Shown in pieces: positions 1-64,000 of a stretch of 64,000 nt of DNA. The stretch is from Odiellus spinosus (taxonomy: Eukaryota > Arthropoda > Arachnida > Opiliones > Phalangiidae), in assembly GCA_963920705.1 (NCBI GenBank), contig OY987230.1, positions 11,867,320-11,931,319 of the forward strand, read 5' to 3'. The notes beneath the pieces were generated by a model. The model saw only the letters and a program-made list of their open reading frames with translations, did no database searches and was not told the origin of the DNA. How positions within the stretch are numbered: the first letter of the stretch is position 1; every line of letters begins with the position of its first letter. Position numbers and translations under genes: made by a program.

Positions 1-864
1 AGTGTAGAAAATAGTCTACGAAATAGTGTAGAAAATAGTCTACGAAATAGTGTAGAAAATAGTCTACGAAATAGTGTAGAAAATAGTCTACGAAATAGTG
101 TAGAAAATAGTCTACGAAATAGTGTAGAAAATAGTCTACGAAATAGTGTAGAAAATAGTCTACGAAATAGTGTAGAAAATAGTCTACGAAATAGTGTAGA
201 AAATAGTCTACGAAATAGTGTAGAAAATAGTCTACGAAATAGTGTAGAAAATAGTCTACGAAATAGTGTAGAAAATAGTCTACGAAATAGTGTAGAAAAT
301 AGTCTACGAAATAGTGTAGAAAATAGTCTACGAAATAGTGTAGAAAATAGTCTACGAAATAGTGTAGAAAATAGTCTACGAAATAGTGTAGAAAATAGTC
401 TACGAAATAGTGTAGAAAATAGTCTACGAAATAGTGTAGAAAATAGTCTACGAAATAGTGTAGAAAATAGTCTACGAAATAGTGTAGAAAATAGTCTACG
501 AAATAGTGTAGAAAATAGTCTACGAAATAGTGTAGAAAATAGTCTACGAAATAGTGTAGAAAATAGTCTACGAAATAGTGTAGAAAATAGTCTACGAAAT
601 AGTGTAGAAAATAGTGTAGAAAATAGTCTACGAAATAGTGTAGAAAATAGTCTACGAAATAGTGTAGAAAATAGTCTACGAAATAGTGTAGAAAATAGTC
701 TACGAAATAGTGTAGAAAATAGTCTACGAAATAGTGTAGAAAATAGTCTACGAAATAGTGTAGAAAATAGTCTACGAAATAGTGTAGAAAATAGTCTACG
801 AAATAGTGTAGAAAATAGTCTACGAAATAGTGTAGAAAATAGTCTACGAAATAGTGTAGAAAAT
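1..864. repeat. Satellite array of alternating 12-bp half-units
   Basis: The first 864 bases are an almost perfect tandem array. Two 12-bp half-units alternate: A is AGTGTAGAAAAT and B is AGTCTACGAAAT, giving a 24-bp repeat. There are 72 half-units. The only visible irregularity is at 601-624, where two A half-units follow each other. The array begins at the window edge, so its true length is unknown. Each A-B junction contains GTAGAAAATAGTCTAC, whose 5-base arms GTAGA/TCTAC are complementary and could form a short hairpin. Near-identity of the copies suggests recent expansion or ongoing homogenisation. No spacers exist, so it is not a CRISPR array. Confidence 0.98.
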
Positions 865-1147
865 CCATAAGGCTTCAAAAAAAATTGTGACAGCCTCACT
901 TCAGATTTAATTTTTATACAATACAGTACATTTAAAATTAAACAATTTAAGTAAAAATAATGAAGTGGAAAAACAATTTGACGTGACCAAATAGGAAAAT
1001 TTTAAAACTATGATTTTTTAAAAATGAAACTTTAATTATTATTATTATTCTCTCTGTTATTTGCTCCGACATATATTAGAGAGAAAAATCAAGTTTTGAT
1101 TTTACATCATAGTTAGTGAGGCTGTCACCATTTTTGAAAGGCCTATG
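865..1147. mobile_element. MITE-like element with about 33-bp terminal inverted repeats
   Basis: The element starts exactly where the satellite ends. Its left end, containing GTGACAGCCTCACT, is matched in inverse orientation near 1115-1147 by AGTGAGGCTGTCAC. The complementarity continues outward through the A-rich stretch to a CCATAAGGC-like / GCCTATG-like tip. The interior is AT-rich and non-coding. It is a short non-autonomous DNA transposon by structure. No target duplication could be read because one flank is satellite. The GACAGCCTCACTT tip also occurs at the ends of dispersed repeats near 1470, 5410, 19200 and 32740. Confidence 0.7.
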
Positions 1148-1249
1148 AATTGAATTTTTTATAGATTATAAAAAAACTATATTTAATTATCAGAATAATT
1201 CAATTTGGAGAGAGATTGGAAAAGGGTTTCTAACATTGCTAGTCTTAAC

Positions 1250-1490
1250 CAAATTACGTCTTCGACTGTAGGCTAGCTCTACAGCCACGCGATTACTTAC
1301 AGTGATGACGTAGTATTGCGGGGAATTTTTAATTAAAAAAAAAAAAAAAATCGAAAAGCTCAATTATAATATATAAATTAATTTTTACTATTTCGGTAAA
1401 TATGTATACGATCTTTCTGAAATACAAAACAAGGTTTAAATTATATTTGAATTTCGTGAAAAATCTATGACAGCCTGACTTTAAGTTTAA
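1250..1490 (+). repeat. Dispersed repeat family 1, copy A
   Basis: This shares an ordered set of short blocks with copies near 5215-5430 and 32560-32760: an ACGCGA / ATGCGACC-like block, GATGACGTAGTATT, a CGGTAA block, a CGATCTTT block, and a GAAAAATCTATGACAGCCTGACTTT end. Spacing is conserved to within tens of bases. No coding capacity is visible. It is an old, diverged interspersed repeat, probably a non-autonomous transposon. Confidence 0.55.
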
Positions 1491-2017
1491 TAATACCAGA
1501 CTTTTAAAATTCCGATTACTCGCAGAATATTTTTGAAAAACTTTTTTCTTCCATCATGGTTATTCGTGAAAAACACGTCAATTTAATGTCCGTAATTTTC
1601 GTGCAATTTGAGCGTTCGAGATTGGTGCAAAAAGGCTCCGGGGCAATAATATCGAAACACGGGGAGGTGTGGGGAGAACGAAAAATATATAAAATTTGAT
1701 CTTGAAGCCACTAACCAGTTTGACTCGCTCGACGGCATTTTCAACGCTTAGAAGGTTTTTCACATTGAAGAAAAAAAAAAAGTTATTCTTGCGCAACGTG
1801 TGGAAATTTTAGCCAGGGTTCGTTAGGGGTTGGTAGTAGGAAAAATAAAAAATATATATATATATACCTTGATGTCAGAAGTAACTTTAAAATTAAGTGA
1901 GTCGTTCCAGTTTCTAGATTAATATTGAAACGGTTTTAAGAGGGATTTAGGTAGATTTCTTCCAAGGAAAATTTAATTTAGATCATATATTCTAAATTTT
2001 TAGATCTATATTCTTCA
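1491..2017. other. AT-rich stretch without a recognised gene
   Basis: No exon-like open frame, RNA gene or well-bounded repeat was recognised. There is a short (TA)n run near 1851-1866. Short reading frames here have no domain-like sequence. Confidence 0.5.
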
Positions 2018-2460
2018 CAGAAATTTAAATTTATATATCTATATTTTTCATAGAAATTTAAATTTATATATCTATATTTTTCATAGAAATTTAAATTTAT
2101 ATATCTATATTTTTCATAGAAATTTAAATTTATATATCTATATTTTTCATAGAAAATATTTAAATTTATATATCTATATTTTTCATAGAAATTTAAATTT
2201 ATATATCTATATTTTTCATAGAAAATATTTAAATTTATATATCTATATTTTTCATAGAAATTTAAATTTATATATCTATATTTTTCATAGAAAATATAAA
2301 TTTATTTTTAAATGTATATTTTTCATAGAAATTTAAATTTATATATCTATATTTTTCATAGAAATTTAAATTTATATATCTATATTTTTCATAGAAAATA
2401 TTTAAATTTATATATCTATATTTTTCATAGAAAATATTTAAATTTTGATTAATTTTTCAT
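2018..2460. repeat. AT-rich tandem array, unit about 33-38 bp
   Basis: About a dozen tandem copies of a unit containing ATTTATATATCTATATTTTT followed by CATAGAA. Most units are 33 bp. Some carry a 5-bp insertion that changes TTTAAATTT to ATATTTAAATTT. The array decays gradually to the right, with diverged copies of TTTTTCAT(A)GAAAAT up to about 2575. It is a non-coding minisatellite. Confidence 0.92.
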
Positions 2461-2575
2461 AGAAAATAGTTTTAAATATAAAATTTTTCATAAAAAATAT
2501 TTTTAAATTTAAATCAATATTTTTCATTGAAAATATTTAGTTAAATTTAAGTCTATATTTTCATATATTTTTAGA

Positions 2576-4162
2576 TCGCATATTTTTTAATAGGATTTAA
2601 AATTTTGATAATTAAATTTCCAAATCTTATTTTAATATAGATTATATTTGATCTATTAATAATTTTCATAGAACTTTTTATATCTTTCGCTTTATTTCTA
2701 ATTGATTTCGGGAATTTTACATAGTTTTGCTAGCAAACTTTTGCCGTATGTTACTTATGATATTTCTTTGAAAATAAGCCATTTGAATTTCGTTGATAGA
2801 TAATATATGCTTAATTTAAAAGCATTTTAATAACGGGGAAAAAAGAACGTCTTTATTTCAGATTTTATTTCATTTTTTACTATCGCTCGTTATTGAAATT
2901 TATTATTTAAGTTCGACTTCGAGGAAAACTCAAGTTTTTCCACATTTTATTTATTTAAAGGGGATGTGACACTCGATTAATTGATGTAAAAATATTCTCA
3001 CAAATTAGTCAAATTATCATCATTTAAATTAATTGTGAAAGCTTTTATTGCGATTATTGAAACTTATATTAAAAGTGGCTTATTGTATTGAGCTCCAAAA
3101 ATTTAAAAACTAATCTAGAAATTTGCTTTAAATTTTTTTATAATTGGAAAGTAAAAAAGGGGAAAAAAAAAAAAAAAACCTTTTAGATTGACACTCTCTT
3201 TACACTTTTTATGCCTTAATTTAAAATTGGCCATTAATTTATATTGGGTATTATTTATGTTATTACCACTAGCTATCTGGGATAAGAGGAAATTACTAAG
3301 CAAGCTTTTTTAGGATAAAGTTTACTTTAAATATTTAATTTAAATATTTTCCCCGTTGGTCTTATACTTAATCTAAATATTTTAACTTTGAAGTTTGGAT
3401 TTTATTTATTTTAGAAATAAAAAAGGTTTTAAAGAGATGATGAAAGTTAAATTAAGGTTTAATTTAATCTTTATTTTAATTTCAATGATTGCTCCAAGAA
3501 CATTACACTGTACATGGAACCAATTTTATTTTGAAACATCATTTAATTAATGTCGAAATGTGATACCATTCAGATCTAGTTAAAAAAAAAAAAAACACTT
3601 TTATTCATTTCACGCTCACTTTAAAACCAAGAAGTTAAATTTTCTATATAATTTAATTCAAGAACTAGAAAGAAGAAGAAAAAATCTAGACATTTGTTAA
3701 AATTGACGAGAGTTTCTGGTTCCCACAAATTCCAGTTTGGCGCGGTTTTAAAGATCTAAAGTTGATTCCAGACAAAATGTTTTAATTTTTATCTTTCTTT
3801 CTTAGAGCGAAAGTCTTTTTCATTAAATATCCCCAAACTTGATTTTTTAGCAAAGAGCGATATTAATCTCACGAAATGTTTTAATCTTAATCCCAAATTA
3901 GGTCAATTTTACGTCGTACACATAAGAAACATTATACCTCTACGTTAATTCTTTTTTTTTTTTTTTTTTTTTTTTTTTGAAAGAATATTTTGGAAACGTG
4001 GGCGATATGTTTTGACTCCATTTTTTTGGCTAATGTTTTTAAAGGAAGTGTGAAATGAATATGGGATTCTATTACCCAGTACTCTTAAAATAGGAGACTA
4101 AAATATTCATAAACATTATTATTATATTAATATATATATATATATTATTATTATAATTTATT
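2576..4162. other. AT-rich stretch without a recognised gene
   Basis: No supported gene was seen. The stretch contains a 27-base poly(T) tract at 3952-3978 and shorter A or T runs near 3163 and 3582. Open frames here are short and low in complexity. Confidence 0.5.
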
Positions 4163-4166
4163 TTAA

Positions 4167-4368
4167 AGGGAAACTTGGAGCTAAAAATGAACCAGCTTTT
4201 GAATATGATTGGTCCGAATTTATATTTAACTTTTATAGAAATTTTACTAAACTTTAGAAATTAATTTAAACCTAAAAATTGTGAAAAAATTCTCGGATAC
4301 ATTTTTCTGGCACGGTGATTCCGAAAATAAATTCAAAAGCTGTTCCATTTTTAGCTCCAAGTTTCCCT
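4167..4368. mobile_element. TTAA-flanked MITE with about 40-bp inverted repeats
   Basis: The left terminus AGGGAAACTTGGAGCTAAAA and the continuing CAGCTTTTGAAT block are repeated in inverse orientation at 4330-4368 with only a few differences. The left end is preceded by TTAA (4163-4166); the right end is followed by TTTA, an apparently mutated TTAA. The ends fit the TTAAAGGRR pattern described for T2-type MITEs, whose TTAA target duplication is shared by the Kolobok and piggyBac groups. It shares its terminus with the element at 43044-43157. The interior is non-coding. Confidence 0.85.
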
Positions 4369-5214
4369 TTTATATATATTATTATATTATTTTTGTTATT
4401 ATTATATTAAAATATATATTACATGGTATTTTATTTAAATATATGTTTAAAATTAAGAGTTCTGTGAATTATAGGAACATGTGGTCGCGATAAACATATT
4501 TTTCAATCTTTTTACCCTCCCATTAAGGTAATCTATAAGATATGAGTGGGTTTCACGTTCTCCCTACCTAAAAATCGTAGATAGAAAGTATTCTTGAGTT
4601 TAAAAACGTGTTTTTATAAACGGAACTTATTACGCCTACCCCGCGTCCGCGTGTATGTAGTTTGAGGGTTTTATTTTGTGGAATTTATTTTATTTTTTTG
4701 CCACTACGCAAAAAAATAAATCCCGATTATTAATTATGTTTTGACACGATTGGAATGTTATCTTTCGAAAGTAAGAAATGAGAGGGTGCGAAAAAAAAAA
4801 GGTTGCTATAAACCCTTAATCAACGGTTACATTTAACTGATAACAATACGTGGAAATATCAAGGAAATTGTTAGGTTTTTGTTCGTGGAAAGAAAGTTGC
4901 ACCTGACGTAATTTCTGCAAACTATCCATGTTCAGATAAACGCCATTTTTGTTAGGGGAATTAGTTTAATACTTTTGTCGAGCTTTTAGTCCCAATTAAA
5001 TTTAACTAATTTAGGATCTCGCCTATAGAAGGCCCATCGATTATATTTTTAAACTTTCTATTAAAACGCCATATTTTAAATTTTATACTCATGGGTTGAC
5101 GTGTTCTTAACAAAATACAAAATGAAAATGTTCAAAATATAATTTTTTCGGATATATTGCGTAGTTTATTTCGGAAATGTAATTAAAGAATGGTAGCAAG
5201 TACTTTTACCAAAA

Positions 5215-5430
5215 AGACCGCGCGAGAATCAACTGTATGGTTTACAATAGCCATGCGACCATAACAATGACGTAGTATTTTTATTTTAAACATTTCGAAA
5301 ATTGCGATTTTACTGATACGGTAATTTTTCTATATTTTTAGTCATTTTTTTAACGATCTTTATAAAAAAAATACTACTCAAAATCCATTTGAGAGTTCAT
5401 GAAAAATTTGTGAAGCCTCACTTTAAATAA
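5215..5430 (+). repeat. Dispersed repeat family 1, copy B
   Basis: It contains CCATGCGACCAT, AATGACGTAGTATT, a GGTAAT block, AACGATCTTT and a terminal GAAGCCTCACTTTAAA, in the same order as the copies near 1250-1490 and 32560-32760. Divergence between copies is high, so the family is old. Confidence 0.55.
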
Positions 5431-5489
5431 TTAAATTATTTCAATATAGATTCGATTCAGAAATCTTCATTTATATAGATTTATAAATT

Positions 5490-5605
5490 GGGCGCCTGTA
5501 AAAGTGTTCCAACCTTAGAACACCGTTGTTCAGGGTGAAGGCGACCCAAGGGGGCAGAGATTACCATGTTTTTTCAATGGGCGCCTGTAAAAGTGTTTTA
5601 CTTTC
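5490..5605 (+). repeat. Dispersed repeat family 2 (GGCGCCTGTAAAAGTGTT), tandem pair
   Basis: The motif GGCGCCTGTAAAAGTGTT occurs at 5491 and again at 5580, 89 bases apart. Between them lies a GTTCAGGG segment that also appears in the inverse copy near 13045. Related copies lie near 12975-13080 and 22285-22345 on the other strand and at 31706-31945. The recurring period of about 90 bp suggests a dimeric or tandem element. No coding frame was recognised. Confidence 0.65.
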
Positions 5606-6324
5606 AATGCAAATGTGGAAAAAATTGGAGCTTCCAATCTATTACAGTCAGATAACGTGTGCGATATCTAAAAATTATTCGAAAATAACGAAGTTTTTTT
5701 TAATTTAAATTACAAATTGATTATTTGGTATCTAAAGTTCAATCTGTTTGCTTCAATCAAGTATCTTTACATTTCTACCTAATTAGCCAGAGATCACGAT
5801 GAATAGTATAGGCGTATCCTTTTACGATAGTTTTCTAGGTGATTTTCTTAGACTTTAAATTATAAAAACAAATTAAAAATGTAATTTTTATTCATTTTAA
5901 ACCTTTGAGCTTGATGTCTGTGCTAATGTTTTAAATTTAAAATGAATGGAAAAAACTAAATTATATCAAAAAATAAGAATTTACTTCTAAAAAAAGTTAG
6001 AAAAAGATGGAAGAAAAAACCCAATTATAATTTGTTTACTTATAAAAACCCTCGTATTTCTATACGACGGTAAAACTTATTTCATTTAGGAAGAAAATCT
6101 CGGGGTCGTGATTAAAAATATTTCTCTTATTTTCATTTCCTCGGCAAATCTTTTTCTAAGAAAAATCCTTACGAAGGGGAAAAAAAAATAATGTAATTTT
6201 TTTCCTCTATTTCAGTATTTCTATAATAACATATATATTTTTTTCCCCTTGGCAAAATCCTCTGGTGGAATCGCGAAATAAAATAAAGCTCACGAGAAGA
6301 AAAAATAAAAAAATAAAAAGATAA

Positions 6325-6905
6325 TTTTGTCTGACGCGTGCGCAGTAAGATCGCCATGGATCTTCCGAGTAGAAGCGTAGAGGTAGACGAGCATGCGCGC
6401 TGTCGGAATATTGAAAAGGTGAAACTATAATGGGAATAAAGAGCCCGTGCCGTGATTCCCCGTGGTGGAAAACGTCTCTGCGTAGCACGTACATGTACAG
6501 ATGCGCGCCAAGGCTTAGGTAATATAGGCGCGCTCGTTTCTCCCCCATCTCACCCGCCTTTAATCGCGTTATAAACATTACTCCTCCGCCTTCCTAACCC
6601 AAAAATATATTCAGGCACAGGCTCTGTTTAATCTTTTGGCGGCTCCAGGCTTTAGGCTGCATTTCCCGCGCTTTTTAAGCCTTGGGGGAGACGAAGAGGA
6701 GGGAAAGGCTCTAGAGAGATACCCTAGGTCGCGGAATCTAGGACCTGTAGGTATATAGAAGAAAATGCTCCGACTTGGGAAGCCGTTAAGCCTTATTTCG
6801 TTGGGCCTGCCATTTCTATAAAAGCCTAGGCCCTTTAATAGAACGACCAACGACGCGACTATACCAGATGCGACGGGCCGGAATGGCGCGCCAAGGCCTA
6901 ACATT
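6325..6905. promoter_or_regulatory. CpG-rich patch, candidate promoter or enhancer
   Basis: Base composition changes abruptly from AT-rich to CpG-rich. The patch includes two NRF1-like palindromic sites: GCGTGCGCA near 6336 and GCATGCGCGC near 6390. Open frames on the minus strand here look like by-products of GC richness and match no family I recognise. Promoter function is inference. Confidence 0.3.
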
Positions 6906-6919
6906 CGATGTTTACCTAT

Positions 6920-9454
6920 TAAAGTTATTATTTTTACCCTCCCTTCTGCCCTCTACACCAGCTTATATCTGGCGAAATAATAATATTAAGGAGATTGCAA
7001 ATGGTTATATTTTTGGGACCCGCGGGTGGTATAGGGGTCGTTTGTAAAAAAAAAAAACAATTTGATTGCCTTTATATTAGTAAATCTTTAAAAGCCGTAA
7101 GGTTAATGAAGGGGATATTACCTTTGCTCGTTTAATTTTTAATTAATTTGATTCAAAAATATTACCACATCTTACACAGGTCGTTTATTAGTTTTGTCTG
7201 GTTTAAATTAGGTTTAATTAATAATAATTCATCTTTATTGTTATTAAATTAATCATTTATACAAAAGTTAAGGGGCCAAGTTGCGGGGCAACTTTTAGGC
7301 CTGATTTAAATCATATTAAATGTACACTCTAATGCCCTATCGATATCAGTTAATCTAGAATACAAAATCTATTAAATATAACACTTCGATTTAATTTTAA
7401 TTCCAATTAATCTCAAAATGATTGCTAGCTACTTTTATGAAACATACTAGTTAAGGAAAACAAATTTTCATTTACTAAAATATAAATTTGATAGTTAAAA
7501 GTTATAATAAAGTTAAAACAAGATGATAGATCTGTATAGGTACATAAATATCAGTAAATTTTTAAAGTTATTATTATGAAAGCTTATTCAAATGAGTTTT
7601 TGGCTTTTATATCGACACACAAATGCTGTATTTACAGTAATATTAGAAAAAAATTGTGATATTTTGGTACTACAAACATGTTCGAATACATTGAGGTATT
7701 TAGGGATATATGAGATTTTAAACTGACTAATCTTTTGAAGATTTTTAGATTATCTACTTATTCTTTAAAAGAAAAAAAAAAGCTTTTCTATTCATGTACG
7801 TTTCCTTGTTTGAACAAAATTGGAAACTTACAATTTTAGACCAACCAAAAAGGGGGTCGTCCATAAAACTAAGTAGCTATCCCCTTATTTAAATATACGT
7901 TAAATTACATCGTTGCATCATTCAGAAAGTGGGGGGAGGGGGGGTCTCTACGGATAACAGGTCATAAGCGTTCGCCCGAAACCTTTTAGGAAAAAAACAG
8001 CATTTTTTTTCACCTAAAGGGGGTTTTCTATCGAAGTTTAAAAAATTCGGGTTTTTAGTTGTGAACCTATCTTGTAGTTCAACGACCGGAGTTGCTCTCT
8101 CTCTCTTCGCGGCGCTCACCGTGGTTCCCATTTCTCCAGGAGAGAGCGCGGCTTCGGTGATGCTTGTTCAACCATCCAACCAAAATTCGAGTTTACTACC
8201 TTTTCGTAGATCTCGTCCCCCTCCCCCTCTTTTTTTAAACCCACTAGCTCTGCCGTACCTCTACGGTTTTCTAAAGAAGAGTTTCCATGTGAAACTGGTC
8301 AAATTTTTATATTCGATTGGAAAAAGTTCACTCGAAAAGAATCCAAATTTTATTTCCATGAATTTTTAAAGATATTGCTATAAATTTCACTATTTATTTT
8401 TGCCAAACATTTATTTATGAAGATTTGAGCCGCTAGGATAGCTAAAGCTTTTAGTAGTTTTATAAGTAGACGACGCATTTATCTGTATTATAAAATCGTC
8501 TGCTTAGAGGACCTCTAACCTCGAAAATTTAAGTTAACATCCTTATTGGTTTCGTGTGATAAATTATGGTAAAATTAGATGAAAACTTGTAATATAGACA
8601 GTATAAGTAGGAATAGCATCAATTAGTTTTATTATTATTATTATTCAAAATATGATTGTACCTGGAAAAATAAGAAAAATCCATTGGAAAAACCTGGAAA
8701 TATACGGAAAATTGATTTTACAAATGTTGTATTAGTAATTTCTACCTCCATATAAAATTTCGTCCAATGGAAATAATTTTTGCATTTTCTCCTTAATTGT
8801 TGAGATTAGTGTCATTGCCAAATAACTATATTTTCTCCAACAATCGGGTATATGGAAACGTAACTTTAATGCTGACCCCCTTTTCCTCCCTCTATGGATC
8901 GTTGCCGTTCCCCTTAGCAACCGCGGATAAAATTTTCGTACAGGAAATTAGCTTACTCTGTGACTACGACGGTTTTCCAGGTTATGAAAACATGGATATA
9001 TTATTTTTTTTTTTTTCTCTCCTAAGGATAAAAAAACTACCGATATTATTGTTATTACTAGTAGCCACCCTCCCCGTATTGCCAATCCCCTCCTATTTCG
9101 ACTCTTATTACGTAATATTGTGGCGGAAATTTCCTGGCAAAAATGATGGAGTTAGTGTAATATTAGAGCCATCATTGAGTGATAAGGTTAAGTTTTTGAT
9201 GAAGGGGGTTTTCGTAATGAGGTTTTCGTGTGACATCAGATTCTAGATAATTTTACGCGAGAATTAGGGGCCATTTTTCCGAGCTGAATGAGGTTATCCA
9301 TGTACGCTAGTAATGAAAACGTCTTATTGTTTCCCGGATCGAAAGTTAAGATTCAGTTTTAAAAGAATGTTTTCTTGTTCAGATTTTTTTTTGTAACTTC
9401 TTATGGGTATACAAGAGATATCCGTGAACTCCTGCATACTTTAGACCATAGATA
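6920..9454. other. Non-coding stretch with minor repeats
   Basis: No supported gene. It contains GGGGTCGTCCATAAA at 7853-7867, matching GGGGCCGTCCATAAA at 46744-46758 and so probably a fragment of a dispersed element. There is also an 11-bp stem inverted repeat at about 8463-8506 (TAAGTAGACGA / TCGTCTGCTTA) and a poly(T) run near 9001-9016. An open frame at 8797-9246 shows no recognisable domain. Confidence 0.45.
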
Positions 9455-9626
9455 AAGAGTACTTCTTATGGTACAGAAGTCTGTCTTTTATGGTGCAGAA
9501 GACAGTCTTTTATGAGTACTACTCCTGGTACAGAATGTCTTTATGAGTACTTCTCCTGGTACAGAAGATTCGTGTATGAGTACTTCTGATTCTGAAGACT
9601 CGTGTATGGTACTTCTCCTGGTAATT
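9455..9626. repeat. Degenerate 33-bp minisatellite
   Basis: About five imperfect units centred on ATGAGTACTTCTCCTGGTAC followed by AGAAGA-TCGTGT. Adjacent units at 9538-9605 are 31-33 bp apart. Although 33 is a multiple of three, indels between units break any continuous frame, so it is not treated as coding. Confidence 0.8.
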
Positions 9627-12600
9627 AAAAACCAAGTTTTAGGGATATTTCTGGTACTGAAGAAGAATCGTCATTAATGTATTTCACTTGCAATACTAGA
9701 AGGACCCGTAAAAAATTGATTTTCAGTCCCAAGAGACACTCGCGTGGCTGTTCCCCCTTTTCTACAGAAGGTGTACAACAGGATTATTGCCACTTCTTTA
9801 GGATCTAACATTATTACTCGTGTTACTTTACCTACGCGTTCTAGAAGAGAAGGAAGGTTTGCGCGAGCTGGTGCGAGGGAGGATTGGATAGCCCGTGGAC
9901 CTATCCCCGCTTTTGGATTTCTCGATATAGGATATGTTAGCCATTTCCTCCAGGATATTTTTTTTTCTTCTTTTTGGTGGGGCCCTCGTTATTTTGTGAA
10001 GAGCGCGTCGTTCGAGAGGGTATTTTTAAGGGGTTATTACGAGGTCAATTTTCGCCGCCTCCGAGCAAAAATCCCGGCTGAGAAATGTTAGATTGGATGT
10101 TATAAGCTTATACTCGAGTTGAAGCTTTGCAGCGATCGAAGGAAGGGGGCGGGCCCCGTGAGATTCTATTTTTAGAATTATTTCGTATAACAAGCGCGCG
10201 AGAGTCTGTTATATCAAAAATCCGTCGGATTTGACTAGAGGGGCGAGTTAGGAAAGCTTAATTAAAGGGAAGGTATAAAGAGAAACTATATTAGAGTTAA
10301 ACCATTAGAACTTCATAAAATCTCCTAGGAAGCCGTGAAACTCTGAGAGTTTCCTAATTGGCCCAAAAAGTTTCGTCTTTTATTCGTATAGAAATATTGT
10401 AGATTATCCTTGAGTTTCTACTCTAGTAGTTTTTCAATTTCAATTCCTGCGATATTAAAATTAGGCTTAGCTCAAATATGCCCATTTATTTTTTCAAATT
10501 CATAAGCTCTTCGTCCTTTTAGTTTTTACTAATTTGGCCGAAAATCCTACAGGATCCCTAAAAGTTCATCTTTAGCCCGAAACTTATTATCTCAAACATT
10601 ATTTTTAATTTTTATTAAACATCACGAGGTAGACCCTAGCCTCTGATTGGTCACTTCATTAAAATAGAAACCCATTGCTAAGCCTAAATTACTTTATTAT
10701 TGAAATTAATAAAATTCTAGGGTTTATATTTAATTAGAGAAAACCAGATAAAAATTAAATCGCTAGTAAAATTTTCAGTTATTAGTCTTGGTTTGAAGCT
10801 GATTTTCGCCTAAACGAAAACATCTCGTTTCTGAACAAGTATTTTTGGGTGCAGTTTCATTACGCGCAGTTAATTTTATTGGTTAATTTCAAAAGCGCAG
10901 AAATCAATCATTCCCGTAACTGTTTTGAACAAAAAATTCGAGGAGGCTCTATTTAGGCCTAAAAATTAAAAATAAAGATGTAATTTTATTCGTGATGTTT
11001 GAATCTCTTTACTATCGTGACTTATTATCGTCATAAGTTTATAATTTGTGCTCAATAAGTATTTAACTCTGTTGTATGTAGTAAAATTATTATTTAGAAC
11101 AGCTCCAGAATTTCTCCATTGTCAGAATATTTAATCCAGCATTTTAGGATTGTTTTTTTTTTGGGGGGGTTTTACTCTTTTCAATAACGTGTCTCACGTA
11201 CGTGACTCTGCAACGAACTGTTCTCGTGTCAGACTTAGGAAACAACGTTATTAACTTATGGTAATAGTTATAAGTGGTTTAGTAACGAGAGGCGCCTATT
11301 ACACGATTTTAAACTTCCCTTTTGAGTTAGAGAATAGAATTGGATTTCAAATAATAGTTGTGACGCGTTAAATTTGCGCTTGAACAAATTCGACCCTAAT
11401 TTTTAAATTAAAGTTTGGGGGCTTTTAGGAGTACGTTTCCTATATACCACCTGGCGCTTTTTTTTCCCATTTTATTTTTTTTAAACAAGGTTTTTTGTTT
11501 GAGAGGAAGTGATATTTCAATAGGAAAATAAAATTGCTCTAGGCTTTATTTTATGCCTAGTTGAAACCCCAAAATTTGCCCCCTAGCTAGCTTAGTAAAA
11601 GTATAATTTTTGAACTATGTCTAGTTCGCGAATTATTTTATATATCTATCGAGTTTCCTTTATTTTATTTTTTACATTAACTATAGAATAGCGCCTCTAA
11701 TAATTATTCTCTAATTGGGGTCATCAAATTGCTAGGAAATTGATAAATCTTTTTGTTTTTAATTTTAAGTATTCCCCTACCGGAAAGACAACTTCTTCTC
11801 AAGGGAAGTTATGTAATTGTCACTCTGTGTGTCTGTTCTACAATCATTAAAGGTAGCGTGAAGAATTAAAAAAGGGTCAGAAATATCCTTGTGACGTCAT
11901 TTTCTTTCATCTCATCATCGAGTTTATCAATTACTAGGCACATGTTGTATTCTCCCTTTGATTCTCTGCTCACTTACGCAATTAGCATGTGCTTAAAATT
12001 TATTTCCAAAACTCCGCTAAGCCCAATTTAGATTAAGAAATTCGTTTGGATTGTTGCCAACCTTACAATGAGAGCGTAATCAAAATGAGTTAGTTATTGA
12101 ATCGGTTTTGTTCCGCCTTGTTTAGCTGGTTTGCTTTTTATCTAGGTTTGATAAGGGTTAAATTAATTAAACAATTATAAACGGTCAATTTTCGTCATTA
12201 TCTTTTCTTTTTAATTTAATTTTCCGTGAAAAGTAGTTTTGGAGTTTTGTTGTTTTTGAACTTGCTCGGCGTATAGTTGTTTAATTTTCGCGGTGCCTGA
12301 TTAAACAAAACCTTGGAAATTATACGTGTATTTCACCCTGCAATAATTCAACCATATCGAAAAAAAAATTCGGGTGTTTTTATTTTTACTAAACAAAATT
12401 GGGCCTTTTGTTTTAATCATTTTCCTGAACTTATCTACAGCTGTAGTGTTTATTCCAATCCATTTTTCTTTCATTCTATAACTGAAACCAGCCGAAACAA
12501 TTGTTTAAGTCGTTTACTAATGTTATCTCTGTCTCTAGCTAGTACGAGGGTCATTCGAGGTATCGCTTTTTTGTTTTCGAGTACAAAATGTTGAGCACAA

Positions 12601-12970
12601 TCTTTAAATTTTACGATTATTCTTGAAATTCCTGTTTAGCTCGAATAACAAGCTTCAAATAAGCATATTTTTGTATTGTTTTGCCCATAGTTTTTCGTTT
12701 GATTACGTAGCAAAGTCTGACTTCAAAACCATATTTTGAATTTAATTTTTTTTGGCCCCCTTTTTTTGTGATATTTGAAAGTAAATATATTTACGAAAAC
12801 TAGTTAAATTAGTTTCTTTTTACATATGTTGAGTCAAAACTCATTTTCACAAATTAATATAAGTCTATTTGATAACATATTTTTAGAGATAACGGCAAAA
12901 AAAACTTTAGTACCTGCTTATCAAGGTGAAATATAGATAAATTGCAATTTTCCTGGAAATGATTCAAGGA
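9627..12970. other. Non-coding stretch without a recognised gene
   Basis: No RNA gene or conserved exon was recognised. A perfect TGACGTCA octamer lies at 11892-11899. An open frame at 9744-10091 (about 115 codons) is Arg/Phe-rich and unlike any family I know. Confidence 0.45.
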
Positions 12971-12974
12971 GGTT

Positions 12975-13080
12975 GGAACGTTTTTACCAGCCTTAATTGA
13001 TCATTGGAATCTTTGGCGCCTATAAGTCGGCTCTGCCCTGAACGTCGGTGTACGTGTGTTGAAACACTTTTAAAGGGGTA
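12975..13080 (-). repeat. Dispersed repeat family 2, inverse copy
   Basis: On the minus strand this reads AAAGTGTTTCAACAC, then a GTTCAGGG segment, then GGCGCC, then a second TGGTAAAAACGTTCCAACC. That is the same order as the 5490-5605 copy, including two TGTAAAAGTGTT-like blocks about 85 bases apart. Confidence 0.6.
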
Positions 13081-13854
13081 AAATTTACAAATTCTAGTAT
13101 AAATAACTTATCACAGATTTTTAAGGTCTATATTTAAATATCGTATTCAAATCCTTAAATTGCGCCAAACCCTGCTATTTTTCGTGTCAGTTTTAAATTA
13201 AGCCTTTTCTTTCGTCTCTTTTTAAAAAGAACAAAGCGAGAAAAAAAGCCCCCAAATTGGTCCCTAAATTGGGTCTAACAAGAAATATATTCTTATAATT
13301 TGGCCCAATCGTTATTTTCCAAGTTCTTTCTTTTTTTACTAAAAGAGAACATAGAAAAATAGAGGAGAAACTCTTCGTCGAGGAAAAAGAACGACCAATT
13401 TGAGAAGATTGGAATAAAACGGGGTTATTTTGGAAGCCAATTTTCAGAATATATTTTTTTTCTTCCGTTCATTCTTAGTTTCCCAACCCATCTTCAGGGT
13501 ACATTCCTTTCAGGCAAGCCTTAGTACTAGGCCTTTGCTCTTCGGTCTTCGCAAAAGCGGGCTACGCGTCTGACTGTAAAGGCGCGCAGGCACAAGGGCT
13601 TATCGCGCCAGAACGAAGCAATTTTTAAAGTAGCGTTCTCATATCCGATTGAATTCGACCAAAACTTCGTTTAAATTAATTTTTTTCACGTAACATTGAA
13701 TTTGTTTTGTTAACTTTGTCTGAAAATTAGTTTGATTTATAGCTTATACGTAAGGTAATTTGTAATTTTGCCAAGCATTCGCTACTGTCGCTTTCTCCTC
13801 AAAAGACTAATGGAGGTACGCAATACATCGCTTAAAGGGGACTAATGTAAATTC

Positions 13855-14360
13855 AGCTTTATCGCGCCAGGCTTTCTGCGCACACTCTGTTCCACCGCGA
13901 ACCATGATGGCGGAAGAAAGGGGGCGGGACGTAACCTTTTTTATTCTTGCCGTTCCCCCGAGGTTCTCCGGGCCAGCGAGGCGGGATGAAATATCGGAGA
14001 AGGGGGAGAACTAAATTTGACAGGGATAGAGGGGGAGTAAGGGGGTTAGAACTGAGATAAGGCCCGGAGGGGGTCAGGGGAAGAGGGGGAATCTGGAAAA
14101 TAGCGATCGAAAATGGGGACGAAGTGGGTCGGCGCCGCTCAAAGGCACCCGAGTGAAGAGAATTTTAGCCGGAGCGTTCCATTCGGAATCGACGTAATGG
14201 AAAATAGGGGTGGAAAGGTATTATTAATCCGTGCCCCTCTCCTCTTGTGTTTTAGGCTCGGAGCTCTTTCGATAATCTAGGCCTACGGTTGCTTCGGTAC
14301 GCGTTAACGTAGCCAAGGCTTAGCTAGACTTCTAATCGCGGTGGACCTTCGATTGCTTTC
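13855..14360. promoter_or_regulatory. CpG/GC-rich patch, candidate promoter
   Basis: A purine-rich, CpG-rich block of about 500 bases in AT-rich surroundings. It contains GCGCCAG, GGGGGCGGGAC and an ATGATGGCGGAAG sequence resembling a YY1 site. No coding exon with spen-like sequence could be read from it. It could be an alternative promoter or enhancer of the downstream gene, which is inference from composition only. Confidence 0.3.
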
Positions 14361-14793
14361 TCGAGAACATTTTCCTCTTCTTTTTTCAATTCTTTTCATT
14401 TATTAAAAATTTCCCACTCTTTTATCTCGCTTTGGAGCTGGTTCTAAATTAAAGGGGGTCTGTTTTCTATCGATTTCGCGACAAGCTCGGACTCGGATCG
14501 GTCGCGAGGACCTAACTTAAATTGGACACTGGGAATTTCAAAGGATTGGGGGAGGAAAGCGTAGAAGTTGGAAAGGAGGAGTGAGAAAGATAATTGAGTT
14601 ACTTTTAATCGATTCCTTGGCCAAAAATTGCGCTTGCATAGTAAACTAAACCCCAAATACTTTATATCAAGTATTAGGCTTAGCTCAGTTTCAATTTAAA
14701 AAGATTTAATTGATAGAGGGTTTTTAAGACCAAAAAATACCGAACTTTTATCTTTCCTGTAATATACCAAGTATCGAATGGAAAGGTCTAGTG

Positions 14794-14813
14794 TGACGTC
14801 AGTTTCGCGCCAA
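14794..14813. promoter_or_regulatory. CRE and E2F consensus sites side by side
   Basis: A perfect palindromic CRE (TGACGTCA, 14794-14801) is followed after one base by TTTCGCGCCAA (14803-14813), a textbook E2F/DP site. The pair is visible directly; occupancy and function are unknown. Confidence 0.35.
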
Positions 14814-14819
14814 TTTCAC

Positions 14820-16385
14820 CTGCTTTAGCGCTAATTATATCTTGTATAAAATCGTACAACAAATAACCTTTTAACCTTCCCTTTAAAAAGAGGGATGCTA
14901 ATTTTAAAATTGATCAAAATAAGGAGGATGGGAGATTCGTTCTGCATCTCTCTACTCTAGAATCTTCTCTTTTGGATGGTAAATTTGTTAGTACCGTACA
15001 AGATATTCCAACCTAAGCTTTTGAAATTAAACAAGGGGACGTCAAGGTGAAGTTTTGGAGTATATGTCGTAGATGGAAACTCGCCCTTTTTACGAGGAGT
15101 CTGTGTAAAAGCTGTAATTATAAATTTTTGGCCCAGGGGAGGAGGGATTTTTGGAAAACCCAAGAATTGTCAAAGGGGGATAAACTTTCGGGGAGGGGTT
15201 TTATAAAAGTTTAAATTACATTTTAGACGCGCTGGATATGTTTGCGCGTTATTAAAGGGAATGTGAAACTTCAATTAAAAGAAGGCCTGGTCTGTCATCT
15301 AATGATCTATGTAATATCTTTCATACGGTGTTTCAGGGATTAAGATGTTTTCCAAATTCGACATTTTAATTAAACGATACAAAAAGTTTCCTGCAGAAAT
15401 TCCAGTCCGTGTCTGTTTCCCTTTTAAATCGGCGAATCGATGAAATTAGTCTGCAGCCCTCGGTAATTGGCAAATATCCAAACGCGCGGGATTTTGGGCG
15501 ATTGTAATCCCGTAATAAAACCTTTTCGCAATATTTTATCGACCACCCAAACCCCCCAACCAGATATTGCGCTGATAATATAATAAGTTCCAATATGGAT
15601 GGGTGCTTCCTACGCCCATAGTAAAATCTCCAGCCCTAATCTTATTACCGAACGTCACGTTTACGATACCTATATATTTTCCACGTGCTTTATACCAATA
15701 TAGACGCGTGAAAAGTTCCCATATCATATCAAAGATATAATAAAAGGTATAATGCTAGGTCTCTATTTAAAGGTTGATACGCGGCTAATAAATTTCGTCC
15801 AAATATATTGAAGTGGGTGTAGTATAGTCTAATAAGACCCTATACAAAATGTCACCCAAAAATATTTAATCGTTTTCTCGTAAAGTGTATTTGAAATTAT
15901 ATATATAATTTTTTTTTTCGGGAGAAATTTCAATTTTCAGAAAAAGGGCGTGACCAATATTTGTAGCTAGCTTTCAATAAAATCTCGTGATATTTCGTAT
16001 TTTTTCCTTACACTAATTAAGCGGCGATAAATTGAAAGAATTTGGCATCTTAAGTGAATTGTTTTTTTATTTTTTTTTTTTTTTTTTTTTTTTTTTTGTC
16101 GGGGGAGGAAAGGTTGAGAACTTCAAGATGTCCATAGCGTAGTCAGCTTTGTGGTCCGTAGAGAAAAAATATTCTTGACATTCATTATTGTAGGTAATGG
16201 GAGTTATGGCATACTTATATGTAATTATTATACTTATGGTAATATGAAACTTTGAAATAAATGATTAATAGTAAACTAGCGGTTATAGGCGATACTTTGC
16301 CTCTTTAAATGTATGGGCTTTGAAGAAAACCACCTGATAAGTATTAATTGCGAAGGGCTGATCACTCCACATCCTCGGTGAACAA
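14820..16385. other. Non-coding stretch without a recognised gene
   Basis: Nothing conserved was recognised. A 27-base poly(T) tract lies at 16071-16097. TTAAAGGGAATGTGAAAC near 15255 resembles one end of the TTAA-type MITEs, but no partner end was found. Confidence 0.45.
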
Positions 16386-16386
16386 A

Positions 16387-16460
16387 CCTGTAGCTTTGAT
16401 TGTACTAAAGTTATTACATAATTGAGTACGTATTTTGCATTACCAAAGACTGTAATCAGT
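16387..16460 (+). repeat. Dispersed repeat family 3, copy A
   Basis: The segment CTGTAGCTTTGATTGTACTA and the following TTATTACATAATTGAGTACG match 22389-22455 with few differences. A CAAAGACTG / CAAACTG block follows in both. This is a short interspersed repeat of unknown type. Confidence 0.65.
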
Positions 16461-19400
16461 TACGTAATCGGTCTATAGACCTTATTGATAAAACCCATCG
16501 AGTATTTTTTTTTTTTTTTTTACATTTTACTATCACTTTAAAATTCACTTTCCCGTCGCTGGATTAAGTTTTTTCCTTCAAGGACTACAAGCCTTATCTT
16601 TTTAAAAACGCTTAATGAACTATAAATATAATATTTTTATCAACGTGGAGCATTTTATCAATACGAGTTAAGCAATTTGGCCTTGGTAAGCGTATGCCTA
16701 GTTGGTACCTTAACCAATAAGTTTCCACTCCCCGTTTGAAAAAAAAAAAAAGGATGCCTGCCAATATGGCTTGATCAATTGACAATTTAGCATATTTTTC
16801 CATATTGAGACGATACTTGAACCCATAGATTATTATTTTTGAAGTCCACATGTCACAATTTTGTTTTCTTTTACAAAATATTGCATATAATATTAAAACA
16901 AAAAATTGTTTTGCAATAAGGGATGCTAATTGTAACAGATATAATTACTACTAGGAATGGGCAGTAATTGAAACTGTGAATGAATAGATATGATTTACAG
17001 TTACAATTTACAGAAAATGTATTCACTTTTATCCAAATTTTAATTTCTTTTAACGAACTTTACGGAAGTTTTTAATTGAACCCTATATAGAGTTCAATTT
17101 AAAATCGAATGATGTGAGACTCTTAGACGGGTAGATTCGGGTGTTCACTTCTCTCAAGTTAGTAAGAACTGTCTATGGTTAGTTTTACTTAATCCACGTT
17201 AATTAAACTATTGCACTATCTTCCATGCCTGTATCAAGGATGAGAGGACCTATCCCTGGTTGAAACTATGTCATGTCTAAATTCTAAGTTGCATTTGGAC
17301 TTTATATAAATCTACTTACAGCCTAAATAGGGTGATATATACCTTAAGCCTGGGTATCCTCTCATCTTTAAAAGGGGGATACGTCGGGAATTTGAAGTTG
17401 ACTTAGCCTCTGGAATCTGTCAATTTTTCAATATAGGATGCCAACTTCTCTCTCCCTCTCATTATTTATCAAAAGATCCCCTTTCCTCTTCACTCTCCCC
17501 CCTGTTCGGGTTCGTAATATTTGTTGACTTTTCTGAGCTGTACGGGAAACGCTATGGCCTAATTTTTATTTTTTAGCTGAAGGAGGAAGCGTGGGGTGTT
17601 ATAGATAGGATAGGAAATTTTACAATCCCCACGAGAATATGCCAAACCAATTCTTAAAGTGATAGTGAAATTAGATTTAAACCTATTTTTATTAGACCAA
17701 ATAAATTAGCCTAAATGTATTTTAATTGTTCTTAAATTTCAAGGGAAAATGCCTCGTTAATTAGAAACAAGTCGTGCCCTTTTAATAACCTCCAACCATT
17801 CAGAAAGCCGAGTTTAAAAATATAGCTAGACCTAAATATTTACACCCCCCCCCCCTGTGAACATAATTAATATTTAAAGGGACGTGTCGATAATAATCTC
17901 CAATTAATCAGCTCTTTCTTTTTTAATAATATTAAATAATTTAAATTTAACTTTGCTAAGCCTAACTTCAGAAATGTAAAAAACGTTTAAATGTTTTAGT
18001 TCATCTGAGCCTAATTATTCCAAGGAATCGTGGAAAAACCCTTCTATTCATTATCCCTTTATAGTTCTAGTTTATCCAGGGATTAATGCTGAATATTGTG
18101 AACGTATATGGGGTATGATTTTCTCTTATAAACCAAATGTATGATATATATCTCTTCATTAAATTTCGATCCTTGTATGGGCCTACATTTCCGAATTGAG
18201 TAAAATGTTGCGCCACGTATTTTTTCCCAATATAAGAATTTTGTTCGTTAATCCATGTTCGTTTGTGTCAGCTTGTCTGCTATCTAAAAAAATACGTATG
18301 ACGGATGAATGTACGTACTTTTTCAGTGGACAGTGACTGTTTTTAGTAGAAGAGTACCAGCTGCGGAAGTTTTGATAAGAATTTTTTTTTTTTTCTGCTA
18401 TGGAGATTTGTAATTTTTTGACATCTCGAAACGTACGGACTGAGTTTTCACATTTTTTTCTAAGTCTATATTTTTGATACTATTTAAATTGTTTAAATGT
18501 GAAGCGGACGTAGATGCTTAAATGCTTTGAAAACGTGACGTTTCATTACCGAACGAGTGGATTGGCTGAAAGTTTTAGCTACGTTAAAACCTTTGAAATT
18601 TTGAAAACGATTAAATTTATTCATAAATTTATATTCATAATTAATAGTAAATACTAAGATATATATACTTAAGCATTGCATCATTAGAGCATCAATTTTT
18701 ATATGCATCTTTATATATAATATTACAATTAAGATCATAATACTCAAATACTAAAATTCCATTAATCGAAATGTAAATAGATGACCATCTCTCCTCATTG
18801 TTTTGTCACCAGGCTTTCAAAGACATTGACTCGCTTTTATCCCCAAGTAAAGAAATCATAGAGTTAACTTGTAGCGTAGCTTCGTACGAACTGGCAAATC
18901 AAATTGAAATATATACTATTAAAAATCTTTTAATATATTCTACATTGCAATAAACATATTATCAGCTGGTATTTTTTTCGTTCAATGCATATTTATTCAT
19001 GTTTTGCGCGAATAAACGTTATATTCTAAAAACGATAGCTGTTTAAATAAGCCTGATCTATTTAACTTCGTCGGTAGTCACGAATTATATAGAAGAATCA
19101 TACCCGATTCGCTTTTAGTACTTAAAATTAAATTGTGGAGGGTGTAATTATAATCTTTTTGTTATTTCTGCACAAACGCTGCAAACCTAGGAGTCTTAGA
19201 CTGACAGCCTCGCTTTAAGAAAGCAAATATAGTATAATTTGGAGGCCTTGCTTTTGTACGTGTGCTTAAAATATGAACTGATAAAGACTTTTAGATAAAA
19301 ATTCCTCGTAAAGTTAAAGTATAGACATTCTAGGGTAAAGAGACGTGGAACAAATGACTGGTATTAAGTATTAAGTTTCTGAATGCCACGTCGTAAAATA

Positions 19401-20291
19401 ATTTAACGGAAAAAGGATGAAAAAGAACCCACTGTGTCCTTGGTTGTTGCCACGAGGGGCTCTTATACAGTTTTCGAGTGTTTTTTCTTTATTTTTTAAT
19501 TTTCCTTTTTTATCCCCCTTCCACTCTCTTCTCGAACTAAACTTTGCTTGGAACATAAAAGTTTGGCATTCAAAGTTCGAGTAATTTCGTAAGAGGAGGT
19601 ATAGTTAAAACCGTAGACGGGGTGGAGAGGGAGTAAGAGTGAAATCTTATCCTATAGGCCGGCCTCTCTGTCTTTAAACAGTATATAGCTAGGCTGTTGT
19701 TTTCCATTACTCTGGGAAGCCAATCTAGGAACCCGCTTGTGTTCAAACAAAGATTAAAGCCTCATCTATCAAAAAGTAACTTTTAAAGGGTCTCCTTTGA
19801 GAATTTCTCTTCCTTCTATATACTCTCCATTAATAAGGAGGTTCTAGCGATAATGATAAATTTTCACCGAAGTGATCCGTCTTTTAGTATAGCCCTATAA
19901 AGATGTAATTAAGTAATTCGCGGATTTAGATTTAAGGTGTAAATATCGTAGGCCAAAATGATAACGTGATTGTGGGAGGAAAAGGTTATTAAGGAGAAAA
20001 ATTGACCAAGAAAGCCAAAAATAACGGTCTTTAAAAACTGATAACAAAATAGTTTTTTATATTAATTAGTAATCAAGAAAATATACCAAATTTGTAGGGA
20101 TTGATTGAGTAAAGAAAGGGAAATACAAAAAAAATACCAAAATTATAGGTCGAGAGTCTATGAAATATGCTAGAGAAAAAACGCAATTTAAAGTCATTCT
20201 GATTTAACTTTTAATGCTGATTCAGAAAGTGCGAATTGAGGAGTTGCAAGAATTAAAAGAGGGCTAGGTTCTAGAATAGAAATCTTGAATA
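16461..20291. other. Non-coding stretch without a recognised gene
   Basis: No exon or RNA gene recognised. It includes a fragment of the family 1 terminus at 19201-19216 (CTGACAGCCTCGCTTT). TTCATTATCCCTTTATAGTT near 18047 recurs with changes near 42515. Confidence 0.45.
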
Positions 20292-20299
20292 ATTTGGCC

Positions 20300-20471
20300 T
20301 AGAGATCGGGGTTTGGACAAGAAAATTTCTGATTATTTTATCTTTATTCATAACTTAAAATTTTTCGAAAAAAGTCTATGATAAATCAAATGTAATCGCG
20401 AATAATTTTCCGATTATTTTTTTATGATTAACTGATAGTTGTGGATTATTTTATCCAAACCCCGATCTCTA
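20300..20471. mobile_element. hAT-like MITE with 8-bp target duplication
   Basis: A 172-bp element with inverted ends TAGAGATCGGGGTTTGGA, perfect over 18 bases and continuing imperfectly inward. It is flanked by the 8-bp direct repeat ATTTGGCC at 20292-20299 and 20472-20479. An 8-bp target duplication with TIRs starting TAGAG is typical of the hAT superfamily. The interior is AT-rich and non-coding, so the element is non-autonomous. The perfect duplication suggests a fairly young insertion. Confidence 0.93.
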
Positions 20472-20479
20472 ATTTGGCC

Positions 20480-22284
20480 ACTAATAGATAGATCTCTTGC
20501 TCCACGTTCTTTTCGTATTAAATATTTTATATTTAATTATAATTAACGGTATATAAAATGTTTACTATGAAACTCCTATACTTATTCTTATACGCTTTAT
20601 ACTTCGTCAAAATTTCACAAGAACGCTTATGTTTAAAGCAAGGTCCGCTAAGCGCCATTTCCCAAGTCATCTTACTCCCGCTCTTCTACTCTGTCTCTTT
20701 TCTAATGCGTCGGAGTATACAGATTTATATAGAAAAAAGCAAAATTAATGCATTTTTAAAACCTTTTCCACTCGCTGCTCTTCTCCATATTGTTAGGAAA
20801 TATTTCTCGCTGTTATTTTGAATTTTAATAGGCCTGTCCAACGAACGCCTTTTTGCGATTAATGGTTTATTACCATGCAGTTGGAAAGTTTTACATTAAG
20901 GAATGACTTAGTATAGTGAAATGGTCGTCGCGAAGGCGTCTCTGAGACAAGTTACGTATTTTATTACGCTATTGATTTAAAATTAATGACAGTAGTAATT
21001 TATTTAAATACGTTATGCTGGTTGCTTGAATGATTCTTAATTACTACGATCCAATATTTTAAAAATGCGAACAAAATTACGTGAATTAAACAATTAACAA
21101 ACGGCCTATGTTAACATGTTTTGTATATTATCATGTATGCCCTTGATATATTCTATAAAGTCTTATAATTATGAGTTAATGGACATTTCGCCAACAACTT
21201 GAATATTTTGCATAAGCAAACTCTATTAGCCAAGATTTGTGCATTTCTCCTCACAACTAGTTTAATTAGAGCATCCTAAAGGGGTTGGGGAGCTCAAACA
21301 AGCTCTCAGCGGTTTTGGTCGAGTTTAATATCTAAGAAAATAATCCATATTTCCTACAAGGAATTGAAATTTATGGCTGGGCTCTCTGGATTAATGTTTA
21401 GATAGTTTTGAATTTGCCTTTTTCAGTTTTAAAATACAAATTTTACTCCTGATTACGAATCATAACACTATAGTGTATTGAAAGCAAAACCTTTCTAGGA
21501 CACTTCAAACATTGATTTAATTACCAAGGCTTAAAAATATTACTCGGGAATCTTAGATCTATCACAAGTAAAAACTATTTAGTACTAAATTATAAATTAG
21601 AGGAAGAAACTATATAGTATATTGCTATTGAACTTGCAAGTACATTAGCATCAGTTTTAATTATATTTAGCTTATATGAAGTCTTATTATAACCGTTAAT
21701 TTAATGCTTTATATGTATATAGCTTTTATAAATTGTGCACAAGTTCAATATACTTAAAATGATTTCAAAATTCCCTAGGAGAAAAAAGAAAAGAACAAAA
21801 AAAAAAAAAAAAAAAAAAAAAACGCGTTTTCGTAAATTATATTATATCCTGTTTCACAGGAATAGAAAGTCATCCTTTTTACGCGATACACGTCGTTAGT
21901 CGTACTATTTTTTACCCTCTGCATTTTAATAGTGTGTGACTATTCTCGTAGCATTTTTAGTTACATCTTTCGAAGTAACAAAAAACAAAAAATAAAGAAA
22001 TAAGATTTCTGCAATAAAAATTTCCTTTTAAATTTTCGTCTGAATCTAAATACGGAGAAAATAGACACCAAGATATTATTTTACGGGATATCTTAATTCG
22101 TTAGGAAATGAGACCTGCCTTTTTAATCTCTAATTATAAACATTCAGGATAAAATAATAGAAAAGCATTTAAAATCAATTTTACTGATATTATTTTTAAA
22201 TTATTGCGTTTAACCATATAATAATTGGCTGAAATATATATTTTTTGATACAATAATTGAATTTCTGGGATAAGGTAGTTTGGT
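20480..22284. other. Non-coding stretch without a recognised gene
   Basis: AT-rich, with a 26-base poly(A) tract at 21797-21822. An open frame at 20558-20821 is Leu/Tyr/Phe-rich with no recognisable domain and is probably chance. Confidence 0.45.
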
Positions 22285-22345
22285 TTTCACCCAGAACACC
22301 AACGTACAGAGGTTAGAACACCTTTACAGGCACACTTTGCTTGTA
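22285..22345 (-). repeat. Dispersed repeat family 2, short inverse copy
   Basis: On the minus strand it reads GTGCCTGTAAAGGTGTTCTA followed by ACCTCTGTACGTTGGTGTTC, matching the core of the 5490-5605 copy. Family 3 follows immediately downstream at 22389. Confidence 0.55.
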
Positions 22346-22388
22346 AGTTTACATCGGGAGATAATATATAGAGGTTGAATAATCCACA

Positions 22389-22455
22389 AGACTGTAGCTT
22401 TGACATTACTAAAGTGATTACGTAATTGAGTACGCATTAAGCGTTTGCTATATTT
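22389..22455 (+). repeat. Dispersed repeat family 3, copy B
   Basis: It shares CTGTAGCTTTGA, TACTAAAGTGATTACGTAAT and TGAGTACGCATT with the copy at 16387-16460. Confidence 0.65.
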
Positions 22456-23995
22456 CAAACTGCTCATCTATAGGTTTTTATATTTATCTACAAAGAGATA
22501 ACTTGTGACCTATAATAATTATATAATATTTCTTTATAACGTGATAATTTTTAATTCAAATCTGTGCCTTGCTTAGTTTTCTTTATGAATTTACGCTATT
22601 TAGTTTCTCAGCTATTAATTTAAGTTGTTTTATCAAGAACCATATGTTTAAATCTTGGGTTAAGGCACTTATTATATTTATTCAAAAAAATCTTAATCCC
22701 TGGTTTTATTTCTTCAAGCTTAAGCTTAAAAATTTTAAGCTCTTCAAATTTCAAAAGTTGGTAATAATAAAAAAAATTGACGTTTTACGTCAAAAATATT
22801 TAAATATGTTTTGACAGGATTTTTCTAGAATCTAAAACCCGAGTAGGTTGGTTTTTGGCATCTCAAACTTTTTCAATACTTAGCTAAACCTAACCGATAC
22901 TTTTGAATTAAACCACACCCAGTTTATGTAGGCATATAACCACAAAACATAATAAAAAATAACCTCAAAAACCTGGTTCTCCTTGATACCCGCCGTATAC
23001 CAAACGATTTCCCATCAGTTTTAAGCGCGGGAAAAAAAGAAAAGAATGAAATATATTCTAAAAAAAATCGACTTTTTCGTAACTAACGTTTGACCCCGAT
23101 ACTTTAGCCAGTGCTGTGTAGCGAGTCCCCGGCCCTTCCCCATTTATACTAGTTTACTTCAAATCGACCAAAAACAAGTAAAATAGGGAGCCCCGAATCG
23201 GAATTTCTTAGCCCTGGCCATCAGTCTAAAAGAGAAGATCTATCGGAGGTTTTTTTCTAGGTCTAAAACTTAAGCCTACTTTTTTTTTGGAGAAGAGAGA
23301 TTTTTGGTTCGGTATAAGGAGGGACTGAGGAAAAGTAGGGATAAAAAAACCTTTTCCGTTCTCTGCCCACGCTTTTCTGTCACTCCGGTTCGATTTTCGG
23401 AGAGGGGGAAAGCTAGAAATCGATTTTGGGGTTGGTCTCCTTGGGGGTAGCTAGCGGACTTTTTTTTTTTTTTTTACTATTAAACTATCGAGCGAATATC
23501 GAAAGGTCAGGCGCAGATTTCATTTCTAAGCGAGATTCCCTACTAATCTCTGACATGCCAAAATATGTAGACGTAGTTTTGTTAAAACTGAAATTTGAGA
23601 CTGATTTTGCTAAAGGTTTGGAAATTTAGGCTTAGCGAAAGAAAATAAAATAATAAAAAAATCTAGCGGCGAAGGCTTAGTGAATCTCCTCCCTTCACTA
23701 TACATAATGTATTCCATTATTGTACCCAACTGATTTTTAATATCTTATAGGTTTCCCTATAAGTTCCTTTCTAACCCCCCTTAAAACGAAATATATCTTT
23801 ATATTAACAAAATCGTGGTCTAAGTTTCGGGAAAAAAAAAAATTGAATTTCCAACTACATCCGTTTGTTATATTGAATCGCGTGAGGTTTGCCGTGGTAC
23901 CACTTTCTACATTCTGTTCAGGGTTAAATCGAGGCATATCTGGCAGCGCTGATAAAGCCACAAACGTGACGCGAGTGACGTCATATGAAAACTCC

Positions 23996-24001
<6 letters not shown>
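22456..24001. other. Non-coding stretch without a recognised gene
   Basis: No recognised gene. A moderately CpG-richer part lies near 23090-23420, and poly(T) runs near 23460. A TGACGTCA octamer at 23976-23983 sits just before the AT microsatellite. Confidence 0.4.

Positions 24002-24081
<80 letters not shown>
24002..24081. repeat. (TA)n microsatellite
   Basis: About 40 uninterrupted TA dinucleotides. The Tyr-Ile repeat frames that run through it on the minus strand are artefacts. Confidence 0.98.
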
Positions 24082-24082
<1 letters not shown>

Positions 24083-26329
24083 AAATTTCGTATCGGAAAT
24101 GAAATAAAATATATGGAAGGGATATCGCTATCCTAGCTATTTTAAAATTCATACGAAAGCAGGAATTTTTGATTTATTACGAGGCTTTGCTTCCCTTGCT
24201 CTGTTTTTTTCTTGTTAAAAATAAGCCTAGGTCTATACTTTACGTAAAAATACATATATTAAAAATTAAAAATGCATTTTTTATTAGCTTTGAACAAAAA
24301 TAACATCTAGAACTTTGCCTAGAAAAAAATTGTTAGTTTGCTTTTATAAAATGAAAATTCTTATGTAAGCGTAGACTCCGCAAAGAAAAGGCGTCTTTAC
24401 GAACGACCCCTAATTTCTCTTATATTTTCTTTTACGACTACTATGGGCCATGGAAGGGAAGCGCAGGGGGCAGTTATATGAAACGCTGCGCGCCAACCGA
24501 AGCGAACTGTATTTTATTTTTATTTATATTTTTCCTATGAGCATTTGGGTCTTTTTCTTTACGCTGGACTCCGTTTTTTACTGCGACGGAATTGCAGAAT
24601 CTAGAGTACCATATATAAATTTTGGTATTTTTTTTTGGCCAGTAAGGGGGTTTTTTAGTTTGTATGTCCGTCAATATAAATATATAGTTAAAAAAAAAAA
24701 TTCTGGGATTTCAAAATAAAGTTTGAAATATATTTGAGGTATTCCCTAATGTGAAATATATTTCTATTTAAAATTTTATCGAATTATATATAAATTGTAG
24801 CCGAATATAACCGATACAATTTCAAAATATATAAAAACGACACTTCAGGATAGACGTTAGTTTTATCCCAGTCTAGTTTCGTAACAATAATAGTATAAAT
24901 ATTTATTTTTGGGATTTTTTCATGTTTTATTCATTTCGTATAAGTGATTTATCCGTTTTGTATAAAATTAGACATGAAACGATATTAGATATAGTTAGAA
25001 GATTGAATTTTATTCAACAAATAGAAATTAACTCTTGCTCTTGATATAAAAACAGCCACTGTCTCCTAAAATAAAATTTTCGAAAATATACCATGTCGTT
25101 TCTGTGGTAATAACTTAAATCTATAATTCTGAGATAATATTATTTCCTGATTGGTTCGACATATATTTAAGTCTTCTAAGATTCAGTCGTACTTCAAAAG
25201 CTTTCTGTATCTTTAAATGGGACTTCTTGTTTGGTTTCTAAGCCTTTTCCCTCTCAAACTTTCTTGGGTCTCTGGGCTTCTGCGTCCGATCATAGAGAAA
25301 CGATGCTCCGCTCTGCCACGCAATATATATACTACTCCAACCATTTTGAAATTTCAACAAGAACGCACCCTAAACCCTTTCATCTCTCGCTACGATTTGG
25401 TTTCTTAGATATTGGGGGTTTGCTTAATTTTCCGTTCGTAGAAATGTCTGTCTGATTGCGACTGTAGAAGAGAATGTCACTCGGAGAAAGATATGTAAGG
25501 GGGCTGAAAATGTCGGAGTAGTAATGGCACCGCCGAAATATATACCTACTGATACCGAGCTATGATAGAAAGGGTTTCTGGAAGTCTCTCGCGGGGAGGG
25601 AGATGTGAAATAGACCCCCTCCGTAAAGAATAGTTGAAGAAGTAAAATCAATTGAGTTTTCAGGACGTGGGAAGCGTACGTTGCCGTTTGTCCCTTAGAA
25701 ACAAAACTGTAGAGATAAGAAACGAATACAGCTTTGAAAGTGCTTGAAAACTGAACTGATTTTAACTATAGAACTAGAAACTATATATTTTCCTAAGAAT
25801 TCTTATTTTTTTCATACACTTTATATAATATATCCCTGGTAATGTCCCCAGCGCTTTTATACCGTGATTATGGAGTCCTAGCTCTGATAATAGCTTCAGA
25901 TAGAAGAAAACCCAATTTTTTTTATTATCAGACCATTTTAAAGGTGGTATTATAAAGAGCTTTTTACGATGTTTTTACGTCGTTAGTAAAATTTATTTTT
26001 TAAAGCCTATTTTTTATCTATTTTCTTTTTTAATTCCACTCTTTTCATAATGATATCGCGTAACCTTAAAAACAACACACATAGGGTCTATTCAATCTAG
26101 TTATTTCTAAAAATAAGATTAGATATCATTTGATCGCTATTGTTTTAATTTTAAAGAGATATAAACGCTGTTAAAATAAAAGATGTATGTGTAGAAGGTT
26201 TTCTTGGCCTATTTTCTGGTTAAATGCACTAGGAAATGATACTTATTAAGTATATTATCTATTCTATGGGCCTTTTCTTTCGTAAAGGAGGCGAAACTCG
26301 CCATTGTAAGAGAATGGATCGGTAGAATT
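24082..26329. other. Non-coding stretch without a recognised gene
   Basis: Mostly AT-rich, with overlapping short open frames of no recognisable family near 24450-24720 and 25217-25650. No RNA gene or bounded repeat was seen. Confidence 0.4.
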
Positions 26330-26880
26330 CAGTCCCTATTGTAACTTTGATGGCGCGTTCGTTGATCGCTTGGTTTGGTCTCTCCTTTCCTCTTTTCTCG
26401 TACAACTCACGACCCTCTTTTCTTCTTATTATTTCTGCCGCCTACCCGAGCCATTATTCTTCCACGGATCCCCGAGTCGGGGTAAACACGTTCAGACTGC
26501 GGTAGAAAAGAGAGAAGTGATCGGTTAGTCGTGTCATTCCATTTTGCCCGTACCGTGTTTTCGGCCCCTCTGATGACCCACCCCGTTTCCACCATCTCTT
26601 TCACGAGATCTCCCGCGAGTGGCGCAGGCCCGCCCTCCCTTCTCGTTCTATTGCTTTTTCCACCCCCATTTTATCCCCCTTCCTCTATTTTAGCCGTAGC
26701 TTTGGCAAGGCTAGCTCTGTTAGGCCTATCTTTCCTTTTTTTTTATCTTTTTCTTTTTTTTTGCTCGCTCGGGGCGAAGACGAAATTTATCGACCCTTAC
26801 GGCCCCATAAACTCCAATTCCAACTTGGCTGTTTGTTCCCTTCGTCGACGCAGTTAGCCGAGTTATACGCGCGAGATAGC
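26330..26880. promoter_or_regulatory. GC/pyrimidine-rich patch, candidate regulatory region
   Basis: Cytosine-rich with many CpGs in AT-rich surroundings, followed by a long pyrimidine-rich run. An open frame at 26531-26857 has low-complexity Pro/Ser/Leu content and no domain. Regulatory use is inference from composition. Confidence 0.22.
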
Positions 26881-29793
26881 TAAGCCTTTTTTTGTTTTTC
26901 CCTTTTCCTCTACTCCTCCACCCTTCCTTCCATTTTTTTCTATCCCAATATATTCTTTATTTTTAGGCTTAAGCTTACTATCAAATATCTAGTTGAACCG
27001 TTTTTGAATTTATTTATAAGGTTAAATTCGTTCAACCTAGGTGTTGTGTTGTGGAGAAACTACTCGATAAATAAATTTTGTTACTCGACGTTTATAAGAG
27101 GTTTTAAGCTGATTATCTTCCTAATTAAGACCAATTTTCTATACCGAGCAGTGCCGAAACTAAACGATTAATATCCAAAGTAAATCTTGAAACTTATTGT
27201 CAGTTATTCTTATTATGGAGTAGACGAGAAATAGAGCAACAGATAAAATATTTTGCGAAATTAAACCATATGTATCTTAGTCTTATTATATATTAAAATT
27301 ATTTCCGTTTGAATATTTTACGTAGTTTAGTTTTCCAAAATATTTTCCAGGTTTAGATATCTTAACAGCTGTTAAAACAGCTAAGCCTATTTATCCTTGA
27401 ATATAAATTGGCTGTATAATTTTAGTTTTAAAGTCTGTTTTGGTGCGAGTAAATATTTTCGTTCCATTTTTATCGATGTGTTACGGATTTATCGAGAAAA
27501 AGGCGCGGAATATTTTGTAGAAAATTCTAAGTAGTACATGTGGATATAGTAGTTATCGAACGCGACCATATTGCACTCACTACACGCCCTTATGTCACAC
27601 TAGAGTCGCGCCCCGCTTTTTTCCTCAGAATATAAAAGGGCGTTTCTGTTTTGCCAGCTTTTCCATCCACGACAAAAAGCTTTTCTGTCACCCCGAAAAT
27701 ATAGTCTTATGTTTTGTTGGAAATATTCATTCTTAAACGAACTTTTGAATAGGGTTAATGTTATTTCATAGGCTTTCGTTTTGAAGTGGGGTGAAAAAAC
27801 TAATGGAAATGCGTTACCAAAATGTTTCTTGAAGCTTCTTTTCAAAATATTTGTCAGTTTTAAAACCCTCTTAAATCTAGCCTATATAATATAGTACGTG
27901 CTTTGATTAATGCAAAAGGATTTGGCAAAAAAAAATGTTTCTTGTGTTTTTGACAGAGAATAATTATAAAAACATTTCCATATGCCAGCGAAACCCTTAT
28001 TCAAAATTTTAAACATTTAAAATTATTCAATATCATAATTAATTTATTGTCCCAGCTTCTTTAATGTCTGTAAATTTTAACTATCTATTTACCTAACATT
28101 TACCATAAAAATTTATGCATTTCACCAACGATCCAATTTTCCAGAAGCTGAATACGTACGGGGGAGGGCGCTATAATGTACCATAGTTTGAAGCCAAAGC
28201 CTATGCCTTTACAGCCAAGGAGCAAACCTGAAGCAATTACAACAGAAAATTTATCTTGTTTCCCATAATTATTGCTCCACGTTCGCCTAGTGTTTAGAGG
28301 TGGTTTTGTTTATAGATCCAACTAAACTATTTTCATTTGTTTCGAAGCGTCGACGTGGTTTTTATACTAGTAAGTTATAGTCAAAGAGGGGAAGAGAATG
28401 AAACTAGGCTTGTAATATAATGTGTCGCTTTTCCATAAGCGTTTAACTTGATCAATAGCGTATTGTAAAAAGCTTTTAACGTTAAGCCACGTGATTGTAC
28501 GTGTTTTCTTCTCCTTATGAGCTTTGATATATGAAAAATTTCCTTTATTTTATTTTACGAAACAATTTGTGTAGATTGCGCGCACCTATTCGTCTGTATA
28601 GTAGTTTTTATCATTCTTTCAATATATATAATTTATTACCCCGCATTAAACGTATTATTGATAAAACCGGATATTCGCCCCTCGATAATGTTTTCAAAAC
28701 TATGTGACGTAAATGATGCTGATATAGCGATATTAAATTTCCTGCCTTCCACATTATTACCATCTCAAACTCTCGAAATAGCGCCATTTAATGTGAAACG
28801 TGCCAGATTTTAAATGTTAACTTCGTACGAAAGGTGGTTTTTAAAGTAAGCATTTTTGTTAATGTTTATTTTAATCATTATTTTAAATTTATCATCGTTA
28901 AGAGGTATAAGTAATTGTAGAATGAACGGTTTATTAATTTCCGAAATTAATATTTATGTATAAATATATTCTTGTTGCGTTATTAGCTTCGTAAATATTT
29001 TTATATATAGTGAATTTAAAATTTAAATTTAGTACGCTGAAGAAAAAGAAAAATGGGGCGAGCCTTCCTTAGATCTTCGCAATTTTTTATCGGTTAGTTT
29101 CTTCATTCTGGCACGGATGGCTGTGAACCCGAACCTTCACCGAACCCGCCCGATATAAAATATTGATCGTCTCATTCTCGTACTATACCCAAGCACCCCA
29201 CCCGCGATGTAGAGGAAGAACTCTCCGCTCGCTAGCTTTGGTCGATTCTCTCTCTACGCGACCCCCTCTAATGTTGGCGAACGAACTAGGCTTATAGTAC
29301 ATGTAGTAGTAGAAGCCCTGCCTAGAATCTTCGTTAAAATTGCTTTTGCGCTTCTTCGTAAGATGAAGGAAAAAATAAAAAGATAGAGAATTCAACCTTT
29401 TAACTAAAATTGGAAGTTATCGACTGATTTTTTTTCTTTCAACGTTTTCCTCGTTTAAAAAAACACGTCCGCAGCGTTCAATCATCGGATTTGTGATTTA
29501 GTTTTTTTAAATTTTGGGGTAAAAAGCCTCCCCACGTAGACAACACGGTTGCTAAGCGACAACCCTTCTCTCGTCTTACCCGCCGATAATTTATCAATAT
29601 TATAATAATTGTTTTATTTTTTATACCCCCCGTTTCTCTCTAAACCCTATCTCCCTTTGGTTAAATCGATTTTGAGATTATATAAGGGATTCTCTAGAGG
29701 ATGAAAAATATTCTTGGCGCCAAATGTTTTTGATAGCTAACGCGAGCAGTGCTCGCTATGCGCTTTAGGGTCCAAAAGTTATACCGATAATGT

Positions 29794-29832
<39 letters not shown>

Positions 29833-30329
29833 CGTCTTCTTTCTTAGTCCCGGGATTTTTAGATTAGTCGATCTCTTTTTAACGACGTTTTTATGTCGCC
29901 ATATCGCTAAGCCTAATTACCCTTTTTCTCGCTCGCAACGCGGGATTATTTACACTGCCTGGCGGGAAAAGAGGCTACAATAAAGGGGCTTAGAATCGTC
30001 TCTAAAGGGGATGTATTGTTCTTAATAAACTATAATACCTCCCGCCCTCTATTGAAATCCGTAAAATTTCCTATATCAGGTTTTTATTTTTTGAAGATCA
30101 TTGGTGCCAACGACCGAGTTTGATATTATATTTTAAAAGCGATACGTGACGAGGCCTAATCGTATCATACAAACCACACACAACCGTGGAGAATAAATAC
30201 TCCAAACACTACTCTTTTTTTTCTTTCCCTTACTTAAATCTCTACCCCTTAATCTATTATCAAACTCGTTTTTTAAAAAGAATAAAAAAAAAGTTGAAAA
30301 ACTCGTATCGAAAATTATGTAATTTTTGA
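26881..30329. other. Non-coding stretch without a recognised gene
   Basis: It holds a 38-base poly(T) tract at 29795-29832 and a small CpG-richer patch near 29100-29290. No exon, RNA gene or bounded transposon was recognised. Confidence 0.4.
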
Positions 30330-30760
30330 TGTACGTAACTTGGATCCAGCAGGCCCCGCCGCTAGTAATTCTGTAGTTTCATAGGCGATACGATGATCGG
30401 TTAGTCGCGTCGCTTAAAGGAAATTTGGAACGGAGCCAAGCCACGCCTATTTCCCCCCTTTTCCTTTACATCCCCTTCAGTTTCCGGCCCAAAGTAGCGC
30501 TGCGTGTTCGCCAACTCGCGTTTTAGAACTTTTCTTTCCTCCCTTCAATTAATCCCCCTATTCCCTTTTAGTTTCATCCCCCTCGAAACCTCCTTACACC
30601 CTCCCATGTCCCGGCTTCATTTTCCCAGCATCCCCTGCGTAAAAGGGAAGGCGGATTAGCTCTGGAGCTCCCCCAACGAGAAACTCCAAGCGGAGAAGAG
30701 TAGTGGCACTAGTCTCTGCGGATCTCGGGCAAAGCTTTGGTTCTCTCTCTTTATCTGAAC
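30330..30760. promoter_or_regulatory. GC/pyrimidine-rich patch, candidate regulatory region
   Basis: CpG-containing and strongly pyrimidine-rich on the + strand (30440-30640). No coding sequence was recognised. It could be an enhancer or an unannotated promoter. Confidence 0.22.
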
Positions 30761-31705
30761 CCTCTGTATTCTAAAGTATATCCCACATTGCTTTTGCAGC
30801 GCTTAGGAACCTATGAGCTATCTACTAATTCCAAGAACTCGTGTCCTAGGGTTAGAGAGAGAGTGCACCTTCGTACGCGCTGCGAAATCGTGTTGAAATA
30901 GACGTAATAGTCTGTCTATAATCAAAAAGAGTGCAAGATTTCAGCACGTACAAAGCTAAACTCGCTTCGCATTCGTAGAATCCGAATTATTGAGATGTAG
31001 AGAAGGCTCTTAGGTAACGCGTATTGAAATTTTAAACTGATTATGTATGTATGTATGGAAGGCAGAGGGGTGCTTTGGAATATTTTGGCTAGCTTCATGC
31101 GGAGAAGAGGGTACGAGTGAGGAGGCTGGAAAAAAGGTAGTCAGGTGGGACGGCGATAGTCATTTTATGATTCGTCGGGATAAAAACGCGCCGCGGATAC
31201 CCCCTCGAACACCCCCTCCCGTCGATAGACTGAATACAATGTCATTTTATTATTACCATCCGGGATCGTCTACATATACCACTTCTGTTCATGATTAGTT
31301 TATAAGGTGATCAAACCTGTCGCGGACTGATATACAACGGTGAACCTTATCTAGGGAAAATAGTAATATCAGACTTCGAGCTTCAACACGAGCATAATAG
31401 GCTTATTTATTATTTCGATTCATACACTGTATCCCATTTATCTTTTGACAATAACGAGGTCAATTCGATTAGTTTCAATTGTTTAATGAATATTATTTAC
31501 TTATGGTAAAAAATCCTATGAAACAAAAAAAATATGGTTTTAAGAAAAGTCCACCAGGTTTACAAGTTTATTTGGGAACCGCACCTTGGGGCAGCTTCCC
31601 TAGGAAGATACATTTGTAGAGAAATTTGAACAATAGTAATAGTAATTTTTATAGTAAAGCTTATGATCTTTTTACGGTGAAGTAATGTTCAAACTTGTTG
31701 GCTTT

Positions 31706-31945
31706 GCTACAAAGAGAGAAGCCCAATTGTAGGAGCCCAGAGTCCCTTGTTATTTCAATAGGCGCCTGTAGAAATGTTTTTCCTGCCAGGCTTTGGTGTT
31801 TGTGGCAAAGCTCAATTTATGGCGCCTAAGGCCCCCTTGTTATTCCAATAGGCGCCTGTATAAATGTTTTTACTGCCAGGCTTTGGTGTTCGTGGCAAAG
31901 CTCAATTTCAGGAGCCCGGTGTCCCTTGTTCTGGCAAGCAATAGT
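31706..31945 (+). repeat. Dispersed repeat family 2, 90-bp tandem copies
   Basis: Two nearly identical 90-bp units start at AATAGGCGCCTGTA (GGCGCCTGTA at 31761 and 31851), with partial units on either side. Each unit contains CTGCCAGGCTTTGGTGTT and GGCAAAGCTCAATTT. The GGCGCCTGTA core and the period link it to the 5490-5605 copy. An open frame crossing it (31793-32047) is a repeat artefact. Confidence 0.85.
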
Positions 31946-32509
31946 GTTCTTGCCATAACCAATTTTTTGGAGATAAATAATCCTTGTTATTTATCAAAGT
32001 ATTTTTTACCCGCCAAATTTAATTTTAAAGGGAAAAAATGCCTTTAAAGATTTGAAATTCAAGAAAGTTACTGCAGCAAAAATAATTGTTCATATATTAT
32101 TATGATATGTTTATGATCGTTATATTTGGTTTAATATAACTTATTAATTAAGAATTGTAACATGCCAAACAGCATCGTTGCTTAATTAGCTAAATTACAG
32201 AGTTTGAATGTAGAGTCAGATTTTAAAAATTCTCAACCAACCCCAATGTCGTATGAAAACAACTCTGTCTCTATTCTTTCTCTTTGTAAACAATTGTTTG
32301 GTCTTCGTTCAAAATACCACACCCCTTGGCGTTTGTTCAACATCTAGATAACGGTAAAAGAAAAAAAAATCTCAACCTCTACTGAATTTTATGGTGCAAT
32401 TTTTGATTTCGCCAACAATTTAGTAGCCTCGCTCGAAAACTAGGCCTCTCATTTTCATGGAAGAAGGTGCCAAGGAGTATTGTTGAACTTCACTATTAGA
32501 GTTTGAGAA

Positions 32510-32760
32510 ATTATTATTACGTGCCAGATAGCGCGAAAATCAAATGAAGGCTCTATAATATCTACACGCGACCATGATGGTGCTGGAAATTTTCGAAGAT
32601 AACGATTATAAAATTTTCATTTTCTGTTGCGGTAATGTTTTCTATGGCATAGCTATATTTTAAAACGTATTTAATGATCTTTCCGAAAATACTATTGATG
32701 TATTATATGAAATTGCTACTCCTGAAATATCCATGACCATGACAGGCTCATTTAGAGATA
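32510..32760 (+). repeat. Dispersed repeat family 1, copy C
   Basis: It contains ACGCGACCATGATGG, a TTGCGGTAATGTTTTCTATG block, TAATGATCTTTCCGAAAATA, and a GACAGGCTCATTTAGA end, in the order seen near 1250 and 5215. A TGACGTCA octamer lies just downstream at 32770-32777. Confidence 0.55.
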
Positions 32761-32777
32761 GTTTTCGTATGACGTCA

Positions 32778-34924
32778 ATAGCTTTTATCGAAATTAATAC
32801 CAATAGAAAATACAGTTAATTAATCATATATTTTTCCTTGTTTATATCTTACTTGTTTATTTAAAGTGTTAAATGTTTTCAATTTGGGGCTCGAGAAAAT
32901 TAAGGCAATTATAATTTAGTAAAATTTTCGTTTAGTGAACTACCCAAATATTAAATTTTCCTATAAACAATTGCGTGATGAAAAGCAAAAATGGTGTAGA
33001 AATCTTCCCTTTCCCTCCCGTTTCTACAATTAATGGAACATTCCACTTTTTTTCTGCACGGGACTCGCGGTATAAGCTTGAAATAAACTTTTGGATAAGC
33101 TATTTTAGTACAATCTTTTTTGGCGTCGTCATCCTTAAAGTTTTTATACCCTTGATATTTAGTTAAAAAAAAAACAACAAAAAAAACAGAATTCAAGGGG
33201 GAACAGCAGGGGAAATTTCTCTCCTATTTGAAGAAAGTTTATTTTGCTTCAAGAGCTACGCATATACTCATAATCAGTTCTGGTTTTGAGCATCAATGCA
33301 TAGCCGATGATCCTTTGTATCTTTATCCAAAACTCTCCTATGTATCAGCTTTAAACCTGCTCAATACTAGAAAGTGATTTCATATTCTAGATGCCTTCAG
33401 GAGTCCCTTCTTTTTACGTGGGCCTAGTTTGCAAAGAAAAAGAAAAACCAACTTACGCTGATCAAACAAAAATTACGCAAGAAAAAAAAAAAGGTTCTCT
33501 TATAAAATCGTTTTTATATATAAAAGTACTGAAGATTTTCTCCGAAAAACATTGTGTATGTGTCCTTGTAATAGAAGAGTACGCGCTCTGGATCAAGAGC
33601 AGTGGGCAAAACTACTTTTTCTCCTGATGAGGAATAAATTATGTATTAATCGCTTTAAAAGTATATGTGAAGTTCGAAAACACTTCTTGCAAAATGTAGT
33701 ATTTGTTCAAATACCTCTATCTCGAAAGGGGCAGGAGAAACCTTTCTGCCTAAATTTAAAATATTTAAATTAAATCGCTAAACAAATTTATTATGAACTC
33801 TATTTTTGTAAGACTATATCAAATACACATTAGATGTATTACAATCACTGTAAATTAATAGTAACATGAAACTGAAATATGACACTGAAAAATAATTAAT
33901 TATGGATTGAAAGAACAAACCCGTATCATTTAAAACCATATAATTTTATTTAAAACTGGAGTATATGAGTTTTCCCGCCTTTTTCAAATCTAATTAATCT
34001 GGGGGAACATACCCGGGATAAATCATAACTTAAAAACCAAACTGACCCCCAAACTTTTCCATTTTGACCTTTTCTAAACTGTTAAAAACGCTTTTAAAAG
34101 TCTTCAGTGTGAATGTAGCTTAAGTTTTCCTTACCCTATGTTTTCGACTTCATTAAAAATATGTTCAGATCATGATACTTCCCCTTAAAAATTATTTACC
34201 TTCGCTAGCGCCGCTAAATCAAGGTGAAGTAGGAAAAAAAAAAAAAATAATTCAAGTCACTTTGTGATAAATTTGTTACGCGTGGCTAAATGATACGAGG
34301 TAGTGATAATATTATTATGCAACAACTTTTCAAAGATTTTTACGTAATTTGGTATGCTTAATTTGAGGGTTTAATGCAACAGTAACGAGATCCTGTTGTA
34401 TACAAAAGAAACTTTCCTCTGGATATGACTATACTTAACTTTAGTACCGAATTGAATAAGGCGTATAGAGGGGGTTTGATAACCTAATTATCAAATTAAG
34501 GATATAGAAACTAAAAGTACTGTTAATGAAGTAATTTTAAAGGTGCGACGATAAAGATTTTTTTTTTTAAATAATTTTCCCGAAATTATTTGTTCAAATA
34601 ATTTTAATTATGATTGAAATATTTAAAAATACAATTTCTTTTAAATTATCTTCACGTCATTTTATATAGAATTAGCTCGTTGATTTAAATTAAAATCAAA
34701 ATTTTGCTATTCTGTCTTGTGCCTTAAAATTATATTTCATTCTTAATTTGTGCTTCTAAATATTTTTCTTCCTTTGAAGAATATCTACCATTACTTCATC
34801 CCTTTAAAATGCTTTGACAAAAAAATGTATCAGTAACGAGATGTTTAAACGCTAAGCGGGGGAGGACATAATCCCAAGAGAATAGAACGTTCGTCGTTTG
34901 AATTTCCGTCATAATTTTTATTAA
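32778..34924. other. Non-coding stretch without a recognised gene
   Basis: AT-rich, with short A runs near 33163 and 33482. Open frames at 33391-33773 overlap each other and match no family. No transposon ends were identified. Confidence 0.4.
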
Positions 34925-35380
34925 CTAATACCGCGCGACACAACACGGTATATGTATGTTGTAGTAGACCTACATTTTTTTTTTTATTTTTCCGTTTTCA
35001 GGCCGTAACCGCGCGCGTTGTCGACTATTGCGCCTTATTTTCGCAATTACAGTCCTGAACGTAGATGATGCCGAGCTGCTGCGAAAGTATATTTCGTGAT
35101 TTTTGCCAGTGCATAGTAAACGCGATGCGTTAGCGACTTAGCAAACTTTTCTGTTGATTTAAGCGGTTCTTCCACCCCCGCGAGCTAAGCCTCGGCTCGA
35201 ATTATTGAGTAATGTTTACCTAGAGCAACGACAAGGGGCCCTTTCCTTATCCGCCTAGGCATTTTACATTAGAAGTTCGTAACGCCGTTGGGAAAATAAG
35301 AGTACCAAACCCGCCTTCTTGCTGGAGGACGATGCCTAGAATGTTTACGTTTACTCTTTGGGAGTTGGCTGAACCGCTAA
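34925..35380. promoter_or_regulatory. CpG-rich patch 2.5 kb upstream of the first visible spen exon
   Basis: CpG density rises sharply (for example CGTAACCGCGCGCGTTGTCG). No coding exon for the missing first half of RRM1 could be read in it. An internal promoter or enhancer is possible but unproven. Confidence 0.28.
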
Positions 35381-37419
35381 AATGTACCGCTGAACCTTTT
35401 CCTGAATTATATCATCAAAAATCATTTGGACAAGGTCCGAAAATGAAGGGAGCTTGAACTATACTTGAGAGAATCAAGTACCTAGTCACTCTGTCAAGGT
35501 TCGCCTTTCTTTAAAATGGTATTGGCACGTAGGCCTCGACCAATTCCGTCACTACTTCAAGCGTTACGCGGTTTTAATCTAAACAAGAACGTTGTCACTA
35601 ATTAAAAACTTTTCTATTCTTTTGTTTGTGGAATATTTTCTCTCACTTCTTCTTGAATGTGACAGTTAAATTGGCGGCAACGCGAGAACTCTAAAATTTC
35701 GCTTTGTTTTCTTAGTTGTTTCGCTTCTTTTGTTTTTCGCGTCACGCGGAGAGGTTCGGCCTAAATATTTTTTCAAAGTTTTTTTCTCTTCTCTTCAAGA
35801 CGTTTCCTCTTGGATTCGAATATTTTGTTATTCATGTAGGTTAATATTTTAACCTATATTATTACATATTTAAATCATACTTTAATAGATACAAAAAATT
35901 AACAACAAGGTTTCACGATAAATAATCCAAAAATGAGGAATTATATATTGTAATGGAAACCATTTTATGGTTATAGCAAGAACTCATTTATGTAGCTAAG
36001 AAAATATCAGAAAAATGAGGATCTAGAGATATGAGAAAACGCAAAGCAGACGAATTTTGGCTGATATCAGAGGCTTACGCAATCATTTATGTACTTGAAT
36101 GAGTTCTTGTTTAAAGGGAAATACCAGACAAAAGTTTTATCTAACTAATTATGATTAGTTTTTAAGTTTATCAAATCATTTATTTTTTAAATTATGTTGT
36201 AGAGAAGTTACGTTTAATTGAGGTTACAATAATTGATTGGGAAAAATTTCGGGTCTAATCTTAACGAACGTAGCTAAATAATAACTAATTGAAGTTAATC
36301 CGAAGAGCAGATCAACACAATATACTACTGCAATTCCTTTATCGTAATAAGTTTAATCAGGCTTACAAGTTAATATATCATGAGAAAGTAATCCCGAGGA
36401 GTTGGCTATACTACTTTTTTTCCTGCGTAGTTTAGTATTGCGTATCAATCCGACTCGCCTTTGCCATTTTGAAAAGTATAGCGAGTCGTTAATCAAGAGA
36501 GTGAGCTGCATGCCCTCTTTAAAAATTTAAATACAAACGTAGAGAGGTTTTAATATTGAAAACGCGATTGGTTAATTGGAGAAATCGATTTCTCTTCTAC
36601 GACGTGATTCGATTTCATAGCTATATACCTTCTCTTTCCAGCGTGATTTTAATTAAAAGCCATTATCTGTAAGGAGTAAACAGACCTTATTATATTGTAT
36701 ACCGAATCATAGTCGGCCCGCGCAACGGCGACGCGTCATCTGCTTGTTACGTATGGCTGGAGTAAGCCTCTTCGATATTTCGAAACACATGACGCTTTAA
36801 TATCTCGATTTGATAACGCTCCAGAAATCCTTCTCCATCGTGGACACGAGAGATGGATCAGTTAGTAGGACATTTAAGCCGCGCGTGGAGACATTTCTAA
36901 GCTGGCCATACAAATACATTGTAAATTAAGCCCAAAACGGATTGCTATCGCGCGATATGTTAAAGCATATAATGGAATTAGACCATTCGTCTTTGATGAT
37001 ACCTCCAAATGTTTATCTCGAGAAAATGTAGAAAAATATTATGACTAATGAAATTCAAAATACATGGGGTTATGGTATTGGCATTGCTAGTAAACATTAG
37101 TTCATAATCTATACGCGTAAGATGGTAACTCTGATGTATAGCTCTAGGTTTCCCGCGCACAACTTCAGATAGATTATACCACGAGCCCAATTAGCGTAAA
37201 GTCTTAAATAAATACTTTGACGCTCATTGGACGCAAGAACCAAAGACTCACCATCCTAACACGAAATTTAACTTAAGTATCGTATTTCTTGCCTCTTCTC
37301 TAAACATCCGTTGCTAAAAAGGTCTTACCGTCTTCCTCACATACGTGGGTAACTTTTGACTTCAGGCTCTTTTAATTGTAATTGACCTTATGGGTAATTG
37401 TTTATATTTTTCAATTTTA
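35381..37419. other. Non-coding stretch without a recognised gene
   Basis: It contains a weak inverted repeat: GCAAGAACTCATTTATGTAG near 35978 and its approximate complement ending in GAATGAGTTCTTGT near 36102. This may be a decayed short transposon. Nothing else was recognised. Confidence 0.4.
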
Positions 37420-37426
37420 CCATCAC

Positions 37427-37742
37427 CAAGAAGGATCAGACAAGGAGAGGAAAAGTGGGAACGGTGCGGTTCCTACTGCGTCGGCCTAAACTCCCACTCT
37501 GGGAGAACGGGGGGCAGTCGGGGGTAGAGATGCTTCGTGGTAAATTGTTGTCACTTGGGTAAAACGGATCCTTTATGAGACGCGTAGTAGCCGACGACGC
37601 TAGCGACCACGTGGCAACAGTTTACCTCGAGAATTTTTTATCCCCCTTTCCACCCGAGTGGGAGGTTGGCTCTTCTCTCTAACTCAACGCAGCCCCAACT
37701 CAACGCAGCCCCACTTTTCCTCTCCTTGTCTGATCCTTCTTG
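37427..37742. mobile_element. Foldback MITE with 7-bp target duplication
   Basis: A 316-bp element lying just upstream of spen exon 1. Its ends, CAAGAAGGATCAGACAAGGA and onward through GGAAAAGTGGG, form a perfect inverted repeat of over 30 bases. Further inverted pairs lie inside (CCCACTCTGGG / CCCGAGTGGG and GTAAATTGTTG / CAACAGTTTAC), so almost the whole element can fold. The 16-bp segment AACTCAACGCAGCCCC is duplicated in tandem near 37680. The flanking direct repeat is CCATCAC (37420-37426 and 37743-37749), extendable to 8 bp if one C is shared. A 7-8 bp duplication would fit hAT or P superfamilies; the family is unassigned. Confidence 0.92.
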
Positions 37743-37925
37743 CCATCACCCACTTCTACCCACAAGTTGAAGAATTCGCAGTCAAAATAAAATTACCATC
37801 GCGTATCTTTAATGGGTTCTGTATTGACATTTAAGATTTTGGATCCGGGTACTTGTATTAGTATTTGGCGACTATCCAAGACATGGATTAACGAGGAATT
37901 TTTTGTTTCTTTGTTTGACGAATAG

Positions 37926-38240
37926 GTATGGTAAAGTACAGAGTGTCAAGATCCTTTCGAAGAAGGACGAAGAAGCGTGTAACGGTGTTGGTGCGAATAA
38001 TGTGTCCGGTGGTGGTGTCGGGACGTGTGCCACGGTGGCCTTCATCGACATTAAATCGGCGGCCAAAGCTCACAACGCCGACAACAAAATCGAAGAGAGG
38101 ACTTTGAAAACGGACTATTACGAACCCCCGGTCAACAGCACGGCCACTTCGGCCATCTTCATACACGAGCGAGACGACAGTTTGGGTCGACCCGCCGGAG
38201 CTCCTTATTCCTCAAACAGACAGTCCAGATATCCTATTGG
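37926..38240 (+). CDS. spen: spen exon 1 in window: second half of RRM1 and start of linker
   Basis: First recognisable exon of a Spen/SPEN orthologue. The acceptor GAATAG is followed by a split Arg codon and Y-G-K-V-Q-S-V-K-I-L. Then come a Gly/Asn-rich insertion, the RNP1-like C-A-T-V-A-F-I-D-I-K-S-A-A-K-A-H-N, and E-R-T-L-K-T-D-Y-Y-E-P. This is the C-terminal half of RRM1, as in human SPEN (Y-G-R-V-E-S-V-K-I-L ... F-V-D-I-K-S-A-Q-K-A-H-N). The insertion in the beta2-beta3 loop is longer than in vertebrates. The first half of RRM1 (the W-V-G-N-L block) must lie on an upstream exon that I could not find. The donor GTAAGT is at 38241. Both flanking introns interrupt a codon after its second base. 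Confidence 0.93.
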
Positions 38241-38482
38241 GTAAGTCTCAGCTACGCCTTAAGTATACGGTAGTACCAGTCGGCATTAAGTTTTAGAGGG
38301 GGATGAGATTGATAGATTAGGCCTATATATTTGCGATTGATACGACGAAACCGTCGTCTGCTAAAGCGTACGCGCGCTACAATAGATGGCGCTTAGTTTC
38401 ATCTTGGTGCATCTCGCCAACGAAAGGTGGTTTTAGTAATTGTAAAAATTGCGACGCGCTGTAATACAAAACCCAACCCAGT

Positions 38483-39028
38483 GGATTAAAAATTGGATTA
38501 ATCTGTGCTTGGATTTCACGCATTACACGGATTACATCTAAAATGGAATACCCATGGATTAATTTACGTCGAAAACGATTTGGATTAAACACGCCCGCCA
38601 TTTTTAAAGTTTTTTCTTTAATTTATTGAAACCAACCAAAAATTTAGACGCGTTGGTTTATGTTTTGTTGTGTTTCTTGGTGTTTATTTCTCCCATTTTT
38701 TATTTTTATTTTGGTGTCATTTGGTTTTTAATTTTTTTTTAATTTGGATAAACCGACTACACTCTTTTGGATTAATAAATGCGAAACACCTGTAGTTTGC
38801 GTTGTGCCGCGATTTTCCGTACCTAATGGATTAACACGCGTCGGTTTTCGTTAAAGAATGTGCACCTTTACAGCCTTTTGGCTTGCCCGCCGCGACCGCA
38901 ATTTGTGCCTCTATACTGATTTGGATTACTTACTACCCACCAAGGGCCTCTCTTAAGGATTAATCAGGATTATTTTATAAGTATCAGCGAATCAGGCTAC
39001 GCGGTATTATTTTTAGAGGAAATAATCC
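38483..39028. promoter_or_regulatory. Homotypic cluster of GGATTA / TAATCC sites
   Basis: Within 546 bases there are ten GGATTA hexamers (38483, 38495, 38529, 38556, 38582, 38769, 38828, 38923, 38957, 38967) and one TAATCC (39023). TAATCC is the core site of K50 homeodomain proteins (Bicoid, Otx, Gsc and Pitx type). For this base composition fewer than one is expected by chance over both strands. It could be an intronic enhancer, or the residue of a degenerate repeat, since nearly all copies point the same way. Confidence 0.4.
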
Positions 39029-40370
39029 TCGCGTTAAGCCTAATCGATTTTAATGAGAATGAGAAAAAGATACTCAAAATATCGACCAATCAACTGGTGG
39101 TGAGTTTTTTTTTTTTTTTTTTTGGTTTTGTTTTGTTTTCATTATTTTTCATTTTTTTTGTGTTATTATTGGTTTTATTTTATTCGAGTTAATTGGGTTA
39201 TAGATTGTTTATTTTAGATAATTAAACAGTTTAATATTATTTAGAACTAAAAATATCTACGAGCTTCTCGATCGGAGGTATTCATGTTGTGGTGCGTTCC
39301 AATCCACCGCTTCTCTTACTCCTATGGAGCGATAAAAGGGAAGCCCATAGATTTTCAAACCTCGTTAAAGGTTCTGGAACCTATACCATCTTCCGTGATT
39401 TAATAAAAATCGCTACATATGAGTAAGATTAGTACATTTGAAAATACCGTAACTAAACCAATCAGAGAACATTTTTTTGTATCGGGCGGAAGTGAAGTAA
39501 TCACCATAATCTATCCTTACGTCCGTCCCCGGTTTGTCCCGGAAAAAAGGTTTAGATAGATATATAGGCTTCAAAGCTGATAAAACTTGATTTCTAATTC
39601 ACCCTCTCTTTGCATAAAAAGTTTTTTTTCTCTCTCTCTTCTGAAACTTCGTGAAAATTATCTTTGGATTGAATTTCGTGGTTTATTTTGTGAGCGATAA
39701 AAGTGTACTACAAGCGAGTACGTGTCTTTCCCACGTAGCACTATTCTATAATTCTAGTTGCTTCTCGTTTGATCGTCGAGTCTCGCCAGACCATTTTCTT
39801 GGGCGAAAACAAGGCATTTATCTTCCTTCTCTCTCTATCTACTCTCCCCGCTCTTCTCTTGATCTTTCTCTATAGACCGCTGCACTCATTACGCAATGCC
39901 GGGTTTCATCTCTTTTCTCTTTCTCTCTCTCTTTCTTCCTTCCCTTTTGGTGATGTGGCGCTTTTTTCCGATACGTTGCCACGATTCAAGGTCGGCATTT
40001 CCTCGATAAATTCATTTCTTTTACTGTTTTTTTTTCTTCAAATTTAACCTTTAAACCGTCTCTTATAAGTTCGCATTCCACCTAATATTTGTATTAAGTT
40101 TAACAATTCGAAAGCGCCTTGTAAACGTCATACTTTTGGATTTATTTATTTGATAATTTTTCCCTTCTCAAAATAAGACCCCAGTTATTGGGAACAATAT
40201 AGTATAGTTGAAATAAGGTCAAACATCATTTTAGAGCAAAACGAAGTACGGCAATTGATAGAGCGTTAAACTGAGGCCTCAACCGCCCCTTTTAAAATTT
40301 CACAAGATTTTTATTTTATAATATTACGGAGAATATTTTATATTTTGGAAAAAATTGTTTTTGGCATTAA

Positions 40371-40979
40371 AGGGACCATGAAACCTGTTTTCAAAATGTC
40401 TAACTATTCTTAATTTAGTTCGACCAGGTCATTTCAAACCAATCTCTAAATATATGTTATTTCGAAATATCAATATTTACCCTTCGAAATCAATAAAAAC
40501 AAATTCAAAATTCTTTAAATTTCAAAATAATTCAATAGCCAATCACCATTAAAAGCGAGTGTGAAGCCAATTAAAGATTCTTGCGCACTCGATGTCCTCA
40601 TGGCAATGTTCGCGCCAAAATCGCGCCCTACCAGCATTTTTAATTTCAGAATGTGATTTAGTCCCTAGTTAGGCTTAGCGTAAAATCAACCAGTAAGAAC
40701 TTTTCCGAGTATAAAAGCGAATTTATCTGTAATTAAATATCTAGAAATTAACTGGTCAAAGTGGCCTTAATATACCTCGTTAAGCTCACGTGACTAACCC
40801 TGTTTCGTGATTGGCTATTGAATTACTTTTGAAAATGACAAGAACCATATTGGGAAATCACTTTTGAACACAAAATAGGTTCATTTATGACCAAATTTGA
40901 TGTTTTATCTTTTAATTTTACGATATTATCCTAAAAACAGTTTAACTTTAAATTGTCGAACACTGGTTTTCTGGTCCCT
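40371..40979. mobile_element. TTAA-flanked foldback MITE (T2/Kolobok-like or piggyBac-like)
   Basis: A 609-bp element bounded by AGGGACCATGAAACC on the left and its approximate inverse (reading AGGGACCAGAAAACC) on the right. A perfect TTAA duplication flanks it at 40367-40370 and 40980-40983. A second inverted pair lies inside: TAATTCAATAGCCAATCAC at about 40530 and GTGATTGGCTATTGAATTA at about 40807. The termini fit TTAAAGGRR, the signature described for T2-type MITEs. No transposase coding was found. Confidence 0.88.
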
Positions 40980-42542
40980 TTAACGTCCACAGCCAAGTAA
41001 AGTTCCTTGGTTTCTGGTCTAAAAAGCAAATGAAAATTGGTCAGTAAATGTAATAGTGTTCCAAGGAATCAAACTGATTGGTGATGGTATGAGTAGCCTA
41101 CTTGTTATTTATATTTATTCCACAAAGAAAATTATATTTGCCAAGTCTAAGCTAAATATTATTATATTTAATTTAGTTTAATTTTTATTGTTGGAAATGC
41201 CTTCTTTTTCCTGGAAGGAAACCGATGGAATCCAGAAAACAAGTCAACAAAATTGCATGAACTGAATTTGATAAATCTTGAAACAGTTGGTATAAAACTT
41301 GAAACGTGTCAAAACATACGTGTTAGTCATAGGAAAGTAAAATAGATACACATAATACACTTTCCGTTTTTATGATGAAATTTTACTTGTATATGGTGAA
41401 AGAAGCGTATACATTTAATCAATATGATTTGTTAATTACTACTTTTTTCCATATGGGGTTTACCCTTGTGTATCACTCCGCCTCAACACCTCCTGAACAA
41501 AATTATATTTCAGGCGTGATTTAACAATGTTAACCTTCTAAGGGAAACAATAGTCAATGTCAACTCCCTCAACCATAAGTTGGATTTCAGGGTTTAGAAA
41601 TCTTGCATTGATGATTGAAGCAAGTGGGTCCGGGTTTGATCCTAGCTTTTGACACTGGGTGAAAAACCTTGGTTAAAAACCTTCCGCGTTTAGTTTGATT
41701 CAAAGGGGTTTTCGCTCGAGCCTTGCCCTCCACGCAGTTTAAAGGAACCCACGTGTGCAAACCAGCCAATTAGCTGAAGAGGATACCACTAGATTATTAT
41801 TTAAATTGTAAAAGCTGTAAATATATCAGGGAATTTGAACTTTAACAAAAAAACATAAATATCAGGAAATCTTAAACATTTTGTCATAAATTAAGGACAT
41901 TTTTTGAAGTACGATATTTCTTGGGAGTCAACTTCTTGATATGGACAATGACACAAAGTAGGTTAGACCGCAATCCACAAATTCCATATTTTTGTAAGTG
42001 TTTTTCATAAAATTTGTTGCAACTGAATATTTTAGGAAAAAATCTCTGGTAAAACCCGGAAATATCGGCGTAGTTTGTTTTCCAGCCATTGTATAAACTC
42101 AGCATATTAATCTATTTATGTATGCAAATTTTCTGGGAAAGATATGGGACATATTTATAATTTTTTGACTCGGTCCTAAAATAATGTATAATTTCATCTT
42201 AAAGCAAAAATGTAGTCTGCTAAACACACGCAACGAGCCAACGAGTTGTTTCCTTAATTAGTATTAGGTAATTAGGCCTTTAAATCATGATTAAATTGGA
42301 TTAAAAAATATTAACTTACCTTCCCAGTATAATGTTTATCTTATGATTTATACAAGTGACGTGATCTCTACTGTGTAAATAGTAGTCAATTGGTCAAAGA
42401 AAAAATTCATTTGTAAATATAGAAGACATATTTGACTTAAGCTTTACTTTATTGCGACTCACCATGAATATTTTTAACGCTTGTAATCTATTTAAAATAA
42501 CACGTTACTCCACTTCATTATCCCTTTAAAGTTCTAAAGTTT

Positions 42543-42600
42543 ATGGGCCCAATGTAAAAGTGTTCCACCCGTAAAACATTTTCAATGAACTTGCAAAGAA
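42543..42600 (+). repeat. Possible fragment of dispersed repeat family 2
   Basis: It contains GGCCCAATGTAAAAGTGTTC followed by CACCCGTAAAACATTTTCAA, resembling the GGCGCCTGTAAAAGTGTTC core. It is short and diverged, so membership is tentative. Confidence 0.35.
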
Positions 42601-43043
42601 AAGTTGTAGTTTGGGAAAATTAACTAAATTTAACTAGGCATAAATTTGCGTATCTTGGTAATGATATTTTCGTAATAGTTTATGAAGTGGCCTAGTCCCG
42701 AAAATATATAATTCACGTGGTTTTGTTAACGTAGATACCCATTTTTTTCATGTAGCCTATTTAACGTACATGCTCTGTATCGATTCTAAACATAATTGAA
42801 AAATAGAGATCGGTTTTTGGTATTATAACCTTTATGCAAAAGTGTACCATTCCCCCCGAAATAGAGCTAGGCTAGATCGGTCTGACCTGGATGTTATGTT
42901 TTGTTAAAATGCCTTTGAAACTCTCGTTCTATTTTCCCCATATTTATTTATTTAGGATTGTGGTATAAATTATAAAATTATTTGATAGGATCTTTGTTTT
43001 ATTCGAATTTCGCGATTCAACTTATAAGACAAGGTTCGATTAA

Positions 43044-43157
43044 AGGGAAACTCCAAGCTATTTTTTTTTTTTTTCTCTTAAACTCCACGCTAAAATGTCA
43101 TTAAAATATATTTTTTTGAATTTTTAGACGAGGTCTTAATTAGCCCCAAGTTTCCCA
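43044..43157. mobile_element. Short TTAA-flanked MITE
   Basis: A 114-bp element with left end AGGGAAACTCCAAGCTA and right end reading inward TGGGAAACTTGGGGCTA, flanked by TTAA at 43040-43043 and 43158-43161. It shares its terminal sequence with the 4167-4368 element, so both belong to one family. Confidence 0.8.
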
Positions 43158-45034
43158 TTAACGAATGGCGCGGTTTTTGATAAAATAATGAAGTTTTTCC
43201 TTTAGTTTTCCTTTAAATATATAATGATTTACACACAATCTACACTTTTAACCTTCGAGTTAAATAATTATTTGCAATCTCGACGTAAAATTTTATCTTC
43301 GTGGTTATTTCTTCCTCCATATTTGATTAATTATGGGCTTTGAACTCTCTAAAGAAAAAATTAATGTTAGCGACGTGTCTTTCGTTTTATTTAAGATTAT
43401 TATGCATATATTGAATTTCCCTCTAAATAATAGCTTATCTGTAGACGTCAAAATCTTATAGTCAATTCCACCTTGAATTGATAGCGCATTCAAAGCTATT
43501 GAGTTCTAAATTATTCATAAAGATAACTTGTTGCCTATGGTACGTATACTGCCAATTCGTGGTCGAATGAAATATACTATAATCATGAATTAATTTATGC
43601 TAACATGAATATTAGCCTTTCCCTAAAGGAGATGCGCTTAAAACGGCAGCATTACGGAACATGGAGCTACAACTAAGGGAGATTTAAGTTCTAGGGTTTG
43701 TCGTTTTGAACAAAATACCAAAATATATTTTTAAATAATTGCGTTCTTAATATATTTTGAATTTATAATTTAGGACTTGTTTACAACTCCTATTTCTCAA
43801 GGATATACGCTGGCTATTTTATCCTGTATATGAAAGGTTTCAACCCACTTTAATATAATGTGTGACCTCCCCCTCCCCCCCCCCAATTTTGTGAATAATT
43901 AGCCTTTTTGTCAATGTTTTGTTCAAATTTAACGCATTAGGGCTGTACGTTAAAACCCTAAGGATATATAAATATCTTTTCGGTTTTCGTAATTAATAAC
44001 TAAAACGAGGGCTTCCCATTTGTTTAAATATAAAGGTTAGGTAACTCAGGGTTATAAAATTGTTGTTTAATTGCAAATTTTTATTGTATTTTTCATTCTG
44101 TAAGCGAAAGCCAGACATAACGTATTCTCAACGCCTTGGGGATATCACCGGTATAGTTTTGGTGTTTATGGACTTAAGGATTAAACTAGGACTAGTTCGT
44201 GGTGTGAATGATAATGCGTCTTCAATTTTAAACGCAATACAATAGCTGTAGTGCATGAAAAGACGAAATATTTATTTTAGATTTTATATCTAAGTAATAG
44301 CAAAAGTCCATGACTTTATTACATAAAAGTAAATAGCACCCCGTAGATTAATACTATCAGCAATGGTTCATGTAAACATACCGTCAGATTCTGATTCGAG
44401 ACACTCTAGCGGCACAGTTGGTGTAAATAGTGAAATTGAAAGCGCCACTCTTGGAGAAATATCTGAGTTGGAAGGGAACACAATATAGCCAAGCGCGGTC
44501 CGCTTAAATTCCGCCCCTCTCTCTCGACTCAAAATATCGAGGAAAAGTCCAAATCACTCGAGCCAGACAGGAGTGATGTCTTTTTTGGGCTAGTTTTAAG
44601 TGATGGCCCAGTACGTTTTCCAGGCCCTTTGCTTATAGTATTAAGCTACTGGGCGTAGTTTACTTTTATGGAATAAAGTGATAAACTTTTGGTAATAGTT
44701 AGAACTATTGACATTGGTTAATGGACAAATATCTTAATATATGAAGATGATTTAGGACAATCTTCGCGCTTCTTTGGGAATGAACACAAATTTAGAGTTA
44801 GCTTCTGGTACCATTCTCGCATACTTTAAAGCGAAAATTCGTTTGCTATTCACTTTCTCTCACCTTTAAAAAGTACTAGAGAACCCTCTGGAGTTTCGTT
44901 TCACTCTCACAGGGCTAATTTTCGAAGCTAAAACTGCTGAGTTGTTTCAGCGCCAATAGTTCAAAGTTTTTATTTTTTTTTTTATTTTTTTTGATTGGAC
45001 TTTTTTACGAGGATGGGTTTAGAATGTCTTAGCC

Positions 45035-45390
45035 ACCATGTTCTTGGGCTAGTTTTTGGACTTACTACAAAAATAATTATTTTAAAAACTCAACTGGTAC
45101 GTGGTTTAGTTTAATATTTAGATACACGATGTATTTGTCTATGGCTGTGTGTAAACTGGCCAGTGCAAACCCAAATCTACTTACAGGGATTAATTGAACG
45201 TTAAAGTTATTATTAACTGGGCTTAATTTTTTTTCGGCTACCACAAAAATTATCAATTTCAAACTCACTGGCGCGAGGTTTAGTTTATTTAAAATGAAAC
45301 CCATATCTTCTTTTAGGGGATAATGTGACGTTAGTATAAGCCGTAGCAAAGACCCTAAAAACAGGGGGTAGGGGCTTTTTTTCCGAGTAA
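45035..45390. repeat. Diverged tandem duplication, period about 176 bp
   Basis: Two adjacent units share, in order, CTTGGGCTA / CTGGGCTTA, TACTACAAAAATAATTATTT / TACCACAAAAATTATCAATT, ACGTGGTTTAGTTTA / GCGAGGTTTAGTTTA, and AACCCAAATCTACTTACAGG / AACCCATATCTTCTTTTAGG. The minus-strand open frame over it (45077-45505) has no recognisable domain and is probably a by-product. Confidence 0.6.
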
Positions 45391-47264
45391 CCAAATATCT
45401 GGCACTTTTGCATGGATTCTGTGAAGGTGGCCACATGGCCCAGTTAGCTTTCCTTTTTCTTTTTTTTTTCAATTTACTTTCCCATATATAAATTCGACCG
45501 ACCACTCCCGTTTCAAGGAGAGTCAGTTGGTTCTCGTAAAACTTGTCAAAAAAGCGCCAAGAAAGTCAGAGCGAGCCAAGCAGAGTGAAATTTACGACTT
45601 TTAACAGATGGCCAAGATCACCGAGGTTGAAAGAAATATTCCAGTTTTATAGGGCCCAATTTCTAATTCGGCGTAGCGTATTGTGAACGTCGAATCACAC
45701 GATGTTACAAGGCAAAGTGGAATTTAAAATTTGTAGTGGCTTTACTACACGTATCGCTATTGTCCTACTTTTCAATCTATCGAAATCTATTGCTTCTAAG
45801 AAAGTGAACGAACGATCTAAATTACTATATTAGTTCAGTTTTAAATTACAATTTATTATTTCAATGTACGACCAAAATATTTATCAAGACAGTTTAAAGA
45901 AAGGTTTGATTATGTGACTTAGCCACACGCGAGCTTAAAATTTACTTAGATATATTTGACGTTGAAGGACCCTATGTGCTCTAGAAATACAGGCTTTGAA
46001 AATCTTAATTTATTCAAACATCCTAGCTTTGATTGTTAGTTTGCTAAACAAGAAAAGAAGGCGACTTTAAAGGGGCTTTTTAAATCGCTGATAGTTTCTT
46101 TTAAGAGGATATAATTTTGAAGTCGAATTTGATTTGTAATAAAATATTTTTAATCTTGAATCAGTTATGAATAACATATAGCTTTTGTGTTCCCAAACAT
46201 CGTTGTAATAAGAGTAAAATAACATTTATACACGCTCGCTTTGTAATTAGGAAATGAGGCTTCTTTAAATTGTAAGATTACGTTTTGTTTACGACCAAAA
46301 ATAATCCTTTTAATCGCATTTTGGTTTTAAATTTTTGGAACCATTCGAAAGATAAGAATGAGGAGAAAACATCGTGCCACATGGATGTTTATCTTTTCCT
46401 CGTCGAATTTCTTTAAGAAATCCGCCCCATCCCTGCACCGTGGGAAATCTAAAAACATAATTCGAATTATCAATAGGAAATAACCCCGGGTCTTCTTAGT
46501 TTAAATTACAATTATCTGAAATACACGACTCTTTTTATCGTTTATATATCTGCCTCATTTACATTTTTCACTCATTGACTATAGTACGTAATTGTATTCA
46601 TTTTATACTGGTTTAATCCGACTATAAAGTGGCTAGTACCGCTACGGCGTTTTGATCTATTTTTTCGAATGCTGTAATAATAAACATATTATTTAGCCTT
46701 GTGGGACGCCAACCTTGTTTTATTACAATTTATATTCTCGATTGGGGCCGTCCATAAATGTATAATTTGCATTGTTATATTATCCCTCAAATTAGACGAG
46801 CAATATTTCTCAATTCAGGCCTCGTCAAATTGATCTCGCGCCAAGCACGTGAATTTCATTTTAAAGAATTGAAGAAATTCACTACGTGACGTCATAATTC
46901 CTACTCTTTTCAATTTTGGTCAGAAAATGGTTCAAATTGGAAAATTTCAACAGAATTGGATCAAATGAAATAACTTGAATTCAACAAATACGAAGCAAAG
47001 GCATTTCAAATATTGGTCCACTTCTGTGGAATTAAGGTTATTTCATTTAGTCTATTAGAATTTAAAACCCCACCTATAAATTTGATTTGAAACATATTTT
47101 AGGTAATTTATCAATTGACATATTAGATCAATATTTTAAATCAAGATTAATCTTGTAGTCGAGCTTATTGATCTATAACTATTATTGGGTAGAAAACTAT
47201 TGGAACGGATTTTCATTGGTTCGATTTAAAAAGTAAAGGGAGATAGCAAAGAGCCAAGGGGGAA

Positions 47265-47370
47265 AGAAAGCCTGACGTCATTGAACCCCCTTACTGGGGG
47301 AGCGCTTACAGTAAGGGCGAATACTGTATCTCCCCCACTAAGGGGGATGACACTGAGGTGAGAGATAGAT
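47265..47370. repeat. Inverted repeat with CCCCCTTACTGGGGGAG arms
   Basis: CCCCCTTACTGGGGGAG near 47286 pairs with CTCCCCCACTAAGGGGG near 47330, with partial complementarity on both sides (GTCAT on each outer edge). A perfect TGACGTCA sits at 47273-47280. It may be a small foldback element; no target duplication was resolved. Confidence 0.6.
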
Positions 47371-49703
47371 ACCTCTGACGTATCAATGTCTCCTTTGCTG
47401 ACTCTTTATAGGTTTTCGTTTGATCGAAACGCGTTCGTTTAGTCCTGTTAGGTTAGGTTTGAACGATACGTTAGTCTTTTGTCAAAGACCAGAGTTCAGT
47501 TAAGTTAGTCGATCGAATGGGAATGTCGGTCGTAGGAGATTCAGCTGATTGCGAATCGACCCACTTGGGCAGGTGTAAATTATTTAGGGCTTTGTTTGAT
47601 TTCTGATTACTTAGTGCGACAAATATTATTTCGTGTTTTGTTTTTAAATATTTAAAACGTACAGATAAGCGGCACTTTTGACTAATCAAATTGGAGAATG
47701 TATGTGTATGTGGTTTTGGCAACAGCGCTGTAGTTGTAATTTGGAGGAGATGCCAATCTTAAACAGCGCTATCAAGCTCCAGTTTTTCTATGGCATGGTT
47801 AAATGGCCCAATTATTTCCATGAAATTCAAACCTTACTAAACTTTAGAAATAAATAGAAACGAGAGTTAATGAAAACCCGCCTATTAGTCTCCGTGGTAG
47901 TAAACTCATCATGTAGATAGTTTCAGAAACAGTTTTGAATGATATTTATGATATATAGATCAATTTAATTAAATGTAATTGTAACACCATCGTATAATAT
48001 TCAATTAATTTTAAAGTTTTCCTATTTTATTATTTAAAAGGAAATTAAAGTGATTTATATTGATTCGACTTCTAAAACTAATTTTGTTCAGAAAGAGTCG
48101 CTGAATTGTACAAAACATCAGAAACCTGATTTAAGCTATTCAATTAAAGGAGAGCATCCTGTTAATTACGCGTCACCACAGCGCGTATCGCTGGTATTTT
48201 ACTAAGCCAAAGGCTGGGCGTCTTTTGAGAAGTCGGAGGTTATCCTTTTAATTGTACAATTCAATACGCAAAGCAATTTTTTTTTTAAAGGTACAGACCG
48301 GGATAAAAAAAAGTGTGTCTTAAATTATAGAGCGTATATTAAAACGACTAATATCATATCGCAAAAAATTTAATAGTTAGTAGATATTAAGATATTTACG
48401 TTTATTATAAGCAAAAAGTGATCTCTAGTGAACGCCATTTTAGTTTTTTCATACCCTTTCGATGCCTGCTGAGGATCGGCTTCGCCGATTGGTTTATTTC
48501 TCACCTAAAGTCACTTGACTCTAGCTGAAAATAGATGCGGGTATAAGCGCGCTCAATTTCTTTAGAGTCAAATAAGATATGCCGGGCCGAAACATAGGCT
48601 ACTTCCGAAGGATCCCGCGCGCGAACACTAACCCGAAGGTCGGTCGGCCAGCTGAGCTAGTAGTAGTCAGTACTAGGTATTAACCGAGTCTTAAGTTGAT
48701 TTGAAGAATTAGAAGGTAAGAACTAAACTGCATTCATTAATTACGCAATTAGTCATGTTTTCGTAGAAAGTTAGAAATCACAAAATTACGGGTCTTCTTA
48801 CGAAGTTACGAACAGACGATCCGACTGCAGCGACTCGAATGGCCTTCGTTTCGCGAATCTTTATTGGGTGACTTAAAGGCCAATCATTGAAGCGGATCCT
48901 TATTTTTAAAACTCGAAATGCCGGGAAGCAAATATGGCGTTCTTCTAGGAACGTCAATTTCGGTTTTAAAATGATATTTATAAATTAACCAAGACTTAAA
49001 TCACTATAATGTGTTTTGATTTGTAGGTTTTTAAGCATGCTCTTTCCAATGGAAGTACTTTTAAAGTTGGGTTGCCTTTACCTTTAATAGTAGAATCGAT
49101 AAAATCACATGATTTTACTCTTCGCCATGATTCGTTTAATGTGTGAAGTTTAACTTTAAGTTTTGAAGTTATGTATAATTAATTAGAGTTTGGGAAAGGG
49201 TTTCATTTGTTAGGGAACTTTCCCTAAAATCGTTGATTAGTTTATCTATCTTAAAATTGTATTCAATATGGAGAGAAAGGGGAGTATTTCCAATATCGCT
49301 CTTTAACATCTTTCATTCCCACCTTCCCTTTTATCCTCTCTATTGTTTAAGACTATAAACTATAAAACTTAAGGTTAAATCGACACGACTGGCGAAAGTC
49401 GAAGAACTTGATTGATCTTTAATTCGCCGAAAAATGTTCGTTTTCTTTCGCACGAAAAGAAGCCGGACAAATTAATAATGGACTCCGCAATGGTGTTACC
49501 ATGGTGTTTTTTTAACAATTACTATAAGGGCTCACGCGATTTTTCGTGTCCAGGGTTCTTAAAATGGCGCGACAAAAGAACGCTTTTCAAAGTCGATTAA
49601 TTTCTAAAATATAAATCTATTCTGTCCCCCTCCAAAAACTTTGGCTTCGTCGAATCAATTTCTTTCAGCTTTTTCTCATTCTCTTTTCTTCTTTTGATCG
49701 CAG

Positions 49704-49919
49704 GCTTCAGGACGATCGAAACTACGATCGGTCGGGTTACTATTACGACAGGGCCACTCCAGGCGAAAGGGACACCTACGTCCGACGTTCCCTGGGTCTC
49801 GGCTACCACGACGATGAGGCCTACCCTCCTGTCAGTAGGGGAAGATCCAGAGACAGATACATCCGGACCGCGACCGCTGGCGGTGGCGGGGCCTCCGCTT
49901 ACCAGGATGCCAATGAGAG
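49704..49919 (+). CDS. spen: spen exon 2 in window: Tyr/Arg/Gly-rich linker
   Basis: The acceptor TTTTGATCGCAG and donor GTAAAC delimit 216 bases that continue the frame from exon 1. Translation begins G-L-Q-D-D-R-N-Y-D-R-S-G-Y-Y-Y-D-R and ends Y-Q-D-A-N-E-R. It contains S-R-G-R-S-R-D-R-Y and a GGGG run. In Spen proteins the segment between RRM1 and RRM2 is a disordered Arg/Tyr/Ser-rich linker, which this matches in composition and position. The exon is symmetric (phase 2 on both sides), so skipping it would not shift the frame. Confidence 0.88.
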
Positions 49920-51906
49920 GTAAACCCCACTCATTATAAATAACCCCTCGCCCTCAGACATAAAAACTTCCCACGCACACCCCTTATTGCCCCCTATGTA
50001 AAGCCAGCCATAGCGTTGAAAGGATTCGGTTTTATCGCGCGCCTCTTGAAGGACGAATGGTCTTTATTGTCATCCAGATATCCGGGTTTTCGTTGGCTTT
50101 GAAGTTACATCCCGCGTTAACTCTACAATAGCTTTAAAGCCAGGGCCAGATTAATGGGGTGGGGCAGAGGGGGCACTGCCCACCCCGGGCGCTTGCCAAT
50201 TGGGGGCGCCCAAGAAATCTGGTGATACCCAAATCCCAGCGATTATTTTACTAAAATTTGGGAAAACTTGACGTCAGTTATTGAATTTGAAATGGGGGTG
50301 CGAATGAAGGCGTGATGAATGTTGGAGTTTCAAATTAGGGGCGCGTATAATTTTTGACCTCGGGCACGAAATCGCTTAATCCGTCCTGTTTAAAGCTATA
50401 GTTGACCATCTTCTTAGTCGACCACATTCAAAGGGTAATAAACACTTATACTTTTATTCTAAATGCGAGCATAAGGTTTTCTTCGATTATAATGGGAAGG
50501 GGTTAAAATATCCGACATAAATATATCGGTACTGTTCGACAATGTCGCGCTTTGACAGTAGTGCTTGGTAGATTTATAAAACAAATCCTGTTTCCGACAA
50601 ACTTGACAGTTGGATAGAATGTAAATCCAGTCGGCAAATTTAGCAAATCTAAAATAAATTCATGAATCGCAACCAAATACTCGAGATGAAATGACGTTAG
50701 GAATGTTTAGCGTTAAAGGTCAAAAGATATTGTCCTACAGGGGCGAGGTTATAATCAAAAGCGCTTTAGCGAAATGTGCCTTCCGTTACGTAACACCTAC
50801 AAATGAGCGTTTGCAGTTGTTTCCTGAAGCGCTCTTTGATAAAACCTCGTCGAACCTATGTGAGGTATAGTTATAAGTTGAGATATATACTGTTGCTAAT
50901 GCTATTGCGTGTTTGAGATTGGGTACATTTAGCTTGTTCAGCAAAGAAATACATGTACGACCCAAAAAATAAATCATACGAGAAAATATAAGCGATTATA
51001 TCATCGCTCGTATTCGACATTTAATCGTTCAGACTAGAGTGAAAATTATTTTTCGGTTTCGGTTTTCGATCAATAAACCAATCGAAGAGGGATTTTTTTT
51101 ATTCCTCGTATTCTCTCCCTCTCTCTTTCTTGAAATTGCTTATTCGACATATATGAGCGATTTTTGCTTATGCAAACTTTTGTTTTAGAACTTTCTAGGC
51201 CCAAAAGGTTATTTGGTTTGCTCTAGTAACTTCGGCCCTCGAGTGCTTGACAAAAAATTGATCTTGTTTCGTTTTCGTTGAAAAATCGCGAAAGCTTGAC
51301 CTAATAACAAACGTATTTTTTATTATTATTATTGTTTTCCGCGGAAACGCGATTGACTTGGCGTTCCAGTACTCTTTCCCAAATTTCCTTCCAGCCGATT
51401 AAATTACATAAAACTTAAGGGTCACCGAATAGGGACTCGATGGGTCTCATCTGTTATACATATGTAAATACTTTTGTGTTTTATTAGACCATATTTCATT
51501 ATTCTTAAAATAAAACGGTCTTTAAGTTGTATACCTTTTTTCTTATCTTATCAATAACGATGTTTCTTTGTTACGGTAAATTGTTTAATTCAGGATTATT
51601 ATAAACTATTCTGACTTCGCTTCTCTTTAACACAGAATAGGAATACATATCATGATCAACCGACATATACATCTTTTCTGACTGTTTTTGTTAGGCTTAT
51701 AAATCTAGATTTTTTTTTTTTTTTTTTTTATATTCTTTGTATCTTATTCCGACTATCCATGGTCAGGGTTGAGATGAGATAGACAACAAAACATTTTTAA
51801 AGTTAAAAACTTAACTTTTACGCGTTCGGATCCCATTTGATTTTCATTAATCATCTTCCCAACAATATCCACTATCTAACGATGCTCCCATTGTTGGAAA
51901 TTATAG
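49920..51906 (+). other. spen: spen intron between exons 2 and 3
   Basis: A 1,987-base intron. It contains the hAT-like element at 50141-50388 and a 20-base poly(T) tract at 51710-51729. The 3' splice site has only a weak pyrimidine tract. Confidence 0.8.
50141..50388. mobile_element. hAT-like MITE in spen intron
   Basis: A 248-bp element with inverted ends CAGGGCCAGATTAA (left) and CAGGACGGATTAA (right, read inward). It is flanked by a perfect 8-bp duplication, TTTAAAGC, at 50133-50140 and 50389-50396. CAGGG-type ends with an 8-bp duplication are characteristic of hAT elements. It contains one TGACGTCA at 50269-50276. No coding capacity was seen. Confidence 0.93.
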
Positions 51907-52188
51907 GAATCAAAACCATTTTGGTGGGCATCGAAACCGTCAGCATTTTGATCAACAAAGGTATCCGTCTTCTGGTGGGTCCGAACAATATTCTGGTTCT
52001 GCCGCGGGCGAGGAACGAGACAACTCTGGTACCAGGAATGGTGGTGCCACCGTAGCGTCCGCTACTTCCAGGAGGCCAAGCGTTACGGTACCAACGGTGA
52101 CCTCTACCGTGACATCTCCGCCACATAATAACAACGGCAGTGCTGGTAGTAACGCCCCAGTCAGCGCGAACGTTACCAGTAGTAACGG
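51907..52188 (+). CDS. spen: spen exon 3 in window: linker before RRM2
   Basis: The frame is closed by a stop upstream at about 51847, so the exon must begin at the AG of GAAATTATAG, which joins in phase. It reads R-N-Q-N-H-F-G-G-H-R-N-R-Q-H-F-D-Q-Q-R-Y-P, then a Ser/Gly-rich part and a Thr/Val/Pro/Asn-rich end. The donor is GTTAGT at 52189. No fold is expected. The weak acceptor and symmetric phase make it a plausible alternative exon. Confidence 0.83.
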
Positions 52189-52260
52189 GTTAGTTACGAA
52201 TTTTATTTATTAAATTATTTTTTAACTGGTTACTTAAGCGAAACTATATCTGACTCTTAG

Positions 52261-52476
52261 TGGTACCACCGGGACTAGGCAACAGAGGAGAACGAAAAAG
52301 GCTTCGGCCTCAAGGTCGCGTTCGCGATCGAGATCCAACTCTCATTCAAGGTCTCGGTCCAGCTCCAGGAGTTCCAACGGCAGCAACAGGTCATCTAGCG
52401 TTTCATCCAAATTACGTAGTAGTTCCAGCAATAGCTCCAGCCGGTCAAGGTCCCCTTCTAAGTCAAGATCGCCAGC
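52261..52476 (+). CDS. spen: spen exon 4 in window: RS-like region
   Basis: Between the acceptor GACTCTTAG and donor GTATGT lie 216 bases in frame. After G-T-T-G-T-R-Q-Q-R-R-T-K-K-A it becomes almost pure Arg/Ser: A-S-R-S-R-S-R-S-R-S-N-S-H-S-R-S-R-S, continuing with poly-Ser and ending S-P-S-K-S-R-S-P-A. Human SPEN has an equivalent Ser/Arg-rich stretch just before RRM2. Such regions are usually phosphorylated and bind other RS proteins. The preceding intron is only 72 bases long. Confidence 0.9.
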
Positions 52477-52560
52477 GTATGTTCTGTTTACATTCTTTTT
52501 TATCCTTTTTCGTTTTTAAGGACATTGAAATTAATCGCTTCTTTTGGCTCACCTCAACAG

Positions 52561-52871
52561 AGCCTCTCATTGCAGCCAGAGCAGTGAGAAAAGTGGGCGT
52601 GTGGGGGACAGACCAGCGAGTGCCATTACCGGTCCTGTACCTTCTTCGGTACCATTTATTCAGTCGGCAGTGACCACGCCGTCCGGTACGATGGTCAGCA
52701 GTAGTTGCGGGAGCGCTGGTGGAAACGTCATGGTCGCGTCTCAGGTCACTTTGCCGCCTAATAGTGGAGTTGTTATTTTGGCATCGTCTTTGTCCGATGG
52801 TAACTGTTGTGACAAGGATGACAAACGACCCCTAGGAATATGCGTTCGTAATCTACCAGTAAGATCCACAG
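52561..52871 (+). CDS. spen: spen exon 5 in window: linker and first strand of RRM2
   Basis: The exon starts after CCTCAACAG. A Ser/Gly/Thr/Val-rich linker runs to D-K-D-D-K-R-P-L-G-I-C-V-R-N-L-P-V-R-S-T, the RNP2 strand of RRM2 (human SPEN: F-G-I-K-V-Q-N-L-P-V-R-S-T). It ends with the first base of the next Asp codon at donor GTTAGT (phase 1), the only phase-1 junction in the visible gene. The linker has two adjacent cysteines (N-C-C-D-K) of unknown significance. Confidence 0.95.
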
Positions 52872-53225
52872 GTTAGTAAATAAGTATTTTAGCCATATGT
52901 TGTGTGAAAAAGTGTCAGTGTTGGTAGATATATTTGTATTGTTTAGCCTATGGATGTTAGGCTTTCCCTTGAGATAGGGGATTAGTTTTGTAATACTTAG
53001 CCCTTCAAAGTTGAGCCATTTCTTTAGAGCACCCAATAGAACTTACTATTGGTCGATCCTCTTTTTGTTGTTCTCCTCCTTGGGGGTTCCTTGAAAGGTA
53101 TTTAGAATTTTGTGGAATTAGACTCGCGAGTGGGACATCTATTAAATAACTGAATAAGTTCAAATATTTTACATTTGTAATTCTTATTATTAGTATCCTA
53201 CAATTTTTTTTTTTTATTGTTACAG

Positions 53226-53337
53226 ATACGAGTCTGAAAGATGGGCTCTTTCACGAGTACAAAAAGCATGGCAAAGTTACCATGGTCAAGGTCATAGGTC
53301 AAGGCATTGACCGTTACGCTGTTGTTTGTTTTAAGAA
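53226..53337 (+). CDS. spen: spen exon 6 in window: core of RRM2
   Basis: A 112-base exon after TTGTTACAG. It encodes D-T-S-L-K-D-G-L-F-H-E-Y-K-K-H-G-K-V-T and then the RNP1 strand R-Y-A-V-V-C-F-K-K. The human counterpart is D-T-S-L-K-D-G-L-F-H-E-F-K-K-F-G-K-V-T. The aromatic at the third RNP1 position is replaced by valine, which is common in the divergent RRM2 of this family. The donor GTAATT is at 53338. Confidence 0.97.
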
Positions 53338-53411
53338 GTAATTTAATGCTTAAAATGTGGTTGAAGCTAGTTTACATATTCTAATTTGTCCGTTTTAATT
53401 CTAACATTAAG

Positions 53412-53649
53412 GCCAGAGGATGTTGAAAAAGCTTTGGAGGTTTCCAAAGATAAGCTGTTCTTTGGTTGTAAAATTGAAGTTACGGCGCACGAAGGGCTTG
53501 ATGGCGAAGATAACGAGTTTAGGCCGCTGGAAGCGGATCTGGATGAATTTCACCCGAAAGCGACAAGAACTTTGTTTATCGGAAACCTGGAAAAGGACAT
53601 CACCACTACCGAACTGAGAAAGCACTTTGATCAGTTCGGAGAGATTATC
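53412..53649 (+). CDS. spen: spen exon 7 in window: end of RRM2 and start of RRM3
   Basis: It reads P-E-D-V-E-K-A-L-E-V-S-K-D-K-L-F-F-G-C-K-I-E-V-T-A (end of RRM2) and the interdomain linker N-E-F-R-P-L-E-A-D-L-D-E-F-H-P-K-A-T. Then comes the RRM3 RNP2 strand R-T-L-F-I-G-N-L, ending E-I-I at a phase-0 donor (GTAAGT). The linker is nearly identical in human SPEN (N-E-F-R-P-L-D-E-R-I-D-E-F-H-P-K-A-T). The preceding intron is 74 bases long. Confidence 0.98.
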
Positions 53650-53751
53650 GTAAGTTCATGCCTGTTTTGTCATCGTTATCTCTTTTTATTTTTACCGTTA
53701 TGAGACTTGTCCAATATGTGATTTCAGTTTTTGAAAATATCGCCTTTTCAG

Positions 53752-54245
53752 GAAATCGACATTAAGAAACAAGGTTCGGCTTCTTCTTACGCGTTCATCC
53801 AGTATTCGGACATAGGCAGTGTCGTGAAAGCTATGAGAAAACTAGATGGTGAAAATTTAGGCTCGAATAGAATCAAACTCGGTTTCGGTAAAAGTATGCC
53901 CACAAACTGCGTGTGGTTAGACGGCGTAACTGACGGTGTTCTCGAAAAATTCTTAGCTCGGCACTTTAATCGCTTCGGCCCTGTAAACTACACCGCGATA
54001 GACCGCGAGAGGGGTCATGCCCTAGTCTTTTACGATACGACCGAGTTCGCGCAAATTGCGGTGTCGGAAATGCGTGGCAGAGTGCTCGGTGGTAAAAGAC
54101 TTCAAGTGGACTATGCTAGTCGAGAGTGCCAGCAGGTTTTCTTTGAAAAACTAGAGTTGTCAGGGCAACTGATTCCATCGGGATCCGAACGACCGTGGGA
54201 GAGAACTCGAGAAAGGAGGGATTTTGAAGTCATCAGGGATGAAAG
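53752..54245 (+). CDS. spen: spen exon 8 in window: end of RRM3 and all of RRM4
   Basis: RRM3 continues with E-I-D-I-K-K and RNP1 Y-A-F-I-Q-Y-S-D. The RRM3-RRM4 junction L-G-F-G-K-S-M-P-T-N-C-V-W-L-D-G is virtually invariant in Spen proteins. RRM4 has RNP2 V-W-L-D-G-V and RNP1 H-A-L-V-F-Y-D, ending K-R-L-Q-V-D-Y-A-S-R-E. In SPEN, RRM2-4 bind structured RNAs such as SRA and Xist. After RRM4 comes E-S-G-Q-like sequence (L-E-L-S-G-Q-L-I-P), then R-E-R-R-D-F-E-V. This is the strongest piece of homology in the window. Confidence 0.99.
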
Positions 54246-54431
54246 GTAACGTTTCTTGTTTGTTAATGACGATACTGGTACATCGTGGAAACTCGCTTCT
54301 GAATTAGAAACTCCGCTAGAAATCCTTAAATAATTTTTGTTAGTTGAGCCCCTAAGTTCTATTATTTTGTTTTGATTTTACAAATTTATTTTGTTTCATT
54401 TTTGTTTTCTCGATTTATTATCGTCTTAAAG

Positions 54432-54476
54432 ACCTATACAAGAGCCTGAGATTGCAAAGCCAAAACCTCAAACAAG
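54432..54476 (+). CDS. spen: spen exon 9 in window: 45-bp microexon
   Basis: It encodes R-P-I-Q-E-P-E-I-A-K-P-K-P-Q-T between acceptor GTCTTAAAG and donor GTGAGA. It is called because it is exactly in phase on both sides (2-2) and open, while the region around it is not. Skipping it would join exons 8 and 10 in frame, so it could be an optional exon or a false call. The Pro/Lys/Glu composition fits the post-RRM4 linker but carries no family-specific signature. Confidence 0.65.
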
Positions 54477-54962
54477 GTGAGAATCTGCATATCCAATCTC
54501 CAGGCTTTCTTATTTTTTCCAGACAATAATTTTAATTTAAGCTATAGAGTTCTTAAAACCGCGCCTCTTATAATACGGTCAAAGCTATATTGATGCTATT
54601 GTTGCAAATATTGTCGAGCGCTTTGGTTCTAAAATCCATGAGCTCTCCACCAAATAATCATGTTGGACTTTTATTAAAAAACTATTTGGAACCTAAGCGC
54701 ATCGTAATTTTGGTCTTATTTTCATTGGTTTGGTGAATGTTTCTTAATTCCTTTTCTAACTATCCTTTGAATATTTTTCGTAAAACAAAAACTGTACTTG
54801 TGTTTTAAGTGTTTTGTCGTTTCTACCTTTCTGCTCCACTTGGTGAGGGGAGAAAAAATATTATTCAATCAGTATTTTATTGTCCGGAAAATGCTTCACT
54901 TCTTAACCTTTTCATTACCTTGAGCGAGTTTCGCTAAATATCTTGATTCTACTTTATTATAG
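54477..54962 (+). other. spen: spen intron between exons 9 and 10
   Basis: A 486-base AT-rich intron, GTGAGA to ACTTTATTATAG. No repeats or nested features recognised. Confidence 0.7.
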
Positions 54963-55148
54963 AGAGGCGAGAGTTGGGTTTGAAAATCGTACATACCCTC
55001 GTTACGAAAACCCACCGAGACCCAATAGTAGGGGAAGCTTTAGAGGGACCGTCCAAAGAGGAACCTTTAACGCGAGAGGAAGGGGAACGCAGAGCTTTCC
55101 AACAAGGTACGAGCTTTATCATGATGAATTCGTGGAGAGGAGGATTAG
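54963..55148 (+). CDS. spen: spen exon 10 in window: Arg/Gly-rich linker
   Basis: After ACTTTATTATAG the frame reads E-A-R-V-G-F-E-N-R-T-Y-P-R-Y-E-N-P-P-R-P. It continues with an RG-rich part containing R-G-S-F-R-G-T-V-Q-R-G-T-F and N-A-R-G-R-G-T, and ends E-F-V-E-R-R-I-R. RGG/RG-like spacing of this kind often binds RNA and is methylated on arginine; here that is inference. The exon is symmetric in phase (2-2). Confidence 0.9.
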
Positions 55149-55233
55149 GTGAGAGTGGTTTGAAATGAAGCGGTGTAGATGATAATAGAAATGTCTACTG
55201 GCTTGTTAATATCTCGCAATGTTCTCTTTACAG

Positions 55234-55548
55234 TAGGAACTACGACGAAGAGTTTAGTCAGGGTAGCGGAGCCAGTTTTGAAGATTCCTATGAGCAAGAG
55301 CTTCGAGAGTATGGCTATAGTCAAAGAGAAAGGCGAGAGTATGTTGGGGGCGAAGATAGGGTGCTGGAACGCAACGCGAGAGGAAGGAGTTTCAGCCCTT
55401 TAAGGAGAAGAGATTCGGCTAGCGTCAGCCCCAATTCCAGGGAAAGGCATAAGGACGACCGAAGTGGCAGTCCAACGCTGAGAGAAAACAGAAGTAACAG
55501 CCTAAGAATGGGAGAGAAGCACGAAGATCATTACGGAAGTAAAGAGAG
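55234..55548 (+). CDS. spen: spen exon 11 in window: Tyr/Glu then Ser/Arg-rich linker
   Basis: It begins S-R-N-Y-D-E-E-F-S-Q-G-S-G-A-S-F-E-D-S-Y and passes through R-E-R-R-E-Y. It then has S-F-S-P-L-R-R-R-D-S-A-S-V-S-P-N-S-R-E-R, with several S-P sites likely to be kinase targets, before ending Y-G-S-K-E-R at donor GTAAAG. It corresponds in position to the R/E/Y-rich tract after RRM4 in animal Spen proteins. It is 315 bases long, phase 2-2, with an 85-base intron before it. Confidence 0.92.
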
Positions 55549-56414
55549 GTAAAGCTTGCTAGACTGATTCCTCTCGAAAATTATTATATTTTGGATTTAT
55601 TGTCTAATTGAATCCCTGCAGGTCCTATTTTGATAATTCAGTTAAAAAATTTTTCTTTTTAAATAGATCAGCGCTTTATTTCAAAAAATTAAAAATTATT
55701 CATTTTGCTAAGAAAGAAAAAAGATTTGTCAGTTACTTCCATCAAAAATATATATAAAAACAGAAAAAGAATAACTCGCCGGGCTAATGGTTCTACTCCT
55801 GAGACTCGCCATGAGCCTCTAGTGTACCTAACTACTTTCAGCTTGTTACGTCACTCAAAATGACGTTCCCAATGAGCTCACCTAGTTCAAAATTCGATTG
55901 GTAGTTGAAAATTAGGTGGATCAACCGCCCCCTTTGATACCCCCTTCCCTCTCATTTTTCACGTTTTCCATTGGAAAAGGTAGGAAAGGGTCCAAGTAAT
56001 TCACTTTCTGTTTTTATATATATCTTTGCTTCCATGTAGAAATAATCAAAAGAAATGTATGGCTTTGGAAGTTTACAGGCTTTTTACAAAGATAAAAAAA
56101 TCTGGAAATTTTAGAATGTTGACAAAAAATGTAAACTCTAAAAGTTTGGCCAAAATAAGGGAATTCAGGGACTTACGTTTGTAATTATGAGTATAGCATT
56201 AAATAAGCTTGTTTCAGCTGTAGATTGTTCAACTGAATCGGAAATATCCAGGAAAATTCTTGGAAATAACCTGGAAATATCAGACTTAAGAACCCTGTCT
56301 CTCGAGCTATTAGTTCCCCACGAGTGTTGTTGATTATGAAAAAAAAATACTGTACTACAATTACGAGTATATATTTAGTTTAAATTGGCTTTAATAATAT
56401 TTGATTCGTTTTAG
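55549..56414 (+). other. spen: spen intron between exons 11 and 12
   Basis: An 866-base intron, GTAAAG to GATTCGTTTTAG, dominated by the MITE at 55743-56028. Confidence 0.85.
55743..56028. mobile_element. MITE with 7-bp target duplication in spen intron
   Basis: A 286-bp element. The left end reads CAAAAATATATATAAAAACA and continues GAAAAAGAAT; the right end read inward is CAAAGATATATATAAAAACA with GAAAGTGAAT. The direct repeat CTTCCAT flanks it (55736-55742 and 56029-56035). The 7-bp duplication and CAA...TTG ends resemble those of the 37427-37742 element, although internal sequences differ. No coding capacity was seen. hAT (8 bp expected) or P-type are possible; unassigned. Confidence 0.85.
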
Positions 56415-59400
56415 GTATCTAAGAAGCGACGAATTAGAAGACATTGAGGATGGCAAGGAGCGGATAAAATCAGAAACGTTGGAAAGGCTCTCCAGGAAAA
56501 GGAACAAACATTCTTCTTCTCTGAATTTAACGTTGGAAAATGACGATCACCATAGTCAATCCCCGAATAGATCGAGGCACCAAAGCCGCAGTCAAAGTCC
56601 AGCGTTTTTGGGCAAGGAGAGAAAGAACAGCAAGGAGCTCCAGCATGAAAGAAATCACGGGAGTCATTTGAAAAGTCCAAACAACAGCCAAGGTTCCTCC
56701 CGAGTGTCTAGCCCCTCTCGCGAAAACGACATTACAGATACTCTTATGGATTATACGGATCACAAAGAACTAACGAATAGGCGTAAACTTAGTGTTGATG
56801 GTAAATTTGATCTCAGAGACTCCCTGATGCAGGGTTCGTCGCATCCCGGGCTTAAAAGCGGCGATGGTGTTGTTTTGCACGGAAAATGTGACTCTGACGC
56901 GGTTAAGCGGAAAAGTGCGGAGAGACAAGAAGCTTTAGACGCTAGGCATCCTGATAGCCTAGTTAGCTTTTGCGGACTTTCGGAAAGGAAAAAACGTTTA
57001 TTAGCGATGTCGGGAACCCCGTTAGTTAGAAGCGATTACCATGGTAAAAATAAATCTAGCGAGTGTTTGAGCGCTAGGTCGTCCATAGATTCCAAAAACG
57101 AGTGTGAACTGAATGAAGACAAACACTTAAGGCTAGTAGACTCGCGAAAGAAACACGGACACATATTTCATCTTCTCGATCACTTGGCAGAAAGGAGTTC
57201 CAGCGCGAAGTGCTCTAGTTTAGTAGATAACTGTATAGACAGTGAGAAACCCAGTCATAAAAAAGCCAAGATATTGGTGCGCGATTTGTCCCCTCCATTA
57301 GAGGCTCCTACCAAAGAATTAGCCGTTCTTAGCGGCAAAGACTCGAAAGAGCTGCCTCATCAAAGGCATCTGATACCCGTTATTGAACTCGACCACGGCT
57401 CGGATTACGCGATCATTAACTCTAAACCCAACTTACGAAAGACTGTTTCCGACCCCAGAAATAAATCTTCCGACCTACATCACTCTCATTTCGCGTCTCA
57501 GAGGCTAAAAAAGATGAATGATCTTGATGACGCGACGGGAATAGATCTGCCTCAAGATCATGATGGATTATTAACATCAAACTGGAGAAAATCCTCTTTA
57601 CAACATCCCGCATTCCGTAGGGACGAAACTGAGGTTAACCGCGATAAACTCTCAATACCGCCATTCGGTGTTCAGTTGGCGAACGAAGTATCCTCAACAA
57701 GCGATAGCATTCCACATAGCCGCCATGGAAAATCCCGTTCCCTTTTAGAGTCTATGCACGATTCTAAGAAGGAAAGAGACTCCAGTCCTCTTTCACTTCC
57801 ACTACCTAAGTTCGCAGCCACTCTAAGGACTCCCAAGGCCTCACCCAATCCCCTTTCTTCTCCAACTCCCAGTTCAGTCAGTCCCAATGAAACAACGTCA
57901 CCCAAAAACATTTTCGCACCCTCAAAATTAACACTGGGAACGCCATCGTTGGAAGAGAAGCGGGCGGAGAAAGTGGTTGAGTTACCCGTTCCTATTGAAG
58001 AAGTAAATTCTGTGGAAGTTGAACCAAAAACCGAACCTTTAGTTATTACGACGGACTTTAAGGACAATGACCCGGTCGTGTCCGAAATATCTTCACCCCT
58101 TTTGTCACCCACTGACAAAATATTAGTTAAAGACGTAGAAGAAAGCTGCTCAAGCTCGGAAGAGCCAATCGATACAAACAGACCCTCTATAGAAGAAAGG
58201 ATAAGGGCTTTAGACGAAAAATATAATGCCTGGTCTGGTTCTACTAGAAGTTTCAGTTCCTCATTATCCGGTGATTCGCCTACCACGCCCGCAGTCACGA
58301 TAGACTACCAAAAATATAACATCAAAAGAAGGCCTAGGTACAGCTTTTTAACAAACGATGTTAAACCTGAACCTTCGGAGATTATGAAATCTCTTCTAGC
58401 CAAGTCAACGATATTCGATCAGGACTCCAAGAGACTACAACACATAAATGAAAAATACGAACCGAAAGAGGTCAAAATTGAGACATCTGTTAAAACCAGA
58501 CCATCATTTCGCACTAAAGCAGAGGCGAAAGAGTTTTCGCTACCAATTCAACTCAACACCTTTGTAAATAATATTGTGGTTCCTGCCTCTAATGTGAATA
58601 GTAACGCAGTTGGAATTCTTCCTTCATCACAGTGTTCGCCTGTTGCCTCAACTCACACTGTTATCACGCCACAGGGCATCAAAAACACGGTTGACTCTAT
58701 ACCTTCTTTGAAACCAATGTCGACACCCGAAAAACTTTTGTTGTCAGCTCTTCCACTTACAAAAGTTATGGAACCTTGCAAACCTGTTTCTTGTTTGAAG
58801 GAATTAAAGTCTTCTCCGCAAGCGATTTCGTGCAAACTAACGGTAGACGTTGACAACTGCACCTCAGCGGACTTGCCTATTTCACCAAATGCTGCCATAA
58901 AGAAGGAAGCTCTCAGTCCGGTGAAAACTGAAGCCGTCGCTTTAATTGATCCTAGAAAGGAAGTGAGGGAAAGAACAAGCGGTTCCGCAATATTGAACTG
59001 TTCGGTGCCCATCAAGGAATCCAACCTAAAGAAGGAATCGCCTGAAAGAGAACACAGCAAAAAAGAAGTTAACCATCAAAGTTCAAAGGATACTTCACGA
59101 AAGGACCGGGATTCAACTAAGGAAAGCTCGCATAGGAAGGACCATAACAGAAACAGTAATGGAAAGAAGGAAGAACTATCATCCACCAAAGAAAGTACAT
59201 CCAGTGCTGGAAACGGCGGTTCACATAGAAGAGACAGTATATCTGATACTACTACGAAAGAGTTGAAGGAAAACAAAAAGGAAGGGGCCCACAACTCAAA
59301 CAACGAAACTTTATCCAATCACGTGTCCAACTCCTTGAAACGAAGACTGACGTCTTTAGATAGCAGCGAATCTGATTCTGGGAAGTCTACTGAACAGTCA

Positions 59401-62400
59401 TTCCACGAAAGAGATTCGCGACGAAGGAAAGAGACGCATTTGGAAACCAAAACTTTTGAGCCCGAGAGTAAGAAATCCAGAATGGTCAATTCGATAAAAG
59501 AAGTTGAAAAACTCAGGGAATGTTCTCTTTCCCCACCACCCCTTACTAAGAAACCAACGGAGAGTAAAAAAGAACGGAGCAACAGTGGAAAATCTGAAAA
59601 ATCCAGCAAGTCTTCAAAATACGAAAGTAGCTATGAAAAAGAGGACGCTTTGAAAACTTGCGAACAGAAGTCAAAAAGCAAGCACGAAAGCTCACGGTCA
59701 AAAGATGAGAAGCGAAATAAGAGCAAAGAAGGACGAGAGAAAAACGAGCACTCAAACCGTTCGTCTGAGAAATCTTCATCCAAAACCAAATACAATTCTG
59801 AAAATAAATCAAGTGAAAAGGATTCCCGGAGTACTGGTAGTCATAGCAGTAGCAATAACAGCAAAAGTAGCAGCTCCAAGAAGGAATCCAGTCATGGTAG
59901 TGAAAGGGACAAACATAAAGGAGATAAGAAATCCAACAGTAATTCGGGTGAAAAACCAAAAGAAAATTCAGGATCTTCAAAATCTAAGAACAATAAAAAG
60001 AGGTCAAAGCAAAAACTAAACTTCTGGGAGGATGAACCAGTTTATTTCTCCATGTATGATAAAGTGAAGGCCCGATCCAGCAAAACTCAGACCATCAAAG
60101 AAAAACAAAAAGATTTGGAGTCTGTAAGGCAAAAGTTTAATCAGCTCAAGCAGAGTAGGGCCAAACGAGAGGAGAAATCCAAATCGATGGATAGCGACCG
60201 AGACTCTGACATGCTAATAAGCCCTCACTCATCAGAATCAGATGGAAACAAATCCAAATCCTCCCCACCTCTCAACAAAACTAAACAACTAAAGAAGAAA
60301 AAGCTTGTCATTGAAAGTTCCTCAGACGAAGAAAATAGGCAACCACCTATGGACATTTTCTTCGACGATACCTCTAGTAAATTAGATAAAGAACATTCCA
60401 GTAATTCGGATTCGGATTCTGAATTAGATTTCTGCAAACTAGCGGCGGGTTCTAAGAATAAAACCAAAAAATTAGATATATACGACTTGGATAGCTCTGA
60501 TCAAGAAGAACCCACTCGTTTGAAGTATATTGGCCGGAAGAAAATCAGCAGGCCAAAGTCTTCCTTGGAAAGTACTCAGAATCAAAGACCCAAAGTCATC
60601 AAATCTGATTTTGAAAGCTCTGATAATGAAATGTATGCTCTAAAATCTCTAACTTCTACAACAACACTGGTAAAGAAGAAGGAGCATAAAAAGAAGAAAT
60701 CTTCCAGAAAAGAAAAACAAACTGAAATGAAGAGTGATTATGAATTGTCTGAAGACGACTCGGTTTCAAAAAAAGAATCTATTCAAATTCAAAAGAAGAG
60801 TAGCAAACCGGCTCGAGAGACCATTTCTATCAAAGAAGAACGTACAGGTAGTCAACATAGTGAGAAATTATTTTCGCAATCACAAGAAATGAAAATAGAA
60901 AAGAACTCTAGTGAAGTAGACTCAAAGTCTCACAAAAGTTCAGAGTCTAAAGATGCTAAAGATTCTTTAATGAAATCAAAGAATATAAACGCAAAAAAGA
61001 AAAAGAAGTCCAAGAAAACGTCCAAGGTTAAAGACAAGAAGTCCCATGCCAAATCGGGCCAGGATCAGGATGAGGGTAAAAAGCCAGAGATTGACAAACT
61101 TTCTCAAATTGATGATGATGATGATGAAGATGACGAGGATGCTTCCAGGCAAAAATCACTGTCACCACCACGGCTCCAGAACAATCTGCTGTCGGAAAAT
61201 GAAGAATTTAAGAGTGATTTTTCAGACTATGAGTACGAACATCAAAGATCAACTGAAAAAGAGCATTGTGGTTCATTTTGGCCTGGGACGGATATGAAAG
61301 TTGATTTTGACGCTGAGACATCTCGCTGCGACAGTAGCTCAGTTTTGTCCTTAAGTAAGGGCAAGAAGGCCGCTAACCACTCATTAATGAACAGTGAAAA
61401 CCTATCAGAAAATGAAAGACCATTTTCAGAGGAAGAATACCACCAAAGCCCGACGAAGAAACAAAGCACTGAATCCATAGACAAGTATTCGCCAGTACGG
61501 GATACTACCAGTTCAGACGAAGGAAACAACCGTCTCTTTGAAGACAACTCGTGTATGAATGATTTAGAAAATTCCGACAGGGACTCAATTTCTGAACTAA
61601 AAATCAACAAGCAAGAGGAGGAGAAAAGGAAGAAGAAGAAGGTGATTAAAGATAAGAAGAAAAAGCCCAAAGAAGCTCCTGTGCTAATGCAACCAAAAGA
61701 AATTGCACCTGTAGATCCTGAGCCTATTTGTTCTCCAAACTTCTTTGATAAGATACTTTCCCCGAATGATGATGGAAGCAAGCTTTCTGAAGATCTCAGA
61801 CTTGATGAAGAAATAGCCGAAGAAGCCAGGCGATTAGAAGAAGAACTATTAGCTGCTTCGGAAGAAACCAGCACTTTTGGTGATTCAGAGTCTGTATCAA
61901 AGAAAGAAAGCAAACATCAAGAAAGGCGGTTTGAGGAAGAAGCTGCCAAGGAAACAAGGCGTTTGGAAGAGGAGTTGTTCATGTCTACTCAACATCACTG
62001 GCATTTGAAAGATGATGACAAAAATTACGCAGAAGAATCTCAATCTGTTCCAGTTTTACTAGAAGAAAATCCACCCAAAGAAGCAAAATGCGAAGAAAAA
62101 ATCCAAAACATCATCAAAGAAACAATATATACGGGACTGGACATGGAATCTCCTTTGCCTGTTGAAGGAAACCAGCCAAATCCCATTGATTTTATTATTG
62201 GCAATAACGAAGTTCAAGATCCATTCAAAATGGGAAAAGAAGGTTCTCCTTACGAAATTGATAATGAAAGGAAAATAGAAGATGATTTAGCTGTCTGTGC
62301 ACTTCTGCAAGAAATGAATAATGACATCCCTCCAGATCTTCCCAAAGTAACGGAGTTCTTGGACTCTATGATGGATCAGCATACGGAGGAAGACACAGAT

Positions 62401-64000
62401 GCTGTAAATTACTTACTAGAACAGCAATCAGAACCATTAGGTGAACCCGAATCAGTTCCAGAGCTTAGCCCAGAAAATCTTGAAGATTTCAAGTCTCACC
62501 ACGGGCCTAATATATTTGAAGACCTAGAGGAAAATCCTTTTGCATCTGAACCAATATCACTTCCTAACCAGTCTGATGTACCAAACTTTGAAAATGTTCA
62601 AAGTGAAAAGACACGCCGTGCCTCATCTGAAGTTGACGCGGAAACAGAACTAGCCAGCAATTTTATCATGCCAAAGGAAGATCGAACCTCTATGGAAAAT
62701 ATTGAAGAGCCAGAAAGACCCAATTCCAGCACGATTATTAATGAGAAGCTAGATGACGAGGAAGAGACTGTACCCGAGCCAGTTCCAGTTCATGCTAAAG
62801 AAAGCGAAGTAACTGAGGAAGTTGCTGATAATGCACCACCATCTCCAGCTGAACAACTTGAAAGCATTTCCCACTCTCCCGAAGTTTCCCAACCAGAAAA
62901 TATACCCGAACTTTCTGTTCCAGAATTGCCAGCTGCTGAATTGCCAGCTGCTGAATTGCCAGCTGCTGAATTGCCAGCTACTGAATTGCCAGCTACTGAA
63001 TTGCCAGCTACTGAATTGCCAGCTGCTGAATTTCCAGCTGCTAAATTGCCAGCTGCTGAATTGCCAGCTGCTGAATTGCCAGCTGCTGAATTGCCAGCTG
63101 CTGAATTGCCAGCTGCTGAATTGCCAGCTGTTGAATTGCCAGCTGTTGAATTGCCAGCTGTTGAATTGCCAGCTGCTGAATTGCCAGCTGCTGAATTGCC
63201 AGCTGCTGAATTGCCAGCTGCTGAATTGCCAGCTCCTGAATTGCCAGTTGCTGAATTGCCTGTTCCTGAATTGCCAGCTGCGGAATTGCCTGTTCCTGAA
63301 TTGCCAGCTGCGGAATTGCCAGCTGCGGAATTGCCAGTTCCGGAATTGTCAGTACCAGAATTGCCTGTTCCAGAGTTACCAGTTCCAGAACTCTCAGTTC
63401 CTGAACTTCCTGTTCCCGAGTTATCAGTTCCTGAGCTTCCTGTTCCAGAACTGCCAGTTCCAGAACCTCCCGTTCAAGAGCTGTCAATCCCGGAACTCCC
63501 AGTTTCAAATCTGTCATCGAATGAAATGGATGGAGAATCGGATATGACAAAATCTGAATGCAAGAAACAGAAGAAAAAGAAGCGCAAGGACAGCAAAGGG
63601 AAGCGAGATTCCAAAGATGAATTTGACGCCAGTCAGTTGGAAATTCAAAAAGATCTTGCTGACAGTTTCCTTAATCTTAGTGAACTCTCAAACACCAACA
63701 TCACACCTTCCATACCTCCAGTTTTGGAAGTCGAGAAACCGAAAGACATCTCCCATCCTTTGAATTTACTCAGTCAACACGGTGACTATGGCAATGATCT
63801 TCATGCAAAAATTCACAAAGATCCATTCAGACCAACTTTGTTCAAAGACAAAATATTCAAAGAACAGCTACTGGAAAGTCTTTCTAATACCAGACAAGTG
63901 CATCACTTCAAGGAGAATACCTTCAAGGAAGTGATTGAACCTTTTATGAAGAAAGAAGAATTGTTCAAAAAAGAACTTGATTTTCCCAAGACAGATTCAG
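56415..64000 (+). CDS. spen: spen exon 12: giant exon, central disordered region, runs off window
   Basis: After the acceptor GATTCGTTTTAG the frame is open for 7,586 bases to the window end, over 2,500 codons, with no stop. One giant exon for this region is also usual in other animals' Spen genes. The sequence is Ser/Lys/Glu/Asp-rich and mostly disordered. Conserved-looking islands are R-I-R-A-L-D-E-K-Y-N-A-W near 58198; S-T-I-F-D-Q-D-S-K-R-L-Q-H-I at 58405-58446 (human SPEN: S-S-I-F-E-Q-D-S-K-R-L-Q-H-L); and P-V-Y-F-S-M-Y-D-K-V-K-A-R-S-S-K near 60040. Also visible are an acidic run (D5-E-D2-E-D) at 61111-61140, two related E-E-x-R-R-L-E-E-E-L segments near 61821 and 61935, Lys-rich NLS-like clusters (61621-61670, 63565-63605), and 40 pentapeptides at 62911-63510. 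The co-repressor-binding SPOC domain should follow beyond the window. Confidence 0.97.
62911..63510 (+). repeat. 40 tandem 15-bp units coding L-P-x-x-E
   Basis: Exactly 40 in-frame 15-base units inside exon 12. The core (about 62926-63240) is mostly TTGCCAGCTGCTGAA, coding L-P-A-A-E, with A-T, A-V and V-A variants and one F-P-A-A-K unit. The 3' third shifts to L-P-V-P-E and L-S-V-P-E with much more synonymous change. The gradient implies an old V-P-E array with a recent expansion of the A-A-E type. In other frames the array yields spurious Leu-Leu-Asn-Cys-Gln and Ala-Ile-Gln-Gln-Leu proteins. Its function is unknown. Confidence 0.98.

Follow-up and report, generated by a model that had tools for sequence, protein, structure and literature searches.

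The pentapeptide array at positions 62911-63510 of the window, the whole 64,000-nucleotide stretch of DNA that was analysed, is a repeat expansion of an unusual type, though one with precedents, within a flexible part of the gene-silencing protein Spen. According to our preferred reading, to which we assign a probability of roughly 0.58, it is a coding minisatellite in the disordered RRM-SPOC linker of the Odiellus spinosus protein and alters the length and the chemistry of that linker, rather than adding a new domain.

The array is on the forward strand in a giant putative Spen exon that occupies positions 56398-64000 of the window in the open-frame listing and that, when the window was joined with the downstream DNA, remained open from stop to stop over 4036 codons (56398-68505). 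Two open frames upstream of this frame matched the RRM profile, both on the forward strand, with the N-terminal part of an RRM at 53572-53646 (PF00076 positions 1-25, 27.1 bits, cut-off 20.7) and the best PF00076 stretch at 53920-54102 (53.6 bits for its frame, cut-off 20.7). Downstream of the array, a SPOC match was detected at C6:11938144-11938347 (joined coordinate 70825, 44.8 bits, cut-off 25), which covers profile positions 5-67 of 153 and is one of three SPOC matches that the profile search returned for the genome. It contains one in-frame TAG, which is presumably due to an intron. As RRMs are found upstream and a SPOC domain downstream, the gene carrying the array is identified by its profile matches as Spen of this harvestman (Opiliones), in agreement with the initial annotation. 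The same annotation had placed the array next to the C-terminal part of the protein, which has to be corrected, as the array begins about 2,170 codons into the open frame of about 4,000 codons and thus lies mid-protein, the genomic distance from its start to the SPOC match being about 7.3 kb. Soon after the array, the translation reads into a Lys/Arg-rich stretch (approximately 63559-63609, forward strand).

Unit division of the 4036-codon frame confirmed what had been claimed from the letters alone, namely that 62911-63510 is filled exactly by 40 units of 15 bp, every one of them in the Spen frame. The strict pattern LPxxE is present in 32 of the 40 units and the relaxed pattern L[PS]xxE in 37, the three exceptions being FPAAK, PPVQE, and LPVSN. 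The most frequent unit is LPAAE (16 copies), followed by LPVPE (8), LSVPE (4), LPATE (3), and LPAVE (3), and six unit types occur once (FPAAK, LPAPE, LPVAE, PPVQE, LSIPE, and LPVSN). At the DNA level, 21 distinct units can be distinguished. Tandem Repeats Finder, which had been proposed as a check, called 62923-63352 with 28.7 copies, 93% match, and a score of 699.

The chance origin of the array is excluded, because its longest unbroken L[PS]xxE run comprises 28 units, whereas shuffling the residues of the exon protein 1000 times produced a longest run of 2 units in 7 cases, of 1 unit in 992 cases, and of 0 in one case. An assembly artefact was also considered and is not supported, because the assembly is based on HiFi reads with a QV of 60.6, as given in excerpts of the genome description (PMC11503004), and because the array is 600 bp long, includes units that differ from each other, and preserves the reading frame. 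A DNA search of the animal's own genome for a second allele, which skipped simple repeats, gave one match only. Five strings of the array were found in no paper of the literature searched, and nothing alike appeared among the papers listed for Spen and for repeats.

The array is composed of layers of different age. Unit 1 (62911-62925, LSVPE) at the 5' edge is of an old type and is followed by a young block of units 2-21 (62926-63225), which consists of LPAAE together with three LPATE units, three LPAVE units, and FPAAK. Units 22-29 (63226-63345) form a transition in which LPAPE, LPVAE, LPVPE, and LPAAE are mixed; units 30-37 (63346-63465) constitute the old core of LPVPE and LSVPE; and units 38-40 (63466-63510; PPVQE, LSIPE, LPVSN) are a degenerate 3' edge. 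All of these layers are on the forward strand. The near-identity of the 5' and central copies and the synonymous divergence at the 3' end were thus both found as described, with the 3' units being the older ones. The near-identity of the 5' part applies to units 2-21, but not to unit 1. With an old-type unit in first place, the young block is enclosed by an older array, which therefore grew internally, close to its 5' edge.

The minimal changes within these layers are distributed very differently. In the young block, all 4 changes are non-synonymous and 0 are synonymous, which is compatible with neutrality (P = 0.27), whereas the old core contains 9 synonymous changes and only 1 non-synonymous change (P = 1.3e-4 against the neutral expectation). 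Inclusion of the edge units 38-40 in the old side gave 12 synonymous versus 7 non-synonymous changes and thereby a weaker excess (P = 0.0024), and the transition units have 3 versus 2 (P = 0.14). Young and old differed in a Fisher test with P = 0.005, or P = 0.037 with the degenerate edge units. The block limits were set post hoc, after the units had been seen, and the boundaries were then varied; the synonymous excess of the old side held with P values from 4e-5 to 0.023 over 17 boundaries (start units 18-34), with the 3' end at unit 37 or 40 and a kappa of 1, 2, or 4. Pairwise comparisons gave a pS of 0 and a pN of 0.067 for the young block, and a pS of 0.687 and a pN of 0.089 for units 30-37. 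The synonymous excess in units 30-37 shows that the LPVPE/LSVPE core has been conserved as protein while its codons turned over, which is protein-level constraint. The changes in the LPAAE block are indistinguishable from neutral drift, either because the block is too recent or because it is too little constrained.

Identical units lie next to each other in 14 cases, compared to 4.4 expected, a number that was reached in 0 of 20,000 shuffles, and duplication of adjacent units is visible. Inside the young block alone there are 13 such pairs versus 8.4 expected (P = 0.005). As the variant units are also grouped in runs, three LPATE and three LPAVE, the pattern suggests that the array grew step by step, through duplication of single units or of a few at a time. 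An LPVPE-LPAAE pair occurs twice in succession in units 24-27 (63256-63315), and it is plausible that this pair represents a bridge from LPVPE to LPAAE via the exchanges GTT to GCT and CCG to GCG. In a hairpin test, 120 nt of the young block (63046-63165) folded better than shuffles, with z values of -3.2 on the forward and -2.5 on the reverse strand, whereas the first 120 nt of the young block (z -1.4) and the old core (z -0.8 and -1.8) did so only weakly. A role of DNA hairpins in driving the expansion is suggestive only.

The Spen frame holds a second tandem array shortly beyond the window, at joined positions 65254-66344 (L002:3574-4664), outside the DNA on which the initial annotation was based. 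It is built of 24-bp units that encode octapeptides such as SHEEGKHK, THDEGKLK, and DEDTKNKM and is arranged as an NKM-type block (TRF score 311), the THDEGKLK block and a long SHEEGKHK block (together 744), and then 27-bp units. The 12 units of the NKM block have 6 synonymous and 17 non-synonymous changes (P = 0.11-0.41), the 6 units of the THDEGKLK block have 0 and 2, and the 19 units of the SHEEGKHK block have 5 and 6 (P = 0.015 at kappa 1 and 0.11 at kappa 4). Constraint on the second array is weak or absent. With two repeat gains in one exon, the pentapeptide array becomes less singular, and the linker has evidently gained repeats more than once, which favors its interpretation as a linker minisatellite. 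Further tandem arrays were seen elsewhere in the window and downstream of it, namely 36 copies of a 24-bp unit with 99% match at window positions 1-864, an AT-rich array with periods of 33 and 69 bp at 1993-2532 (both called by TRF), and, downstream of Spen at joined positions 87729-89099 (L004), 65 copies of a 21-bp unit with 98% match.

The search of the array protein against the animal's own genome yielded at least 111 matches, with 150 of 1843 candidates scored, and five of these matches overlap the array itself. Of the other 106, we inspected 18 loci, a biased sample from which no rate can be derived, and the readable ones mostly contained 15-bp satellites drawn in by the period-5 query. 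Several of these satellites (L026, L027, L028, L031, L037, and L040) are open in several frames at once. Among the candidates scored, the best non-self match, L021:1510-1680 on contig C18, has its own LPAVE-type 15-bp array of about 10 units, and the frames beside it are presumably THAP-like and DDE-transposase-like. In a related copy on contig C275 (L046), the tract is much shorter, and the anchor sequence sought in a further locus (L045) was not found there. No common origin of the C18 array and the Spen array emerged from these loci. Several partial COX1 matches on contig C17 (L009-L015) are likely nuclear copies of mitochondrial DNA. On the mitochondrial contig C286 (L016/L017), trnL2(UUR) adjoins nad1, trnQ and trnI adjoin trnL1, and about 870 bp between trnL1 and trnL2 contain only one doubtful tRNA call. 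This gene order, considered alongside excerpts of PMC2231378 and PMC3325882, speaks against an insect or a crustacean because of the position of trnL2 next to nad1.

With respect to its chemistry, the array carries a net charge of -37 over 200 residues and has 25% Pro, 19% Leu, and a mean hydropathy of +0.36. It tops the frame for hydropathy, Leu, and Pro, as none of the 3437 outside windows of 200 residues equals it on any of the three. By the charge-hydropathy rule, the array falls on the folded side of the boundary, which counts against simple disorder, and it is not a typical disordered sequence. Proline at every fifth residue disfavors a long alpha-helix. AlphaFold2 was run without alignment and without a positive control on 260 residues around the array (mean pLDDT 52.5, pTM 0.14) and on the 28 units 2-29 (mean pLDDT 60.3, pTM 0.11), and these single-sequence models of low confidence predicted neither helix nor strand inside the array. 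The suggestions of the initial annotation that the array could be an acidic rod or a multivalent binding surface received no support from these analyses: AlphaFold2 gave no structure, 58 of the 3437 other windows are more negative, with the 200 residues just upstream carrying -43, and PxVxL, the one named docking motif that was looked for, has three copies that fit a single substitution.

The array combines older LPVPE/LSVPE units, whose protein sequence was preserved as their codons changed, with a younger LPAAE block close to the 5' edge, where identical units cluster in the way that recurrent duplication of single units or of a few at a time would produce. In our preferred reading, the 200-residue tract would be an extended, proline-interrupted, and non-globular segment, acidic and regularly studded with leucines, that may set the length and stickiness of the linker instead of forming a new domain, and its number of units would be only loosely constrained. 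Support from outside comes from mouse SPEN, for which excerpts of a published study report that the disordered region is necessary for assembly formation and can largely be substituted by a foreign disordered region (PMC10660550). A natural Spen with two linker arrays, one of which has a constrained old core, would provide a natural series on the effects of linker length and chemistry.

As an alternative to such a role in the linker, the whole array, old and young, could be a functionless result of slippage that a permissive linker tolerates. This would be in line with the young block showing no sign of selection, with the weaker or absent constraint on the second array, and with a transposase-like locus elsewhere in the genome having its own LPAVE-type array, but it does not account for the 9 synonymous changes versus 1 non-synonymous change in the old core, and we regard it as rather unlikely. 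Less probable still is that each unit acts as a short linear motif in a multivalent docking array, with recruitment of HP1 via PxVxL as the candidate function. Spen itself is a corepressor, the HP1 box of another corepressor, TIF1beta, has the motif PXVXL according to excerpts of PMC2474647, and the array contains three exact matches (PAVEL at 63124, 63139, and 63154) of the four in the 4036-codon frame, the fourth being a PPVIL outside the array. However, the three PAVEL copies are in adjacent identical units and fit a single GCT to GTT change that was later copied, and the older constrained units LPVPE and LSVPE do not match PxVxL. We likewise see little room for a region resembling acidic activation domains, in which spaced leucines would be held exposed by Glu and Pro and would bind coactivators. 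The net charge and the Leu and Pro contents of the array would suit such a region, and acidic activation domains can reportedly be predicted from clusters of acidic and hydrophobic residues (excerpts of PMC10550315), but aromatic residues are absent from the array except for one Phe, and the density of Glu and Leu, with one of each in every pentapeptide, is modest.

A folded alternative, which we consider similarly improbable, is a pentapeptide-repeat solenoid, since the A-E-L-P-A register of the young block sets Ala at position i-2 and Leu at position i. In the right-handed quadrilateral beta-helix proteins HetL and Np275/Np276, these two positions face inward. A phmmer search of the array against PDB sequences returned 13 sequences at E values up to 0.01, with matches to All3740/HetL (4.4e-7), to NP275-NP276 (1.1e-6), and to constructs termed beta1 (down to 1.6e-12), which we take to be designed repeats of the pentapeptide-repeat type; other PDB matches were IcmE/DotG and ApoB. 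The identical search with two of the six scrambles made yielded 2 and 1 weak matches (best E 0.003), none of them to pentapeptide-repeat proteins. The Pfam profile Decapeptide (PF25296, cut-off 45) scored 64.3 bits with the array alone and 51.4 bits with units 2-22, but only 23.4, 21.8, and 19 bits with three of the six scrambles and nothing with the other three. As the scrambles score lower, the likeness lies in the order of the residues and not in composition alone. Moreover, i-2 fits the consensus in all 20 repeats of the young block (24 of 39 overall), 38 of 39 repeats have a large hydrophobic residue at i, and position i-1 is occupied by Glu or Lys, which is permitted by the 2019 consensus quoted in excerpts of PMC8145042, where HetL and Np275/276 are treated as pentapeptide-repeat proteins. 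For HglK, a looser consensus AXLXX is described in the excerpted literature, and the array contains, in its period only, the at least eight contiguous five-residue repeats by which such proteins are defined there.

Other features of the array speak against the solenoid. The 2019 consensus, which in the excerpts of PMC8145042 has S/T/R/E/Q/K/V/D at i+1 and G/D/E/N/R/Q/K at i+2, allows neither the Pro that 35 of 39 repeats have at i+1 nor the Ala, Val, or Ile at i+2, and the Asp or Asn that an older consensus places at i-1 is found in 0 of 39 repeats. The PF00805 profile was absent for the array at E values up to 10, PF25296 reached only 44.2 bits, just below its cut-off, in the whole 2534-aa frame, and no strands appeared in the AlphaFold2 models (single sequence, low confidence, no positive control). 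The old side fits least, as a suitable i-2 is present in 0 of 10 of units 29-38, and the old 12-unit piece (63331-63510) had no Pfam match and yielded only ApoB in the PDB search. The likeness thus comes mainly from the young side, and we treat it as convergence in sequence and not as family membership. That the recent expansion shifted an old constrained, proline-rich LPVPE/LSVPE tract into an A-x-L-x-x register, and that a solenoid-like segment, folded or folding conditionally, is thereby arising by repeat duplication in the linker of a conserved animal corepressor, is the boldest of the scenarios considered here and a very improbable one. The interpretation as a linker minisatellite is weakened to some extent, because the array is hydrophobic, falls where the charge-hydropathy rule predicts folding, and is more pentapeptide-repeat-like than its scrambles. 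The extensin-like and Apolipoprotein B matches of the array were dismissed as effects of composition and periodicity, given that three of six scrambles hit Extensin_1 as well and one of two hit ApoB.

In comparison to known systems, the array shares a periodic Pro-rich sequence with the extensin-like Pro-rich repeats (PF02095), but its 21.8 bits are far under the cut-off of 105, and two of the six scrambles scored higher (58 and 90.9 bits). With the pentapeptide-repeat proteins (PF00805; HetL and Np275/276) and the Decapeptide family (PF25296), it has in common the five-residue period, Leu at i, and, in the young block, Ala, Thr, or Val at i-2; it differs from them by Pro at i+1 nearly throughout, the missing PF00805 match, the unfitting old core, and the lack of predicted strands. 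With the coding minisatellites in disordered protein regions, it shares in-frame tandem units, a homogenised young part, a diverged old part, and clustered variants, although the LPxxE strings of Odiellus spinosus were found in no paper in the literature search. The host protein resembles the SPEN/Spen/SHARP family as outlined in excerpts of PMC10660550, as RRMs, a very long linker, and a C-terminal SPOC domain are also found in the Odiellus spinosus gene, and the difference that we note is that here the linker exon bears two expanded tandem arrays.
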